This document shows, one piece after another, positions 1 to 64,000 of a stretch of 64,000 nucleotides of DNA. The position numbers were made by a program, and so were the translations under genes. Within the stretch, counting starts at the first letter, position 1. Every line of letters begins with the position of its first letter. Source of the stretch: Salinicoccus carnicancri Crm (lineage in GTDB: Bacteria; Bacillota; Bacilli; Staphylococcales; Salinicoccaceae); assembly GCF_000330705.1 (NCBI RefSeq), contig NZ_ANAM01000008.1, forward strand, positions 744,001 to 808,000, read 5' to 3'. Below the pieces are notes generated by a model. The model saw nothing but the letters and a program-made list of their open reading frames with translations, was not told the origin of the DNA and searched no databases.

Positions 1-774
1 AAGCTGTGGCCGGGTCTTCGGCCAGACCTTTCTGATATAGCTGCTGAGCGCCGTGTACTGCCGCCAGCCAATCTCAAAATAGACTGTGCCGCCCTTGGCC
101 AGTACAGCGGGCAGTCCGTCTATCATCTTTTTATATAGTGCCAGGCCTCTGTCATCCGCAAATAGTGCCAGATGCGGTTCATGCCGGTAGACAGAAGCAT
201 CCATCTCACCTTTTTCATCATACGCTATATATGGAGGATTAGACACGATGCAGTCAACCATTATTCCTCTCTCTGTCAACGGTTCAAACAGACTCCCGCA
301 AAAAATTTCCGGCGACACCCCCAACTCTTCCGCATTCTCCTCTGCCACTTCAAGCGCACCAGGCGATACATCCGTCAGCACCACCCGGTTTTTGTCCCAG
401 TGTTTTTGCAGCAGGAGACCGATGGCACCTGTACCCGTCCCGATATCCGCAACAGTCCTGCCGTCGTCGGGCTCCTGATGCAGCACAAACTCAACCAGTT
501 CCTCTGTTTCATTCCTCGGGATCAGCGTATTTCCATCCACTTTCATTTTATATCCGTAGAACCAGCAGAAGCCTGTCACATATTGATATGGCTCGCCGGC
601 GGCAGCCCTTGTGACCGCCTTTTCAAATTTCCTGCGCCGCTCCCCCGGGACTTCCTCATCACCGTGCAGCATAAGATATGTGCGGTCGATACCGAAGAGA
701 TCCTCCAGCAGAAGTGACGCAATCCTCGGTTCTCTGTGAGATAAAATTAAAGAGGCTTCCGCCTCTTTGATCAT
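1..774 (-). CDS. prmC: Release factor glutamine methyltransferase PrmC (partial, C-terminus outside window)
   Basis: Methylates the glutamine of the GGQ motif of peptide release factors with S-adenosylmethionine, raising termination efficiency in the cytoplasm. Translating the minus strand from the ATG at 774 gives 258 open codons running off the window edge. Visible are an N-terminal helical domain, the SAM-binding stretch ADIGTGTGAIGL and the catalytic NPPY motif (SNPPYIAY), followed by EPHLALFADDRGL, all diagnostic of PrmC/HemK. It starts 10 nt after the prfA stop, so the modifying enzyme is cotranscribed with its substrate RF1. No clear Shine-Dalgarno sequence precedes the ATG, and a strong hairpin covers the first codons (separate entry), hinting at coupling to prfA translation. 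Confidence 0.95.
   Translation of the reverse strand, partial: MIKEAEASLILSHREPRIASLLLEDLFGIDRTYLMLHGDEEVPGERRRKFEKAVTRAAAGEPYQYVTGFCWFYGYKMKVDGNTLIPRNETEELVEFVLHQEPDDGRTVADIGTGTGAIGLLLQKHWDKNRVVLTDVSPGALEVAEENAEELGVSPEIFCGSLFEPLTERGIMVDCIVSNPPYIAYDEKGEMDASVYRHEPHLALFADDRGLALYKKMIDGLPAVLAKGGTVYFEIGWRQYTALSSYIRKVWPKTRPQL
749..768 (-). promoter_or_regulatory. Hairpin covering the prmC start region
   Basis: Perfect 8-bp inverted repeat AAAGAGGC / GCCTCTTT around a GGAA tetraloop (GNRA type), lying in prmC codons 3-9 and immediately followed on the minus strand by TTTAATTTTAT. It encodes KEAEASL in frame, so it is both coding and structured. On the plus strand the same hairpin is followed by TTTGATCATTTTTTT. 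It could act as translational control or as an intragenic terminator/attenuator; only the structure is seen. Confidence 0.5.
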
Positions 775-784
775 TTTTTTGTAA

Positions 785-1864
785 CTATAGTGTTGCATTG
801 TTCAACTCTTCCAGTTTACTTGTCTGTTCCTCGATGGTCAGCGCATCGATCACTTCATCAATTTTCCCTTCAATAATCTGATCGAGCTTCTGTATGGTCA
901 GTCCGATGCGGTGGTCTGTAACACGGTTCTGAGGATAGTTGTATGTCCTGATACGTTCCGAGCGATCCCCGGTCCCTACAGCACTTTTCCTCTTTTCTGC
1001 ATATTCCGCATGGGCTTCCTGCTCTTTCAGATCATATATGCGCGCCTTCAGCACCTTCATCGCGCGCTCACGGTTCTTGATCTGGGATTTTTCATCCTGC
1101 GATGTCACGACCACTCCTGTCGGGAGATGTGTAATCCTGACGGCGGAATCGGTCGTATTGACGTGCTGACCGCCCGCACCGCTTGAACGGTACGTATCGA
1201 TTTTCAGGTCTTCATTGCGGATATCCACTTCGACATCTTCAACTTCCGGCAAAACCGCAACTGTTGCGGTCGAAGTGTGGATACGCCCTCCTGATTCCGT
1301 CTCGGGCACGCGCTGCACACGGTGTGCACCATTCTCATATTTCAGCTTTGAGAATGCACCCTGTCCCTGGATCAGGAAACTGATCTCCTTGTAGCCACCC
1401 TGATCGTTCGAATGTGCTTCGACGACTTCCGTTTTCCACCCCTGGTCTTCAGCAAACCTTGAATACATCCTGAACAGGTTACCCGCAAAAATCTGCGCCT
1501 CGTCGCCGCCTGCAGCACCACGGATTTCCATGATGACATTCTTATCATCATTCGGATCTTTAGGGATGAGTTCAAGCTTCAGTTTTTCCTCCAGTTCTGG
1601 AATACGGGATTTCGCTCCCGAAAGTTCCTCTTTGAGCATATCGATCATTTCTTTATCATCAGTTTCATTCATCATCTCTTCGGACTCTTCAATCGTTTCC
1701 TTCTGAAGCTTATATTCCCTGTATATATCCACAGTTTTCTGAAGATCGCTCTGTTCCTTGGAATACTCCCTCAGCTTATCTGAATCACTGACTACATCGG
1801 GATCACTCAGCAGTTCATTCAGCTGCTCGTAACGATTTTCTATGATTTCAAGTTGATCATACAT
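785..1864 (-). CDS. prfA: Peptide chain release factor 1
   Basis: RF1 recognises UAG and UAA in the ribosomal A site and triggers peptidyl-tRNA hydrolysis. The 359-aa length is normal for the family. The GGQ catalytic motif is present ([17 protein letters not shown], around residue 230), and the stop-codon recognition loop reads [14 protein letters not shown], the PxT form that marks RF1 rather than RF2. The start at 1864 follows AAAGGTG at good spacing. It lies between rpmE upstream and prmC downstream on the same strand; the rpmE terminator at 1919-1954 separates it from rpmE, so it probably has its own promoter or relies on read-through. Staphylococcus has tdk between rpmE and prfA; it is absent here. 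Confidence 0.97.
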
Positions 1865-1918
1865 AAATTTTCACCTTTTTCGTCCTTTAATCCTGTTAAT
1901 TATATCATATTTCAGACA

Positions 1919-1954
1919 TAAAAAAACTGCATTGAAGTACAACTTCAATGCAGT
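1919..1954 (-). terminator. Rho-independent terminator after rpmE
   Basis: Perfect 13-bp arms ACTGCATTGAAGT / ACTTCAATGCAGT with a 3-nt loop (1926-1954), followed on the minus strand by a run of Ts. It sits 11 nt past the rpmE stop. Confidence 0.92.
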
Positions 1955-1965
1955 CATTTCCGCTA

Positions 1966-2181
1966 TTATTCGTTTGCGCTTTTGAAACCGAATTTTTTGT
2001 TGAATCTCTCAACACGGCCATCTGCAGATGCGAATTTCTGACGTCCAGTGTAGAATGGATGGCATTCAGAGCATACTTCTACTTTGATGTCCTCGTTGTT
2101 TACTGAACCTGTTTCGAATTCGTTACCGCAAGAGCATACAACTTTGACTTTGTTATATTCCGGATGAATTGCTTGTTTCAT
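1966..2181 (-). CDS. rpmE: 50S ribosomal protein L31, zinc-binding (C+) type
   Basis: Small protein of the large ribosomal subunit. The 71-aa product starts [11 protein letters not shown] at the ATG at 2181, which has AAAGGAG 9 nt upstream; the longer in-frame reading back to 2241 lacks a ribosome site. Cysteines at 16, 18, 37 and 40 (VCSCGN and VCSECH) form the zinc site of the C+ form. That differs from the cysteine-free L31 type B usual at this locus in Staphylococcus and is like Bacillus rpmE next to rho. C+ forms double as a zinc reservoir and are usually replaced by C- forms under zinc limitation; no second copy is in the window. Own promoter at 2256-2284 and own terminator. Confidence 0.95.
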
Positions 2182-2226
2182 TACTTTCAGCTCCTTTGCC
2201 CTGAACCATCTGGAACAGAGTTGATT

Positions 2227-2242
2227 AGTGGCAGCCGCCACT
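2227..2242 (-). promoter_or_regulatory. Hairpin in the rpmE leader
   Basis: AGTGGC / GCCACT, 6-bp perfect stem with a GGCT loop, in the roughly 65-nt 5' untranslated region between the rpmE promoter and its ribosome binding site. Several ribosomal protein genes are autoregulated through such leaders; whether this one is has not been shown by anything in the sequence beyond the stem. Confidence 0.35.
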
Positions 2243-2255
2243 TCGACATTAATAT

Positions 2256-2284
2256 ATTATACACCCTGCAGTGTAAAAAATCAA
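2256..2284 (-). promoter_or_regulatory. SigA-type promoter of rpmE
   Basis: Minus-strand TTGATT (2279-2284), 17-nt spacer, TATAAT (2256-2261). It sits between the rho stop and rpmE, so rpmE can be expressed apart from rho; no terminator separates the two. Confidence 0.8.
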
Positions 2285-2300
2285 GGGATGCATTTTTCTT

Positions 2301-3617
2301 TTAAATGACTGGTTTCCCTGTATTCTGGGAAGACAGCATACGCTGCCTCAGAACATCGAAAAACTCTTCGTTGGTCTTCGTCTGCTTCAATATCCTGAGG
2401 AACCTTTCAGTGAAGTCCGGTGCATCAGTGAACAGATTTCTCAACTGCCAGAGTACATCGAGCGCTTTTTTATCAAGCAGCAGTTCTTCCTTCCTTGTGC
2501 TGGAGCGTCTGATATCGATCGCCGGATAGATGCGGCGCTCGCTCAGGTTCCGGTCCAGATGAAGTTCCATGTTTCCGGTCCCTTTGAACTCCTCATAGAT
2601 GACGTCATCCATGCGGCTTCCGGTATCCACGAGTGCTGTGGATAGGATCGTCAGGCTTCCACCCGCCTCGATGTTACGCGCGGCACCGAAGAAATGTTTC
2701 GGACGGTGCAGGCTTGCGGGGTCCAATCCACCGGAGAGTGTCCTGCCGCTCGGAGGGATCACCAGGTTATATGCACGGGCAAGCCTTGTGATGGAATCCA
2801 TCAGAACAATGACATCCTCCCCCATTTCCACAAGCCTTTTCGTGCGTTCGAGCAGCAGTTCAGCAACTTTCACATGGTGTTCCGGCGGTTCGTCAAAGGT
2901 AGAATGGACCACTTCGGCATCTTCAACCGAACGTTCAAGATCCGTCACCTCTTCGGGACGTTCCCCGATCAGCAGTATAAACAGTTTCGCATTCGGATGA
3001 TTTTCAGTGATTGCATTGGCGATTTCCTTAAGCAAAGAAGTCTTACCTGCTTTTGGCGGGGCAACGATCATACCACGCTGACCAAAACCGATCGGGGTGA
3101 CGAGGTCCATTATGCGTGTGGACAGATCATTCGATTTATTTTCCAGATGGATGCGTGTATCTGGATAGAGCGGAGTCAGTGCCTGGAAATGGGGTCTTTT
3201 CTTCACATCTTCTGCGTTCTGGTCGTTTATGAAATCGACCTGCAGCAGTCCGTAATATTTTTCGCTGTCTTTGGGACGGCGTACCTTGCCGGTGACCTTG
3301 TCACCTTTTTTCAGTTCGAATCTGCGGATCTGTGATGCCGAGATGTAGATATCCTTCTCCCCTTTTGAGAAGTTCACTGTTCTCAGGAATCCGTAGCCGT
3401 CCTGCTGGATATCATCCAGAACCCCTTCCATGTAATAGTTGCCTTCCTTTTCCATTTCGGCTTCCATTATTGCCAGGACCAGCTCTTTTTTATTAAGCCG
3501 GCTGTAATTGGTGAGTCCCAATTCTTTGGCACGTGCTGTCAGTTCTTTCGTATTGTTCTTTTTATAGAGTGCATCAAAGGATTCATATTTCAACCCTTTC
3601 TTTTCTCGCTCTGCCAT
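2301..3617 (-). CDS. rho: Transcription termination factor Rho
   Basis: Hexameric RNA-dependent ATPase/translocase that ends transcription. The 438-aa protein has the N-terminal Rho-N helical region (LTNYSRLNKKELVLAIME), the CSD RNA-binding domain (DDIQQDGYGFLR, then YISASQIRRFELKKGD), Walker A PPKAGKTSLLKEIA, Walker B VIVLMDSITRLARAYN and the C-terminal LHRPKHFFGAARNIE region. Length and order match the family. It is followed directly by rpmE as in Bacillus. No canonical promoter is convincing in the 188-nt upstream gap; an imperfect dyad (CCTCTGGATTATCCGAGG) lies in the leader, where rho genes are often autoregulated. Confidence 0.97.
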   Translation of the reverse strand: MAEREKKGLKYESFDALYKKNNTKELTARAKELGLTNYSRLNKKELVLAIMEAEMEKEGNYYMEGVLDDIQQDGYGFLRTVNFSKGEKDIYISASQIRRFELKKGDKVTGKVRRPKDSEKYYGLLQVDFINDQNAEDVKKRPHFQALTPLYPDTRIHLENKSNDLSTRIMDLVTPIGFGQRGMIVAPPKAGKTSLLKEIANAITENHPNAKLFILLIGERPEEVTDLERSVEDAEVVHSTFDEPPEHHVKVAELLLERTKRLVEMGEDVIVLMDSITRLARAYNLVIPPSGRTLSGGLDPASLHRPKHFFGAARNIEAGGSLTILSTALVDTGSRMDDVIYEEFKGTGNMELHLDRNLSERRIYPAIDIRRSSTRKEELLLDKKALDVLWQLRNLFTDAPDFTERFLRILKQTKTNEEFFDVLRQRMLSSQNTGKPVI

Positions 3618-3764
3618 AAATTCACTTCACTTTCATATAGTAGGGACCCTCGGATAATCCAGAGGTTTTAAACAAGTGGAAACTTTTGAGTTTTTGACAA
3701 TTTCATATTCTACACCATAAACATTTAAAATGAAAGAAGTGGTGGAGATGGACAAAATTTATAC

Positions 3765-3799
3765 AAAAACTGCCGGCTCATCCAAAGTGAGCCGGCAGT
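3765..3799 (-). terminator. Rho-independent terminator after murA
   Basis: Perfect 12-bp arms ACTGCCGGCTCA / TGAGCCGGCAGT with a 7-nt loop, followed on the minus strand by TTTTTG. It closes the tal-murA transcript. Confidence 0.93.
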
Positions 3800-3805
3800 T
3801 CATGA

Positions 3806-5074
3806 TCAGTCCCCGGAGATTTCCTCACGCCATATATCAGCACCGAGTATATCCAGTTTCCTGACGATGTCCGTATAGCCGCGGTCGATATGGCTGACGT
3901 TATGGATTGTAGTGATCCCGTCGGCAAGCAGGCCGGAGATGAGGAGGCAGGCCCCCGCCCTCAGGTCGCTTGCATAGACATCTGCACCTTTGAGTTCTGA
4001 CGGATAGACAAGCGCCGAACCGCCTTTCTGCTCAATTTTGCCGTCCATCCGGTTCAATTCATCGACGTGCCGGAACCTCGCCGGATAGATTGTTTCTGTT
4101 ATTTTACTCACGCCATCCGCTTTGAACAACAATGGGGTGAGCGGCTGCTGGAGATCTGTGGCAAACCCGGGATAGACCTGGGTCTTCACCGACACCGGCC
4201 TGTATTCATCGGGTTTTGTAATCGTTGCGTAGTCATCCCCGATTTTAATCTTTACACCTAGCTCCTCAAGCTTTGCAGTCAGTGACTCCATGTGTGTCGG
4301 AATGATATTGCGGACGGTGAAACTGTCCCCTGCAGCTGCACCCGCAATCATGTAGGTACCGGCTTCGATCCTGTCGGGGATGATATTGTGTGTAGTACCA
4401 TGCAATTCTTCGACACCGTTGATCTTGATAGTGTCCGTACCTGCTCCACGTACATCCGCTCCCATATTGTTCAGCAGGGAGGCCACATCCACGATCTCCG
4501 GTTCTTTCGCCACGTTTTCAAGGACCGTGCGCCCTTTGGCGCAACTGGCCGCAATCATCAGGTTGATTGTTGCGCCGACGGACACCACATCGAAGAAGAT
4601 CTTTGTACCCTTCAATTCTTCAGCCACCAGATACATCGCCCCGTGCTCATTGGTCACTTTGGCACCGAGTGCTTCGAATCCTTTGATGTGCTGATCGATC
4701 GGACGCGGGCCGAGCGGGCACCCTCCCGGCAGGCCGATCACACATTTCTTGAAACGTGCAAGCATTGCCCCCATCATATAATAGGAGGCACGCAATGACT
4801 GCACCTTTGTGTTCGGCAGTGGCATATTCTCAGCCTCTTCAGCATTGATTTTCAGCACAGTACCGTCGAGGTCCGTTTTTATATTGAGGTCATTCAGAAG
4901 GCTCATCAATGTCCCGACATCCGAGATTTCCGGAAGCCCCTCTAGCACCACCTCTCCTTTTCCAGCCATCAGTGACGCAGGGATGAGTGCTACTGCACTG
5001 TTCTTTGCACCGCTGATTTCGACTTCGCCGGAGAGGGTCCTGCCTCCCCTGACTTTTATCACTTCTTTACCCAT
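3806..5074 (-). CDS. murA: UDP-N-acetylglucosamine 1-carboxyvinyltransferase (MurA, the MurZ/MurAB-locus paralogue)
   Basis: Transfers enolpyruvate from PEP to UDP-GlcNAc, the first committed step of peptidoglycan synthesis, and is the fosfomycin target. The 422-aa protein shows the N-terminal GAKNS motif (Lys24, Asn25) and the active-site cysteine Cys119 in [15 protein letters not shown], plus the C-terminal [15 protein letters not shown]. Low-GC Gram-positives usually carry two paralogues; the copy beside fba/tal and rho corresponds to murZ (murAB). It begins 28 nt after tal with AAGGAG upstream, so the two genes are probably cotranscribed. Confidence 0.95.
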
Positions 5075-5102
5075 AATCCTTCTCCTTATACGGTAGCCCC
5101 GT

Positions 5103-5753
5103 CTATTGGTCCTTGATGCTGTTCCAGTCGTTTAAGAACTGGTCGATCCCTTTGTCTGTAAGAGGATGCCTGGTGAGTTTCTTCAGCACTTTGTACGGAA
5201 TCGTCGCAATGTCCGCACCACGCAGCGCAGCACCGTGGATATGTCCTTCATCCCTGATCGATGCCGCGATGATTTCCGTATCTATTTCGTGAAGCGTAAA
5301 AATGTAATGGATATCTTCAATCAGGTCCAGCCCTTCCAGACCGATGTCATCCAGCCTTCCGATGAAAGGTGATACATAAGTCGCACCGGCGCGTGCTGCA
5401 GTCAGCGCCTGAACTGTATTGAAAACAAGCGTGACATTCGTTTTGATACCCTCTGATGCAAGTACTTTGACAGCTTTCATGCCCTCTGCAGTCATGGGAA
5501 TCTTAACGACGATATGCTGATGGAGCCTGGCAAGCTCCCTTCCTTCGGAAATCATGCCCTCCGCATCGAGTGCGATGACCTCTCCGCTGACCGGACCGCC
5601 GACAAGCTCGCATATTTCAACGAGACGGTCATGGAAAGAGATCCCTTTCTCCTTGGCGACAAGTGAAGGGTTGGTCGTGACACCGGCCAGTACACCCCAC
5701 TCATTTATTTCTTCAATTTCATCCATATTCGCTGTATCAATAAAATATTTCAT
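5103..5753 (-). CDS. tal: Transaldolase, small TalC/fructose-6-phosphate aldolase type
   Basis: Class I aldolase that moves a dihydroxyacetone unit in the non-oxidative pentose phosphate pathway. At 216 aa it belongs to the short family, with [10 protein letters not shown] at the N-terminus, VTTNPSL and the Schiff-base lysine Lys84 in [10 protein letters not shown]. The start follows GGAGGTG. The order fba-tal-murA matches the Bacillus fbaA-ywjH-murAB block, which supports transaldolase rather than a dedicated fructose-6-phosphate aldolase, though sequence alone does not settle the substrate. Promoter at 5788-5817. Confidence 0.92.
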
Positions 5754-5787
5754 TAATCAGGCACCTCCGAAATTTATTGGTTATTCC

Positions 5788-5817
5788 ATTATAAAGTAGT
5801 TGGGATGGAATGGGCAA
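5788..5817 (-). promoter_or_regulatory. Promoter of tal-murA
   Basis: Minus-strand TTGCCC (5812-5817), 18-nt spacer, TATAAT (5788-5793), 30-odd nt upstream of the tal start. Confidence 0.7.
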
Positions 5818-5889
5818 CGAATTTGACGGCTTCCTTCTATGTATCCGCTTCCCATGCATGATGATGGAATTTTTGGCTGCCGGGGCAAT

Positions 5890-5917
5890 TAAAAAGCCTG
5901 CCCCCATGGGACAGGCT
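5890..5917 (-). terminator. Rho-independent terminator after fba
   Basis: AGCCTGTCCC / GGGGGCAGGCT, 10-bp stem with one G-U pair and a 3-nt loop, followed on the minus strand by TTTTTAATT. Confidence 0.88.
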
Positions 5918-5933
5918 CACAGCCGGTAGAAAA

Positions 5934-6791
5934 TCATGCCTTGTTTGAAGTACCGAATTCCTTGATCTTACCCTGTACAGTCGCTTTGACAGCTTCGCGT
6001 GCAGGCCCGAAATATTTACGTGGATCATAAACTTCGGAATCATTGTCCAGAGTGTCCCTTACAGCTTTTGAAGAGGCAATCTGGTTTTCAGTGTTGACGT
6101 TGATTTTGGCAGTTCCGTAGGAAATCGCCTTTTGGATATCATTGGTCGGGATTCCCGTTCCCCCGTGGAGAACCAATGGGATATCGGACTGGTTTCCAAT
6201 TTCTTCCATTTCCTTGAATCCGAGATTCGGCTCACCTTTGTAAGGGCCGTGCACTGAACCAAGTGCAGGCGCCAGGCAGTCGATGCCTGTACGTTCCACA
6301 AGCTCACGGCATTCTTCAGGATCCGCATAGATGACCCCGTCTGCGACTACATCGTCTTCCTGGCCGCCCACAACACCCAGTTCCGCTTCCACGGAAACAC
6401 CTCTGGGATGCGCATATTCAACAACTTTTTTAGTTGTTGCGATGTTGTCTTCAAAAGGACCGTGGGAAGCATCAATCATGACGGAAGTGAATCCCGCCTC
6501 AATCGCTTCTACACATTTCTCATAACTGGAACCGTGATCGAGGTGGATTGCCACTGGTACAGTGATGCCAAGGTCTTCAATCAGGCCTTCGATCATTTTG
6601 ACAACCGTCTTCATACCACTCATGTATCTTGCGGCACCTTCGGATACACCGAGGATGACCGGAGCATTCTCGGACTGTGTCGCCATCAGGATGCCTTGGG
6701 CAAATTCAAGGTTGTTCACGTTATACTGCCCGACAGCATAACCTTCCTTTCTTGCTTTATTGAGCATATCTTTCATTGATACTAAAGGCAT
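5934..6791 (-). CDS. fba: Class II fructose-bisphosphate aldolase
   Basis: Zinc-dependent aldolase of glycolysis and gluconeogenesis, interconverting fructose 1,6-bisphosphate with dihydroxyacetone phosphate and glyceraldehyde 3-phosphate. The 285-aa protein starts [21 protein letters not shown] at the ATG at 6791, which has AGGAGG 8 nt upstream; the longer reading to 6857 begins in the promoter. Zinc ligands are visible in [11 protein letters not shown] and in [10 protein letters not shown], with [11 protein letters not shown] between. Monocistronic, with a good promoter and terminator. Confidence 0.96.
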
Positions 6792-6827
6792 TGTAAATTT
6801 CCTCCTAAAATTCGTTACTTCTAATTG

Positions 6828-6857
6828 ATTATAGCAAAAGCATTTAATTATTAGCAA
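6828..6857 (-). promoter_or_regulatory. Promoter of fba
   Basis: Minus-strand TTGCTA (6852-6857), 18-nt spacer, TATAAT (6828-6833), ending 36 nt before the start codon. It shares the short divergent region with the DUF2529 gene. Confidence 0.78.
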
Positions 6858-6904
6858 TCCTTTGGTAATATTGCTGTATTATTAAAAAGAACGGAGAGAG
6901 TGCC

Positions 6905-7417
6905 ATGGATAAGATTCTAAAGACTCAACTCGTAAATATTTACAACCATATCGATGCACAGTCAGAGGAAATAGAAATGGCTGCAAGACTCCTCGCCCAG
7001 GCCATCCACTCCGAGGGCGAAATATTCATGAAAACATTCCACGATATTAAAGGGATGGAAAAATATCTGACTGAGGGCACACTTTCCCTGCCTAAGGCAA
7101 AGCAGTTCGATGATATCTCCCGGGTCGAGACTCCAGACCGCGTACTCGTTGCCGCCGGTATGTTTGATGAGGAAGTCAAAACATTTATCGAATCACTCGA
7201 ATCCGCGGGTGTCGAATTCGCCCTCATATGCAACTTCAACAAGCATGAATCTGAAAAGCTGAACCAGATCCATCATTATATAGACCTGTCATCCCCCCGT
7301 CCCCTCATACCGACGCCGAATTTTGATAAGATCGTCAATCCATACATGAGCGCCTTCCTTTATATCTATAACCATCTTTATGTACTTATAGACGAGATGA
7401 CAAACGAAGATTACTGA
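6905..7417 (+). CDS. DUF2529 family protein (YwjG-like)
   Basis: Protein of 170 aa with no established function, recognised from its sequence style and from its position between the aldolase and pyrG genes, where Bacillus carries ywjG. The middle part (VLVAAGMFDEEVKTFIESLESAG followed by an alternating beta/alpha pattern, split here at VLVAAGMFDEE) resembles a small sugar-isomerase-like Rossmann half. No signal peptide or membrane segment is visible, so it is expected in the cytoplasm. Start ATG with GGAGAG upstream. It is the only plus-strand gene of the housekeeping block and has its own terminator. Confidence 0.8.
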   Translation: MDKILKTQLVNIYNHIDAQSEEIEMAARLLAQAIHSEGEIFMKTFHDIKGMEKYLTEGTLSLPKAKQFDDISRVETPDRVLVAAGMFDEEVKTFIESLESAGVEFALICNFNKHESEKLNQIHHYIDLSSPRPLIPTPNFDKIVNPYMSAFLYIYNHLYVLIDEMTNEDY

Positions 7418-7419
7418 AT

Positions 7420-7448
7420 ACCGGGGCGGGAAACCGTTCCGGTTTTTA
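7420..7448 (+). terminator. Terminator after the DUF2529 gene
   Basis: Ten-pair stem from ACCGGGGCGG and CCGTTCCGGT (two G-U pairs) with a GAAA tetraloop, followed by TTTTTAT. It begins 3 nt after the stop codon and faces the palindrome array. Confidence 0.85.
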
Positions 7449-7466
7449 TATGCAGGAGTATTTGCG

Positions 7467-7862
7467 CCTCAATGGCCGTCATACATTGAGGTGAGGAGAT
7501 ACAGTTCGCATCACAATGATTTTTGTGCGATGATGCTAACCCTCCTGTTATCATCGTTCCGGAATCGATGATAAGCGGGGAGCTTCTCTTATCCTTGATC
7601 CACAATCGATAATAAAAGATCCGCCTAGATTATCATTGAAAACGGATCGACAATAAGAGAGGAACCACCTCTTATCACCGATTTAAAATCGATAACAAGA
7701 GAACGCCCTGCCTTATCATTGATTTGAAATCATTGATGAGAATACTGTGGCCTCTCCTCATTGATTCGCAATCGACAATAAGCGCAGCCCTCCCATTATC
7801 ATCGAAATCAAATCCATGATAAGAGCCCCCACCCCTTATCCCCGAATCAAAATCGTTGGCAA
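7467..7862. repeat. Array of about ten imperfect palindromes, period about 41 bp
   Basis: Eight 27-bp units at 7548-7574, 7589-7615, 7630-7656, 7672-7698, 7713-7739, 7755-7781, 7796-7822 and 7836-7862 share the left half TTATCATTGAT and the right half AATCGATAATAA as an approximate dyad, e.g. perfect arms TTATCATCG / CGATGATAA in the first. Two diverged dyads precede them (7467-7491 with CCTCAATG / CATTGAGG; 7508-7536 with GCATCA / TGATGC). Centre-to-centre distances are 39-43 bp, mean 41.1. Spacers of the eight are 13-15 nt, GC-richer and not conserved. The array fills the 510-nt gap between convergent genes and is bounded on both sides by inward-facing terminators. No open reading frame is credible in it. 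Function unknown: candidates are a protein-binding array or a BIME/REP-like element. Confidence 0.9.
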
Positions 7863-7881
7863 GGCGGCATCAGATCCACTC

Positions 7882-7912
7882 AAAAAGCCCCGCAGCCGTA
7901 ACGGCTGCGGGG
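7882..7912 (-). terminator. Terminator after pyrG
   Basis: Perfect 11-bp GC-rich arms CCCCGCAGCCG / CGGCTGCGGGG with a 3-nt loop, then CTTTTT on the minus strand. Confidence 0.93.
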
Positions 7913-7928
7913 AACGATATAATATATC

Positions 7929-9612
<1,684 letters not shown>

Positions 9613-9619
9613 AATAAAA

Positions 9620-9647
9620 ATAATATCACTTTTAGAAGGAAAGTCAA
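9620..9647 (-). promoter_or_regulatory. Promoter of pyrG
   Basis: Minus-strand TTGACT (9642-9647), 16-nt spacer, TATTAT (9620-9625), then 7 nt to the GGGC start. The fixed position of GGGC relative to the -10 box supports the attenuator model. It lies between the rpoE stop and the leader. Confidence 0.85.
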
Positions 9648-9661
9648 CTGGAAACTCTGCT

Positions 9662-10192
9662 TCAGAGATTCGATTCATCTTCGTAGCTGTCTTCCAGTTC
9701 ATCAGAGTCATCATATTCGATATTGTCATCGATTGATTCATCAAGTGCATCGTCCAGATCTTCTTCCGTCTCGACTTCATTCTCATTGATCGGTGAATCA
9801 ATATTCTCCGTATCATCCTCGACCAGCCCTTTATCCTGATCGAATGCATCATCCTCTTCGTCATAGACCACGGGATCCTCATCGTCGACAGCAAGCTCGA
9901 TCTTGTGTATCGTCGGTGCAATCTTGTCTGAAATATCGTCCACAGAATACCAGTCCCGGAGTCCCCACACACCGTCTCCGGTGCTCAGGAAGCGTCCATC
10001 GGTATTCAGATCTGTATAAAATTGAAGGATACGGTTCTCGATTTCCTCATCTGTGTATCCGCCCACTTGCTTGAACTTATCAATGATATCGTAGAGATTC
10101 TTTTCCCTGCCTTCATCCTCCAAATAAATATGGGACATGTCGATGAAAGAATTCTCATCCATCATTTCCTTAGTGTACTCATCCAGTCGCAT
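9662..10192 (-). CDS. rpoE: RNA polymerase delta subunit
   Basis: Gram-positive accessory subunit that speeds RNA polymerase recycling and sharpens promoter selection. The 176-aa protein starts [11 protein letters not shown] at the ATG at 10192, with AAAGG 9 nt upstream; an ATG three codons earlier overlaps that ribosome site. The folded N-terminal domain (residues 1-95) carries [33 protein letters not shown] and [12 protein letters not shown]; the rest is an unstructured Asp/Glu tail typical of delta. Position upstream of pyrG is conserved in the order. Promoter at 10229-10257. Confidence 0.96.
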
Positions 10193-10228
10193 CCAATTCA
10201 TCCTTTCAAGTCTGGAATATCAAAAGAT

Positions 10229-10257
10229 ATCATACAGTTAAACACTATATGAATCAA
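10229..10257 (-). promoter_or_regulatory. Promoter of rpoE
   Basis: Minus-strand TTGATT (10252-10257), 17-nt spacer, TATGAT (10229-10234), about 37 nt before the start codon. Confidence 0.72.
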
Positions 10258-10265
10258 GCACTAAT

Positions 10266-11105
10266 TTAATAGTTTATATATTTCTTGTAAAGCCTGGCAT
10301 TTTCATCTTCATCAAATTTAACAAACCCGACACGTTCAAACAATCTTATTTTTTCTGCAGCGTCATCCACGTTCACAGTCAGCTCCCGGATGTCAGCCAT
10401 ATTCCTTCTGAGAAACGTCCCCAGCTGACGCAGTGCAGTGGAAGCGATGCCCCGGTTCCGCTCTGGTGCCTCAGTATAAAGATGGATGATTCTCAATACT
10501 TCTTTATCCGCTTTGCCCTCTATATAACCTACTTTTTCTTTTTGATTCAAAATGATGTCCAACCTGACATGAGGCAGGTCCACAGACTCATCGAGCGCAA
10601 GCTTTACATTATGTACGTACTTCTGATCCAGATCCAGGTAATAAAGGCGCTCTTTGCCGATCGGTCCATCCTCTTTAGTCGCCGTATGCATGAAGCCGGC
10701 GCGTTCATACAGACTCCACGCCCCCTGATTCTCTGCATCCACCACCAGATAAAGATGATCGAGCGATGTATATTTCCCCTGGACATACTGTGGCAGTGCC
10801 ATGGCAACTTTCGTGCCGTAACCTCTGCCCTGAAGTTTCTCGTTGATGGATAAAGATCTGATGTATACGACTTCATGCGGCGTATCATATCCTTCATGCT
10901 GATAGTATTTATGGAGCACAAAGAAACCTACAATCTCACCTTCCCCGTTTTCCACAACGCATGCCGTACGGTCCGGGTCACTGACTGCATCTCCCAGCAC
11001 CTCCTTCGGCAGGCTGGAATAGACCTGCTGTTTCCCACTCAATTCAAATGTCTCAAGACTTACCCTGTCTGCTTCTCTGTACTCCCGGATTGTGATGTCA
11101 TTCAT
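10266..11105 (-). CDS. Tandem GNAT-domain acetyltransferase
   Basis: The 279-aa protein carries two GNAT folds in a row. The first (residues about 1-145) has the acetyl-CoA loop LQGRGYGTKVA and the downstream NQGAWSLYERAGF; the second (about 150-279) has ERNRGIASTALRQL and a matching LFERVGF. Substrate cannot be told from sequence; double-GNAT proteins include aminoacyl and peptide acetylases. Start chosen at the ATG at 11105, with AAGGGG 7 nt upstream; a TTG start at 11126 would overlap that site. Single gene between rpoE and a divergent transporter; no terminator seen downstream. Confidence 0.85.
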   Translation of the reverse strand: MNDITIREYREADRVSLETFELSGKQQVYSSLPKEVLGDAVSDPDRTACVVENGEGEIVGFFVLHKYYQHEGYDTPHEVVYIRSLSINEKLQGRGYGTKVAMALPQYVQGKYTSLDHLYLVVDAENQGAWSLYERAGFMHTATKEDGPIGKERLYYLDLDQKYVHNVKLALDESVDLPHVRLDIILNQKEKVGYIEGKADKEVLRIIHLYTEAPERNRGIASTALRQLGTFLRRNMADIRELTVNVDDAAEKIRLFERVGFVKFDEDENARLYKKYINY

Positions 11106-11266
11106 ATTGAAACCCCTTTTTGACAAGTTTTATCATTTTGTTATGATACTAACTATACCCTTGTGAATATACATTGTCACCCGATGAAAAACGTGATTGA
11201 TTGCGTTTATTATACAGCAGATGGGGGTAAAGCAAAAAGAATTTGCGAAATTTAGGGGGAGAAATT

Positions 11267-12847
11267 TTGGACAATGACAATTTTAAAAAGAACACGGATG
11301 ATGAAATCCCTAAGACGACTGAGAAGGTGAAATCCAAGCTCGGTATTGTTTTCTGGTCATCATCCAGCATCATTCTGATTGCTGCAATCATCGCAATACT
11401 TATACCCGGGAGATTCCAGGTAGCATCGGAATCTGTCTATGGATGGATTGCAAACTACTTCAGCTGGTTTTTCATGATTGCTGTCTTTGGTTTTGGTGTG
11501 TTCCTGATATTCCTTGCACTTTCACCTTACGGCCGTCTTAAATTGGGCGGAGACCGGTCAAAACCGGAGTTTTCATTCCGCTCCTGGATAGGCATGCTGT
11601 TCTCTGCAGGCCTGGGTGTCGGTCTGGTATTCTTCGGTGTGGCAGAACCGATGAGCCACTACATGATTTCGCCGTTTACGGGCGGGCCGGTTGAAGATGA
11701 AGCTGCAGCTAAAATGGCAATGGGATACTCCTTCTTCCACTGGGGTATATCACAATGGTCTATATTTGGTGTTGCTGGCCTTGCCATCGGTTATTCACAA
11801 TACCGTAAGCAGAAAAACGGGCTTGTTTCCACTTCCCTTGAACCTTTGTTTGGAAGTGAATATAACCAGAAAGCGAGAAAGGCCATCGATGTACTGGCAG
11901 TAATCGCAACTGTGACCGGCATGGCCACTTCTGTCGGTCTCGGTATCATGCAGATGGATGGCGGGCTGAATATTGCATTCGGCATCCCATCAGGCGCCCT
12001 GACCCAGATCATACTTACAGCTGTCATGACAGGTCTTTTCATACTGTCCACAACAACCGGTCTGAAGAGGGGGATCAAGTGGCTGAGTAACCTGAATATG
12101 ATTCTCGCTGCAGTCATCACAATTTTTGTAATGGCAGTCGGTCCTTTTACTTTTATCATGGAAAGCATCATTGTGGGTCTCGGCGACTATCTTTCAAACT
12201 ATGTAGGGTATTCACTGAGGATGCAGCCTTATTCCGGCGATGTCTGGGTTCAGGAATGGACTGTCTTCTACTGGGCATGGGTAATTGCATGGAGTCCGTT
12301 CATCGGATCTTTCGTTGCGCGTGTGTCCAAAGGACGTACCATCCGTGAATATGTCCTCGGCATACTGATTGTACCGCCAATGCTGTCGTTCCTGTGGATA
12401 GGGGCACTCGGGGGAACAGCCCTCTATTCTGACTTATTCAACGGAACAAACATCGGCGAGCTTGTTCTCGAGAATGATACAGCAGCGCTTTTCGCGCTGT
12501 TCGACCAGCTTCCGATGACAGCGCTCTTCTCGGCACTGGCAATTCTGCTGATTTTCACTTTCCTGGTGACATCAGCCGACTCTGCAACTTTCATTGTGGC
12601 CGGCATGACCTCCGGGAATACTGAAAACCCTGACATACGCCTCAAAATCATCTGGGGGATACTGCTCGGACTGCTCACTGTCACTTTGATTATCGCAGGC
12701 GGCCTCACCAGCCTCCAGGCAGCGTCATTGCTTGCAGGGCTCCCGTTCGGAATCATTCTGATCCTCATGATTATATCCGTCTCCAAGTCCATGAGACGTG
12801 AACCGAACACCTCGATGGCACGCAGGCAGAAAAAAAGTCAAAGATAA
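11267..12847 (+). CDS. BCCT family transporter, probably glycine betaine (OpuD/BetL-like)
   Basis: Sodium-coupled secondary carrier for betaine, choline or carnitine type osmolytes in the cytoplasmic membrane. The 526-aa protein has about 12 membrane helices. Family signatures visible are GLGVGLVFFGVAEPMSHY, HWGISQWSIFG, and FYWAWVIAWSPFIGSFVARVS split by the conserved WSPF core, followed by KGRTIREYVLGIL. Start chosen as TTG at 11267 with AGGGGGAG 5 nt upstream; the earlier TTG at 11243 has no such site. A cytoplasmic charged N-terminus of about 28 residues precedes helix 1. Fits a halotolerant lifestyle. Substrate is inferred from family only. Confidence 0.9.
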   Translation: MDNDNFKKNTDDEIPKTTEKVKSKLGIVFWSSSSIILIAAIIAILIPGRFQVASESVYGWIANYFSWFFMIAVFGFGVFLIFLALSPYGRLKLGGDRSKPEFSFRSWIGMLFSAGLGVGLVFFGVAEPMSHYMISPFTGGPVEDEAAAKMAMGYSFFHWGISQWSIFGVAGLAIGYSQYRKQKNGLVSTSLEPLFGSEYNQKARKAIDVLAVIATVTGMATSVGLGIMQMDGGLNIAFGIPSGALTQIILTAVMTGLFILSTTTGLKRGIKWLSNLNMILAAVITIFVMAVGPFTFIMESIIVGLGDYLSNYVGYSLRMQPYSGDVWVQEWTVFYWAWVIAWSPFIGSFVARVSKGRTIREYVLGILIVPPMLSFLWIGALGGTALYSDLFNGTNIGELVLENDTAALFALFDQLPMTALFSALAILLIFTFLVTSADSATFIVAGMTSGNTENPDIRLKIIWGILLGLLTVTLIIAGGLTSLQAASLLAGLPFGIILILMIISVSKSMRREPNTSMARRQKKSQR

Positions 12848-12874
12848 AATCGCTTAATTTCGTATTAAAAAAGA

Positions 12875-12915
12875 GGAATGTCATTGGTATAATAAAAGCC
12901 AATGACATTCTTTTT
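12875..12915 (+). terminator. Terminator after the BCCT gene (possibly bidirectional)
   Basis: Perfect 12-bp arms GAATGTCATTGG / CCAATGACATTC, 11-nt loop, then TTTTTT. An A-run before the left arm gives the reverse orientation the same form. The loop reads TATAATAAAAG, so a -10-like hexamer sits inside the terminator 45 nt before coaW; no good -35 accompanies it. Confidence 0.88.
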
Positions 12916-12930
12916 TGCTGGAGGCTGACT

Positions 12931-13728
12931 ATGAAAATCGGAATCGATGCAGGCGGGACGCTGTTGAAAGTCGTCTATATTGAAGACGGAAAAAGACGGT
13001 TTGAGAAAAGACCGTCCTCAGAAATAGATTTACTGATTGAGGATCTGGGTGCCTGTCACTCAGAAGATGAAATATATTTGACCGGCGGCAAGGCCGAATA
13101 TATGGACGAAAATTTGAATTGCACAACCCGCATGTCCGTCGAATTCGATGCGACATACCGTGGGCTATCGAGACTCATGGAAGAACAGGGGCTGTCAATC
13201 GGACGCTTTGTCTACCTTAATGTAGGGACTGGAACGAGTTTCCACCAGGCGGATGAAAACGGACAGAAGAGGGTTGGGGGATCCGGCGTCGGCGGCGGTA
13301 CACTCATGGGGCTGTCCAACCTCCTGACAGGCATGGATTCCTATGAAGACATCATCAGACTCGCCGGACAGGGCAGCAGGGATATGGTGGACCTTCAGGT
13401 CCACCATATATATGCCGGACGTCCGACCCCTATCCCGGGTGATCTCACTGCAAGCAACTTCGGCCGCGTTCTTTCAGCCGACGTCCGGAAGCTGAATGAT
13501 GCGGATAAATTACATGCAGTCATCGGTCTGATTGCGGAAACGGTCACAGCAATGGGCATCAGCCTGGCGGATGGTTTTGGCACAAAAGACATTGTCTTCA
13601 TTGGCTCCACCCTGCTGGGCAACGATGTGATGATAGAAATCATAGAAAGGTATGCGGGACTCAAGGGCGCAACCCCCCACATCATTAAAAACGGTGAGTA
13701 TTCCGGTGCGCTTGGAGCGGTACTATAG
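12931..13728 (+). CDS. coaW: Type II pantothenate kinase
   Basis: Phosphorylates pantothenate, the first step of coenzyme A synthesis. The 265-aa protein belongs to the ASKHA-fold type II kinases found in staphylococci, which escape CoA feedback inhibition. N-terminal phosphate loop IGIDAGGTLLKVVY, central NVGTGTSFH and GGSGVGGGTLMGL, C-terminal FIGSTLLGN are all in place. Start ATG with GGAGG 7 nt upstream. Its 3' end overlaps the convergent ABC ATPase gene by 6 nt. Confidence 0.94.
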   Translation: MKIGIDAGGTLLKVVYIEDGKRRFEKRPSSEIDLLIEDLGACHSEDEIYLTGGKAEYMDENLNCTTRMSVEFDATYRGLSRLMEEQGLSIGRFVYLNVGTGTSFHQADENGQKRVGGSGVGGGTLMGLSNLLTGMDSYEDIIRLAGQGSRDMVDLQVHHIYAGRPTPIPGDLTASNFGRVLSADVRKLNDADKLHAVIGLIAETVTAMGISLADGFGTKDIVFIGSTLLGNDVMIEIIERYAGLKGATPHIIKNGEYSGALGAVL

Positions 13729-14436
13729 GGCATCGTGGAATACCCATGGTCTGCCCTCCCGCCTTTCGACTGTCAGTGGAATAGAGTAGCAGTCCGAGAG
13801 CATCTCTGACGTGACATCTTCAGGGCTGACACCCTGCACTAAGACTTTACCGTCCCTCATCATCGTCATAGTATCGGCATAGGTCATTGCAAGCGGCACA
13901 TCATGCATATTTGCGATGACTGTTTTTTTGGCCGCTTCCCCTTTCATCCACTTCAATATCCGGTGCTGGTACTTGAGATCCAGTCCCTGCTCCACCTCAT
14001 CCAGCAGCAGGACCGCTTTTTGTTCCATCGCAACCTGTGCACACTGCACCCTTTTGAATTCACCGCCCGACAGCTCTTCCACCGTATTTTCTGAGAGAGA
14101 ATGCAGATCAAACCTCTCAAGCAGACTATCTTGAAGCGAACGATTCCCTGCATCTGCAGTCAGGCTGATATATTGTCCCACACTGAGGCGGAACCGTGGG
14201 GTGTTTTGGGGAAGATAGCTCAAAAACCGATGCGTCTTCAGAACCCTTTCCCCTTCATAACATACAGCCCGTCTCTTCATCTCTTTACCACCGTATCCGA
14301 TGATTCCTCTCATCATTGAGCTTTTACCGCTGCCATTCGGCCCCAGAATGACATGCAGACCCTCGCCAAAATGCATGTTTTCCACCTTCATCTGAAATTT
14401 CCCATAATCCATTTCAAGTGTGTCGATTATAAGCAT
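13723..14436 (-). CDS. Orphan ABC transporter ATP-binding protein
   Basis: A 237-aa ATPase with Walker A GPNGSGKSS, Q-loop YLPQNTPR, signature ELSGGEFKRVQ, Walker B AVLLLDEVEQGLD and an H-loop NMHDVP. The arrangement is that of import-type ATPases of the iron/cobalamin (FecE/BtuD) group, but the D-loop has EVEQGLD instead of EPTxxLD. No permease or binding protein is adjacent, so its partner must be elsewhere or it serves a non-transport role. Start at the ATG at 14436, with GGAGG 8 nt upstream; GTG at 14445 lies inside that site. Confidence 0.85.
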   Translation of the reverse strand: MLIIDTLEMDYGKFQMKVENMHFGEGLHVILGPNGSGKSSMMRGIIGYGGKEMKRRAVCYEGERVLKTHRFLSYLPQNTPRFRLSVGQYISLTADAGNRSLQDSLLERFDLHSLSENTVEELSGGEFKRVQCAQVAMEQKAVLLLDEVEQGLDLKYQHRILKWMKGEAAKKTVIANMHDVPLAMTYADTMTMMRDGKVLVQGVSPEDVTSEMLSDCYSIPLTVERREGRPWVFHDAL

Positions 14437-14669
14437 ACGGATCACCTCCGCTAGTATTTTATGAAACTGTCCACTATAATCATATTTAAAGGTCTGGATC
14501 TTTCTGCCAATATACAGCTCATTGGAAGACTCCGCAACGATGGGCTCATCACCCCGGGAGAGGGTCAGATGATTTCACCTACGTAATCATGCCCGCCCGT
14601 CTGCGCAGAGAGACCGAGGGATACCCGGCAGGACACAGACAACACTTAAAGGAGCAGGAGCCTGATAAC

Positions 14670-15272
14670 ATGAAGTTTTTTCTGATGCTTTCATTCATAC
14701 CGTTTGCTTTCACCGCCTGCTTCGGCATGTCCGGAGACCCGGCGGATGAAAGGACAGACGAAGGATCAACACGGAAAACCCAGGAGGAGACTTCCACAGA
14801 AGAAGCACAGTCACCGCCTGAAATCAAGCCGATAGATGTTACAAGCCCCGCCTTCATTTCAAATTTCTTTAACGGCAGTTATGAATACAGGACGGTGACC
14901 GTCCACTCAAGCTATGATTACATGATGAATACCCTGGGGGAACCTTCCGGCAAAGGCAGTATTATCGATGGCACCTATTACCACTATGATCATATCGGAT
15001 TCAATTTCCCGGCTTCTGCCGGAGACTCGGGGGATCTGGAAGATCTGAAAGTTGACGGCATCATCATCTTCCCGGACGATTTCTACAAATCCGATGCTGT
15101 TGAGAATTTCGGATGGCCGACGAGAGATGAAACTTCCGACTTCCGCATGATCTATGACAGTGACACGGACAACGGCTATTACGTAATGATGAACTATACA
15201 CAGGAGGACCGCATCTCAGAAATCATCATACAGTTCAAAGATCTGTCAGAGACAGACTTCTATGAAAATTGA
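14670..15272 (+). CDS. Putative lipoprotein of unknown function
   Basis: A 200-aa protein with a short N-terminal hydrophobic segment MKFFLMLSFIPFAFTACFG ending in a cysteine (Cys17). The lipobox FTAC is imperfect (Phe at -3), so lipidation is likely but not certain. Residues about 20-55 are an acidic, Thr/Glu-rich linker, followed by a compact domain of about 140 residues (TSPAFISNFFNGSYEY to the end) that may resemble DUF4309-type extracytoplasmic domains; I am not sure of that. Start ATG at 14670 with GGAG about 10 nt upstream; the longer in-frame reading has no signal sequence. Confidence 0.65.
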   Translation: MKFFLMLSFIPFAFTACFGMSGDPADERTDEGSTRKTQEETSTEEAQSPPEIKPIDVTSPAFISNFFNGSYEYRTVTVHSSYDYMMNTLGEPSGKGSIIDGTYYHYDHIGFNFPASAGDSGDLEDLKVDGIIIFPDDFYKSDAVENFGWPTRDETSDFRMIYDSDTDNGYYVMMNYTQEDRISEIIIQFKDLSETDFYEN

Positions 15273-15279
15273 CGCAAAG

Positions 15280-15316
15280 AAACCGGTGCCCCCCGAAAAT
15301 TCGGTTGCACCGGTTT
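15280..15316. terminator. Bidirectional terminator between lipoprotein and OsmC genes
   Basis: Outer arms AAACCGGTGC / GCACCGGTTT enclose an inner stem CCGAA / TTCGG. T-rich ends on both strands serve the two convergent genes. Confidence 0.85.
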
Positions 15317-15318
15317 TC

Positions 15319-15735
15319 CTATTGTTCTTCCCCGTTCAGTTCAAGGCGGGTGACCACCTCTGCATTCAGGGAGTTGATGGCGGAACAATATTTATCCGCT
15401 GAAAGATCCACTGCACGCTGTGCAACTTTTGCTGTCACATCGCCTTTGATCCTCACCGTCAGATCCACTTTGGTAAAACTTTTGGGCTCAGTGTCCCTTC
15501 TGTCTCCGTCAATATCTATTTCAATGGACTCTATCCTTTCCATCTCACGGCGCATGATGACGCACAGGTCGATTCCCATGCATCCCGCCACGCCGTGAAG
15601 GATCATCTCCATCGGGCGGGGGCCACTGTCGTTGCCTCCCACTTGCCCCGACGCATCCATTGTCACATCATAGCCGGAACTGTCACCTGTCGAATTGAAC
15701 GCCATGCCGCCCGTCCATTTTGCCTGTACTTTCAT
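15319..15735 (-). CDS. OsmC/Ohr family protein
   Basis: A 138-aa member of the OsmC superfamily of cysteine-based peroxidases that reduce organic hydroperoxides. Conserved features are RPMEMILHGVAGCMGIDLCVIMRR, carrying the peroxidatic-type cysteine in GVAGCMGID, and a second cysteine in SADKYCSA near the C-terminus. It lacks features that separate Ohr from OsmC cleanly, and resembles the YhfA-like branch, some of whose members have no proven peroxidase activity. Monocistronic, convergent with the lipoprotein gene. Confidence 0.85.
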   Translation of the reverse strand: MKVQAKWTGGMAFNSTGDSSGYDVTMDASGQVGGNDSGPRPMEMILHGVAGCMGIDLCVIMRREMERIESIEIDIDGDRRDTEPKSFTKVDLTVRIKGDVTAKVAQRAVDLSADKYCSAINSLNAEVVTRLELNGEEQ

Positions 15736-15809
15736 ACCTGCTTACACCCTTTCTAAAAGTTCTTATATGAATTATAAATCAAAACAGCTCCGGTTTGAAT
15801 CGATTCAGC

Positions 15810-17027
15810 CTACATAAATGCAGTCACGGCATCCACAAGGCTGTATATACCGAGGAATGAGACGACAGCCGCGACCGCCCAGCCGACTATGTTCAGCCAC
15901 AGCGGGTTGATATGTTCGCCCATGAAATTCTTTTTGTTTATCACGATCATGATGAGGATTGCGATGATTGGCAGTATCAGACCATTCAAGGCCTGGGCAA
16001 ACAAAAGTACCTCGAGCGGTTCCAGACCAAGCGCAGATGTAACGATACCGAGGCCGATGACCAGTGCAAACACAACTTTATACTTCGCATTGTCAAAACC
16101 GCCCTCCCATCTCATGAAACTGCTCACAGTGACAGCCGCGCCCATGGGAGAGGCCGTCGCGGAGGAAAAGCCTGCTGCAAACAGGCCCATGCTGATGAAC
16201 AGTGGAGCAAACTCTCCCATCAGCGGTTCGAGCGGAGCTGCCAGTTCAACGATGCTGGTCACTTCCCTGCCGTGGATGAGGGCACCGGCAGTGATGAGGA
16301 TTGCAGCAGTAATGATGCCTCCGACAGTAATGGTTATGATCGTATCCCAGCGGGACTCCCTCAGCCCCTCGGCACTGTCCCACTTCTCACTCACAGTCGT
16401 TGCATGTATGAAGAAATTATAAGGTACTACAGTAGTACCTATCAGAGCGATGATCATCAAAATCGAACCGTTCGGAATACCGGGGATGAACGCCCCCTTC
16501 AGCACTTCTGAGATTTCAGGTCCGGATACGATCATTGTCGTGATGAAAGTGATGCACATTACCGCTATGAGGAAAAGCATGAGCTTCTCGATGATCTTAT
16601 AGCTGCCGCTCAAACCAAGAAGCAGGATAATTACACCGATGACCGGTGCCACATAATTTTCCGGTATGCCGAATAAGTATGATACCCCGAGGGACGTCCC
16701 GAGAAGATCCCCGCTGATATAGGCGGCACAGCCTACGCAGACTGCAATCATCACTATCCAGACCGCTGCGAATTTTAAAATGACATTATCAAAAAGGTCA
16801 CGGATATTTTCACCCAGTCCCTGCTTCGTGACAATACCTATCCTTGCCACCATCTCCTGAAGGATGATTGTAGCGAGAATAGAAAATATGATGGCCCAGA
16901 GCAGCGCAAATCCGAAACCTGCGCCGGCCCGTGTGGCTGTAGTTACTGTGCCGGGACCTATGAAGGATGCTGTTACAATTGCCCCCGGTCCGAACATCTT
17001 CAATTTTTCTTTGATTTGTACAAACAT
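15810..17027 (-). CDS. NRAMP-related metal ion transporter with altered motif residues
   Basis: A 405-aa carrier with about 11 membrane helices and the LeuT-like NRAMP layout. Helix 1 reads ASFIGPGTVTTATRAG where classical NRAMPs have DPGN, so the metal-binding Asp and Asn are Gly and Thr; helix 6 reads TVVPYNFFIHA where classical proteins have MPHN. Both substitutions hit the manganese/iron coordination site. This variant clade is common in Gram-positives and is usually annotated as divalent metal transporter, but the substrate is uncertain (magnesium, other ions or none tested). GAGGAAG precedes the ATG. Lies downstream of the ureohydrolase gene with a terminator between them. Confidence 0.8.
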   Translation of the reverse strand: MFVQIKEKLKMFGPGAIVTASFIGPGTVTTATRAGAGFGFALLWAIIFSILATIILQEMVARIGIVTKQGLGENIRDLFDNVILKFAAVWIVMIAVCVGCAAYISGDLLGTSLGVSYLFGIPENYVAPVIGVIILLLGLSGSYKIIEKLMLFLIAVMCITFITTMIVSGPEISEVLKGAFIPGIPNGSILMIIALIGTTVVPYNFFIHATTVSEKWDSAEGLRESRWDTIITITVGGIITAAILITAGALIHGREVTSIVELAAPLEPLMGEFAPLFISMGLFAAGFSSATASPMGAAVTVSSFMRWEGGFDNAKYKVVFALVIGLGIVTSALGLEPLEVLLFAQALNGLILPIIAILIMIVINKKNFMGEHINPLWLNIVGWAVAAVVSFLGIYSLVDAVTAFM

Positions 17028-17045
17028 TTCTTCCTCACCCCTGTT

Positions 17046-17071
17046 AAAAAAGGAAGGGTTTCCCCTTCCTT
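17046..17071 (-). terminator. Terminator after the ureohydrolase gene
   Basis: Perfect 9-bp arms AAGGAAGGG / CCCTTCCTT, GAAA loop on the minus strand, then TTTTT. It stands between the ureohydrolase stop and the NRAMP-like gene, whose ribosome site follows within 20 nt; partial read-through could link them. Confidence 0.85.
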
Positions 17072-17074
17072 CAC

Positions 17075-18016
17075 TTATTTATGATGGGTACCGTGTATAT
17101 GCCCTGCAAGTACATAAAGAACTGCAGTGGACACGAAGTGCGCCGAATTCTGGTTGGTATCCTGCTGCGGATAGACTTCAACGAAGTCCATGCCGCAGAG
17201 ACCGCGTTTTGCAAACTCATAGATCATTGTCAAAAGCTCATATGAAGTAAGTCCATTGCCGTCCACCGGACCACCCGGATTAAAAGCAAAATCAAGGACG
17301 TCACTGCAGATGGTAAGATAGACCACATCAACATCCTTTGCAGCCATATCATATATCTCATTGGCATAGGCCCTTAAGTCTTCTGCTTCCCTGATATCAT
17401 TAATCGTCAGTGTAACAGCGCCGTTCTCCCTGGCATACCTCCCTGTCTCCGGCTTATTGCGCGGCCCTTTGATCCCTGTATGGATGAGGCTCTCATTCCT
17501 CACACCTTCGGTTTCATAGAGACGCATGAACGGCGTACTGCGTGCAAATTTATCACCTTCATGGTGCGGCATATTATCATAATGTGAGTCCAGATGGATG
17601 ATACCCACTTTTTTACCCGAGTTTGTCAGTGCTTTGACAACTGGATAGGTGATGCCGTGATCTCCGCCGAGGCCGACAAGGAACTTCCCTGAATTCCACA
17701 GTTCCTCAGTAAATTCTTCGATACGCTCCATCGTTCCCGGGACGTCGTGGGGGATGACGCTCACATCCCCCACATCACCGATGGCCATATGATCCTCCAC
17801 ATTGATGTGATCTAGTTCCGGCAGATATGTGCTGTATCTTGCGGATGAAAGCCTGATCTGTTTCGGCCCCAGTTCACTGCCCGTATAATCGCCCCATGTG
17901 CATGCACCTTCCCATGGCACCCCGTAGACCAGTACATCCGTATCATAGGCATCCGCACCTGTCAGATTTTTTCCGCCGAGCATCGGGGGAGTGTTACCAT
18001 AAATATTCGAACTCAT
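17075..18016 (-). CDS. Ureohydrolase family protein (agmatinase/formimidoylglutamase-like)
   Basis: A 313-aa member of the arginase/agmatinase superfamily, binuclear manganese hydrolases of guanidino compounds. Metal motifs GGDHG and HLDSHYD are intact. In the third motif, where agmatinases have an Asp-x-Asp pair before LDPAF, this protein has YLTICSDVLDFAFNPGG, so the first ligand Asp is replaced by Cys and the Pro by Phe. Similar deviations occur in some formimidoylglutamases, so substrate (agmatine, formimidoylglutamate, another guanidine) is open. No hut or arginine genes are near. Start at 18016, with GGAGG 8 nt upstream; the ATG at 18031 is inside that site. Confidence 0.8.
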   Translation of the reverse strand: MSSNIYGNTPPMLGGKNLTGADAYDTDVLVYGVPWEGACTWGDYTGSELGPKQIRLSSARYSTYLPELDHINVEDHMAIGDVGDVSVIPHDVPGTMERIEEFTEELWNSGKFLVGLGGDHGITYPVVKALTNSGKKVGIIHLDSHYDNMPHHEGDKFARSTPFMRLYETEGVRNESLIHTGIKGPRNKPETGRYARENGAVTLTINDIREAEDLRAYANEIYDMAAKDVDVVYLTICSDVLDFAFNPGGPVDGNGLTSYELLTMIYEFAKRGLCGMDFVEVYPQQDTNQNSAHFVSTAVLYVLAGHIHGTHHK

Positions 18017-18122
18017 TGATGATTCCTCCATTTAATAAGTATTCACACAACACAATAAACTTCTAACCTCTCCACTCCCGATGTAAACTTTTATTTTAAA
18101 CATCTTCAATATCCGTCGGTCT

Positions 18123-18167
18123 GAAACGTAGCGGACCGCTGATCAGGCGAAAGCTCCGCTGCGTTTC
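18123..18167. repeat. Inverted repeat upstream of the ars operon
   Basis: GAAACGTAGCGGA and TCCGCTGCGTTTC, 13-nt arms with one mismatch (G-U pairable in RNA on one strand), 19-nt loop. It sits in the 271-nt divergent region between the ureohydrolase gene and arsR. On the plus strand it is followed by CATTTAAG, so it is a poor terminator; it could be a regulator site or an RNA structure in the ureohydrolase leader. Confidence 0.5.
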
Positions 18168-18212
18168 CATTTAAGATAATTCATGCCTAGAACCACAATG
18201 TACTTTACCCCA

Positions 18213-18241
18213 TTGACCATATAACCATTCGCTTATATAAT
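18213..18241 (+). promoter_or_regulatory. Promoter of arsRBC
   Basis: TTGACC (18213-18218), 17-nt spacer, TATAAT (18236-18241), 47 nt before the arsR start. The stretch between the -10 box and the gene (TACATGAATATTATCTGTA) contains a weak dyad TACA / TGTA that could be part of the ArsR operator. Confidence 0.85.
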
Positions 18242-18287
18242 GATTTTTGCTACATGAATATTATCTGTATAGAATGGGGCATGAAAA

Positions 18288-18632
18288 TTGGAAAAAATTA
18301 AAAGCAATATTTCAGAAACCGCGGAACTATTTAAAATCCTCGGTGACACATCCAGACTTTCCATGATTGCCATGATGAACCGGAAAGAGTGCTGTGTATG
18401 CGATTTTACCGAATGTTTCGGGATGAGCCAGCCGGCAGTAAGCCAGCATTTGAAAAAACTGCGGAATATCGGACTTGTAAAAGCCAGAAGAGATGGATAC
18501 TGGACCTATCTTTCACTCGATGAAGGAAGCAGGTTCTATGACATTGTGCCTTATCTCATCAGAGGCATACCTGAAATTGATGAACATGTCGATCGGCTGT
18601 TTTCAAAATGCGAAGAGGGGTCATGCTGCTGA
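18288..18632 (+). CDS. arsR: Arsenic-responsive ArsR family repressor
   Basis: A 114-aa winged-helix repressor that leaves DNA when it binds arsenite or antimonite. The metal-binding motif lies in the recognition region as ECCVCDFTE (Cys35, 36, 38), matching the ELCVCDL element of plasmid ArsR proteins, followed by the helix [15 protein letters not shown] second cysteine cluster, CEEGSCC, closes the protein. Start is TTG at 18288; the nearby ATG at 18281 is out of frame and stops at once. The stop codon overlaps the arsB start (TGATG), a sign of coupled translation. Expected to autoregulate the operon. Confidence 0.93.
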
Positions 18633-19936
18633 TGGATAATTTCACTGCTGTAATTGCCATAATCATATTTCTCGTCACTTTGTTCCTCGTCATCAGACAG
18701 CCCAAGGGGCTTGGCATCGGATGGTCCTCCTGTGCCGGTGCACTCGTCGCCCTGATTTTCGGTGTCGTCAGTTTCGGTGATGTCGGCACTGTCTGGGGTA
18801 TTGTGTGGAATGCAACACTTACCTTCGTTGCAGTAATACTGATTTCACTCGTATTGGATGAAATCGGATTTTTCGAATGGTCGGCTCTTCACATGGCACG
18901 GATTGCCAACGGAAGCGGTCTGAAGATGTTTGTCTATATCATTCTTCTCGGCGCAGTTGTTGCCGCATTATTTGCAAACGACGGTGCTGCGCTGATTTTG
19001 ACACCTATAGTACTTGCGATGGTCCGGAACCTCAATTTTACGGAAAAGATGGTCATGCCATTCATTATGGCGAGTGGCTTCATCGCAGATACCGCATCAC
19101 TGCCCTTTGTTGTCAGCAATCTTGTAAATATCGTCTCGGCGGATTTCTTTGGCATCGGTTTTATGGAGTATGCATCACGGATGGTTGTCCCCAACTTATT
19201 CTCCATCATGGCAAGCATCATTGTACTATACATCTTTTTCAGAAAAGATCTTCCATCTGATTATAATGTCAATGATCTTAAAGAGCCTGTTGAAGCGATA
19301 CGCGACCGCAGACTTTTCAACTGGTCCTGGCTGGTACTCACACTTCTGCTCATCGGCTATTTTATGAGCGAGCCGCTTGGGATTCCTGTGTCGGCCATCG
19401 CAGGAATCATTGCTTTGTCCTTTGTCTTCATGGCCAGGAAAAGCGACGCGGTTCCGGTCCGACAGGTAATTAAAGGAGCCCCATGGGATATTGTGTTCTT
19501 CTCCCTCGGTATGTACGTTGTGGTGTATGGCCTTCAAAATGCCGGCCTGACAAACCTCCTCGGGAAGTTCATCGGACTCGCAGCCGATCAGGGGCTATTC
19601 GCCGGCACGATGGTGATGGGTTTTACCGCCGCGATATTATCCTCTGTAATGAATAACATGCCTACTGTCATGATTGATGCCCTGGCCATCGCGGAATCAG
19701 GGGCAGCGGGACTCGTCAAAGAAGGACTTATATACGCCAATGTAATCGGTTCGGATCTCGGACCGAAAATTACACCGATCGGTTCACTCGCTACACTGCT
19801 TTGGCTGCATGTGCTCAAGAAAAAAGGTGTCCGTATTTCATGGGGCTACTACTTCAAAATAGGTCTGCTGCTTACACTCCCTGTCCTTTTCATCACTCTA
19901 CTCGGACTGTTTGCATGGCTGTTGATAATTTCTTAA
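18632..19936 (+). CDS. arsB: Arsenite efflux permease ArsB
   Basis: A 434-aa integral membrane protein with about 11-12 helices, extruding As(III) and Sb(III). It shows the ArsB/NhaD features [20 protein letters not shown] and, in the second half, [21 protein letters not shown] and [26 protein letters not shown], each of which is close to the staphylococcal ArsB sequence. Start at the ATG at 18632, overlapping the arsR stop by one base, with GAGGGG 11 nt upstream. No ArsA-type ATPase is encoded here, so it acts as a secondary carrier. Confidence 0.94.
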
Positions 19937-19953
19937 TTAAAGGAGACTGTAAT

Positions 19954-20373
19954 ATGTCAAAACCAATCGTTTATTTTCTATGTACCGGAAATTCCTGCAG
20001 AAGTCAGATTGCCGAAGGGTTTGGCCGTAAATATCTCGACGGACACTACGAAGTGTATTCTGCAGGGATCGAAGCCCATGGCATGAACCCTAAAGCAGTA
20101 TCCATCATGGAGGAATCCGGCATTGATATTACCGGACAGGAATCGAGTGTCATTGACAGGGAACTGCTCGACAGGTCGGATTACGTCATCACACTCTGCG
20201 GAGATGCGGATGATAATTGTCCAGTGACACCTCCGCATGTAATGCGTATGCACTGGGGTTTCGAAGACCCGGCAAAAGCGTCCGGTACGGACGAAGAGAT
20301 TCATGCCGTCTTCAAAAACGTCAGGGATGCAATTGAAGAACGGATCCTCACGTTCAAAGAGAACGGAAGATAA
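19954..20373 (+). CDS. arsC: Arsenate reductase, thioredoxin-coupled
   Basis: A 139-aa low-molecular-weight phosphatase-fold enzyme reducing arsenate to arsenite for export by ArsB. The P-loop CTGNSCRSQ gives Cys10 and Cys15, and [10 protein letters not shown] gives Cys82 and Cys89; these are the same positions as in plasmid pI258 ArsC, which cycles Cys10-Cys82-Cys89 and is reset by thioredoxin. Start ATG at 19954 with AAAGGAG upstream. Last gene of arsRBC, followed by a terminator. Confidence 0.96.
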
Positions 20374-20377
20374 CTTA

Positions 20378-20401
20378 CCCTCCATCCCGGAGGGATTTTT
20401 A
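20378..20401 (+). terminator. Terminator of the ars operon
   Basis: CCCTCC / GGAGGG stem with a 5-nt loop followed by ATTTTTATT, starting 5 nt after the arsC stop. Confidence 0.85.
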
Positions 20402-20479
20402 TTGCCGGCCGAGCCTTTATCTTTGATGTTTAACCCAGTTTCCGTAACAATAAAATTAACATTAAAGGAGGAATCTCTG

Positions 20480-21511
20480 ATGTCAACATTATTTGAACCC
20501 TACAAGATCAAGAACCTCACACTCCGCAACCGCGTGGTCATGGCGCCGATGTGCCAGTACAGTGCAGAGGACGGCATTCCGAATGAATGGCACTTCACCC
20601 ACTACACCTCCCGTGCAGTCGGCGGCACAGGCCTGATCATGATGGAAATGACTAATGTCGAAGAGCGCGGAAGGATTACCGATCACTGCCTCGGCATATG
20701 GTCGGACGGCCACGTCCCCCACTACAAACGGATAGTCGATGCCTGCCACAGGCAGGGGGCGAAAATAGGCATCCAGCTTGCCCATGCCGGACGTAAGGCC
20801 CAGGATGCGCCGGAACCCGTATCCAGTTCTGCGATTGCATTCAGCGACAGATTCAAAACACCCCATGCACTTACCACCGATGAAGTCGATGAGATGGTCG
20901 ATGCCTATAAATGGGGTGCGGTGCGTGCTGTCGAGGCAGGGTTTGACACTATTGAAATCCACGGGGCCCACGGCTACCTGATCCACCAGTTCCAGTCCCC
21001 CCTCAGCAATAAAAGAGACGATGAATACGGACAGGACTACGCTCTGTTCGGGGTCCGGGTAATCGAAGCGGTCAAGTCCGTCATGCCGGAGGACATGCCC
21101 CTTGTCATCAGGATTTCCTCTGTGGAATACGCTGAAGGCGGGTATGATCTCGAGCACGGCATTGAACTTGCCAAACGCTATACGGAAGCGGGCGTGGATA
21201 TGATCGATGTTTCCGCCGGCGGGGAAGGCACACCATCCAAAGAGCGCTTCCAGGGACCCTACCCCGGCTACATGGTGCCTTATGCAAGAAGGATAAAAGA
21301 GGAGACAGGCACCCCTGTCATTGCCGTCGGACTGCTTGAAGATGTCAATGTCGCCGAACACGTCATCGCTTCCGGAGATGCCGACCTTACAGCAATCGGC
21401 CGCGGACTGCTCCGTGATCCCTACTGGGTGATGAATGCAAACCGCAAACAGAATCCGGCGGATAGATCATTCATCCCCGAGCAGTACGACAGAGGTTTCA
21501 GAAAGATTTAA
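20480..21511 (+). CDS. NADPH dehydrogenase of the old yellow enzyme family (NamA/YqjM-like)
   Basis: FMN-containing TIM-barrel ene-reductase of 343 aa, reducing activated C=C bonds and aiding defence against electrophiles. The N-terminus LFEPYKIKNLTLRNRVVMAPMCQYSAEDG has the Cys of MCQYSA typical of YqjM, followed by QLAHAGRKA, the substrate-binding pair in IEIHGAHGYLIHQFQSP and the FMN phosphate site AIGRGLLRDPYW. Start ATG at 20480 with AAAGGAGG upstream. Followed 12 nt later by the formamidase-like gene and then glycerate kinase, so a three-gene operon ending at the terminator near 23540. Confidence 0.93.
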   Translation: MSTLFEPYKIKNLTLRNRVVMAPMCQYSAEDGIPNEWHFTHYTSRAVGGTGLIMMEMTNVEERGRITDHCLGIWSDGHVPHYKRIVDACHRQGAKIGIQLAHAGRKAQDAPEPVSSSAIAFSDRFKTPHALTTDEVDEMVDAYKWGAVRAVEAGFDTIEIHGAHGYLIHQFQSPLSNKRDDEYGQDYALFGVRVIEAVKSVMPEDMPLVIRISSVEYAEGGYDLEHGIELAKRYTEAGVDMIDVSAGGEGTPSKERFQGPYPGYMVPYARRIKEETGTPVIAVGLLEDVNVAEHVIASGDADLTAIGRGLLRDPYWVMNANRKQNPADRSFIPEQYDRGFRKI

Positions 21512-21523
21512 AGGGGTGTTTTT

Positions 21524-22444
21524 GTGCAGCATCAATTGGACAGTTCCCATCTATACTATGAAATGTCCGCAACTATCGCACCGGCGCTCGAAATCGATGC
21601 CGGAGACACTGTACATATTCATACAGTGGACTGTTTTGAAGATCAGATCACCTCACCCGATATGGATTTCGGCACTGTCGACTGGAGCCGCCAGAACCCG
21701 GCCACAGGCCCTATTTTCGTAAGAGGCCTCTCTGCCGGTGATGTTCTCAAAGCCTCTGTCGAAAAAATCGAACTGGGGGACAGAGGCCTGGCAACTGCCG
21801 GACCACAGGGCGGTGTCATGAAAGATTATATCGAGGAACGCCACGTTAAATTTTTCGACCTTGATAAAGAAAATAATACAACGGAATTCAACGGAATGAC
21901 GGTGCCCCTCAGCCCCATGATTGGCGTCATCGGCACTGCCCCGGCCGCAGGTCGCGTGCCGAACAGTACACCGGGAGCCCACGGCGGCAATATGGACTGC
22001 AGCAAAATGACTGAGGGCGCTGTGCTTTATCTCCCGGTTTTCCATGAAGGGGCACTGTTCGGGCTCGGTGATGTTCACGCAAAGATGGGCGATGGCGAAG
22101 TGGGCATCAGCGGACTGGAGACGGCTGCCAGAGTGACAGTCAGACTGGAGAAAGCATCGGGCATCAGTACAAATCATCCTGTCCTGATTGATACAGAAGG
22201 CCTGAATATGATGGTTTCGCATGAATGCCTGGACGAGGCGGTGGATGACTCAGTCAGGCAGATGATCAAACTGCTCCGGCCACACACCGGCCTGTCACTG
22301 CCGGAAATTGCGATGCTGATGAGTCTGATTGGTGAGACACAGATCAACCAAGTCGTCGACCCATTGAAAACCGCACGCTTTTTTGTCCCCCATTATTTGT
22401 TGGAGCACTACTCGATCGATCTTGGCGGGGAGATGAAATTATGA
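21524..22444 (+). CDS. Acetamidase/formamidase family protein
   Basis: A 306-aa protein of the FmdA/AmdA family, which hydrolyses short amides such as formamide or acetamide to the acid and ammonia. Matching features are the N-terminal LEIDAGDTVHIHTVDCFEDQ, the middle PMIGVIGTAP and PNSTPGAHGGNMD, and LYLPVFHEGALFGLGDVHAKMGDGE. Start is GTG at 21524 after AAAGGGGTG. The ATG of glycerate kinase overlaps its stop by 4 nt, so the two are translationally coupled. True substrate unknown. Confidence 0.88.
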   Translation: MQHQLDSSHLYYEMSATIAPALEIDAGDTVHIHTVDCFEDQITSPDMDFGTVDWSRQNPATGPIFVRGLSAGDVLKASVEKIELGDRGLATAGPQGGVMKDYIEERHVKFFDLDKENNTTEFNGMTVPLSPMIGVIGTAPAAGRVPNSTPGAHGGNMDCSKMTEGAVLYLPVFHEGALFGLGDVHAKMGDGEVGISGLETAARVTVRLEKASGISTNHPVLIDTEGLNMMVSHECLDEAVDDSVRQMIKLLRPHTGLSLPEIAMLMSLIGETQINQVVDPLKTARFFVPHYLLEHYSIDLGGEMKL

Positions 22445-23517
22445 AAATTGTCCTCGCCCCCGATTCATATAAAGGAACACTGGACCAGAAAAAAGCTGCG
22501 GACATCATGGCACGCACACTTACAGACATTGGCCACCTGCCCATCACCAAACCGATGAGTGACGGCGGGGACGGCCTGCTGAATTGTTTTGTCGATGAAG
22601 GTTATGAAAAGATTGATCTGAATGTCACCGGGCCTGAAGGAAGTACGGTGCCGGCAGTCTATTATATGAAGGAAGATACGGCAATACTCGAAACCGCAGA
22701 GGCTTGCGGACTGCATCTTTTGACGGGCTCTGAGCCCGGTCGCCGCACCTCGTTCGGTGTCGGGGAACTCATGCTCAATGCCCTCGACCGGGGTGCACGC
22801 CACATCATACTGGGCCTTGGCGGTTCCGCCACCAACGACGGCGGTTTCGGCATGTTCATGGCACTCGGCGGCATGGCAAAGGATGCGTCGGGAAAACCTG
22901 TATCTGTAATGAATGAAGATATAGGAAAGATTGATGAACTGTTCATCGACAGCCTGCGAATGCTGGATGGCGTGAAGATGACGATTGCCTCGGACGTCAC
23001 CAATCCATTGTTCGGTGACTACGGTGCAATTTCCGTATTCGGACCGCAAAAAGGTCTGAAACCTGAACAGATCAGCCCGTTTGAAAACATGCTCGTCCAT
23101 CTGCACCATAAGGCAATGGATATATTCAAAGAAGACCACAGCAGTACACCGGGTGCCGGTGCAGCCGGCGGGCTCGGCTGGATGCTTGCGAACATGGGTG
23201 CAAACATGAAGAATGGCGGCACGCTGATTGCAGAAATGATCGGCCTTGAAGACGCCGTCAAAAAGGCTGACCTGATCATTACAGGGGAAGGCAGGAGCGA
23301 CATCCAGACGATGGATGGCAAAGCCCCTTCGGTTGTAGCAGAATGTGCAGACAGGTATGGTGTGCCGGTCTACCTTATATCCGGCCAGATTACCGAAGAC
23401 CTGTCGGCACATTTCGCACAGACCTGGTCCCTCGCAGATGACAGCAAAGATGTCAATGAAGTCATGGAGAATACTGAAGAATGCCTTGCAGAACTGATCA
23501 GGAGAATATTCGGATGA
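22441..23517 (+). CDS. Glycerate kinase (GarK/GlxK family)
   Basis: A 358-aa two-domain kinase that phosphorylates glycerate, feeding it into lower glycolysis. Family marks are the start KIVLAPDSYKGTLDQ, MSDGGDGLL, LGLGGSATNDGGFGM and GAGAAGGLGWML, and LIITGEGRSDIQTMDGKAP. The family mostly makes 2-phosphoglycerate. Overlaps the preceding amidase-like gene by 4 nt. What links ene-reductase, amidase and glycerate kinase is not obvious from sequence. Confidence 0.93.
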   Translation: MKIVLAPDSYKGTLDQKKAADIMARTLTDIGHLPITKPMSDGGDGLLNCFVDEGYEKIDLNVTGPEGSTVPAVYYMKEDTAILETAEACGLHLLTGSEPGRRTSFGVGELMLNALDRGARHIILGLGGSATNDGGFGMFMALGGMAKDASGKPVSVMNEDIGKIDELFIDSLRMLDGVKMTIASDVTNPLFGDYGAISVFGPQKGLKPEQISPFENMLVHLHHKAMDIFKEDHSSTPGAGAAGGLGWMLANMGANMKNGGTLIAEMIGLEDAVKKADLIITGEGRSDIQTMDGKAPSVVAECADRYGVPVYLISGQITEDLSAHFAQTWSLADDSKDVNEVMENTEECLAELIRRIFG

Positions 23518-23523
23518 ATTTCA

Positions 23524-23557
23524 AAAAGTGGCCGGGAGGAATATCCCGGCCACTTTT
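23524..23557. terminator. Bidirectional terminator, glycerate kinase / aldo-keto reductase
   Basis: Perfect 14-nt arms AAAAGTGGCCGGGA / TCCCGGCCACTTTT around a 6-nt loop, between two convergent genes. Confidence 0.93.
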
Positions 23558-23572
23558 CCACGGACGCGCGCT

Positions 23573-24406
23573 TCAGTCATCAAAACTGAAATTGTCCGGA
23601 TCTTTCCCCAGCCTTTCATGCGTATCCAGAGTATCCAGACGTTCCATGTCACCTTCTGTCAGTTCAAAATCAAAAATATCGATGTTCTGCCGTATACGTC
23701 CTGGTGTCACTGATTTCGGTATGGTGGATACACCTGTCTGGATATCCCATCTCAGCACGATCTGTGCAGGTGTTTTGCCGTACTTTTCGGCGAGTTCCCG
23801 GATAACGGGATCGCCGAAGAACGCCCCGCGTTTGAGCGGTGCCCATGCTTCGAGCTGAATTCCATGTTCATCACAGAATGCCCGCATTTCCTTTTGGGCA
23901 AGCTGAGGATGATATTCCAGCTGGTTGACCATTGGGGTTACCGTCGCGAATCTGAATATTTCCTCAAGATGCTGACTGTGGAAGTTGCTCACACCGATCG
24001 CCCTCACACGTCCATCTTTGTAGAGCTTTTCCAATGCCCTCCATGATTCTGTATACTTCCCTTCAATCGGCCAGTGGATGAGATAGAGGTCGAGATAGTC
24101 CATCTGCAGTTTTTCAAGACTTGTTTCAAAAGCCTTCAGTGTCTCTTCGTAGCCCAGATCATCATTCCACACTTTTGTCGTGATGAAGAGTTCTTCACGT
24201 GAAACATCCGATTTCTTCAGGACGTCCCCCAGTGCTCTTTCATTCTCGTAGAAAGCGGCGGTGTCGAAATGGCGGTACCCTGCCTCAAGTGCTGTTCCAA
24301 TCGTTGCCGCCATCTGCTCTTCCGGAATTTTATATACACCGAATCCGATTACCGGCATTTTCACACCGTTATTCAATTCATAAGTATCCTGCTGTGAAAT
24401 CGTCAT
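23573..24406 (-). CDS. Aldo/keto reductase
   Basis: A 277-aa NADPH-dependent TIM-barrel oxidoreductase of the AKR5/YvgN type. The catalytic tetrad is visible: Asp and Tyr in HFDTAAFYENE, Lys in FITTKVWNDD and His in YLIHWPI. The cofactor site includes TIPKSVTPGRIRQN, and GVSNFHSQHL is the family signature. Start at 24406, with GGAGG 9 nt upstream; the ATG at 24424 overlaps that site. Substrate not predictable; relatives reduce methylglyoxal and other aldehydes. It ends the minus-strand run that begins with the gamma-glutamyltransferase gene. Confidence 0.93.
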   Translation of the reverse strand: MTISQQDTYELNNGVKMPVIGFGVYKIPEEQMAATIGTALEAGYRHFDTAAFYENERALGDVLKKSDVSREELFITTKVWNDDLGYEETLKAFETSLEKLQMDYLDLYLIHWPIEGKYTESWRALEKLYKDGRVRAIGVSNFHSQHLEEIFRFATVTPMVNQLEYHPQLAQKEMRAFCDEHGIQLEAWAPLKRGAFFGDPVIRELAEKYGKTPAQIVLRWDIQTGVSTIPKSVTPGRIRQNIDIFDFELTEGDMERLDTLDTHERLGKDPDNFSFDD

Positions 24407-24427
24407 TTTTGAATCCTCCTTCATATT

Positions 24428-24571
24428 TTAATCCAGCCTGAATGATCGGACGTGAAATTTCTTCACTGAACTTCTTTTTAGCATCCTTGTGATCGTATCA
24501 CCGGCTCTGTGGGTTTCTTCGGGCGGAATACCCTCCATCAGCGATGCCAGTATGCTGAACAGATCATTCAT
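24428..24571 (-). CDS. Possible small protein of 47 aa
   Basis: Short reading frame between the aminotransferase and the aldo/keto reductase, on the same strand: it starts 34 nt after the former's stop and ends 21 nt before the latter. The product begins MNDLFSILASLMEGIPPEE and has a basic C-terminal third (LKRSSVKKFHVRSFRL). It matches no family I recognise. A GAGG lies 12 nt upstream, rather far. It may be a real operon member, a translational coupler or chance; no membrane segment is clear. Confidence 0.35.
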   Translation of the reverse strand: MNDLFSILASLMEGIPPEETHRAGDTITRMLKRSSVKKFHVRSFRLD

Positions 24572-24605
24572 AGGTGTTTTTTACCTCTTCGTTTGTAGCC
24601 GTTTC

Positions 24606-25769
24606 TCACCTCTTTTTACCATTCAAAAATTTCTCCATGCGGTCGGCTGCTTCTTCAAGATTCTCCATGCCTGTCGCAAATGAAATTCTTATATGCCCCT
24701 CTCCGTATTCTGAAAATGCGGCACCGGGCACGACGGCGACACCTGCTTCTTCAAGCAGTTCCACCGCGAAATCGAATGAGCTTTCATTGTACCCTTTGAT
24801 CGACGGGAATATATAGAACGCCCCTTCAGGCAGTACCGTTTCAAGGCCCATATTCACAAGGCGTCTGTAAATGTAATCCCTTCTCTCTTTGTACGCAGCA
24901 TTCATTTCCGCCGGTGCGTCCGCAGCACCCGTCAAAGCCTCAAGCGCCGCTATCTGGCTCGGCATACTGGCGCACAGTGTGTTGTACAGATGGACGAGCG
25001 TCAATTTCTCGATCATTTCGGCACTGCCCAACAGCCAGCCGATACGCCATCCTGTCATCGCATGGGATTTGCTCAGACCGTTCACAGCGAGCAGTCTGTC
25101 CTTGATCGCAGGGTAGGAAGTGAATGAATGATGTTCCCCGTCCAGAGTATTTTCTGCATACATTTCATCCACAACGATGAAAATATCGTGTCTCTTGAAC
25201 AACTCCACAAGTGAAGCCACCGTTCCTTTGGGATAGACTGCACCTGTAGGGTTGTTCGGATAGTTGAGCAGCACCGCCTTAGTCCGTTGTGTCATCGCGG
25301 CTTCGAGCTTTTGGGCGGTGGGAATAAACCCCGTCTCCGTGGTATCGACCAGCACCGCAGTGCCACCGAGCATCGTGACGATGGGTTCATAGCCCGTATA
25401 GACCGGGGCCGGCATGATGACTTCATCCCCGGGGTTGATGATTGTCCGGAAAATCGTATCGAGCGCCTCGCTCCCGCCGTTCGTCACAATGACTTCATCA
25501 GACGGCTCATATTCCGCCGTATATTTATCTTTGTAGAAATCCGTGATTGCTTTGCGCAGTTCCATCATCCCGCGGTTATGCGAGTATTTCATGGGCTCAT
25601 TGTCCACTGCCTGCATCACACGATCTCTGACTGCCTGCGGCACAGGGAAGTCAGGCTGGCCAAGTGTCAGGTCGATAATTTCAGTTTGTCCGGCCACCCG
25701 ATTCGCCATCTGTCTCGTCCCCGGCAAGCCTACATTTTTCAATAGTCTGTTCAATTCAGGCACATTCAT
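24606..25769 (-). CDS. Class I PLP-dependent aminotransferase (PatA/YugH-like)
   Basis: A 387-aa fold-type I aminotransferase. The pyridoxal phosphate lysine is in VNGLSKSHAMTGWRIGW; NYPNNPTGAVYP and VVDEMYAENTLDG are the conserved cofactor stretches, and LTLGQPDFPVP is the N-terminal substrate loop. The closest named relatives are PatA-type enzymes, acting in the acetylated lysine/diaminopimelate or aromatic routes, but function is not fixed by sequence. It begins 26 nt after the second ChrA gene, so it is part of the operon starting with the gamma-glutamyltransferase. Confidence 0.88.
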   Translation of the reverse strand: MNVPELNRLLKNVGLPGTRQMANRVAGQTEIIDLTLGQPDFPVPQAVRDRVMQAVDNEPMKYSHNRGMMELRKAITDFYKDKYTAEYEPSDEVIVTNGGSEALDTIFRTIINPGDEVIMPAPVYTGYEPIVTMLGGTAVLVDTTETGFIPTAQKLEAAMTQRTKAVLLNYPNNPTGAVYPKGTVASLVELFKRHDIFIVVDEMYAENTLDGEHHSFTSYPAIKDRLLAVNGLSKSHAMTGWRIGWLLGSAEMIEKLTLVHLYNTLCASMPSQIAALEALTGAADAPAEMNAAYKERRDYIYRRLVNMGLETVLPEGAFYIFPSIKGYNESSFDFAVELLEEAGVAVVPGAAFSEYGEGHIRISFATGMENLEEAADRMEKFLNGKKR

Positions 25770-25795
25770 CCTCCTTTAATACTCAGTATATCTTT

Positions 25796-26323
25796 TTACA
25801 GCAATATTGCTCCGTACACGAGACCGAAAACGATCACCAGTGCAGGATGTATATTGAATTTCTTCAGCATTACAAAGCTCGCAGCCATCAGAATGACAGT
25901 GTGGACTGTCCCTGATTCAACGAACGAACCGGCGAAGAAATCGAATGCAATCACACCGAGCAATATGGCGATGACCGGCCTGATCAGCGTCGTCAGTGTC
26001 TCGAACTTCTTCGTCCCTTTCATCTTGTACAGGACGCCCGCCAGAAATACCATCAGCATGAGTGACGGCAGCACTGTCGCACCCACCGCCACCACCGAGC
26101 CGAAGATTCCCCCGACTTCGAAACCGATATAGCCGGCCATCTTTGTCGCAATCGGGCCGGGCAATGCATTGCCAAACGCCAGCACCTCCGCGAATTCCTG
26201 TGAAGTCATCCACCCGTAGTTCTGCACGACCTCTTCTTCAACAAGGGGAATGGAGGAGGGGCCACCGCCGTAACCGAGTACGCCGGGGATGAAAAATGCA
26301 ATGAATATCTGCAGATATATCAT
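25796..26323 (-). CDS. Chromate transporter, short-chain subunit (second of pair)
   Basis: A 175-aa membrane protein of the CHR family, half the length of classical ChrA, with about 5-6 helices. The N-terminal motif FFIPGVLGYGGGPSSIPLVEEEVV and ALPGPIATKMAGYIG are typical. Short CHR proteins occur as pairs, often encoded in tandem, that form a heterodimeric chromate exporter. The start overlaps the stop of the first subunit by 4 nt, so translation is coupled. Chromate efflux is the family's best-known role; some members are implicated in sulfate handling. Confidence 0.88.
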   Translation of the reverse strand: MIYLQIFIAFFIPGVLGYGGGPSSIPLVEEEVVQNYGWMTSQEFAEVLAFGNALPGPIATKMAGYIGFEVGGIFGSVVAVGATVLPSLMLMVFLAGVLYKMKGTKKFETLTTLIRPVIAILLGVIAFDFFAGSFVESGTVHTVILMAASFVMLKKFNIHPALVIVFGLVYGAILL

Positions 26324-26856
26324 ATTCTCCCTTCCTTCCTGAACAGGCTGAATGCGACGATCACCAGGATGACTATCGCAGGATGGATATCAAGTACGGC
26401 GAGCAGCAGGAACGACAGGATGGTGAAGAGGATGATGAATCTCCATGTCGTCTTCGCTTTCGCCTTCTCCAGAAATTCATACGTCAGTATGATGAGCATG
26501 ACACCGACTACCGGTATGACCCCATGGCTCATCCCCTGCACCCAGTCCAGATCCTTGAACTCCGCAAACAGTTTGAGCAGGGCAATCATCAGGATGATCG
26601 TCGGCAGGATTGCTGCCAAGACTGCGTTCAGCATGCCCAGCCACCCCTTTTTAACGAAACCGATATAGCCGGCAAGCTTGGTGATGATGGGACCGGGCAG
26701 TACATTGGCGATTGCCAGCGAGTCCTGGAACTCCTCATCCGTCATCCATTCATATGTATCCACGACTTCTTTATGAACCAGCGGAATCGAGGCGGGTCCG
26801 CCACCGTATCCCAGCATGCCCACTTTGAAAAACGCCCAGAATATCTTCATCTGCAT
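26320..26856 (-). CDS. Chromate transporter, short-chain subunit (first of pair)
   Basis: A 178-aa partner of the downstream CHR protein, with the parallel motifs FFKVGMLGYGGGPASIPLVHKEVV and VLPGPIITKLAGYIG. The two share the same domain and presumably arose by duplication, with opposite topology expected in the membrane. Start ATG at 26856 with AGGTG 6 nt upstream; the GTG nine bases earlier directly follows the gamma-glutamyltransferase stop. Tight packing shows cotranscription with that gene. Confidence 0.88.
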   Translation of the reverse strand: MQMKIFWAFFKVGMLGYGGGPASIPLVHKEVVDTYEWMTDEEFQDSLAIANVLPGPIITKLAGYIGFVKKGWLGMLNAVLAAILPTIILMIALLKLFAEFKDLDWVQGMSHGVIPVVGVMLIILTYEFLEKAKAKTTWRFIILFTILSFLLLAVLDIHPAIVILVIVAFSLFRKEGRI

Positions 26857-26865
26857 AATTTTCAC

Positions 26866-28455
26866 CTAATATATAGAAATTGAGCCATCAGTGCGGGATT
26901 CGCTGCCTCCGATCAGGACGCCATTCCTCCCGCGGATGATGATCTGTCCCCGGCCGAAGCTGTTCGGTTCCAGATTCACGCTGACTTTATGGCCGCGTCT
27001 TGCGAGCGCACGTGCAATATCATGGTCGAAACGATCCTCCACTTCAACTTCGAGCCCCGACTTGAACTGCCACCTCGGCGCATCCAGGGCACTCTGCGGA
27101 TTCATGCCGTAATCGATCAGATTCATCGCCACCTGAAGGTGCCCCTGCGGCTGCATGAAGGCACCCATGACACCGAATGGACCGACCGGCCTGCCGTCTT
27201 TTGTGATAAAACCCGGAATGATTGTATGATACGGTTTCTTACCGCCGCCCACACAGTTCGGATTATCAGGATCCATTGAAAAATTATACCCGCGGTTATG
27301 TAACGCAAGGCCCGTGCCCGGGACCACCACACCCGATCCGAAACCCATGTAGTTGCTCTGTATATAGGAGACCATGTTTCCGTATCCGTCAGCCGTGGCC
27401 AGATACACTGTTCCGCCCTGCGGGAGGTCACCGTGTTCCCTGAGGGCAGCCTCCTCGCCGATTTCCGCGCGCCGGGATCGCAGGTAATCATCATCGAGCA
27501 GCTCTTCTGCCGTCAATTTCATAAAGTCTTCGTCCGCCACGAATGCCGTCGTATCGGCAAAAGCCTGCTTGATGGCTTCAATCTGACAATGATACGCGGC
27601 ATCATCCAGATGGCTGAATTCATCTCCCTTAAGCATGCCGAGTGCCATAAGGGCTGTTATTCCCTGTCCGTTCGGGGGGATTTCATGAATGTCGTAACCT
27701 TTATATGCCACGCTGAGCGGATCGACATAATCCACTTCAAACCCTTTGAGATCTTCATGTGTAAGCAGCCCGCCGGATTTTTTACTGTATGACACGATTC
27801 TATCAGCCAGCGCCCCTTCATACACACTCCGGGCATCCGTCACTGCAATATCTTCGAGCGTATCGGCATGTTGCGGAAGTGTTCTGATTTCCCCGGCTGT
27901 CACTGTACCGAAAGTTTCCAGCCATGGCCGGATCTCTTCGAAATTATCCACTTCCCTGCTGAAGTTATCATATGCCGTCCGCCAGTATCTCGCAACGGTC
28001 GGTGTAATTGCAAAACCATCCCTTGCCGCACGTATGGCGGGAGCAAGCACCTCATTCAACGTCAGATTGCCGAACCTGCCTATGAGACTTGCCCAGGCTG
28101 CAGGCACCCCCGGCACGTTTACAGGCAGCCAGCCGTACTTGGGCATGCTGTCGTAACCTTTTGACTTGATCGCCTCCATCGACAGCCCCTTTGGGGAACG
28201 GCCGCTTGCGTTCATGCCGTGCAATCTGCCGTTCATCCAGGCGATCATGAAAGCATCCCCTCCGATACCATTGCTGGTGGGTTCCACCACCGTAAGAGCG
28301 GCCGCTGTGGCAACTGCCGCATCCATTGCATTTCCGCCGCGCTTCAACATATCTATTCCCGCTTCAGTTGCCACCGGGTGTGTTGTGGCAACCATTCCGT
28401 TTTTGGCATAGACACTGAAGCGTCTGTTCAAATAGGGATATTTATAATGATCCAT
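26866..28455 (-). CDS. Gamma-glutamyltransferase family Ntn-hydrolase, without signal peptide
   Basis: A 529-aa member of the gamma-glutamyltranspeptidase family, enzymes that cut or transfer gamma-glutamyl groups and mature by self-cleavage. The N-terminal GMVATTHPVATEAGIDMLKRGGNAMDAAVA (conserved HPxA..G..L..GGNA.DAA pattern), GIGGDAFM and the likely processing threonine in GGTVYLATADGYGNMVS are present. No signal peptide is seen, so it is predicted cytoplasmic, like the YwrD-type branch; YwrD of Bacillus also lies beside ywrA/ywrB, the short chromate transporters, so this gene set is conserved. Start ATG at 28455 with AAAGG 9 nt upstream. Confidence 0.87.
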   Translation of the reverse strand: MDHYKYPYLNRRFSVYAKNGMVATTHPVATEAGIDMLKRGGNAMDAAVATAAALTVVEPTSNGIGGDAFMIAWMNGRLHGMNASGRSPKGLSMEAIKSKGYDSMPKYGWLPVNVPGVPAAWASLIGRFGNLTLNEVLAPAIRAARDGFAITPTVARYWRTAYDNFSREVDNFEEIRPWLETFGTVTAGEIRTLPQHADTLEDIAVTDARSVYEGALADRIVSYSKKSGGLLTHEDLKGFEVDYVDPLSVAYKGYDIHEIPPNGQGITALMALGMLKGDEFSHLDDAAYHCQIEAIKQAFADTTAFVADEDFMKLTAEELLDDDYLRSRRAEIGEEAALREHGDLPQGGTVYLATADGYGNMVSYIQSNYMGFGSGVVVPGTGLALHNRGYNFSMDPDNPNCVGGGKKPYHTIIPGFITKDGRPVGPFGVMGAFMQPQGHLQVAMNLIDYGMNPQSALDAPRWQFKSGLEVEVEDRFDHDIARALARRGHKVSVNLEPNSFGRGQIIIRGRNGVLIGGSESRTDGSISIY

Positions 28456-28483
28456 CCCCCTCCACCTTTCTGAAAATTCAATC

Positions 28484-28528
28484 AAAAAATAATATAAGTG
28501 AAGCCCTGCATTCCCCGCAGGGCTTCAC
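28484..28528 (-). terminator. Terminator after the SEC-C protein gene
   Basis: Perfect 12-bp arms GTGAAGCCCTGC / GCAGGGCTTCAC with a 7-nt loop (28498-28528), followed on the minus strand by TTATATTATTTTTT. Confidence 0.85.
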
Positions 28529-28537
28529 TGAAAAAGT

Positions 28538-29569
28538 TTATGCGCCGCAGCACTTTTTGTACTTTTTGCCACTGCCGCATGGACACGGGTCATTCCTGCC
28601 CACTTTGATTTCTCTGACGACCGTTTTAGTCTTCAGTTCAGATTCCTTATGTCCCCGGAATTTGAAATGTCTCGTATTATTCACGATGCCCGCAATGTTA
28701 TCGAAGAACAGGCGCTGTTCTCCGTCATCTTTGAATTCCACACCGAGTGATGCCAGATACTGTATGACTTCATCCCGATTGGCCCCCCTCATGATCAGCT
28801 GCAGCAGGGATATATATATATTGCGGTGCTGCTCTTCGGGTACATCCATATTTTCTGCAATCCAGCCCTTCAGTTCTGTGTGATGGACGGATTCATCAAT
28901 GAAGTTCGGATCGCTGAACTTGATGAATTTCGCAAATTCAGGCTCATAGTAAGGCCGGTCCCCCTGCAGCCTGCGCACCATCTGATACTGCTCATCGCTC
29001 ATGTCATCTATGACAATTTCCCCATTCTCCCCATTGATTGTGATATCGTAAGGAGATCCGGCAAGGAAGTCTGTAATTTCCTCGGCCGTAATGTCCATGT
29101 CATAATATTTTTTGAACAGATGGATCAGCTGTTTGAAAGTTACAATGCCATACAGATGCAGTGACGCCCGTATCAGGTTCAGTTTCCTCTGTACGCTGAT
29201 GCGCACTTCCCGGTTCTCCTCTGTATCGGCTCCGTCGAACAGGCCGGCTGCCGTATCTGTGATGAAATAGCGGTCCTCCTGTTCCATGTCCTCGACTGCA
29301 TACCCCGTGATGTAGAGGCCGAAAACCTGCTCAAGGCTGTAGGAACCTTTGCCCCCGCCCTTTGCTGCATGCCGCCAGCTTTCAAAAGATGCATCATCGA
29401 TGTAACGGTAGGCATACGCTGCAGTTTCAGGCTGCTTCTGTTTTTCGACAATCGCATCAATCAGTTCCTCTTTTTTCAATTTGGAAAAGTTCTTCACTGA
29501 AATCGTGCGTGCCATCTGCTTCAGATCACCCATATTATACACATTCAAGTACTCATTGATACTGACCAT
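28538..29569 (-). CDS. SEC-C zinc-motif protein with Rho-N-like N-terminus
   Basis: A 343-aa soluble protein of unknown function. Residues about 13-45 ([28 protein letters not shown], a helix-extended-loop-helix; core [11 protein letters not shown]) look like a Rho-N/SAP nucleic-acid-binding module. The last 25 residues carry the SEC-C motif [20 protein letters not shown], the zinc knuckle first known from SecA's C-terminus. The middle is alpha/beta with no recognised domain. Nucleic-acid or ribosome-associated roles are plausible but unproven. Start follows AAGGAG; monocistronic. Confidence 0.75.
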
Positions 29570-29639
29570 ACTGGAAATCTCCTTCGTCCCGTTTATCTTC
29601 CCTCCATTTTACCACAACAGAGGCACTTTTGATAAATCA

Positions 29640-30563
29640 TCAGAATATGATCATGGCGGCGTATATGACGAAAGACACTGTCGCAGCACTCAGAAGCGTG
29701 CTCATCATGACGATTTCAGCTGCATATTCCGGGTCATCACTGTACTGCTGGGCAATGATTGAACTGTTCACAGCCGCCGGCATTGCAGAGGTGATGAGGA
29801 TTGCCTGCGCTGTGATCCCCCCAATTCCGGACAGAAGCAGCATCACAAACGCCACTGCCGGACCGATCACAAGCCTGGAGAGGCTTGCTGTGAATGCACT
29901 GAACCTGAGACGCCTGAATTTTATGCCGGCAATCTGGGCACCGAGTATGAACAGCACGATTCCGATCATCGCATTCCGCATGTAATCGAGGGCGGATGTG
30001 ACCGGGGCCGGCATGCCGATATCAAAATAGTTGAACAGGAGTCCGAAGGCAAGCCCGTAGAATATCGGCATTCTGAAATAACCAAGAAGTGCCCTGCCCC
30101 TTCCGGAATTTTCCGCACTCAGCGAGAAAATTCCGTATGAATAAGCGAACATATTCTGAAAGACGACCATGATGACCTGCACGCTCATCGCGTAAGGATC
30201 GCTCCTGAACACGAGATCGTTGACCGGCACACCATAGTTCCCGGCATTATAGAACAGGTTGGAGTTCGTAAAAAGGATGCGCTGTCCCCTGTCGAGACCA
30301 AGGAACCGGGCGATGAAACGTGTGATCAGGAATGTTGCGAAAGCATACAGACTGAGGAATAACAGGATTCTCACGAACAGCGAAAAATTGATATCCGATT
30401 CATACAGGCTCATGAATATGAACGCCGGCATCACATAGTGGATCGCAAGCTTTGCCAGGGTTCCGCGGTCGAGCTTGAATTTGAGCTGGACGATATAGCC
30501 AGTGGATACAATGATGATGATCGGAAGTATGACATTCATGAATATGAAGATGAAACCGCCCAT
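29640..30563 (-). CDS. AEC family transporter (auxin efflux carrier superfamily)
   Basis: A 307-aa membrane protein with about 10 helices of the AEC family, which in bacteria includes malate and other organic acid permeases. Supporting stretches are ILPIIIIVSTGYIVQ, NAGNYGVPV, GLLFNYFDIGMPAPV and the C-terminal SAMPAAVNSSIIAQQY, corresponding to the conserved crossover prolines of the fold. GGAGG precedes the ATG by 8 nt. No neighbouring metabolic gene indicates the substrate. Confidence 0.87.
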   Translation of the reverse strand: MGGFIFIFMNVILPIIIIVSTGYIVQLKFKLDRGTLAKLAIHYVMPAFIFMSLYESDINFSLFVRILLFLSLYAFATFLITRFIARFLGLDRGQRILFTNSNLFYNAGNYGVPVNDLVFRSDPYAMSVQVIMVVFQNMFAYSYGIFSLSAENSGRGRALLGYFRMPIFYGLAFGLLFNYFDIGMPAPVTSALDYMRNAMIGIVLFILGAQIAGIKFRRLRFSAFTASLSRLVIGPAVAFVMLLLSGIGGITAQAILITSAMPAAVNSSIIAQQYSDDPEYAAEIVMMSTLLSAATVSFVIYAAMIIF

Positions 30564-30893
30564 TCCACTTCCCTCCTACAGCATGATGGGATATATGAAT
30601 ACGACCTGGCACAGGACGATGAAGAACAGAGGAACTCCTGGATAAAGGGCCGGCCGATCCGGGGAGATCCATGCCCCTGATTCATAATGTACTTTAAAAG
30701 ATATGGCAAAATGTCTAGAATTAAGTATGATACCGCCTGGATGACCGCTCGCCTTCAGCACCTGGAGTACGAGAAACCGGCCTGCCTGTGTCATAACATC
30801 CCACTTTATAATACTGAATATTTTAACACAACAATCCGGTTTACGGCGGCCATACAATGATCTTAATATAACTTTGACGAGGAGACGACAGAA
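30564..30893. other. 330-nt divergent intergenic region
   Basis: Lies between the AEC gene (minus) and the HAD gene (plus). It carries the GGAGG site of the former and GAGGAG of the latter. A TATAAT at 30807-30812 on the plus strand has no good -35. A minus-strand frame ends here in a hydrophobic tail (PLFFIVLCQVVFIYPIML) directly before the AEC gene but has no ribosome site or sensible start, so I do not call it. Confidence 0.6.
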
Positions 30894-31733
30894 ATGAAAG
30901 CAATCGCCCTGGATATGGACGGTACGATACTCAACCATAAAGCAGAATTCCCCCTCACCCTGCCTGCCACACTTGCAGAGCTGAAAGAAAAAGGGATGTG
31001 TATATTTTTTGCCACCGGCAGGACAAGCCACGAAATACAATCCATCACACCGGACAACTGTCCGCTTGACGGCTATGTCGCCGCAAGCGGCATGGGAGTA
31101 TATGCTGGCGGCATACAGATTGATGCCACTTCATTCAGCCCGGATACTGTCGAAAAGATAATCGGTGAAGCCCGGAAACGTGAAATTTATTATGAAGTCC
31201 ATACCCTGGAGAATTCCTCCCGCACCCACCTGCAGGACAGGGATTATATAATCAGGGATTTCCAACTGGAAAGGCCGGCTTCACTGAAAGCCTTTGAAAT
31301 CGGCTTTACTGAAACCAGCCTTGAAAATGATGAACAGTGGGTTGACGCCCTGCCCTGTGAGGATGTTGTCAAAATGTTCTTCTTCAGCGTGGATGAAAAG
31401 AAAATCGGCGACTGGTACAAATTCCTGGAACAGAACCGGGAATCAGGGGATTACGCCCTCTATACGACCAGTGTCCATAATGCCGAAGTGATGCAGAAGG
31501 GGATTGATAAGTCTACCGGCATAGAGACACTTCTCCGGCATTTTGATATCCGCTTCGAAGATGTACATGCCATCGGTGATTCAATGAACGACATCCCTCT
31601 GTTTGAAAAGGCGGGTAAGGCGACTGCGATGAAAAATGCTGATGATGACATCAGATCCGCCGCCGGTGATATTACAGACTATACATGTGATGAAGACGGA
31701 TTGGAAAGGTATCTCAGAAAAACATATTTATGA
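30894..31733 (+). CDS. HAD superfamily hydrolase, Cof type
   Basis: A 279-aa phosphatase of the Cof/YkrA-like subgroup (C2 cap), acting on sugar phosphates, nucleotides or FMN-like compounds. Motif I is LDMDGTIL with Asp7 and Asp9; motif II is in FFATGRTSHE; motif IV reads HAIGDSMNDIPLFEKAG, and TAMKNADDDI follows as in Cof proteins. Specific substrate not predictable. Start ATG after GAGGAGA. Its 3' end overlaps the convergent hydrolase gene by 6 nt. Confidence 0.9.
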   Translation: MKAIALDMDGTILNHKAEFPLTLPATLAELKEKGMCIFFATGRTSHEIQSITPDNCPLDGYVAASGMGVYAGGIQIDATSFSPDTVEKIIGEARKREIYYEVHTLENSSRTHLQDRDYIIRDFQLERPASLKAFEIGFTETSLENDEQWVDALPCEDVVKMFFFSVDEKKIGDWYKFLEQNRESGDYALYTTSVHNAEVMQKGIDKSTGIETLLRHFDIRFEDVHAIGDSMNDIPLFEKAGKATAMKNADDDIRSAAGDITDYTCDEDGLERYLRKTYL

Positions 31734-32351
31734 ATCGTCCATCATGCCATCCACTCTCAAATACCATACATGGCCTTCCATGAGCTCTTCGGAAACGATT
31801 TCGTGACCGCCGTCTGTGAGCTTCACTTCAACGGATGCACCTTTCAGTTCAAGGGACTGCTTCAGTTCATAGGCCTCACCCGCTGTGGCTGTCATGTCCC
31901 GGGCACCCGCAGTGAGCAGTACACTGCTGTGGAGCATGATCTCCCTTTCAACCAGTTTACTCCGGTAGGCAGGATGCATGAGCATTGCCCCGGCCACGGG
32001 AATATCATGGTTGAGCAGCAGATGGGCTGCCATGTTTGCACCGTTGGAGTAGCCGATGTAGACTGCTTTCGCCATGTCCAGTTTATATTCAGAAGCGAGC
32101 TCCCTTATCGAAGAGGCGGTCTTCATACCTTCCCGGCGCAGGCTCTCCTGGTCATATTCCCGGGGAGAAAGCCGTCTGAAATACCTCGCCTGCCCATTCT
32201 CTTCCACCGCACCGCGCAAAGCCAGCACGTTGGCGGAAGCATTCACCATGGTTGCGACTTCGAGCAGGTCAGTCTCCCTCCCCCCGGTGCCGTGGAACAG
32301 GACGAGCGTCCGGTCGCTCCCGTTCCTGCTTTTTATATACAGATGTTCCAT
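31728..32351 (-). CDS. Alpha/beta hydrolase, MhqD-like
   Basis: A 207-aa carboxylesterase/phospholipase-type hydrolase. The nucleophile elbow is GYSNGAN, with HGTGGRETDL forming the oxyanion region and the acid and His in TAGARDMTAT and DGGHEI. It is divergently paired with an MhqO-like dioxygenase, as in the quinone-resistance loci of Bacillus and Staphylococcus (mhqNOP, mhqRED), which supports a role in handling quinones or other electrophiles. Start after AAAGGAGG. A TATAAT lies in the 79-nt shared promoter region. Confidence 0.85.
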   Translation of the reverse strand: MEHLYIKSRNGSDRTLVLFHGTGGRETDLLEVATMVNASANVLALRGAVEENGQARYFRRLSPREYDQESLRREGMKTASSIRELASEYKLDMAKAVYIGYSNGANMAAHLLLNHDIPVAGAMLMHPAYRSKLVEREIMLHSSVLLTAGARDMTATAGEAYELKQSLELKGASVEVKLTDGGHEIVSEELMEGHVWYLRVDGMMDDS

Positions 32352-32430
32352 GTGAAATCGTCCTCCTTTATTAGAGTTTAACCCATCTCTATTATATACT
32401 GATAGTAATAGACTTTAAGGAGCGATAGCC

Positions 32431-33357
32431 ATGACAGTCAAAGGCATTCACCATGTATCATCCATCACGAAGGAAATACTCGACAACCATGATTTCTATA
32501 CAAATATACTGGGGCTCCGGCTCGTCAAAAAGACCGTCAACCAGGATGACACCGGCATGTACCACCTCTTCTACGCCGATTACAAGGGCACGCCGGGGAC
32601 GGATATTACATTCTTCGAGATATTCAATGCCCCAAAATTCCAGCCTGGTACCAACAGCATATCACGGATCATCTTCAGGGTACCCTCCATGGAAGCACTG
32701 GAGTTTTTCAGAAACCGCTTCGATGAAAAAGGCGTCTATCACGAAGGGGTCACAGAGCGTTTCGGCCATATGTCCATGATTTTTGAAGACCATGAAAAAC
32801 AGCGCATGGCGCTCATGGTCGATACTGAATATGATTATTCCGAACCCAATTCAACCGATGAAATACCGAAGGAATATGCCATCACCTCGATCGGTGCGGT
32901 GGAAATCACCGTACAGTATTTGAAAGCAGCACTCCAGCTGCTCGAACTGCTCGGCGGAGAAACAAAAGAGGACCTCACCGACGACAGCACAGAAGCTGAA
33001 GTCAAGGTCGGCCGGGATTCGGTCCATGTCGTCGAACAGAGGAACAGCCAGCTCGAGAAGGAAGGCTACGGCAGCGTCCACCATTTCTCCCTCAGGGTGT
33101 CAGATGAAGACCACCTGCAGGAGATGCTCTTAAAACTGCGGGAGGAAAAGTGGCCGAACTCAGGTATCGTCGACCGGCATTATTTCAAGGCAATCTATAT
33201 CCAGGCACCGGGGGGCATCACAATCGAGCTCTCCACAGACAGTCCGGGATTTACTGTTGACGAATCCATCGACAGCCTGGGGGAAAAGCTCTCCCTCCCA
33301 CCAAAAATTGAAGACCAGCGGGATTTCATAGAAGCCTATCTGACCCCTCTCAGCTGA
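32431..33357 (+). CDS. Ring-cleaving dioxygenase of the glyoxalase fold (MhqO/MhqE-like)
   Basis: A 308-aa protein with two vicinal-oxygen-chelate modules (residues about 1-145 and 150-290). The first begins GIHHVSSITKEILDNHDFYTNILG and has YADYKGTPGTDITFFE; the second carries SVHHFSLRV, DRHYFKAIYIQ and GGITIELSTDSPGF, giving the metal-ligand His and Glu. Members of this group are induced by hydroquinones and open their rings or bind thiol adducts. AAGGAG precedes the ATG. No MhqR-type regulator gene is adjacent. Confidence 0.88.
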   Translation: MTVKGIHHVSSITKEILDNHDFYTNILGLRLVKKTVNQDDTGMYHLFYADYKGTPGTDITFFEIFNAPKFQPGTNSISRIIFRVPSMEALEFFRNRFDEKGVYHEGVTERFGHMSMIFEDHEKQRMALMVDTEYDYSEPNSTDEIPKEYAITSIGAVEITVQYLKAALQLLELLGGETKEDLTDDSTEAEVKVGRDSVHVVEQRNSQLEKEGYGSVHHFSLRVSDEDHLQEMLLKLREEKWPNSGIVDRHYFKAIYIQAPGGITIELSTDSPGFTVDESIDSLGEKLSLPPKIEDQRDFIEAYLTPLS

Positions 33358-33460
33358 ATTTAAAATCCCGGTATAAAAAGTCGGCACCCTGGCGGCATTG
33401 GCTTATCATTGCTTCCAAAACGGCGACAGCTCCATTCATCCCTGATAAAACGATGTATAT

Positions 33461-33495
33461 AGAGAATCCCCAGAACCGTGTTCTGGGGATTCTCT
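33461..33495. repeat. Perfect 16-bp inverted repeat at the rpiR stop codon
   Basis: Arms AGAGAATCCCCAGAAC / GTTCTGGGGATTCTCT with a 3-nt loop. The right arm runs into the stop codon of the RpiR gene (33494-33496). On the minus strand it is followed by ATATACATCG without a T-run, so it is not a standard intrinsic terminator; it may stabilise the 3' end or be used with Rho. Confidence 0.75.
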
Positions 33496-34252
33496 ACTTA
33501 CCGGGCTGTTCATTCTTCCATTTGCTGAACTTCCGCAGTATCACATCGAAGACGATGTGATAAGGCAGGAAGCTGGAATTATTGATGCCGTTGAACAGAT
33601 GGAACGGCGTGCTGTTTACATATATGTTGAACATCGCATTCTGTGCAAGAAAGTTGTCCTTCAGTGTCGTGACGCTGATGTACTGTACGTTCCTCGCTTT
33701 GATCAGATGGATGATATCCTCCAAGTTTTTCGTCTCCCCTGAAAGTGAAATGATCAGAAGAATCTCACCATCCGTCAACTGTTCTATCCCGTTCATCAGT
33801 TCCCGTTCATTTTTCAGAACCATAGACCGCTTGTATAAAGACAGGAGCTGGCGCTGCACATCATTTGCCACTTCAAGCTGGGCAGTCCCCGTACCGTAAA
33901 TGTAGATGAAGGGAGCTTCATCGATCATGCGATTGAGTCTTTCGAAATCAAGCTGGTCCAGATGTTTCAATGTCTGCTTTATATCATGCTCAAGCAGATC
34001 CATCAGATCCTGCGTGTCTTCCTCCACCCTATCATTAAGCTTGATGTATGACTTCAGATCGCTGTAGCCGTCGAAACCGATTTTCTTTGCCATCCGGTGT
34101 ATCGATGATATTGATGTATGCGAGCGCGCTGCCAGCTCCTGTATCTTCATCACCTTCATGTCGTCTATATTGTCATGTATCACTTTGATGACGTAGAGAT
34201 CATTGTCGCTTAATGCATCATAATACTGATTCACAAGCTTATCCAGTACCAT
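33494..34252 (-). CDS. RpiR/GlvR family transcriptional regulator
   Basis: A 252-aa regulator with an N-terminal helix-turn-helix (IQELAARSHTSISSIHRMAKKIGF) and a C-terminal SIS sugar-phosphate-binding domain (IYIYGTGTAQLEVAND, then LLIISLSGETKNLEDI). Divergent from the alpha-glucoside PTS and GH4 genes, it corresponds to GlvR/MurR-type regulators that sense a phosphosugar and control the neighbouring operon. Whether it activates or represses is not visible. Start ATG at 34252 with GGATAGG-like upstream sequence. Confidence 0.9.
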   Translation of the reverse strand: MVLDKLVNQYYDALSDNDLYVIKVIHDNIDDMKVMKIQELAARSHTSISSIHRMAKKIGFDGYSDLKSYIKLNDRVEEDTQDLMDLLEHDIKQTLKHLDQLDFERLNRMIDEAPFIYIYGTGTAQLEVANDVQRQLLSLYKRSMVLKNERELMNGIEQLTDGEILLIISLSGETKNLEDIIHLIKARNVQYISVTTLKDNFLAQNAMFNIYVNSTPFHLFNGINNSSFLPYHIVFDVILRKFSKWKNEQPGK

Positions 34253-34350
34253 TATCCTATCCCCTGCCCTTGATGAAAATATTTCCGCCTCCTGTAAATA
34301 TAATCATATCGTACTATTCTATTCCTGAATGCGTCAAACATGTTGGAAAT

Positions 34351-34364
34351 TGAAAACGCTTCCT
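34351..34364 (+). promoter_or_regulatory. cre site (CcpA operator)
   Basis: TGAAAACGCTTCCT matches the catabolite-responsive element consensus (TGWAANCGNTNWCA) at nearly all informative positions. It lies 41 nt before the EIICB start, downstream of the likely promoter region, where CcpA binding represses transcription when preferred sugars are present. Confidence 0.82.
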
Positions 34365-34405
34365 TTAAAGTGTCCCCTAAGACATACAGGAAGGAGTTTT
34401 TGCCT

Positions 34406-35983
34406 ATGAATGCTGTTAAACGATTTGGAAGCGCCATGATAGTTCCCGTGCTGTTGTTCGCCTTCTTCGGGATCATCGTAGGGCTTGCGACTTTATTCAA
34501 GAATCCGGATATCATGGGGGATATCGCTGCGGAAGGGACGATGTGGCACAGCATCTGGTCGATCATTGAAAGCGGCGGCTGGACGATTTTCGACCACATG
34601 GAACTCGCCTTCGTCATCGGGCTGCCAATTTCACTGGCGAAAAAGGCCCAGGCCAGGGCGACGCTCGCGGCACTGATGATCTACCTGGTGTTCAACAACT
34701 ATATAAATACGATACTGACCCTCTGGCCGGAGACTTTCGGTGTCGATTTGTCCCAGGGGGCTGAAAACCTCACAGGTGTCAAAGAGATTGCGGGCATCGC
34801 CACGCTGGATACGAACATCATCGGTGCGATACTCATCTCGGCTATCGTGATATGGATCCACAACAATTTCTATGATACGAAACTCCCTGAGGTCCTCGGA
34901 ATATTCCAGGGATTGTCATTCGTTGTGGTCATCGGATTCTTCATGATGATTCCTCTGGCTTTCCTCGTCTCATTCGTCTGGCCATATGTTCAAACGGGTA
35001 TCGCCTCACTGCAGGAAGTCATGCTTCAATCCGGTTATATCGGCGTGTGGATATTCCACTTCCTTGAGAGGATTCTGATACCGACCGGCCTGCACCACTT
35101 CATTTATACGCCGTTCGAGTTCGGTCCTGCTGCTGTAAATGAAGGGCTGAAGCCACTCTGGATTTCAGAACTCTCCGAATACGGCAGTTCCGATGCGCCT
35201 CTCAATGAGCTGTACCCCTACGGCTTTCTGCTCCAGGGCAACATCAAGATATTCAGCTGCCTCGGCATCGGTCTCGCCATGTACTACTCTACTCCGAAGG
35301 AGAACAGAAAGAAGATGCTGGCGCTCGTACTGCCGGCAACGGCTACAGCTGTATTTGCAGGAATCACCGAACCTCTGGAATTCACATTCCTGTTCATCGC
35401 ACCGTATCTGTTCGTCATCCACGCACTGCTCGGTGCAACAATGATCATGATCATGAATATGTTCGGCGTCGTCGGACTCATGGGCGGCGGCCTGATAGAT
35501 ATCGCGGCAATCAACTGGATACCGCTTGCTGCGAGCCACGGTGGCATCTATATCACGCAGGCAGTCATCGGATTCATCTTCACAGGCATCTATTTCGTCA
35601 CATTCAAGTACCTGATCGAGAAATTCGATATAGCCCTTCCCGGCAGAAAAACCGGGGAAGAGGCAAAACTGTATACCAAAAAAGATTACCTTGATCAGAA
35701 AAACGGCGAACCCGTCGTTGCAGCCGAAAACACCGGCAATGAATACGAAGATAAGGCCGTCTATTACCTGAAAGGACTCGGCGGCAGGGGAAACATCAAA
35801 GATGTTACAAACTGTGCCACACGGCTCAGGGTGACTGTCAACGATCCCGGCCAGGTCAGGGGCAACGACTACTTTACAAACGGTCAGATGGCTCACGGCA
35901 TCGCAAAGAGCGGCACGAGTGTTCAGGTCATCGTTGGCCTGAGCGTCCCTCAGGTCAGGGAATACTTTGAAACAATGGTCTGA
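34406..35983 (+). CDS. PTS alpha-glucoside-specific EIICB
   Basis: Membrane permease of 525 aa that imports and phosphorylates alpha-glucosides (maltose and relatives). The EIIC part (residues 1 to about 430; start MNAVKRFGSAMIVPVLLFAF) holds GITEPLEFTFLFIAPYLFV, the conserved substrate loop. The EIIB domain follows, with its phosphorylation cysteine in DVTNCATRLRVTV. No EIIA is fused or adjacent, so a shared EIIA (glucose type) must supply phosphate. Start at 34406, with AAGGAG 9 nt upstream; the ATG at 34340 overlaps the cre site. Forms the operon with the GH4 gene. Confidence 0.92.
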   Translation: MNAVKRFGSAMIVPVLLFAFFGIIVGLATLFKNPDIMGDIAAEGTMWHSIWSIIESGGWTIFDHMELAFVIGLPISLAKKAQARATLAALMIYLVFNNYINTILTLWPETFGVDLSQGAENLTGVKEIAGIATLDTNIIGAILISAIVIWIHNNFYDTKLPEVLGIFQGLSFVVVIGFFMMIPLAFLVSFVWPYVQTGIASLQEVMLQSGYIGVWIFHFLERILIPTGLHHFIYTPFEFGPAAVNEGLKPLWISELSEYGSSDAPLNELYPYGFLLQGNIKIFSCLGIGLAMYYSTPKENRKKMLALVLPATATAVFAGITEPLEFTFLFIAPYLFVIHALLGATMIMIMNMFGVVGLMGGGLIDIAAINWIPLAASHGGIYITQAVIGFIFTGIYFVTFKYLIEKFDIALPGRKTGEEAKLYTKKDYLDQKNGEPVVAAENTGNEYEDKAVYYLKGLGGRGNIKDVTNCATRLRVTVNDPGQVRGNDYFTNGQMAHGIAKSGTSVQVIVGLSVPQVREYFETMV

Positions 35984-35992
35984 ACACAATAA

Positions 35993-37342
<1,350 letters not shown>

Positions 37343-37345
37343 GCC

Positions 37346-37391
37346 AAACTAGAAAGAGGATGCCGGTGCCGGCATCCTCTTTCTAGTTTTT
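37346..37391. terminator. Long bidirectional terminator, GH4 gene / response regulator
   Basis: Perfect 21-nt arms from AAACTAGAAAGAGGATGCC plus GG and its complement, followed by TTTTTG on the plus strand and TTTGGC on the minus. It includes the stop codon of the response regulator gene. Confidence 0.92.
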
Positions 37392-37982
37392 GTAATAATA
37401 GACCACAAGCTGGGTCCTGTCACGCAGTTCAAGCTTAGTCAGCATCTGTGAGATGTAATTCCTCACAGTCCCCTCACTCAGATACAGTTTCTCTGCAATC
37501 TCCCGGTTGCTCAGACCTTCCGCGACTTCCCTGAGTATCCCCTGCTCCCTTTCGGACAGGTCTGCCATTGCCCGGCCATGCGACCGGGTGGACATACTTT
37601 TTACGATATCGCTGTCAAAGACCATATTGCCGGATGCGACCGCCTGGATGGCGGGCAGTATCCCTTTGAAATTATCTTTGAGCAGATAGCCCCGGCAGCC
37701 GATCCTAAGTGCCTCGTGTATGTACTCATCATCTTTGAAGGTAGTGATCAGCAGGATGTTCGCCCTGCTGTCTTCATCCAGTATCTTCCTGCTCGCTTCA
37801 AGCCCGGACATGCCGTCCATCCGTATATCCGTCATCAGGAGATCCGGCGTGTGTTTCCGGTAAAGGACAACCGCTTCCCGCCCGCTTCCGCCCGTGGCCA
37901 CAACAGTGTGTCCGGAACCTTCCAGTATCGTCCCGAGGGCGTTAACAACCAGCGCATCATCATCTATTATTATTATATCCAT
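37383..37982 (-). CDS. NarL/LuxR-type response regulator
   Basis: A 199-aa regulator: receiver domain with acidic pocket IIIIDDDAL, phosphoacceptor Asp52 in LLMTDIRMDG, Thr in LLITTFKDDE and Lys in YLLKDN; then a LuxR helix-turn-helix, LSEREQGILREVAEGLSNREIAEKLYLSEG. Its start codon directly follows the kinase stop (no gap), with AAGGAGG inside the kinase's last codons. Divergent from a three-gene ABC exporter, which is its probable target, as in DesKR/LiaRS-like systems. Confidence 0.93.
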   Translation of the reverse strand: MDIIIIDDDALVVNALGTILEGSGHTVVATGGSGREAVVLYRKHTPDLLMTDIRMDGMSGLEASRKILDEDSRANILLITTFKDDEYIHEALRIGCRGYLLKDNFKGILPAIQAVASGNMVFDSDIVKSMSTRSHGRAMADLSEREQGILREVAEGLSNREIAEKLYLSEGTVRNYISQMLTKLELRDRTQLVVYYYKN

Positions 37983-39023
37983 CTACCTGATGCCCTCCTT
38001 GTAAAGCGTAATATGGACCGTAAAACCACCGTCATAGAATGTGTTGAATATCCCGCTGTATTTCGCTACCGTCTCCTGCATGGATAAAAGCCCCATGCCT
38101 TTGTTCTTCTCCGGTTTCCTGCTGCCATTGTCTTTTATGGAGAGTGTCAGAAAATCATTCTGTTCCTTGATGTAAATATTCACCTCTGACGCTTGGGAAT
38201 GCTTTTTGACGTTCGTAAGTGCCTCTTTCACTATGGAGAGGATATCTATTTTAACCTCATGTCCGATTTCCATATCCACATCATAGTACAGCTCTGCAGC
38301 AAACGGCTCCATGTCTTCCATATAATCTTCGATACGCGATTTTAGATCGATGGATGTTTCATACAGATGGTGGATGCTCATGCGTATGTCATCCATACCC
38401 AACTTCAGCCTGCCCTGCAACAGACGGAGCGATTCCTTCAGCTTCTCCTCATCCCTGACATACTGCAGCGACTCGATCAGCAGGATGCTGCTGCTCAGTG
38501 AATGCCCGAGTGCATCATGCATATCACGGGCGATCCTGTTTCGTTCATTCAACCCCGCCATGTATATGTCCTTTTCATGATTTTTGAGCAGTTCGTTATG
38601 CTGCCGCCTGAGCAGCAGGTTATCGCTTGTCAGCTGGTCTCTAACCTTTTTATTCTCCAGTTCCAGCGCCGACATCCCCTCCCGCAGATAGACCATGTAT
38701 ATGACGATACCCGAAAGCACAATCAGTGAACTTTTCGGTTCTGCCAGATGGAGGATGAACGTGGCAATGGCCCATTTCCCATAGCGGCCGGCCATCGAGA
38801 AACTGAGCAGTGGCACATAATAGATCCATCCCCCGCCAAGCAATAGTGATAAAGTGAAAATCGCCGTGGCGGCCGGTATGATAAACCGGTGTCCCGACAG
38901 GTCCATGGAAAAGAACAGTATGAAAGCAAACAGGGCGATGATCAGGCTTGCCCCCTCAGCATCCGCGAAATAGAAACCGGTCAGCACTATGTACAGCAGC
39001 AGTTTTTCTATGATCACTCTCAT
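37983..39023 (-). CDS. Sensor histidine kinase, HisKA_3 (DesK/LiaS class)
   Basis: A 346-aa kinase. Residues 1 to about 115 are 4-5 closely packed hydrophobic helices with almost no outer loops, followed by a coiled-coil linker and the phosphoacceptor His169 in RNRIARDMHDALGHS. The ATPase domain has VKEALTNVKKHSQAS and LSIKDNGS, ending GMGLLSMQETV. Small membrane-embedded sensor domains of this kind watch the membrane or the partner transporter rather than a soluble ligand. GGAGGTG precedes the ATG. A TGACA-TC-TGTCA dyad lies 19 nt upstream of it (39042-39053). Confidence 0.92.
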   Translation of the reverse strand: MRVIIEKLLLYIVLTGFYFADAEGASLIIALFAFILFFSMDLSGHRFIIPAATAIFTLSLLLGGGWIYYVPLLSFSMAGRYGKWAIATFILHLAEPKSSLIVLSGIVIYMVYLREGMSALELENKKVRDQLTSDNLLLRRQHNELLKNHEKDIYMAGLNERNRIARDMHDALGHSLSSSILLIESLQYVRDEEKLKESLRLLQGRLKLGMDDIRMSIHHLYETSIDLKSRIEDYMEDMEPFAAELYYDVDMEIGHEVKIDILSIVKEALTNVKKHSQASEVNIYIKEQNDFLTLSIKDNGSRKPEKNKGMGLLSMQETVAKYSGIFNTFYDGGFTVHITLYKEGIR

Positions 39024-39082
39024 ACCCTCACCTCCGATTCATGACATCTGTCACCCTTTATCATTATTTTATACACTAACGC

Positions 39083-39111
39083 TTGATTCAATAACAGTAT
39101 AAACTTAATGT
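39083..39111 (+). promoter_or_regulatory. Possible promoter of the ABC exporter operon
   Basis: TTGATT (39083-39088), 17-nt spacer, TAATGT (39106-39111), 29 nt before the ATPase start. The -10 is only fair, as expected for a regulated promoter. Confidence 0.45.
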
Positions 39112-39139
39112 AACAAAGATTGAACGGGGAGGAATCATA

Positions 39140-40069
39140 ATGATCATGATGGACGGAGTCGTCAAAAGGTACAACGAACTGATTGCACTGGACCATTTTT
39201 CATTCAACGCTCAGGACGGAGAGATCGTCGGTCTGCTCGGTCCCAACGGCTGCGGCAAGACCACGGCCATAAATTGCATGCTTTCACTGCTCAGTTTTGA
39301 CAGCGGTGACATTGAAATATTCGGCAGGAAAGTCGATTCCAACAATAACGACGTCAAACGGCGCATCGGCATTGTACCGCAGGAACTGGCGATTTTCGAT
39401 AAATTGAATGTTTATGAAAATGTAGATTTTTATTGCGGACTGTACATTCAAAACAGCAAAGAGCGGAAAAAGCTGGTGGAGGAAGCGATTGATTTCGTAG
39501 GGCTGGACAAATACCGGCGCTTCACCCCAGGCAAGCTCTCCGGCGGATTGAAGCGCCGGCTTAACATCGCCTGCGGCATCGCCCACAAGCCGGAACTGCT
39601 CTTCATGGATGAACCGACCGTTGCAGTTGATGCACAGAGCAGGAACTTCATACTTGAAGGTGTCAAAAAGATGAAGGCGGACGGCAGGACCGTTATCTAT
39701 ACGACCCACTATCTGGAAGAGGCGGAACAGTTGTGCGACCGCATGGTCATAATGGATCAGGGCCGCAATATCGCCCAGGGCACAGTCGGGCAGCTCCAGA
39801 AATCCATTTCCACGCAGGAGAGGGTGGAAGTCGGTTTCCTGACAGAAGACCCAGGGATGAAACAAAGACTTTCGGAACTGCCCCATGTTGTCAAAGTGAC
39901 GAACAAAAACGACAACTACCTCATCCACTTCGAAAAGCAGGAGAACAACCTGGCCAATCTTATCAAGTTCATAGAATCCAACAATCTGACATATACGGAA
40001 CTCACAAGCGAACGGTCCACTCTGAGTGATATTTTTCTGGAGCTTACAGGCAAGGAGTTGAGGGACTGA
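39140..40069 (+). CDS. ABC exporter ATP-binding protein
   Basis: A 309-aa ATPase with Walker A GPNGCGKTTAIN, signature KLSGGLKRRLNIA, Walker B LLFMDEPTVAVD and H-loop TTHYLEEAEQ. The C-terminal 80 residues form the extension usual in ABC-2 type drug or lantibiotic exporters (NatA/CcmA-like). It overlaps the first permease gene (TGATG). The gene trio faces away from the two-component system, a layout typical of antimicrobial-peptide or membrane-stress detoxification modules; substrate is unknown. Confidence 0.92.
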   Translation: MIMMDGVVKRYNELIALDHFSFNAQDGEIVGLLGPNGCGKTTAINCMLSLLSFDSGDIEIFGRKVDSNNNDVKRRIGIVPQELAIFDKLNVYENVDFYCGLYIQNSKERKKLVEEAIDFVGLDKYRRFTPGKLSGGLKRRLNIACGIAHKPELLFMDEPTVAVDAQSRNFILEGVKKMKADGRTVIYTTHYLEEAEQLCDRMVIMDQGRNIAQGTVGQLQKSISTQERVEVGFLTEDPGMKQRLSELPHVVKVTNKNDNYLIHFEKQENNLANLIKFIESNNLTYTELTSERSTLSDIFLELTGKELRD

Positions 40070-41124
40070 TGAATCTATTCCGCATGACCTATTATCTGAT
40101 CAGTATCAGTTTCAAGGATTTCGGTTTCTGGTTCTGGACACTCTGCTATCCGCTGCTGCTCACAGGTCTGTTCATCATAGCGACTTCAAACATGACAGTC
40201 GGAGAACTTGAAAACATTAACGTCGGCATCCAGGAAAACCAGGAATTGTCCGAAGTGATTGGAGATATTGATTTCATAAATATGACCGTCATGTCAGAGG
40301 AGGAAGCCGTATTGGAAATGAAGCAAGGGGATATTTCAGGTTATATACACGGGGACAACACACTGCTTGTGACAGAAACTGGTTTCGACCAGACGGTACT
40401 CGAGATGGTCATCAATCAGATTGAAAAGGTTGCAGAGGCAGGCATACCTTATGAAAACTATGATTTTGAAGCCCAGTTCATAGAAGAGAACAGCCAGGAA
40501 GCCCAGCCGGAAGCTGTGCTCTTCTATTCATTGATTGCCATGATCGCATTCTACGGTATCTTCTCCGGCATTGAATTCATGTCGTCGATGCAGCCGAACC
40601 TGGATCCCATGGGAGCACGGTTCGCAGCAAGCCCCTACAGCAAAGTCAAATTCCTGTCAGCCAGCGTACTCGGCGCACTCATTCTCAATCTGGCCACGAA
40701 TTTCTTAATATTGGCCGTCATCATCATCCTGTATAAGATCAACCTGTTCACGGAATTAGGGCCAACACTCGGACTGCTTTTCATCGCGAACCTGACCGGG
40801 ATCGGACTCGGGCTGATCATCGGGCTTCTCCCGAAAATCAACGCCGGTATGAAAACGACGGTGTCAGTAATATTCATCATCGGACTTGCTGCACTGTCAG
40901 GGCTCATGGGGCCTTTCATAAAAATCATTCTCATAGAAAATAACCTGGCATGGGTGAATACGCTCAACCCGCTCGCAAGACTTACGGATACGATGTATAA
41001 AATCAATTTCCTCGGCAACTATGATGACTACTGGGCAACCATCGGCATGCTGACCGGGTATGCGGCCGTCTTTTTCTCCATCACATTACTTTCATTGAGG
41101 AGGAAACAATATGACAGTATTTAA
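40069..41124 (+). CDS. ABC-2 type permease, first subunit
   Basis: A 351-aa membrane protein: one N-terminal helix, an extracytoplasmic domain of about 120 residues (from NMTVGELENINVGIQ) and 5-6 C-terminal helices, the ABC2_membrane_3 architecture. It shares its start with the ATPase stop and ends inside the start region of the second permease, so the three products are made together. Both permeases have the same layout, pointing to a heterodimeric channel. Confidence 0.88.
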   Translation: MNLFRMTYYLISISFKDFGFWFWTLCYPLLLTGLFIIATSNMTVGELENINVGIQENQELSEVIGDIDFINMTVMSEEEAVLEMKQGDISGYIHGDNTLLVTETGFDQTVLEMVINQIEKVAEAGIPYENYDFEAQFIEENSQEAQPEAVLFYSLIAMIAFYGIFSGIEFMSSMQPNLDPMGARFAASPYSKVKFLSASVLGALILNLATNFLILAVIIILYKINLFTELGPTLGLLFIANLTGIGLGLIIGLLPKINAGMKTTVSVIFIIGLAALSGLMGPFIKIILIENNLAWVNTLNPLARLTDTMYKINFLGNYDDYWATIGMLTGYAAVFFSITLLSLRRKQYDSI

Positions 41125-42244
41125 AGGGATTCTCCTCCACTTCTGGAAATACAGGATTCTGATTGTTATTCTGCTCTCTGCATTTTTCATCTTTGCAGTC
41201 ATGTTCTCACAGGGCAACTCAAGTGAAAACTATACTTCAGAGTCTCTGAGAATCGACATCATTGACCACAGCCGTTCTGAAATGAGCCGGGGACTGATCG
41301 ACTACCTGGATGAAAACAACGAAGTCACGGTCTCCAATGAGGAAAATCCGGATATTGAGGCGCTTGAGGAGAAGATATTCCTCAATGCCATAGACGGTTT
41401 CATAACCATTCCCGAAGATGCAGAATCAAAGTTCACATCCGGCAGACCGGTCGTCGAGACTACGGCAGACCAGCGGTCGACACAACATTTGCAGATGCAG
41501 ACCGCCATCCGGCAGTATTTCACATTTCTTAAGGCTGATTTTGACACCACGGGCGAACTTCACACAGATGCCGTCACAGATCTGCTTTCAGACAGTATAG
41601 ACGTAGAAATCCATGAATCGGTGGATGTCGAGGCGCAGAGTAATTTTGAGTATATGAGGAACTACACCAACTTTGCCGGGTACTGGATCATGCTGTTCCT
41701 GCTCATACTCGTGGGCAACATCATGTCGGAGTTCAATTCACCTGAGCTGAAACAGAGGATCAATGTCTCTCCCATGAAGACAAGCACCTTCATGTCCCAG
41801 ATGATCCTGTCACAGATTGTCGTCGGCCTGTTCGTCGTCGCATTCATGTTTTTCGGAGCACTGGCACTGCGCACGGACAGTCTCTCGGGTGTGCCGCTTG
41901 GCAAAATGTTCACAGCACTGCTCCTGATCACTGCATTCACCCTGTCAGTCCACTATGTAATTGCTGCATTAACGACAAACAAATTCATCATCAACGGGCT
42001 CGCAAACTTTATCGCAATCGGTATGGCGTTCCTCTCGGGTATCATGATCCCGTTCGAGGTGATGGGACAGACGGCGCAGAATATCGCTCAGTATCTCCCC
42101 CTCTACCATTTCACACAGATCTACGCGGAACCGGACATCACATGGGGCGGGGCTGCATTACCGATGCTGGTCACAGTCCTATACACAGCGGCATTTCTGA
42201 TCACAGGGATGATCCTTGAGAACAGGCGAAAAACATCCTCATGA
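41111..42244 (+). CDS. ABC-2 type permease, second subunit
   Basis: A 377-aa protein with the same plan as the preceding one: N-terminal helix (LIVILLSAFFIFAVMFS), large outer domain to about residue 185, then six helices, with FLSGIMIPFEVMGQTAQNIAQYLPLYHFTQ as the ABC-2 signature region (core SGIMIPFEVM). It overlaps the first permease gene by 14 nt. Last gene of the operon. Confidence 0.88.
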   Translation: MTVFKGILLHFWKYRILIVILLSAFFIFAVMFSQGNSSENYTSESLRIDIIDHSRSEMSRGLIDYLDENNEVTVSNEENPDIEALEEKIFLNAIDGFITIPEDAESKFTSGRPVVETTADQRSTQHLQMQTAIRQYFTFLKADFDTTGELHTDAVTDLLSDSIDVEIHESVDVEAQSNFEYMRNYTNFAGYWIMLFLLILVGNIMSEFNSPELKQRINVSPMKTSTFMSQMILSQIVVGLFVVAFMFFGALALRTDSLSGVPLGKMFTALLLITAFTLSVHYVIAALTTNKFIINGLANFIAIGMAFLSGIMIPFEVMGQTAQNIAQYLPLYHFTQIYAEPDITWGGAALPMLVTVLYTAAFLITGMILENRRKTSS

Positions 42245-42247
42245 ACA

Positions 42248-42295
42248 TGCAAAGAGGCGATTCTGAAGAATCGCCTCTTTGCATATCATATATGC
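42248..42295. terminator. Strong hairpin between ABC operon and marR (convergent)
   Basis: Perfect 16-bp arms beginning TGCAAAGAGGCGATTC with a TGAA loop (42248-42283); its right arm starts a second palindrome, GCATATCATATATGC (42281-42295). Only TTTGCAT follows, so the T-run is part of the stem. It probably serves both convergent transcripts. Confidence 0.75.
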
Positions 42296-42720
42296 GACTT
42301 TAAGTATTCTGTGAATTTCCTCTGTGTTTCGATGTAATTTTCAAGTTCCCGGTCGGGAATCAGATCCATGTATTCTTCACGCAGTTTCTCAGCATGCTTT
42401 TCTGCACGAGCAATCGTTTCCAGTCCCTTTCCCTCAATCACCAGGTATCGGTTCCGTCTGTCCGTCTCCTCCACTTCCCTTTTGACAAGTTCCTTGTTTT
42501 CCAGGTTTTTGATGATCTGGCTGACCGCCCCCTTGGAGATCACCATCTTTTCAGCAAGCTCATTCTGTGTCATCCTGCCGAATGTCTGAAGTTCATTGAG
42601 AACAATCAGCTGGGTAAGCGAGACATCCTCTCCGAATGTCTTATTCCAATGTCTCATTGATAAGTTCGTCAGTGATTCGTTTAAATTGAAAAGATTATAG
42701 AAATGATTATTTTCTACCAA
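42286..42720 (-). CDS. MarR family transcriptional regulator
   Basis: A 144-aa winged-helix regulator with the recognition region MTQNELAEKMVISKGAVSQIIKNLENKELV and the wing VEETDRRNRYLVIEGKG. Starts with TTG at 42720, preceded by AAGGGGTGG. It is convergent with the ABC exporter and in front of a lipoprotein gene. Two AT-only palindromes in its own upstream region (separate entry) suggest autoregulation. Confidence 0.9.
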   Translation of the reverse strand: MVENNHFYNLFNLNESLTNLSMRHWNKTFGEDVSLTQLIVLNELQTFGRMTQNELAEKMVISKGAVSQIIKNLENKELVKREVEETDRRNRYLVIEGKGLETIARAEKHAEKLREEYMDLIPDRELENYIETQRKFTEYLKSHI

Positions 42721-42759
42721 TTTTATTCCACCCCTTTCATATTATTTAAACATACTCAT

Positions 42760-42804
42760 TTTAAATTTAAACTGTTTTTCTAATATTTCTTCAATTTAAA
42801 TTGA
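42760..42804 (-). promoter_or_regulatory. Paired palindromes upstream of marR (candidate operators)
   Basis: TTTAAATTTAAA (42760-42771, perfect) and TCAATTTAAATTGA (42791-42804, perfect), centres 32 bp apart, about three helical turns, so on the same face of DNA. Both share the ATTTAAAT core. Position 40-85 nt before marR fits MarR-type operator placement. Confidence 0.5.
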
Positions 42805-42814
42805 GTATAAGAAT

Positions 42815-42841
42815 AGCAGGACAATGTATCATTGCCCTGCT
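42815..42841 (-). terminator. Terminator-like hairpin after the DUF6612-like lipoprotein gene
   Basis: AGCAGGGCAA / TTGTCCTGCT, 10 pairs with one G-U, 7-nt loop, then ATTCTTAT on the minus strand. The T-run is weak. Confidence 0.6.
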
Positions 42842-42846
42842 TCTGC

Positions 42847-43653
42847 TCAATTCCTGACTTTTTCAGGTATTTCTATATCATCGATGCTGTTGAAGGACCT
42901 GAATTCCACATCGGCGGTCAGTTCGAACGGACCGGTTTCCGTCTCACCCTCCGCTTCATAATCTATTTCCTTTATAGTGTGCTCTTTTGAATCCACTTCA
43001 ATTTCCAGATTGTTGTCTATTTCAGAGAGACTGATATTGCCGAAATTTTCAGCGAACAGCTGTTTGAACGTCTCAAACACCTTCTCGCTCTTTCCGTCGT
43101 AACTGTAGGTCACCGTATTGCCATCCTCTTCCTTATCGAGCTGGTCCCTGATGTCCGCAAGCGACAGTACGGCGTTGTTGTAGGTTACCTGATACAGGGA
43201 ACGGGCACCCGCAGAATCGGAAATATTTACCCAGTCTGTGCCGTTGTAATAGAAGGTTTCCCCATCCTTCGAGAAGGTACGGTCTTCTCCTCCTGATTTC
43301 AAATGCAGCGAAGGCGGCCCGTCTTCCTTCCCTTCCCTGAAGCGGACATCTGCATCGAGAGCTTCAGGACGGGCGTCATCAAGCTTTCCTTCGAGGTTCA
43401 GAAGCGCCTGATAACTTTCAATGTCCTGCGCTTGCCCGATGATGGCATTGAGTGTTTCATCGTCTGTCTCTTCCATGTGCGAAAGCTTTTCCTTTACAGT
43501 CTGTGTCGGGACGACCTCTTCATCCGGCCCGCCCGCCTCAGATGCTTCTCCTGATGTTTCATTTATATCATCTTCCACCTTGCCCGCTCCGGAACACCCG
43601 GCGAGGATGAGCGAAACAGTCAATGTGGTAAGTAAATATTTTGAAACTTTCAT
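42847..43653 (-). CDS. Putative lipoprotein (DUF6612/LppX-like)
   Basis: A 268-aa secreted lipoprotein with signal peptide MKVSKYLLTTLTVSLILAGC and a canonical lipobox ILAGC (Cys20), then an acidic linker (residues 25-55) and a beta-rich domain. The pattern TFSKDGETFYYNGTDWVNIS is typical of LolA/LppX-fold lipoproteins that many Firmicutes carry in several copies, but identification of the exact family is tentative. Role unknown. It is preceded by AAGAGGGA. Confidence 0.72.
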   Translation of the reverse strand: MKVSKYLLTTLTVSLILAGCSGAGKVEDDINETSGEASEAGGPDEEVVPTQTVKEKLSHMEETDDETLNAIIGQAQDIESYQALLNLEGKLDDARPEALDADVRFREGKEDGPPSLHLKSGGEDRTFSKDGETFYYNGTDWVNISDSAGARSLYQVTYNNAVLSLADIRDQLDKEEDGNTVTYSYDGKSEKVFETFKQLFAENFGNISLSEIDNNLEIEVDSKEHTIKEIDYEAEGETETGPFELTADVEFRSFNSIDDIEIPEKVRN

Positions 43654-43726
43654 TCCCTCTTAACTCCTCACACCTCAAATTGTCCATAAATCATAACACG
43701 ATTCCCCCATCATAACTAATGATATG

Positions 43727-44644
43727 CTAGCTGGAGACGCGGCGCCGTGCATCCTGCCCGGATTTTTTCCGCATCTGCAGGAAACGGCTGAGCGTATAGA
43801 GTATGAGTCCGCTCCAGATCAGTATATATGCGACTTTGTGGATATCTGTAAATGCCTCTTCATACATGAACACCCCGATGAGCAGCATGATAGTCGGCGC
43901 AAAATACTGCAGGAAACCGACCAGCGACAGCCTTATCCGCTGGGCGCCCAGCGCAAACAGCAAAAGCGGAACCGCCGTCGCAACACCTGTGCCCATCATG
44001 ACCAGGCTATCGATGTTGAATCCGAAATTCCCCTGTCCACTGCCTTCCAGAAAGACTATGAAGATCAGTGCAAAGGGGGCCAGTACGAACGTCTCAACTG
44101 CCAGTGCAAAGATGGCATCCAGGTTGATCACTTTCTTGATGAGACCGTAAACACTGAACGATGTCGCAAGGTAGAGCGAAATCCACGGCGCTGCTCCGAG
44201 ACCTGCGGCAAGATATGCGACTCCCGAGAATACGATGATGATTGCCATCCATTGGACTCTGGAGAAACGCTCACCGAGCAGCGCGAAACCAAACAGTATG
44301 CTGATCAGAGGGTTGATATAGTAGCCTAGACTTGCATCGAGGATATGACCGGTGTTCACCGCAATGATATAGACCAGCCAGTTTGACGTGATGACAGCCG
44401 AGGCGAAGAAAAGGGCCGCCACCTTCTTTTTGTCTTTGAAAATGAACTTCAGGTCTTTTTTGAAAAGACGCAGCCTGTTTGTGGCAATGATGAAGACAAT
44501 CATGAATATGAAAGACCAGAAAACCCGGTGTGAGATGATCTCATAAGGGGATATATGTTCAACCTGTTTCCAGTAGATGGGGAGGAACCCCCATATTATG
44601 TATGCTCCAAGCGCAAAAATGATGCCTTTGTTATTTTCACTCAC
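43727..44644 (-). CDS. rarD: EamA-family transporter RarD
   Basis: A 305-aa membrane protein with ten helices in two EamA repeats. The N-terminus KGIIFALGAYIIWGFLPIYWK, SHRVFWSF and NWLVYIIAVNTGHILDASLGYYINPL (core GHILDASLGYYINP) are characteristic of RarD, named from chloramphenicol-sensitivity work; the transported compound is unknown. Start chosen as GTG at 44644 with AGAGGTGG upstream, since the ATG at 44662 has no ribosome site. Confidence 0.87.
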   Translation of the reverse strand: MSENNKGIIFALGAYIIWGFLPIYWKQVEHISPYEIISHRVFWSFIFMIVFIIATNRLRLFKKDLKFIFKDKKKVAALFFASAVITSNWLVYIIAVNTGHILDASLGYYINPLISILFGFALLGERFSRVQWMAIIIVFSGVAYLAAGLGAAPWISLYLATSFSVYGLIKKVINLDAIFALAVETFVLAPFALIFIVFLEGSGQGNFGFNIDSLVMMGTGVATAVPLLLFALGAQRIRLSLVGFLQYFAPTIMLLIGVFMYEEAFTDIHKVAYILIWSGLILYTLSRFLQMRKKSGQDARRRVSS

Positions 44645-44713
44645 TCTACCACCTCTTCCCATGCATTTATAACAAGTTTACTCCTAAATTGATTATTTTC
44701 AAGGAATTAAAAA

Positions 44714-44739
44714 AGATCGGGACCAAGAAGTCCCGATCT
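44714..44739. terminator. Terminator after the DUF975 gene
   Basis: Perfect 10-bp arms AGATCGGGAC / GTCCCGATCT with a 6-nt loop, flanked by A-runs on the left and AAAAAA on the right, giving TTTTTTAATT after the stem on the minus strand. Confidence 0.88.
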
Positions 44740-44765
44740 GAAAAAACTCTTCATGGACACGATGA

Positions 44766-45776
44766 TCAGAGCTGCCTGAGACCATCGTCCTCATCGTATC
44801 GCTGTGCCTCTTCACTGCTTTCATAGCCATCAGCCCTGACAGGATTCTGCGGGCTTTCGCTGTATCTCCTGTCCAGCGCATCACGGCACTCGAAATAATA
44901 GGCCGTGAGACTGCCGGTCATGTAGTACATGACGTAGCAGAACAGGGCGATGATGATGAGTGCCGCCAGCGGCACAAGGATTATCATCATGTAGCCAAGG
45001 GTCTGTTCATTATCCACTGCTATTGCGAATATCGCAATTCCGACAAACATCAGGACGTAGAGGACAGTCGGCAAAAGCATCAGCAGGAAGTTGCTCACAA
45101 TCAGACGGATCAGGCCGCCGCCAGCTTTGAACATCACATCCCATGCAATCCTGAATTTATCCAGCGTCGCGATCATCGGCTGGTCGATGTATGCCATGAA
45201 CGCAAGAAACATGTAGATTCCCATCAGTATATAGGGTATATACGAGATGACGATGACCAGGACATTGAGCAGGACCAGTGAAATGATCAGACCGATTTCC
45301 CCTCCTGAAGGCTGGCCGGTTCCGCTCGACATCCCCTCGCCGATTGCTATCAGCGGCGTATTTATCGCCATCACGATGAATTGCACGAGGAAACCATAGA
45401 TTAAAGAAAATCCGAAATGGATGAGCAGCATCAGCAGGCTGAGTTTGATCACCTTGCTGTAATTGCCTTTTTGGAAAGTGATGAAGACATCTTTGAACTT
45501 ATATTCTTTCTGCCTGTAGGCACTTGCAAAGAATCTCAGGACACCGATGCCGACCGGATAGATCACAAAGACCGAAATCAGCAGAATGACGAAGATCATT
45601 GGAAATATCCAAAGCAGCACCCACGCAGAATCGAAAAATGCCGCAGGGCTTATCAGCAGTAATGCCACGACGATCAATGCCACATAGATCAGAATGAACG
45701 TCAAAACAGTAGACCAGAACGTCTTCCCATGCAGTCCGGAAGCATTCCGCTTATACGCAGACTGGTATTCGAACAT
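44766..45776 (-). CDS. DUF975 family integral membrane protein
   Basis: A 336-aa protein with six to seven hydrophobic helices and a cytoplasmic, acidic C-terminal tail (residues about 295-336). The N-terminal region and the FASAYRQKEYKFKDVFITF segment after the second helix pair are typical of DUF975 proteins, found widely in Firmicutes without assigned function. Start at the ATG at 45776 with AGAGGTGG just upstream; the much longer reading upstream passes through the mtl promoter region and is rejected. Divergent from the mannitol operon. Confidence 0.82.
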   Translation of the reverse strand: MFEYQSAYKRNASGLHGKTFWSTVLTFILIYVALIVVALLLISPAAFFDSAWVLLWIFPMIFVILLISVFVIYPVGIGVLRFFASAYRQKEYKFKDVFITFQKGNYSKVIKLSLLMLLIHFGFSLIYGFLVQFIVMAINTPLIAIGEGMSSGTGQPSGGEIGLIISLVLLNVLVIVISYIPYILMGIYMFLAFMAYIDQPMIATLDKFRIAWDVMFKAGGGLIRLIVSNFLLMLLPTVLYVLMFVGIAIFAIAVDNEQTLGYMMIILVPLAALIIIALFCYVMYYMTGSLTAYYFECRDALDRRYSESPQNPVRADGYESSEEAQRYDEDDGLRQL

Positions 45777-45816
45777 AGAGCCACCTCTTCTTACAAGAAT
45801 TTTAATGCGGCGCTCC

Positions 45817-45859
45817 GGCACAGATCCAGTAACGTTCCTTTTGTCACTGAATCTGTGCC
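45817..45859 (-). promoter_or_regulatory. Stem-loop in the DUF975 leader
   Basis: GGCACAGATCCAGT and ACTGAATCTGTGCC, 14-nt arms with a single mismatch and a 15-nt loop, 40-80 nt upstream of the DUF975 start. On the minus strand it is followed by GGAGCGCCGCATTAAAATTC. It could be a leader RNA element or an operator in the shared region with mtl. Confidence 0.5.
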
Positions 45860-45879
45860 AAACTCGCATTTTGTTCCTA

Positions 45880-45908
45880 TTGTAATAGTACCATACCCTT
45901 ACTATGAT
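45880..45908 (+). promoter_or_regulatory. Promoter of the mtl operon
   Basis: TTGTAA (45880-45885), 17-nt spacer, TATGAT (45903-45908), 59 nt upstream of the mtlA start. The leader is almost pure A/T. Confidence 0.65.
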
Positions 45909-45921
45909 TGAATTATATATA

Positions 45922-45939
45922 AAATATTTATAAATATTT
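45922..45939. promoter_or_regulatory. 18-bp perfect AT palindrome in the mtl leader
   Basis: AAATATTTA / TAAATATTT with no spacer, just downstream of the predicted transcription start of mtlA. It may be a regulator site; in such AT-rich sequence chance is not excluded. Confidence 0.35.
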
Positions 45940-45967
45940 ATTAAATATATCCCAAGGGGTGACAGAC

Positions 45968-47743
45968 ATGTCAGAACAAAAAAGCGGTATTTCCCGCAAA
46001 GTACAGGCGTTCGGCTCATTTCTGAGCAGTATGATCATGCCGAACATCGCAGCCTTTATCGCCTGGGGGCTCATCACAGCCATGTTCATCGACGTCGGCT
46101 GGTTCCCGAACGAAGACCTCGCGACCATGGTCGATCCGATGATCGTCTACCTGCTTCCGCTGCTTATCGCCTACACAGGCGGCAAGCTCATCAGTGACGT
46201 ACGGGGCGGTGTCGTCGGTGCGACGGCCACTATGGGTGTCATTGCGGCATTCCCTGATTCTCCGATGCTGCTCGGTGCCATGGTCATGGGGCCGCTCGGT
46301 GGCTATCTGATGAAACAGGTTGATGCGGTCCTCGTACCAAGAATCCGCCAGGGGCTCGAGATGCTGGTCAATAACTTCTCGGCCGGTTTCCTTGCATTCT
46401 TCCTTGCACTGTTCGGCTACTACGGCCTCGGACCCGTTGTCTCATGGCTCACGCAGTTGCTTGGCAGACTGGTCGATGTAATCGTCGATGCCGGGCTGCT
46501 GCCGATTGCCAGCATCTTCATCGAACCGGCAAAAGTGCTCTTTTTGAACAATGCAATCAACCACGGTGTACTGACACCGCTCGCATCTGAAGAAGTGCGT
46601 GAAGTGGGCCGTTCAATTCTCTTCACACTCGAATCCAACCCCGGTCCAGGGTTCGGTATCCTTCTCGCCTACATGATATTCGGCAAAGGTACCGCCCGCG
46701 CAACTGCACCAGGTGCTGCAATCATCCATTTCGTCGGCGGTATCCATGAGATATACTTCCCGTATATACTGATGAAACCGACACTCGTGGTTGCTGCAAT
46801 ACTCGGCGGTGCGTCAGGTATACTGACATTCTCACTGCTCGACTTCGGACTGTCAGGTCCGGCTGCACCAGGCAGTATCCTTGCTTACATCGCGATGACA
46901 CCACGTGGTGAATATCTGACGATGTTCCTCGGCATACTGGCGGCAACACTTGTTTCTTTCCTTGTCGCTGCAGCAATATTGAAATTCTCCAAACAGAAGG
47001 ACGAAGCGGATCTCGAAGCGGCAACTGCACAGATGGAGGAATCCAAGGGTAAAAAATCCTCTGTCGCCGGCTCCCTGACCAAAACTGAAGACGCAGAAAC
47101 TACTGAAGCGGGGGTCGACTACAAGAACGTCGACAAAATCGTCTTTGCATGCGATGCCGGAATGGGTTCAAGTGCCATGGGCGCAGGCATGCTCAAGAAC
47201 AAGTTTAAAAAAGCAGGTCTTGATATCGAAGTGACCAACTCGGCAATCAACCAGCTCAAAGGTGATGAGGACATCATCATCACGCAGAAAACTCTGACAG
47301 AACGCGCCGAGAACAAAGTTCCGACAGCAAAACACATTTCCGTGGACAACTTCCTCAACAGCCCGAAATACGACGAGCTGCTGGAAGAACTCAAAGAGGA
47401 ACAGGGGCCATCCCAAACGGAAGAGTCCACAGAGAGTGAACCTGCCGGTTTCGATTATTCCAAAGTCGACAAAGTCGTCTTTGCATGTGACGCAGGCATG
47501 GGTTCAAGTGCTATGGGTGCGGGTATGTTAAAGAATAAGTTCAAGAAAGCCGGACTTGATATCAACGTGACGAACTCGGCAATCAACCAGCTCAAAGGTG
47601 ATGAGGACATCATCATCACGCAGAAAACTCTGACAGAACGCGCCGAGAACAAAGTTCCGACAGCAAAACACATTTCTGTGGACAACTTCCTCAACAGCCC
47701 GCATTACGACGAATTGACAGAGGAGCTTAAAAAGCGTCAATAA
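45968..47743 (+). CDS. mtlA: PTS mannitol-specific EIICBB with duplicated EIIB domain
   Basis: Membrane transporter that imports mannitol as mannitol 1-phosphate. The EIIC part (residues 1 to about 340) has the GGIHEIYFPYILMKP signature. Instead of one EIIB, two follow in tandem: residues about 387-470 with the phosphorylation Cys395 in FACDAGMGSSAMG, and about 499-585 with Cys507 in the identical motif, joined by an acidic linker. Total 591 aa, against roughly 480-515 for Gram-positive MtlA. The copies differ by only a few residues (I/V, E/N, K/H). Start ATG at 45968 with AAGGGG 8 nt upstream. First gene of mtlA-mtlR-mtlF-mtlD. Confidence 0.95.
   Translation: MSEQKSGISRKVQAFGSFLSSMIMPNIAAFIAWGLITAMFIDVGWFPNEDLATMVDPMIVYLLPLLIAYTGGKLISDVRGGVVGATATMGVIAAFPDSPMLLGAMVMGPLGGYLMKQVDAVLVPRIRQGLEMLVNNFSAGFLAFFLALFGYYGLGPVVSWLTQLLGRLVDVIVDAGLLPIASIFIEPAKVLFLNNAINHGVLTPLASEEVREVGRSILFTLESNPGPGFGILLAYMIFGKGTARATAPGAAIIHFVGGIHEIYFPYILMKPTLVVAAILGGASGILTFSLLDFGLSGPAAPGSILAYIAMTPRGEYLTMFLGILAATLVSFLVAAAILKFSKQKDEADLEAATAQMEESKGKKSSVAGSLTKTEDAETTEAGVDYKNVDKIVFACDAGMGSSAMGAGMLKNKFKKAGLDIEVTNSAINQLKGDEDIIITQKTLTERAENKVPTAKHISVDNFLNSPKYDELLEELKEEQGPSQTEESTESEPAGFDYSKVDKVVFACDAGMGSSAMGAGMLKNKFKKAGLDINVTNSAINQLKGDEDIIITQKTLTERAENKVPTAKHISVDNFLNSPHYDELTEELKKRQ
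47129..47701 (+). repeat. Tandem duplication of the EIIB coding segment inside mtlA
   Basis: Copy 1 at 47129-47365 and copy 2 at 47465-47701, offset exactly 336 nt (112 codons). The 3' parts (47237-47340 and 47573-47676) are identical over 104 nt, and after one silent mismatch another 24 nt match. The 5' parts (about 108 nt each) differ at many positions, nearly all synonymous. Such uneven divergence suggests recent gene conversion of the 3' half on an older duplication. Confidence 0.93.
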
Positions 47744-47773
47744 TTAAATAGCATTATATGAAGGGGTGTCATT

Positions 47774-49789
47774 ATGATCAGTTCTCGCGAAAAGAAAATC
47801 ATCAACGAGCTAATATATCATAATGACACCTTTATGCTTATTAAAGAGCTTGCCGGGAAACTGGGTGTCTCCTCCAGGACTGTCCACAGAGAACTCAAAA
47901 ATGTAAGGGAAACCCTCAGGAAGCTGAACATCGAACTGATCAGCGAATACAAAAAAGGTGTCAAACTGGATCTTGCGCATCTCGAAATCGAAGCACTGAC
48001 AAAATATATAACAGAAAATGCAGACAAGGACCTGAGTGTCGAAGAAAAGAAAGTGGCACTCATCTACAATCTTATGCTCAACCCGGAGGGACTCAAAAAA
48101 AGTGCCCTGGCCGTCGAGCTCGGCGTGGGTGATCATACGGTCGATGAGCTCATCAGCCAGATGGAAGGCGAACTCCGCGCCTTTGGCCTTGAGATCAGGA
48201 AGACGCGCGCAATCGGTGTACAGCTTGCGGGCGACCCTCTCGGCAAACAGAATTTTCTCGCCAGCATGATGATCAGTGAACTGAATTCAAACAGCATCTA
48301 TTCCGTCATTGAAAATAACTTCGTCTTCAGTTCCCTTGTCAACAACAAAATCATCGGCATTCTGGAAGCGGACAATATATTCAAAGTGGAGCGGCTGCTC
48401 ATGGATGAACTCGTCGTCCTCCCCTACACACTCACCGAGAATGCATATCTCAACCTGACGCTCCATATCGTGCTTGCAATCGACCGTACGGAGCATGAAC
48501 AGAATGTTTCCATCAAAGAGGAAATGAAAGAGGAGATGAAGGATTCACAGGAGTTTGAAGTCTCCCGGTCACTGACGGACAGAGTGCAGGATGAATTCGG
48601 CATAAAGTTCCCGGAAGAGGAAGTTTATTTCATAACCATGCACCTTAGAGGAAGCAAAAGGAAGTCCCAGATTGCGCTTGGTCCGGACTCCATCGAGAAT
48701 GTGATCATCGCGTTCATCGACCAGGTCAGCCGCGAGATGGATTATCCGTTCTACGCCTATCCTGAACTGAAGGAAGGCCTGCTGCTTCACATAGAGCCGA
48801 TGCTCCACCGCATGGATTCGGGTATCATCACCGTCAACCCACTTGTCGGGACGATAAAAGAGAGTTATCCCGTCCTGTTTGAAGTCATCGGGGAAAAGTT
48901 CCGCCACTATTTCAACGGCAGGGAGCTGGATGAGTCCGAAATCGGCTTTCTGACAATCCATTTCGGAGGCATCATGCATGCCAATCCGAGGATAGAAGTC
49001 ACCACTGTCTGTTCAAGCGGCATCGGCACCAGCCGGATACTCGCCAACCAGATCAAAACGAAGTTCAACAATCTGTACATCAGGCAGGAACTGTCCATAT
49101 CCGAACTGTCCGACACGAAAACCCATGAGGATGAACTCATTCTCAGCACTGTTCCGCTCGACATGGATGGCTATATACTGGTCAGCCCCCTGCTCGATGA
49201 ACATGATGAGAAGAAAATCACTGAAGCGATATCAAAGATCGGGTCGACGACTTATGACTACAGACCCCCATCCCCCGTATCCGAGCTTTCACACGTCGAT
49301 CCCGACCGGGTCATACAGGCATCCGAGCTCTACCTCAACCGCACATTCACAGAATCGGATACACCCCTCGGGACGATGGATTCCGTCAGGAATGCACTCG
49401 AGGAACATTCCTCTTTGGAAAGCCATGCGGCTCTCGATACCATCCGCCGCCTGGCTGATCGGTTTAAAATAACCGGCCACGTCATAGGGGAAGCCGGTTT
49501 TTCATATCCGCATATCAAGTCGCCCTCCATCCGGAGCCACCAGCTGATCATCGTCCATAATTCAGCCGGGATTACCGACAGGAATTATAAGGGCGATGCT
49601 GTCACCGTGAATTATCAGATCATCCTCCTTGTTCCGGAGGAATCACTAATATCAGATCTGATCAGTGAAATCAGCGTACTCCTGGGTGAGCACCATGAAG
49701 ATATCGGGGCATTGCTTAAAGAGCCATCCCTGATGGATGATCTATTCAAGAATTATATTCAAAACATTTATGTCACAGGAAGGAATTGA
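47774..49789 (+). CDS. mtlR: Mannitol operon activator MtlR (PRD-containing)
   Basis: A 671-aa multidomain regulator: N-terminal helix-turn-helix domains (LAGKLGVSSRTVHRELKNV and a second one near residue 105), two PTS regulation domains (around residues 170-390, with conserved His in LTLHIVLAIDRTEHEQ and FYAYPELKEGLLLHI), an EIIB-like domain with Cys in TTVCSSGIGTSRILA, and a C-terminal EIIA-like domain with GEAGFSYPHIKSPS. Phosphorylation by HPr and the mannitol EIIs sets its activity, linking transport to transcription. Start ATG after AAGGGGTG. Confidence 0.94.
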   Translation: MISSREKKIINELIYHNDTFMLIKELAGKLGVSSRTVHRELKNVRETLRKLNIELISEYKKGVKLDLAHLEIEALTKYITENADKDLSVEEKKVALIYNLMLNPEGLKKSALAVELGVGDHTVDELISQMEGELRAFGLEIRKTRAIGVQLAGDPLGKQNFLASMMISELNSNSIYSVIENNFVFSSLVNNKIIGILEADNIFKVERLLMDELVVLPYTLTENAYLNLTLHIVLAIDRTEHEQNVSIKEEMKEEMKDSQEFEVSRSLTDRVQDEFGIKFPEEEVYFITMHLRGSKRKSQIALGPDSIENVIIAFIDQVSREMDYPFYAYPELKEGLLLHIEPMLHRMDSGIITVNPLVGTIKESYPVLFEVIGEKFRHYFNGRELDESEIGFLTIHFGGIMHANPRIEVTTVCSSGIGTSRILANQIKTKFNNLYIRQELSISELSDTKTHEDELILSTVPLDMDGYILVSPLLDEHDEKKITEAISKIGSTTYDYRPPSPVSELSHVDPDRVIQASELYLNRTFTESDTPLGTMDSVRNALEEHSSLESHAALDTIRRLADRFKITGHVIGEAGFSYPHIKSPSIRSHQLIIVHNSAGITDRNYKGDAVTVNYQIILLVPEESLISDLISEISVLLGEHHEDIGALLKEPSLMDDLFKNYIQNIYVTGRN

Positions 49790-49795
49790 TGAACC

Positions 49796-50221
49796 ATGTT
49801 GAAGAAAGAGAATATCGTACTGAACCAGACTGCAGGATCCAAGGAGGATGTCATCAGACAGGCCGGCCAGCTCCTTGTCGACCAGGGATCTGTGGAGCCT
49901 GCCTATATCGATTCCATGCTCGCACGTGAGGAAGTCGTTTCCACATTCATGGGCAACGGTCTCGCAATACCGCACGGCACGGATGAAGGCAAGACATCCG
50001 TCATCGAAAGCGGCCTTTCCCTGATACAGGTTCCCGGCGGTGTGGATTTCGACGGAAATGAAGCGAAGGTGATCCTTGGCATTGCCGGCAAGGAAAATGA
50101 GCATCTGGACATGCTTCAGAAAATTGCGGTACTGTTCTCTGATGAAGATAATGCAGAGAGAGTCATCAACGCATCTTCCGCTGATGAAATCATCTCACTC
50201 TTTGAAAACGAGGACATATAA
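49796..50221 (+). CDS. mtlF: PTS mannitol-specific EIIA
   Basis: A 141-aa cytoplasmic phosphocarrier that passes phosphate from HPr to the MtlA EIIB domain. The active-site His lies in STFMGNGLAIPHGTDEGK, and AKVILGIAGKENEHLDMLQK is the usual partner helix region (core GIAGKENEHLD). Starts 6 nt after the mtlR stop and ends 2 nt before mtlD, so it is firmly in the operon. One EIIA must serve two EIIB domains here. Confidence 0.95.
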   Translation: MLKKENIVLNQTAGSKEDVIRQAGQLLVDQGSVEPAYIDSMLAREEVVSTFMGNGLAIPHGTDEGKTSVIESGLSLIQVPGGVDFDGNEAKVILGIAGKENEHLDMLQKIAVLFSDEDNAERVINASSADEIISLFENEDI

Positions 50222-50223
50222 TT

Positions 50224-51333
50224 ATGAAGGCAATCCATTTTGGCGCAGGAAACATTGGCAGAGGGTTCATCGGCAAAATATTGCATGATAACGGATATGA
50301 AGTCACTTTCGCAGATGTCAGCAAAGAAATCATAGATGCACTCAACAAGGAGCATGGGTATACTGTGCATATCGCCGAGGAAAACGGTGCTTCCTATGAC
50401 ATCACCGGCGTCAATGGCATTAACACAGCTGAAAATCCCGGGAAGCTGAAACAGGCAATCCTGGAGGCGGATATCATCACAACTGCTGTAGGAGTGAATG
50501 TTCTGCCGATCATCGGCAAAAGCATCGCCCCCCACCTGCCTCGGCGGCTTGAGGACCCGCGCCCGCTCAATATTATCGCATGTGAAAATGCTGTGATGGC
50601 TACAGACACGCTCAAAGAGGCCATCATAGAAGAAACCGGCGTACTGGCGGCGTCGAATATCGGCTTCCCGAACTCGGCAGTGGACCGGATTGTGCCGGTA
50701 CAGAAGAACGAACGCATCCTTGATGTCAAAGTCGAGCCGTTCTATGAATGGGTCATCGAAGAGACAGAGTGGAAGAACAACAAACGTCTTGATGGCCCTG
50801 TCTATGTGCGGGAACTGATGCCCTACATCGAGAGAAAACTGTTCACTGTCAATACAGGCCATGCTGCGATAGCCTATTACGGCAGGACACTCGGTTATGA
50901 TACTGTTTATGAAGCGATGACAGACAGCAAGGTCCAGAACTTCCTGAGCGACGTCCTTTCGGAAACTCTTGAGTACATCACTTCTGTTTACGGCTTTACT
51001 GCCAAAGAACAGAATATCTACATTGAAAAGATCACCGAGCGCTTCACAAATCCTCATCTTTCTGATGACCTCAACCGTGTCGGCCGCGGTATAATGAGAA
51101 AACTCGGCCCGAATGACAGGATCATCAAACCGCTCGTCCATCTTCACAATGAAGGAAAAAGCCACAGGGCATTATCAGAGCTTGTATTATATGCAGTTAA
51201 GTTCGATAATGAGGAAGACCCGGAGCAGGTCGAAATGAATGAAATCATCGCCGAAAAAGGTCTCCTGTATTTCCTGATGGAGTACAGCGGCCTGAAACGC
51301 GATGTCACAGATGAAATCATAAATGCTCTATAG
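50224..51333 (+). CDS. mtlD: Mannitol-1-phosphate 5-dehydrogenase
   Basis: A 369-aa long-chain dehydrogenase that oxidises mannitol 1-phosphate to fructose 6-phosphate with NAD+, feeding glycolysis. The Rossmann start is KAIHFGAGNIGRGFIGKIL, and the catalytic lysine/histidine region reads KLFTVNTGHAAIAYYG as in all MtlD. Full family length. GAGGACATATAATT lies before the ATG; last gene of the mannitol operon. Confidence 0.96.
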   Translation: MKAIHFGAGNIGRGFIGKILHDNGYEVTFADVSKEIIDALNKEHGYTVHIAEENGASYDITGVNGINTAENPGKLKQAILEADIITTAVGVNVLPIIGKSIAPHLPRRLEDPRPLNIIACENAVMATDTLKEAIIEETGVLAASNIGFPNSAVDRIVPVQKNERILDVKVEPFYEWVIEETEWKNNKRLDGPVYVRELMPYIERKLFTVNTGHAAIAYYGRTLGYDTVYEAMTDSKVQNFLSDVLSETLEYITSVYGFTAKEQNIYIEKITERFTNPHLSDDLNRVGRGIMRKLGPNDRIIKPLVHLHNEGKSHRALSELVLYAVKFDNEEDPEQVEMNEIIAEKGLLYFLMEYSGLKRDVTDEIINAL

Positions 51334-51336
51334 GTA

Positions 51337-51374
51337 TAAAAAGGATCGGATGCTTTTGCAGCCGATCCTTTTCT
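51337..51374 (+). terminator. Terminator of the mtl operon
   Basis: AAAAGGATCGG / CCGATCCTTTT with an inner TGC / GCA pair around TTTT, 6 nt after the mtlD stop; ends in TTTTCTTAT. Confidence 0.88.
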
Positions 51375-51492
51375 TATACCCCCATAGAGTCTATACAAAA
51401 CCGTATAATACAAATATATGCAAATAGAATATAATCATGTTAAGTTGTTCTAAGTAAAGCATTATCATACTTTTCAAGGGGGTTGCTTTGAA

Positions 51493-53484
51493 ATGAGTAA
51501 GAAGAAGGACGATCTGCAGAAAGATATGATCGACAATACAAAGAAAGCTCCACTGACTACAAACCAGGGGCTGCCGGTAAGCGAGGATGAATTTTCCCTG
51601 AAAAACGGCGAAAGAGGCCCCACCCTGATGGAGGACTTCCATTTCCGCGAAAAGATGACACACTTCGACCATGAGCGTATTCCGGAACGCATTGTACACG
51701 CCCGGGGCTTCGGTGTTCATGGTGAATTCGAAGTCTATGATTCGCTGGAAAAGTATACTAAAGCGAAATTCCTTACAGAAACAGGCAAGAAGACACCTGT
51801 ATTCGTAAGGTTCTCCACAGTCGCCGGGAGCCGCGGTTCAATGGATATTCCCCGGGATGTACGCGGATTCGCCACCAAATTCTATACCGACGAGGGGAAC
51901 TACGACCTGGTGGCCAACAATATGCCGGTATTCTTCATGCAGGATGCCATCAAATTCCCTGACTTCGTGCATGCCGTCAAACCTGAACCGCATAATGAAA
52001 TGCCGCAGGCAGCTTCAGCGCACAACACTTTCTGGGATTGGGTTTCTGTAAATACGGAAAGTGCGCATATGGTCATGTGGCTCATGAGCGACCGCGCCCT
52101 CCCCAGAAGCTTCAGCATGATGGAAGGTTTCGGCGTCCATACATTCAGGCTGGTCAACGCTGAAGGAAAGAGCCACTTCGTCAAATTTCACTGGAAACCA
52201 AAAGACGGCATGCATCAGGTGATGTGGGACGAAGCTCAGATGATCAACGGCAAGAATATCGACTTCAACCGTCAGACCCTGTGGGAGAATATTGAGAAAG
52301 GCAACCCTGCAGTGTTTGAGCTGGGTATCCAGGTCATAGATGAAGATGATGAATTCAACATGGATTTCGACATTCTGGATCCGACCAAACTATGGCCCGA
52401 GGAAGACGTGCCGGTACAGATTGTCGGCAAGATGACACTGAACCAGAATGTGGACAATTTCTTCGCAGAGACTGAACAGGTCGCTTTCCATCCGGGCAGT
52501 GTAGTTCCGGGAATCGATTTCACGAACGATCCGCTTCTCCAGGGAAGACTGTTCTCATACACCGATACACAGCTGATCCGTCTCGGCGGGCCGAATTTCC
52601 ATCAGCTGCCGATCAACCGTCCAATCTGTCCGTTCACCAACAACCAGCGTGACGGCTATAACCAGATGTCCATCCACAAGGGGCAGACCGCCCATCATAA
52701 GAACTATATGAATGACAACCAGCCGGAACCCCTCAGTACAGAGGAAGGCGGTTATGAGCATTATCACGAAAAAGTCGAAGGCAGAAAAATCCAGGCCAGA
52801 AGCGACAGCTTCAAAGACCACTTCAGCCAGGCGAAACTTTTCCTGAACTCACTGTCAGAAACTGAAAAGCAGCATGTGTATGATGCCTTCAGCTTCGAAC
52901 TCGGCAAATGCGATGTGGAGATAAGGAAGCTTGCCATATCCGAGCTCCTGAACAAGATCGACCGCGATCTGACCGAATACGTCGCAGGCAGGATAGGTGT
53001 CGAAGCACCACCTGAAGTGGAAGAATCCACTTATGAAAAGAGCTCCCCTGCCCTGAGCATGATGAATACCAACTATTCCCTCGACACGCGCACTGTCGGT
53101 GTCATCGTCATGCCGGATGTGGCAGAGGAAACATTGACAGAGGCAAAATCCAAACTGGAGGAAAAAGGACTCCAGCCAACCTTCATCTCCGATAACATAT
53201 ACAAAATCGGAAGTATGACACTAGACGCGACATTCGATACCGTCCATTCCGTTCTGTTTGATTCAATGATTGTGATCAGCGGCAAACAACCGCTCCCTGC
53301 GCCGGCAATAGAAAACCTCGATATTGCCTACAAGCACAAAAAAGCAATCGGTTTCGGTACAGATTCCGCCAGCATATTCGATTCCCTTTCATTCTCAGAA
53401 GATGCGAAAGGTGTCACGGATATAGAAAAAGATTTCGATGGCTACCTGGACGATGTCAAGCACCACAGAATCTGGGGCAGATAA
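51493..53484 (+). CDS. katE: Large-subunit (clade II) catalase
   Basis: Haem catalase of 663 aa that converts hydrogen peroxide to water and oxygen. The distal His is in ERIVHARGFGVHGEF, the Asn in LVANNMPVFFMQDAIKFPD and the proximal Tyr in GRLFSYTDTQLIRLGGPN. Beyond the core (to about residue 500) comes the extra C-terminal flavodoxin/DJ-1-like domain (TVGVIVMPDVAEETL onward), which small staphylococcal KatA lacks. The symbol refers to the class. The ribosome site AAGGGGG is 11 nt from the ATG. TATAAT at 51430-51435 is the likely -10; no clear PerR box is seen. Confidence 0.93.
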   Translation: MSKKKDDLQKDMIDNTKKAPLTTNQGLPVSEDEFSLKNGERGPTLMEDFHFREKMTHFDHERIPERIVHARGFGVHGEFEVYDSLEKYTKAKFLTETGKKTPVFVRFSTVAGSRGSMDIPRDVRGFATKFYTDEGNYDLVANNMPVFFMQDAIKFPDFVHAVKPEPHNEMPQAASAHNTFWDWVSVNTESAHMVMWLMSDRALPRSFSMMEGFGVHTFRLVNAEGKSHFVKFHWKPKDGMHQVMWDEAQMINGKNIDFNRQTLWENIEKGNPAVFELGIQVIDEDDEFNMDFDILDPTKLWPEEDVPVQIVGKMTLNQNVDNFFAETEQVAFHPGSVVPGIDFTNDPLLQGRLFSYTDTQLIRLGGPNFHQLPINRPICPFTNNQRDGYNQMSIHKGQTAHHKNYMNDNQPEPLSTEEGGYEHYHEKVEGRKIQARSDSFKDHFSQAKLFLNSLSETEKQHVYDAFSFELGKCDVEIRKLAISELLNKIDRDLTEYVAGRIGVEAPPEVEESTYEKSSPALSMMNTNYSLDTRTVGVIVMPDVAEETLTEAKSKLEEKGLQPTFISDNIYKIGSMTLDATFDTVHSVLFDSMIVISGKQPLPAPAIENLDIAYKHKKAIGFGTDSASIFDSLSFSEDAKGVTDIEKDFDGYLDDVKHHRIWGR

Positions 53485-53499
53485 ACCCGAAAGTTCAGG

Positions 53500-53526
53500 G
53501 CTTCCCTCACGGGAAGCTCTTTTTTT
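53500..53526 (+). terminator. Terminator after catalase
   Basis: GCTTCCC / GGGAAGC around TCAC, followed by TCTTTTTTT. Confidence 0.9.
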
Positions 53527-53563
53527 ATCTTAAAAACTTAACATTACTGTCACACCATAAATT

Positions 53564-53629
53564 TTGACCCGCCTGCAGGTTAAATGCTAAACTTAGCTTT
53601 GTTTCTTTTAGTTTAGCACCCTAAACTAA
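53564..53629 (+). promoter_or_regulatory. Promoter and operator of the marR-MMPL operon
   Basis: TTGACC (53564-53569), 18-nt spacer, TAAACT (53588-53593). The -10 box lies inside the dyad GCTAAACTTAGC (53586-53597), and a second, perfect dyad TTAGTTTAG / CTAAACTAA with a 4-nt spacer follows at 53608-53629. All half-sites share TAAACT/AGTTTA. This is what an autoregulated MarR promoter looks like; binding would cover the -10 box and the start site. Confidence 0.75.
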
Positions 53630-53649
53630 TACTGGAGGTCCTGTCCGAG

Positions 53650-54114
53650 ATGGATAAAAAACTGAAGATCATAGAGAATCTGCGCGATATTTACGGCTAT
53701 GGATATACGGAAGTCTTTACCGAAGTCACCGACTCAATCACCGCCCGCCACATTTCCAGAACCCAGATGAATATCATCCAGCACATCTATCTGAACGGCT
53801 CTGCGACGCCGTCGGAATTGGCAGACGCGCTGAATGTACAAAAAAGTGCAGTCACCCACACTGTCAAAAAGCTGGAGTATAAAAAACTTGTGACCGTCAA
53901 AGAGAATACGCTCATCAATGACAAACGTTCGAAACTCGTCTTCATGACGGACGATGCAAAAATCCTTCTCGAAGAATTTCTGGATAACATTCTGGAGAGG
54001 ATCCGGTCGGATCTCGGCAGTCTGTCAAAAGACGAGACGGACAGACTGTATACCGCAACACTGACAATCCTGAAATACATACCCGGAGGCAATCAAAATG
54101 AAGTACATTCTTAA
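53650..54114 (+). CDS. MarR family transcriptional regulator
   Basis: A 154-aa winged-helix protein with recognition region TPSELADALNVQKSAVTHTVKKLEYKKLV and wing ENTLINDKRSKLVFMTDDAK. Directly precedes and overlaps (17 nt) the MMPL exporter gene, so it is the likely local repressor of that exporter, responding to an unknown small ligand. Start ATG with GGAGG about 10 nt upstream. Distinct from the MarR at 42286. Confidence 0.92.
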   Translation: MDKKLKIIENLRDIYGYGYTEVFTEVTDSITARHISRTQMNIIQHIYLNGSATPSELADALNVQKSAVTHTVKKLEYKKLVTVKENTLINDKRSKLVFMTDDAKILLEEFLDNILERIRSDLGSLSKDETDRLYTATLTILKYIPGGNQNEVHS

Positions 54115-56740
54115 ATTCAAATGGCCGGTGACAGTGCTGATGATACTGTTTGCTGCCGCCACTTTCCTCATCTCCCCCAACCTGACCCAGCTCGCCACCG
54201 AAAAAGGTGATGTCCAGCTGTCTGATGAACAGCCAAGCGAGCAGGCCCGTGTATTCCTCGAGGAATACGGGGAAGATAATGAAATGATGTCGCTTGTCCT
54301 TGAATTCGAAGGCAATGTAAGTGATAACGAATCCAACATCAATGATTATATAGAAGAAATCGGCAGTATCGAAGGTGTTGACAATATCGTCAATCCGTTC
54401 AATCTTGCTGAAGAAATGCAGACGAATTTCATCAATGATGAAAACGGCGTCATACTGATCCCGATGGAATACACCGGACCTGTCAATGAAATCAGCAACG
54501 TGGCTGCCGAAGTCGAAAATCTGAACTCTACCGCAGCCAAAACATCGATGACTTCAAACGAATTGATACAAAACACTGTCGAACAGGATGCGATGGAAGG
54601 CATCCAGTCCACTGAAATGTTCACGGTCATCATCGTCATAGCAGTGCTCCTGATCATGTTCCGTTCCGTGGTGACGCCGCTCGTACCTGTGGCTGTTGTC
54701 GGCCTGTCCTACCTGATTGGCCAGTCATTCGTCGGCTGGTTTGTCGAGTGGTTCGGCTTTCCTGTCTCACCGCAGACACAGAGCTTCCTTATTGTCATAC
54801 TGTTTGGTATCGGAACCGACTACTGTATACTGCTGCTCAACCGCTTCAAGGAAGAACTGCAGTTCCATGATAAGTATGAATCCGTGCTGCGCACATTCAG
54901 GACAGGCGGCAAGACTGTATTCATCAGCGGACTTTCCGGGGCAATCGTATTCGGTGTCCTCTACTTCGCCAATTTTGAAATATACCGTTCGGCAGTCGGT
55001 GTGGCGATCGGCATAGTATTCCTGCTGCTGTCACTGTTTACAGTGCTGCCGATACTCATGCAGCTTCTGGGCCGTTATATTTTCTGGCCGAACATCAAAA
55101 AATCAGAATTCCATGAAAGCAGGCTGTGGACACCGCTCGGCATCTTCTCTTTGAAATATCCGACGCGCATAATATTCACAGTCATCGCCATACTGATAGC
55201 CGTTGCGTTCTTCTACAATGATGAAGTGAACTATGACTCCCTCGAGGAACTGGATGATTCCTATTCCGCAGTCCATGCGACCAATGTCGTAAGTGAGAAC
55301 TTCGATGAAGGGCAGCTCTTCCCTGTGGAAGTCATCATTTCAAACGGCGGTGACCTTCTGACACCACAAAGCATGTCCAGGCTGGAAGGCGTCGCTTCAA
55401 CGGTAAGCAACATCGACGGTGTCAAAGAAGTACAGACGCTGACACGCCCTTCGGGCGAGGTCATTGATGATTTCCTGGTCCGCAACCAGCTTGAACAGGC
55501 CAACAGCAGCATGGATGACATGACTGGAGGTCTTTCCGAGATTTCGGACGGGCTCAGCGAGGCGGCTGAAGGCATAGACGGCAGTGAAATGGCCGGCGGT
55601 GACCTGAGCGAACTCAACCAGGGCATAGACGATATCAACACAAACATCACCCAGATCAGCACCTATATGGCCCAAACCGGTGATGTCCAGGGCGCATCCC
55701 AACAGCTCGGACAGGTCCAGCAGGGACTCAACACCATGTCAGAACAGGTTGCCACAGCCAATGAGCAGATGACACAGCAGCAGGAAGCTGCATCCGCCCA
55801 GATGGAAGAACTCAGTACCGGCCTCGAAGACGCCACAGCGGGCATCGATGAAATCCAGGGCGGCCTCGGGGAAGTGCAGACGCTGCTCGGCAATATCAAT
55901 GATAACGAAGCCGTCGATCAGACAGGCATCCATGTACCGGAGGAATACTTTGAAACAGACGGTGTCGACGATGCAGTCGACCAGTACTCATTCGGCGATG
56001 ATAAAGCACTCAGAATGAACGTTGTCCTTGACGGGGACCCTTACTCACATGAGTCCATGAACGTGCTCGATGATATTGAAAGTACCGTCAACAATGAACT
56101 TCAGAGGCTCGGACGTGAAGATACGACCGCCTACTTCTCAGGCGTCACCAGCATGAACCGTGACCTTGATGAAATTTCAACGGACGACTACACGCGCGTT
56201 GTCACTATCTTCATCGCGACACTGTTCATCATTCTCGCTTTCGTGTTCAGATCACTGATTCTGCCGGTGACGATGATCGGCTCCATATTCGTCACGTATT
56301 TTGCGTCCCTCACCATCACACAATGGCTGCTCGGACTGCTCGGACTCGGAGATCTGAACTGGGCCGTACCATTCTTCAGCCTGATCATATTCGCCGCCCT
56401 CGGCATAGACTACTCGATATTCATCATCGACCGTTTCAGGGAGGAGCTGGCAAATAAGAGCATCAGGGATGCAATAGAGCATTCGATCAGGCGCATGGGG
56501 GTCACCGTCATCACAGCCGTGATCATCCTGTCGGGTACGTTTGCAGCACTGCTGCCATCCGGAATGATCATACTAATCCAGGTCGCCAGCATCATCATAT
56601 TCGCCCTCTTGTTCTACGCATTCATCGTACTGCCGCTCCTCGTACCGGCATTCGTCATCACTTTCCGCCGCGGAAACTGGTGGCCGTTCAGGATGCCCGG
56701 CGGCAAAGAACGTGAAGACAGGTTTAAGGACGGAGACTGA
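54098..56740 (+). CDS. MMPL/RND family exporter
   Basis: An 880-aa inner-membrane protein with two repeats of one plus five helices. The proton-relay motifs GIGTDYCILLLNRFKEE and ALGIDYSIFIIDRFREE (Asp-Tyr pairs) are in both halves. Between helices 7 and 8, the outer loop carries a long Gln/Ser/Met-rich helical stretch (residues about 465-615, with MTEQVATANEQM-like heptads such as GLNTMSEQVATANEQM), as in YdgH/YhgE-type exporters. MMPL proteins export lipids or hydrophobic compounds. GGAGG lies 8 nt before the ATG, within marR. Confidence 0.92.
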   Translation: MKYILKFKWPVTVLMILFAAATFLISPNLTQLATEKGDVQLSDEQPSEQARVFLEEYGEDNEMMSLVLEFEGNVSDNESNINDYIEEIGSIEGVDNIVNPFNLAEEMQTNFINDENGVILIPMEYTGPVNEISNVAAEVENLNSTAAKTSMTSNELIQNTVEQDAMEGIQSTEMFTVIIVIAVLLIMFRSVVTPLVPVAVVGLSYLIGQSFVGWFVEWFGFPVSPQTQSFLIVILFGIGTDYCILLLNRFKEELQFHDKYESVLRTFRTGGKTVFISGLSGAIVFGVLYFANFEIYRSAVGVAIGIVFLLLSLFTVLPILMQLLGRYIFWPNIKKSEFHESRLWTPLGIFSLKYPTRIIFTVIAILIAVAFFYNDEVNYDSLEELDDSYSAVHATNVVSENFDEGQLFPVEVIISNGGDLLTPQSMSRLEGVASTVSNIDGVKEVQTLTRPSGEVIDDFLVRNQLEQANSSMDDMTGGLSEISDGLSEAAEGIDGSEMAGGDLSELNQGIDDINTNITQISTYMAQTGDVQGASQQLGQVQQGLNTMSEQVATANEQMTQQQEAASAQMEELSTGLEDATAGIDEIQGGLGEVQTLLGNINDNEAVDQTGIHVPEEYFETDGVDDAVDQYSFGDDKALRMNVVLDGDPYSHESMNVLDDIESTVNNELQRLGREDTTAYFSGVTSMNRDLDEISTDDYTRVVTIFIATLFIILAFVFRSLILPVTMIGSIFVTYFASLTITQWLLGLLGLGDLNWAVPFFSLIIFAALGIDYSIFIIDRFREELANKSIRDAIEHSIRRMGVTVITAVIILSGTFAALLPSGMIILIQVASIIIFALLFYAFIVLPLLVPAFVITFRRGNWWPFRMPGGKEREDRFKDGD

Positions 56741-56775
56741 AGGGTATATTGAACATAGAAATGAGGAGTGAAGCA

Positions 56776-57018
56776 ATGCGACAGAAAAGTTCAGGCTTAG
56801 CCGCTGTACTCAGCTTTTTCATCACAGGTCTTGGCCAGATCTATAACGGTGAAATTTTCAAAGGCATCATCCTGATGCTGATACAGCTTATAAACGGTGC
56901 TTTGACTGTAATACTGATAGGCTATCTGTTCCTGCCGATTGTATGGCTGTACGGCATCATCAACGCCTACCGTGCAGCTGAACGCTATAACAGGAAAAAT
57001 CAGCGGAGATACGGCTGA
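56776..57018 (+). CDS. Small membrane protein with two to three helices (TM2-like)
   Basis: An 80-aa protein, MRQKSSGLAAVLSFFITGLG at the start, with hydrophobic segments at about 8-25, 33-50 and 52-68 and a basic C-terminus. The GLGQIYNGEIFKGI segment resembles the G-x-x-x-x-Y-G/N-x-x-x-x-G motif of TM2-domain and DUF5683-like proteins. Function unknown. Start ATG at 56776 with GAGGAG 7 nt upstream. It follows the MMPL gene by 35 nt without a terminator, so it may be cotranscribed. Confidence 0.8.
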   Translation: MRQKSSGLAAVLSFFITGLGQIYNGEIFKGIILMLIQLINGALTVILIGYLFLPIVWLYGIINAYRAAERYNRKNQRRYG

Positions 57019-57020
57019 TA

Positions 57021-57056
57021 AGCAGGCATCCGACATAACGGATGCCTGCTTTTCGT
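57021..57056 (+). terminator. Terminator after the TM2-like gene
   Basis: Perfect 12-bp arms AGCAGGCATCCG / CGGATGCCTGCT with a 6-nt loop, followed by TTTCG; closes the MMPL operon. Confidence 0.9.
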
Positions 57057-57085
57057 TTTAAAGCATGGTTGTGCTGTGCTATAAT
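57057..57085 (+). promoter_or_regulatory. Promoter of the 57109 gene
   Basis: TTTAAA (57057-57062), 17-nt spacer, TATAAT (57080-57085), 24 nt before the start codon. Confidence 0.6.
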
Positions 57086-57108
57086 CCCACTAAAGGATGT
57101 GTTAGAAA

Positions 57109-57666
57109 ATGGAACTCTTCGGTCTTTTCGCAGGACTTGCCATCATCGGCATCCTGCTGCTCCTGTTTCTCTTCCTGCTCGGAATCATCAAATGGCTTCT
57201 GCAGGGCTTCTTCCTGTATCAGGTGGCCGATGCAAAAAACCTCGACCTGCCGATTCTTGGCTTCCTGCCTTTCGGCACCTTCTACCTGGGCGGGCAGATG
57301 TACGATGGCAATCTGACTCAAAAAGGCCAGTTCAACCCGAAGACCATCGGACTGATATTTGCCATCGCCGGCATCATCGTCTACATCACAGGACTGTCCA
57401 TTGGTGATATCGCCATTTCGTACATCATCATGGAATCCATTGCGTTTTTGGGTATATTCAAAGCCTACTCCAGGAGTACGGGAGTGGGGGTGTTGCTTGC
57501 ATTGCTCAATATCATCACAGCAGGCATCGCAGCCATCGTAATTCTCTTCCTCTACAGCCGCAGACTGGCATCAGAACTTTCGGACCCCGTGGTCAGGGAT
57601 TTTGCAGCCGAAAAATATGATGAATCAGAGGCAGACGGAGACACGGATTACGACAACAGAATGTAG
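57109..57666 (+). CDS. Membrane protein of unknown function
   Basis: A 185-aa protein with four to five predicted helices (about residues 1-40, 80-98, 100-120, 125-150) and an acidic, soluble C-terminal tail of about 30 residues ending YDESEADGDTDYDNRM. A loop with LPILGFLPFGTFYLGGQMYDG lies between helices 1 and 2. I do not recognise a family. AAAGGATG is about 12 nt upstream of the ATG. Own promoter and terminator; the neighbour with similar Gly-rich loops is the small TM2-like gene. Confidence 0.7.
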   Translation: MELFGLFAGLAIIGILLLLFLFLLGIIKWLLQGFFLYQVADAKNLDLPILGFLPFGTFYLGGQMYDGNLTQKGQFNPKTIGLIFAIAGIIVYITGLSIGDIAISYIIMESIAFLGIFKAYSRSTGVGVLLALLNIITAGIAAIVILFLYSRRLASELSDPVVRDFAAEKYDESEADGDTDYDNRM

Positions 57667-57671
57667 CATGC

Positions 57672-57701
57672 AAAACGGCGCCGTCATGACGGCGCCGTTT
57701 T
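57672..57701. terminator. Bidirectional terminator
   Basis: Perfect 14-nt arms AAAACGGCGCCGTC / GACGGCGCCGTTTT, between convergent genes. Confidence 0.93.
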
Positions 57702-57703
57702 CA

Positions 57704-58744
57704 TTATTCCAGATTGAATTCCAGAAGGCGGTCATCATCCCCTTCCGGCTGCCCCCTTCCATCGGTATTGTTCGTAATGGCATAAAGCGTATCTCCCTCT
57801 ATATATACATCACGGAAACGGCTCCCTTCGTCGTAAAACGTCTCCGTCTCCCCCGACTCCAGATCGAAGGAAATGATGCGCTCCCCCCTGAGTGCGGCGA
57901 TGTAGAGGCGGCCTTCGTGATAGGCGATTCCAGAAGGTGCCCATGTCTCCTCACCGGTATGATGGAGGGGCGTTTCCATCCCATCTGCCTCTTCATCGCC
58001 CTCTATCTCCGGCCAGCCATAGTTGTTCCCCGCCTCTATCCTGTTGATCTCATCATGGGCGCTTGCACCATGTTCCGCGGCGTACATATTGCCGTCCCCG
58101 TCCCAGGCGATCCCCTGAGGGTTGCGGTGGCCGTAACTGTACACTTCATTGCCGAACGGATTATCCCGGGGCACAGTACCATCCAGGTTCATCCGCAATA
58201 TCTTTCCTGCCAGACTCCCGGTGTCCTGGCTTGTTTCTTCGTCCCCGGCATCACCGGTCGTGATATACAGATATCCATCCGGTCCGATTTCCAGCCTGCC
58301 GCCGTTATGGACACGTCCGCCGGGTATGTCCTCCACAATGATGTTTGATTCATTCCATGTATCCCCGTCCCTGGTCAGTTCCACCACCCGGTTCTTTGCC
58401 CCGCCGTCCTGATAGCTGTAATACAGGAATCCTTTGTCCGGATCTTCAGGATGTAGCAGGAAACCGAGCTGTCCGCCTTCACTTTCTCCGTCGACCGGCT
58501 CCGAAAGATCCACCGTCTGCTCTTCTTTCCCTTGTCCGGTGACAAGGATCAGTTCCCCGTTTCTGCCGGATATATAGAAACGGTCTCCAAGCTTTTCAAT
58601 CATCCATGGTGCTGAGAGGTTTTCAGACACTGATTCAGGCTGAGATTCTCCTCCCCCGTCTGTCCCCCCTGTCTCTTTGGTATCTCCACCACCGCAGCCG
58701 GCCAGCAGGAAGGATACGAACACTGCCAGGAAGTACTTATACAT
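57704..58744 (-). CDS. PQQ-type aldose sugar dehydrogenase lipoprotein (GSDH family)
   Basis: A 346-aa secreted lipoprotein: signal peptide MYKYFLAVFVSFLLAGC with lipobox LLAGC (Cys17), a Gly-rich linker, then a six-bladed beta-propeller of the glucose/sorbosone dehydrogenase family. Family landmarks are SAPWMIEKLGDR-like start, GGQLGFLLHPEDPD, HNGGRLEIGPDGYLYITTGD, YSYGHRNPQGIAWD and AEHGASAHDEINRI. Such enzymes oxidise aldoses with PQQ, but no PQQ biosynthesis genes are here, so cofactor and activity are uncertain. Start ATG at 58744 with AAAGGAG 8 nt upstream. Follows the M20 gene by 25 nt. Confidence 0.87.
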   Translation of the reverse strand: MYKYFLAVFVSFLLAGCGGGDTKETGGTDGGGESQPESVSENLSAPWMIEKLGDRFYISGRNGELILVTGQGKEEQTVDLSEPVDGESEGGQLGFLLHPEDPDKGFLYYSYQDGGAKNRVVELTRDGDTWNESNIIVEDIPGGRVHNGGRLEIGPDGYLYITTGDAGDEETSQDTGSLAGKILRMNLDGTVPRDNPFGNEVYSYGHRNPQGIAWDGDGNMYAAEHGASAHDEINRIEAGNNYGWPEIEGDEEADGMETPLHHTGEETWAPSGIAYHEGRLYIAALRGERIISFDLESGETETFYDEGSRFRDVYIEGDTLYAITNNTDGRGQPEGDDDRLLEFNLE

Positions 58745-58769
58745 TGACCACACTCCTTTTTGAAGTTCT

Positions 58770-59876
58770 TTATTCCACGTTCAAAACTGCCTGGTACAGG
58801 ATTTCTGTGCCACTCTTGAGCGCATCGTGGTCAAATGTCATGTAAGGGTGGTGCAACCCCGGCTTCAATCCACATCCGAGACCGAGCATCGCCCCTTTCA
58901 ATTCCGGATATTTCACCGTATAGAAATGGAAGTCGTCCCCGCCGCTCGTAATGATCGGATCGATGCACCTTTCCTCCCCGAGTACATCCACAATCGATTT
59001 TCTGAGCAGGTCTATGGCATCCTGATGGCTCTCACTCGCCACGATGCCCGAATAATCGACGTCCTCGATGGAGACATCGTACAGCTTCTCTATGTTTTCA
59101 AGGATATCGTCTACACGGCCTTTCAGCTTCTCCATCTGTTCGTTCGTCTGTGCCCTCATATCTATGCCGCATTCGGCACTCCCCGGGATTATATTCAGGG
59201 ATTTCCCGCCTGAGAGGAACCGCGTCATCTTGACAGAGGAAGGAACTGTCGGATTGATATGGATTTTGGACAGCATGCCCACGATATCCGTTCCCACTTC
59301 GATGGCGTTATGGTTCAGGTGCGGGCGCGCGCCATGCGCATCATCCCCGACGATCCTGAACTCCAGGGAAGATGCCGCACCATGCTCTATACTGGGGGAT
59401 GCCACACCGCTCAGGGCTTCCTCCTCAGGCCTCAGATGTATGCCGATGAAGTAATCCATCCTTTCGATCACACCTTCATCCACAACGGACAGTGCTCCGC
59501 TCCCCACTTCCTCAGCCGGCTGGAAGATGAAGCGCACGCCCGTGGATTCCAGTTTTTCATGCCCCTTCAACTTGAGCATCGTGCCGATCACCATGGAAGT
59601 GTGCGCATCATGCCCGCACGAGTGATTCGCCTGCTGGACACCGTCCACTTCCTGCCACAGCGCATCGATGTCCGCCCGGACTCCGATTACAGTATTACCT
59701 GGATCAAAATTCCCCATATCGCAATAAAGACCCGTGATGTTTTTGAATCTGACAGGCTTGAACCCTTCATTCTCCAGGAAGTCATATATGTAGTCCGTCG
59801 TCCTGTGCTCTTCATTGCTGAGTTCCGGATTCGCATGCATATGTTCAAAAACCTGCTTCATTTTTTCTTCTATCAT
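58770..59876 (-). CDS. M20 family amidohydrolase (N-acyl-amino acid hydrolase type)
   Basis: A 368-aa binuclear metalloenzyme that removes acyl groups from N-acyl amino acids. Metal ligands are visible in ANHSCGHDAHTSM (Cys and His) and IFQPAEEVGSGA (Glu), with GIHLRP and the C-terminal HHPYMTFD supplying further ligands; these are marks of the aminoacylase/IAA-amino acid hydrolase branch. Start chosen as ATG at 59876 with GAAGGAG 9 nt upstream; the TTG at 59915 has none. Divergent from the YfcC carrier and acylamino acid racemase, suggesting a shared scavenging pathway. Confidence 0.9.
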   Translation of the reverse strand: MIEEKMKQVFEHMHANPELSNEEHRTTDYIYDFLENEGFKPVRFKNITGLYCDMGNFDPGNTVIGVRADIDALWQEVDGVQQANHSCGHDAHTSMVIGTMLKLKGHEKLESTGVRFIFQPAEEVGSGALSVVDEGVIERMDYFIGIHLRPEEEALSGVASPSIEHGAASSLEFRIVGDDAHGARPHLNHNAIEVGTDIVGMLSKIHINPTVPSSVKMTRFLSGGKSLNIIPGSAECGIDMRAQTNEQMEKLKGRVDDILENIEKLYDVSIEDVDYSGIVASESHQDAIDLLRKSIVDVLGEERCIDPIITSGGDDFHFYTVKYPELKGAMLGLGCGLKPGLHHPYMTFDHDALKSGTEILYQAVLNVE

Positions 59877-59976
59877 TTCAATGGGCTCCTTCTCATATAA
59901 TTTATTGAACAGCAATCCATTCTTCTCTATAATATATTACTAATTACATGAAAATTCAAACAGGGAGGAATGCATA

Positions 59977-61413
59977 TTGACTGAAGAGAAGAATGGACAA
60001 GAAGGAAGAATTGACGACAGGAGGAAAAAAAGGACGCGCCTGCCCGATGCCTATATCATCCTGTTTGTCTTCCTCGTACTCGCGGCCGTAGCCACATACA
60101 TAATACCGGCTGGTGAATTCGAGACCGAGGAGTCCTCCGAGGGAATTGATGTCATCGTTCCCGACACTTACAGCATCATTGATTCCAACCCTGCCGGTTT
60201 CCTTGACGTATTCTCCGCCATCGTGGATGGCCTGATCAGCACTTCCAACCTGATTTTCCTGGTGCTGATCATCGGAGGGGTATTTGCTGTTATCGAGAAG
60301 ACAGGTACCATCGATGCCCTCGTGACCAAGATCATACGCATCACCAGGAATAAGGAATGGATGCTCATCATGCTTGTCATGATCATCTTCTCGATTTTCG
60401 GCACACTTGGCATCATCGTCAATGCCGTCATCGCATTCATCCCGCTCGGCATCATCCTGGCCAGATCGATGAAGATGGATGCCATCATCGGTGTATCCAT
60501 AATATATCTGGGTGCCTACATGGGATTTGCTGTGGCGATACTCGACCCGCTCACCATCGGCTTTGCACAGCAGATTGCGGAAGTGCCTTTATTCTCAGGG
60601 GCAGGCGTGCGTGTTGTCATGTACATCACCACGATGATCGCAACAATGTCATATGTCATATGGTATGCAAACCGCATCAAGAAAGACCCTTCCCGCGGGA
60701 TTCTGAAAGACAACCCGTTCCCGAAGGATACGAATGACGGTGCGGAACTCGGCAGACAGGACATGAAACCCAAACATATACTGGTTCTGCTGGCACTCCT
60801 TTTAGGCATCGGAGCCTATGTTACCGGGGTCTTCACCGCCGAATGGAACCTTGAGGAAATGGCCGCTGTCTTCCTTGTGGTCATGGTGGCAACAGCCCTT
60901 ATCGGAAGGATCCACGTCAACGACATGGTGACGACGTTCATGCAGGGGGCAAACTCCGTCCTGTATGGCGCACTCATCATCGGCATGGCCCGTTCCATAG
61001 TGGTCATACTGGAAAACGGCATGATCCTTGATACGGTGGTCAACTTCATGGCGGTGTTAACCGAGCCCTTTACCAGCACCATGGGTGCAATCATGCTGTT
61101 CATCGGGAACGGATTGTTCAACCTCATCGTCACATCAGGAAGCGGCCAGGCAGCCATCGTCATGCCGATCATGTCACCACTTGCGGATATCATGGGATTC
61201 CCGAGACAGATTGCCGTACAGGCCTATACGATGGGTGACGGCTTTACCAACATCATTACGCCGCTCTCCGGTGTCCTGATGGCGAACCTCGCTATTGCAG
61301 GAGTCCCCTACACCAAATGGGTCAAATTTGCCTTGCCGCTTGTGGGAATATGGTATATTCTTGGAATTATCTATATAATCATACTTGTAGCTATAAATTG
61401 GGGACCAGTATAA
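59977..61413 (+). CDS. YfcC family carrier (C4-dicarboxylate/arginine-ornithine carrier superfamily)
   Basis: A 478-aa membrane protein with about 12-13 helices after a charged N-terminus of 22 residues. Typical stretches are YIIPAGEFE after helix 1, GGVFAVIEKTGTIDALV, IVNAVIAFIPLGIILA, and the C-terminal SGSGQAAIVMPIMSPLAD and YTMGDGFTNIITPLSGVLMANLAIAGV (core GDGFTNIITPLSG). Members move peptides, amino acids or acyl-amino compounds; substrate unknown. Starts with TTG at 59977 after GGGAGG. Paired with the racemase-like gene 14 nt downstream, hence a probable importer of that enzyme's substrate. Confidence 0.87.
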   Translation: MTEEKNGQEGRIDDRRKKRTRLPDAYIILFVFLVLAAVATYIIPAGEFETEESSEGIDVIVPDTYSIIDSNPAGFLDVFSAIVDGLISTSNLIFLVLIIGGVFAVIEKTGTIDALVTKIIRITRNKEWMLIMLVMIIFSIFGTLGIIVNAVIAFIPLGIILARSMKMDAIIGVSIIYLGAYMGFAVAILDPLTIGFAQQIAEVPLFSGAGVRVVMYITTMIATMSYVIWYANRIKKDPSRGILKDNPFPKDTNDGAELGRQDMKPKHILVLLALLLGIGAYVTGVFTAEWNLEEMAAVFLVVMVATALIGRIHVNDMVTTFMQGANSVLYGALIIGMARSIVVILENGMILDTVVNFMAVLTEPFTSTMGAIMLFIGNGLFNLIVTSGSGQAAIVMPIMSPLADIMGFPRQIAVQAYTMGDGFTNIITPLSGVLMANLAIAGVPYTKWVKFALPLVGIWYILGIIYIIILVAINWGPV

Positions 61414-61427
61414 GGAGGACATAAATT

Positions 61428-62567
61428 ATGAACATTAAGGAAATCAAACTCCATCAGCTCATGATGGACCTGAAGCACCCGTTCACAACAAGCTTCGGGA
61501 CTCAGCAGGACCGTTTCATCACAATCATTGAGGCTGTTGATGAGAATGGACTTTCAGGATTCGGCGAATGTGTTTCCGGGGAAGATCCGCTCTATTCCGA
61601 GGAATTCATGGATGCCTCCCTCATTGCGATGAAAAAATACTTCGCACCGCTGCTGCTTCAGAACGAAATAAAGCATCCGGATGATGTGTGGGAACTTTTT
61701 GAACCGTTCAAACGCAACAACATGGCAAAAGCCGGCATCGAAGGCGCGGTATGGGATCTATATGCGAAACAGCATGATACGCCCCTGTCAAAATTGCTTG
61801 GTGGTGCCAAGAACAGCATTGATGTCGGAGTATCCCTCGGCATCGAAGACACCGATGAACTGCTTCTTGAAAGAATTGCTGAAAAAGTCGATGAAGGCTA
61901 CAAACGCATCAAGGTCAAGATCAAACCCGGCCGCGATGTTGAAATGATCCGCACAATCCGTGGGAAATTCAAGGATATACCTCTGATGGTGGACGCGAAT
62001 TCCGCCTATACTCTTGATGATATCGACACACTCAAAGCACTGGATGAGTTCAATCTCATGATGATTGAACAGCCGCTGGCAGCAGGCGACCTCATCGATC
62101 ATGCAAAGTTGCAGAAACAGCTGAAAACACCTGTCTGCCTGGATGAGAGCATCGATTCCTATGAAGCTGCTGTTGGGGCCATAGAACTCGGAAGCTGCCG
62201 TATCATCAACGTCAAAGTCGGGCGCGTCGGCGGACTCACACAGTCGAAGAAGATCCATGACCTCGCCCAGAAACACCACATTCCTCTATGGTGCGGCGGC
62301 ATGCTGGAAGCAGGCGTCGGACGCCTTCACAACATCGCCATCACTACCCTGAGCAACTTCACATTGCCGGGGGATACCGCATCATCCAGCAGATACTGGC
62401 ACGAGGATATAATTACACCGGAAGTGACTGCAGAAAACGGTGTCGTCGAAGTCAGCCATAAGCCGGGAATCGGTGCGGAAGTCGACTTCGATAAGATGAG
62501 ACAATACTTGAAGAAAACTGAAACAGTCACAAAAGAAGACACACCTGACATGATTTTCTACGATTAA
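61428..62567 (+). CDS. N-acylamino acid racemase / o-succinylbenzoate synthase family enolase
   Basis: A 379-aa member of the muconate-lactonising subgroup of the enolase superfamily. The catalytic Lys pair is in YKRIKVKIKPG, metal ligands are in LMVDANSAY, MMIEQPLA and CLDESIDS, and the second-half lysine is in IINVKVGRVGG. The family includes MenC (menaquinone synthesis) and NSAR. No men genes are near; instead a carrier and an M20 hydrolase flank it, the combination reported for Geobacillus-type conversion of N-succinyl-D-amino acids to L-amino acids. AAGGAGG precedes the ATG. Confidence 0.9.
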   Translation: MNIKEIKLHQLMMDLKHPFTTSFGTQQDRFITIIEAVDENGLSGFGECVSGEDPLYSEEFMDASLIAMKKYFAPLLLQNEIKHPDDVWELFEPFKRNNMAKAGIEGAVWDLYAKQHDTPLSKLLGGAKNSIDVGVSLGIEDTDELLLERIAEKVDEGYKRIKVKIKPGRDVEMIRTIRGKFKDIPLMVDANSAYTLDDIDTLKALDEFNLMMIEQPLAAGDLIDHAKLQKQLKTPVCLDESIDSYEAAVGAIELGSCRIINVKVGRVGGLTQSKKIHDLAQKHHIPLWCGGMLEAGVGRLHNIAITTLSNFTLPGDTASSSRYWHEDIITPEVTAENGVVEVSHKPGIGAEVDFDKMRQYLKKTETVTKEDTPDMIFYD

Positions 62568-62568
62568 A

Positions 62569-62615
62569 AAAAACAGTACATCGGGCCCCTGTGAACTGCC
62601 CGATGTACTGTTTTT
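62569..62615. terminator. Bidirectional terminator
   Basis: Perfect 18-nt arms AAAAACAGTACATCGGGC / GCCCGATGTACTGTTTTT with an 11-nt loop, between convergent genes. Confidence 0.94.
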
Positions 62616-62621
62616 CTTCTA

Positions 62622-63467
62622 TTAATTCACTTCACGCTCGAGATCCACTATGACGATCTCAGGGTGGTTGAACACCCTGAATGGGAATCTGCTGTTTCCG
62701 AGCCCCCTGCTGATTACGACACTCGTATCATTTTTCGTATGGACCCCTTCAGTATATTCTGGCAATATTCCCTGGTGCGGTGCGTAGAGGCCTTTGACAA
62801 AGGGCAGTCTGATCTGTCCGCCGTGTGCATGGCCGGTGAACACAAGATCGATTGGAAACCTGCTGTACAGATCGATCTGATCCGGTCTGTGGGACATCAG
62901 CAGGGTCAGCCGGTCATCCTTATCCTGCATTCTCTCCCTGAGTGACAATTCAAACCGCTCCATGATCATAGGGTCCTCTTCATCACCGTAGAACCAGAGA
63001 TCCTCGAGACCCAGAATATGGATGTACTCGTTGCCGATATACAGCCTGTCACTCGTCCGGCTGATATTCTTCATGGCCGACTGTCCAATCGCACGTTCGA
63101 GTGTTTCAAAATGTTTATAATGGGCTTCGTGATTCCCCGTCACATAATATGTCGGCAGTATTTCAGTCAGCTGGTCGATGAAACGGAGTGACCGTTTCAG
63201 ATAAGGCGTGCGACGGTCGATGATATCACCGGTGACGAAAATCACGTCACCGTCCGCTTCTTTTATTTTCTCGAGAAGATTTCTGGAACGCCTGCCGAAC
63301 CTTGCGTTATGGAAATCGGAAATCTGGATTATCCTGTAGCCGTCAAATGCATAGGGGACCCTGTCCGACTTGTGCACGTAGCGTGTCGTGACGATGTCCT
63401 TGTCCTCTTTATACAGGAAGCGGGCCAAAGCGATGAGAAACCCCAGTATGATGTGTGAATATTTCAT
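62622..63467 (-). CDS. Membrane-anchored metallophosphoesterase (YkuE-like)
   Basis: A 281-aa calcineurin-like phosphoesterase. Metal motifs are QISDFHNARFG, VFVTGDIIDRR-type (here VIFVTGDIIDRRTP), VTGNHEAHY, LLMSHRPDQ and FTGHAHGGQIRLP, the full set. A short N-terminal hydrophobic segment (YSHIILGFLIALARFLY) anchors it. Relatives include cell-wall-associated phosphodiesterases and UDP-DAG/LpxH-like enzymes; substrate is unknown. Start ATG at 63467 with AGAGGTAG upstream; the 19-codon longer reading has no such site. Confidence 0.88.
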   Translation of the reverse strand: MKYSHIILGFLIALARFLYKEDKDIVTTRYVHKSDRVPYAFDGYRIIQISDFHNARFGRRSRNLLEKIKEADGDVIFVTGDIIDRRTPYLKRSLRFIDQLTEILPTYYVTGNHEAHYKHFETLERAIGQSAMKNISRTSDRLYIGNEYIHILGLEDLWFYGDEEDPMIMERFELSLRERMQDKDDRLTLLMSHRPDQIDLYSRFPIDLVFTGHAHGGQIRLPFVKGLYAPHQGILPEYTEGVHTKNDTSVVISRGLGNSRFPFRVFNHPEIVIVDLEREVN

Positions 63468-63610
63468 ATTGCTACCTCTGGTTTTTATATTCATTATAAT
63501 GCAAAGCAGCGCATCTTGAAACAATTATCATTCGCCGTCCCGCACCCGTTCATTTTTCGATACTGCGGCTGCCGTGCACTATGGTATCATCATACTTGAG
63601 GTGATATAAG

Positions 63611-64000
63611 ATGGAAAAGATAAATTTAGGCGGTTCGGAACTTTCAGCCTCCCGGATTGTCCTGGGATGCATGCGCATCAACCAGATGGACAACCGGTCG
63701 CTGTCGAAGCATCTGCATACAGCCTTGGAGCTCGGCATCAACAACTTCGACCATGCAGACATCTACGGAAAAGGAGAATGCGAGAGGAAGTTCGGTAAAA
63801 TCCTGAAGCGGGAGCTACAGCGGGAGGACATCATCCTTCAGAGCAAATGCGGCATAAGGTACGGACATGCGGCGGGAGGGGACATTGAATACTATGACCT
63901 GTCCAAAGAATCTATCATCGATTCCGTCGACGGTATCCTCCAGCGCCTCGGCACCGATTACCTCGACCTGCTCATGCTCCACAGACCGGACACCCTGATG
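63611..64000 (+). CDS. Aldo/keto reductase (partial, C-terminus outside window)
   Basis: 130 codons are visible before the window ends. The product begins MEKINLGGSELSASRIVLGC and shows the catalytic Asp and Tyr in NFDHADIYGKGECE, Lys in IILQSKCGI and His in LLMLHRPDTL, so the active-site tetrad is complete. It belongs to the YdhF/YcsN-like group of NAD(P)H oxidoreductases and is not close to the other aldo/keto reductase at 23573. GAGGTG lies upstream of the ATG. Confidence 0.9.
   Translation, partial: MEKINLGGSELSASRIVLGCMRINQMDNRSLSKHLHTALELGINNFDHADIYGKGECERKFGKILKRELQREDIILQSKCGIRYGHAAGGDIEYYDLSKESIIDSVDGILQRLGTDYLDLLMLHRPDTLM

Follow-up and report, generated by a model that had tools for sequence, protein, structure and literature searches.

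Two tandem EIIB domains in the mannitol transporter MtlA of Salinicoccus carnicancri: sequence comparison points to an old duplication and an internal patch of gene conversion

The mannitol transporter MtlA of Salinicoccus carnicancri Crm carries two EIIB domains in tandem, and this locus raises the question of how the second domain arose, why part of it is almost identical to the first, and what a permease might do with two. The window (the whole 64,000-nt stretch that was analysed) contains the mtl locus of a 2.67-Mb genome in the order mtlA, mtlR, mtlF and mtlD, all on the + strand. The mtlA ORF (45968..47743) encodes a 591-aa EIIC-EIIB-EIIB protein matching PF02378, PF02302 (two stretches) and TIGR00851. 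It is followed by mtlR (47774..49789), an ORF for a regulator in which Pfam found two PRDs and to which homology assigns further domains of EIIB-like and EIIA-like kind, with Cys413 and His580 conserved; this domain plan was taken from the available text of PMC3217849. The ORFs of mtlF (49796..50221; PF00359), which encodes a separate EIIA, and mtlD (50224..51333; profile matches), which encodes mannitol-1-phosphate 5-dehydrogenase, complete the set, and an EIIA, MtlR and MtlD thus all lie beside mtlA, as in an mtl cluster.

Pfam search of the MtlA protein found one PTS_EIIC and two PTS_IIB domains and no EIIA; the EIIA_2 domain sits in the separate mtlF. The TIGR00851 (mtlA) match of 538.6 bits against a cut-off of 468.4 placed the protein with the mannitol-subfamily EIIC. 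The EIIC membrane domain (about residues 8–340; 45968..46990) was delimited by profile matches and by helices predicted to residue 340. A flexible linker (46991..47113; pLDDT below 50 at residues 344–346 and 356–383) leads to EIIB copy 1 (47114..47392; active Cys395 at 47150–47152), and an acidic linker of 19 aa (47393..47449; pLDDT below 50 at residues 480–493) leads on to EIIB copy 2 (47450..47728; active Cys507 at 47486–47488), both copies being assigned by Pfam and alignment. The predicted structure showed the same order of EIIC, low-confidence linker, EIIB, low-confidence acidic linker and EIIB (mean pLDDT 71.2, pTM 0.49), and copy 2 matched the solved EIIB-Mtl of E. coli, 1vkr (E 2e-28). 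The active-site loop CDAGMGSSAMGA (the CDAGMG loop) was intact and identical in both EIIBs. Pfam and alignment bore out the original observation of two EIIBs with Cys395 and Cys507 served by a single EIIA, mtlF, in place of the standard MtlA architecture with exactly one EIIB. The residues that differ between the two copies gave no pointer to a specialised function. The NF011663 model (MtlA IICBA) scored the protein at 766.5 against a cut-off of 589, yet no fused EIIA is present. The same model labelled window MtlA and the proteins of loci L020 and L075 "IICBA" above its cut-off, and no EIIA was found by Pfam in any of the three.

Related transporters are built differently. MtlA of E. coli is an EIICBA protein with one EIIB and a fused EIIA; window MtlA shares its EIIB sequence family and active site (1vkr) and differs in having two EIIBs and its EIIA apart. 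In FruA the IIBs lie N-terminal to the IIC and one of them is degenerate, whereas in window MtlA the EIIBs are C-terminal, the IIC is of the mannitol type and both EIIBs are intact, only the lactic acid bacterial form described below being degenerate. The FruA arrangement, IIBs N-terminal to a fructose-type IIC, was thus not found here. According to the available text of PMC2405797 (citing Charbit 1996), FruA transporters have a duplicated IIB, and both IIBs are needed for full activity in E. coli. B. subtilis MtlA and MtlF resemble the window system in EIIC-EIIB order, separate EIIA and a PRD-type MtlR with EII-like domains, as given in the accessible parts of PMC3217849 and PMC6148471; the latter lists B. 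subtilis MtlA as EIICB, while window MtlA has two EIIBs. Judged by titles and abstract beginnings in the open-access literature, no description was found of two EIIBs in MtlA or of intragenic conversion in PTS genes, and the available main text of PMC11792507, on MtlA across bacteria, gave 0 hits for "domain" and "duplicat".

The two copies form direct repeats (47108–47398 and 47444–47734) whose starts are 336 nt apart in the same frame and which are 86% identical; the EIIB domain parts differ at 37 of 279 nt. The longest identical run was 104 nt (47237–47340 against 47573–47676), and it was followed by one mismatch and 24 further identical nucleotides, giving one difference in 129 nt (47237–47365 against 47573–47701). 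By thirds of the domain, nucleotide identity was 0.785, 0.935 and 0.882, and most silent differences fell in the 5' part. Across the 69 silent variable sites, the copies agreed at up to 30 in a row (p about 5e-5; 20,000 permutations). Direct comparison thus confirmed the 104-nt identity, the near-identity over 129 nt and the silent differences of the 5' part. The claim of near-identical 3' halves held for the 129-nt stretch only; the copies diverge again beyond 47365 and 47701, which limits the likeness to a patch inside the domain.

The origin of this patch was examined at 22 diagnostic sites, i.e., positions where copies 1 and 2 differ consistently in two congeneric loci (L002 and L003). In window copy 2, the first 11 sites were of copy-2 type, the next was of neither type, six of the next seven were of copy-1 type and the last three were of copy-2 type; the remaining site of the copy-1-type block carried the letter present in the window's own copy 1. 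From this 22-site pattern, the patch falls between 47530 and 47717 and copy 1 (47237–47365) was its donor, with 47573..47701 as the recipient stretch of copy 2. At the level of sequence comparison, the pattern shows that copy 1 has replaced an inner stretch of copy 2, whose two ends stayed as they were. That the identity stems from constraint on the nucleotides in mid-domain was considered and rejected, the region being only 0.83 identical within L004 and 0.87 within L002.

In the other species of the genus, silent-run permutation gave p of 5e-5 (L006), 0.02 (L005), 0.03 (L007), 0.08 (L008), 0.13 (L009), 0.21 (L002), 0.34 (L004) and 0.36 (L003). After correction for nine tests, only the window species (L001) and L006 stood; in five of the nine species (L002, L003, L004, L008 and L009; p 0.08–0.36) the silent-site tests were weak. 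The conversion idea had been set to fail if both halves of the copies were equally diverged in relatives. That was literally the case in L003 (identity by thirds 0.839, 0.849 and 0.774) and L004 (0.806, 0.796 and 0.817), and in L002 the middle third (0.914) stood out less, without reaching significance (p 0.21); we judge the patch to be specific to the window species and conversion not to be refuted. The patch in L001 was alike within the species and unlike between species, with the recipient ends kept, as in concerted evolution. The domain tree joined the two copies of L009 with 100/100 support, which concerted evolution would predict; it is a tree of 279 nt with most forks open, five of 18 inner branches starred and low support for domains of 93 residues. 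Recurrent concerted evolution in prokaryotic genes, as described in the available text of PMC6053082, likewise leaves paralogous stretches more alike within than between species; the cases given there are whole genes, and the window case concerns two domains of one gene.

Comparison with related species showed that the doubling is no artefact of one assembly. Among 12 genomes of the genus (assemblies only, one per species), nine had two EIIBs, two (G005 and G003) had one, and G010 kept an mtlA remnant of the first 32 codons beside part of mtlD. In the sister genus g4, G023 and G024 had one complete EIIB, G025 was cut by N, G026 had a remnant and two genomes gave no match. In G010 (L143, 5084–5792) and G026 (L147, 2237–2931), the mtl operon has the look of one shortened by a deletion that runs from early in mtlA into mtlD: mtlA residues 1–32 lie beside mtlD from residue 112 in the former, and mtlA residues 2–202, in two pieces, beside mtlD residues 306–366 in the latter.

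In the EIIC tree of the genus with g4 as outgroup, L009 (two EIIBs) branched deepest, and the single-EIIB loci L010 and L011 were nested beside L005–L008. Copy-2 residues H85 and T90 and copy-1 residue L90 were common to L001–L004 and L009, and the g4 singles also had L90. Since these copy-specific residues are shared with the deepest-branching L009, the duplication would predate the diversification of the genus, and the comparison of sequences supports one tandem EIIB duplication before that point. The single EIIBs of L010 and L011 were mosaics of E39 (copy 1 in seven of nine species), V60 (copy 2 of L002–L004) and T90 (copy 2). Such a domain fits the remainder of a recombination between two copies, and we infer an apparent loss in these two species. 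Within the genus, dN/dS was 0.011–0.048 for copy 1 (eight pairs), 0.015–0.071 for copy 2 (seven of eight pairs; one pair identical) and 0.017–0.046 for EIIC, both EIIB copies lying within the range of EIIC. These ratios, computed from the aligned genes, show both copies kept as EIIB domains by purifying selection, and the proposed protein-level constraint on both was thus confirmed.

Outside the genus, a search with the EIIB-EIIB stretch as query found doubled MtlA in 12 of 157 genomes of the window's order: the nine of the genus, G135 and G137 with both domains intact, and G044 with a degenerate second domain. In the order of G206, at least 23 of 299 genomes matched across both halves in one frame; both cysteines were present in 20 of the 20 proteins examined from these matches (all but G731, G660 and G614). 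Among the matches listed, the doubling occurred in all 10 matching genomes of genus g167. In the class, at least 13 of 398 genomes matched both halves in one frame. A set of 183 loci was classified into 41 twins (both cysteines), 46 loci termed B' (only the second EIIB without Cys) and 96 singles; the set was enriched for doubles by choice, so that 87 doubled of 183 is no frequency. These 183 were drawn from 234 loci after leaving out remnants or broken genes (L012, L016, L018, L015, L017, L143 and L147), loci duplicating another stretch, and L144 and L145. Apparent same-genome repeats, recognised by position or by contigs of the same length, were kept (L022/L168, L029/L229, L041/L228, L056/L233 and L126/L231), and 173 of the 183 EIIC sequences were distinct.

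Named twins were Oceanobacillus indicireducens, Priestia abyssalis, an Alkalihalobacillus, Shouchella shacheensis and Staphylococcus simulans; named B' loci came from two Enterococcus, two Lactiplantibacillus, a Ligilactobacillus, a Liquorilactobacillus and a Trichococcus. All other B' loci, except those of G044, came from the order of G372, taken here as Lactobacillales since in the tree its members are interspersed with the named loci; the same order holds five twins (L195–L199). G044 (family f3; L131 and L252) has a B'-type MtlA within the window's own order, and its examined relatives are single-EIIB. This gene was possibly acquired from lactic acid bacteria.

In the EIIC tree of this enriched set (FastTree), 13 changes of the twin state were needed, at least 10 of them forced by supported branches, so that the state has arisen or disappeared on many occasions. 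In the domain tree, the two copies fell together in f74 (97), G552 (95), G890 (95) and the window genus with the singles of its family (96). In f54, copies 1 and copies 2 fell apart, pointing to older, unhomogenised duplications in lineages of that type.

In all 46 B' loci, the first EIIB keeps its Cys and the second has none at the aligned place, so that the loss is confined to the C-terminal copy. The Cys is replaced by His in 24, Tyr in 16 and other residues in six, and the loop around it is rebuilt and conserved: of the 46 domains, 32 have D in the following position, 43 have G at +5, 37 have T at +8 and 45 have M at +9. In 12 of 14 pairs, dN/dS of the B' domain was 0.036–0.291; dS was saturated in the other two. 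A model of one B' domain (L075; pLDDT 79.9) matched EIIB-Mtl structures 1vrv and 1vkr (TM 0.75; E 2.8e-4 and 3.7e-4; 16% identity). Of three B' domains searched with Pfam, two fell below the PTS_IIB cut-off and one had no match. The B' domains clustered in the tree (SH-aLRT 95), but long branches meet there. On these sequences and this one model, B' is a maintained domain with a predicted EIIB fold and a changed active site.

The regulator MtlR was compared across the same classes. In 80 named loci, mtlR was in view in five of five twins, six of seven B' loci and 61 of 68 singles, so that its presence does not separate the classes. In a wider set, which also kept the apparent same-genome repeat L097/L287, an MtlR frame was not found in 15 of 31 B' loci (for 24 B' loci, the downstream side only was covered), eight of 99 singles and none of 10 twins. 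The missing frames speak against B' as a docking domain for MtlR and weaken the MtlR reading of B'. Cys413 in the EIIB-like domain of MtlR was replaced in five of 16 B' loci (L237, L246, L250, L294 and L091) and in none of 102 others, the window included (Fisher p 2.5e-5, relatedness ignored); this is a lead. A link between B' and loss of the PRD1 histidines, suggested by a first look at four of four loci, was rejected, the same loss being found in single and twin loci of the same order. According to the available text of PMC8560693 (citing Bouraoui 2013), MtlR uses its EII domains to tether itself to the membrane by way of the mannitol permease, which its activity requires; Bouraoui 2013, as listed among the references of PMC6148471, carries the EIIB domain of MtlA in its title. 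In B. subtilis, as stated in the available text of PMC3217849, deletion of mtlAF made the promoter constitutive; because of this result, EIIB is not simply required for MtlR activation.

As a whole, the evidence is best explained by an old tandem duplication, purifying selection on both copies, occasional conversion and a second EIIB that is also free for MtlR, a combined account to which we give about even chances. Phospho-MtlF would charge both Cys395 and Cys507. The membrane-proximal EIIB would be the main phosphoryl donor to mannitol in EIIC, and the C-terminal EIIB, on its acidic tether, would serve as a second phosphoryl carrier also free to bind MtlR. Short intragenic gene conversion re-homogenises the copies from time to time, and the C-terminal copy could specialise, as it seems to have done in lactic acid bacteria, where its Cys is lost and the domain is still conserved.

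A plain gain in dosage, in which two phosphocarriers per permease speed up charging by the one MtlF or enlarge the phosphoryl supply that it provides locally, with no regulatory role involved, is a possible reading, if on the doubtful side. The identical active-site loops and the strong purifying selection on both copies agree with it, as does conversion that keeps the copies alike, which would be expected if sameness were favoured; the two species of the genus that apparently dropped one copy do not. Because 46 of the 87 doubled proteins keep a second copy without Cys, a benefit in rate, one of the two roles originally suggested, is not the general reason for a second EIIB, though it may apply to the twins.

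An unlikely alternative is that the repeat is neutral or weakly deleterious and comes and goes by recombination, selection on copy 2 then reflecting avoidance of misfolding or of phosphoryl diversion. Under it, the frequent state changes on the EIIC tree of the enriched set (13, at least 10 forced) and the apparent loss in L010 and L011 would be expected; the doubling is kept, however, in nine of the 11 genomes of the genus in which an MtlA EIIB survives and in all 10 g167 genomes among the matches listed, and dN/dS of both copies lies in the EIIC range.

Tandem direct repeats can recombine, and the mosaic singles of L010 and L011 show what such an event could leave, but that the near-identity stems from recent expansion or contraction of the repeat by unequal exchange is very improbable: window copy 2 keeps copy-2 letters at both outer ends with the copy-1 match inside, which would need a second exchange. 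Pure expansion or contraction was thus rejected for the window species by the internal patch. Of the two histories originally proposed, the older duplication with partial conversion is supported by the copy-specific residues and the internal patch; simple expansion and contraction misfits the window species, though contraction fits the two single-EIIB species. Repeats are a known assembly hazard and can mislead assembly, yet an artefact or false repeat was rejected as having next to no likelihood, with the 37 differences in 279 nt and the same architecture in eight other assemblies of the genus (G002 as a single contig) and, overall, in 41 of the 183 classified loci.

Beyond the combined account of duplication, selection and conversion, we tentatively suggest, with more doubt than confidence, that doubled MtlA has in its C-terminal EIIB a dedicated module for sensing or docking, one that has arisen repeatedly by domain duplication. 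It would still be phosphorylatable and partly maintained by conversion in the window genus and other Bacilli; in lactic acid bacteria it would be fixed in a changed state, in which the conserved [HY]-D-x-x-x-G-[ST]-A-T-M-[GA] loop may take phosphate on its histidine or bind it non-covalently. If so, one protein would divide transport and operon control between its two EIIBs. The EIIB of MtlA is reported, in the available texts of PMC6148471 and PMC8560693, to have two jobs, passing phosphate to mannitol and tethering or controlling MtlR, and point mutants of a permease with two EIIBs offer a natural way to pull these apart. The repeated change of state and the loss of Cys from the C-terminal copy only (46 of 46 in this set) suggest a rule governing which of the domains is free to specialise. 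Gain at the scale of a domain, conversion of a patch and apparent loss all occur within the 12 species of this one genus, which makes it a compact case.
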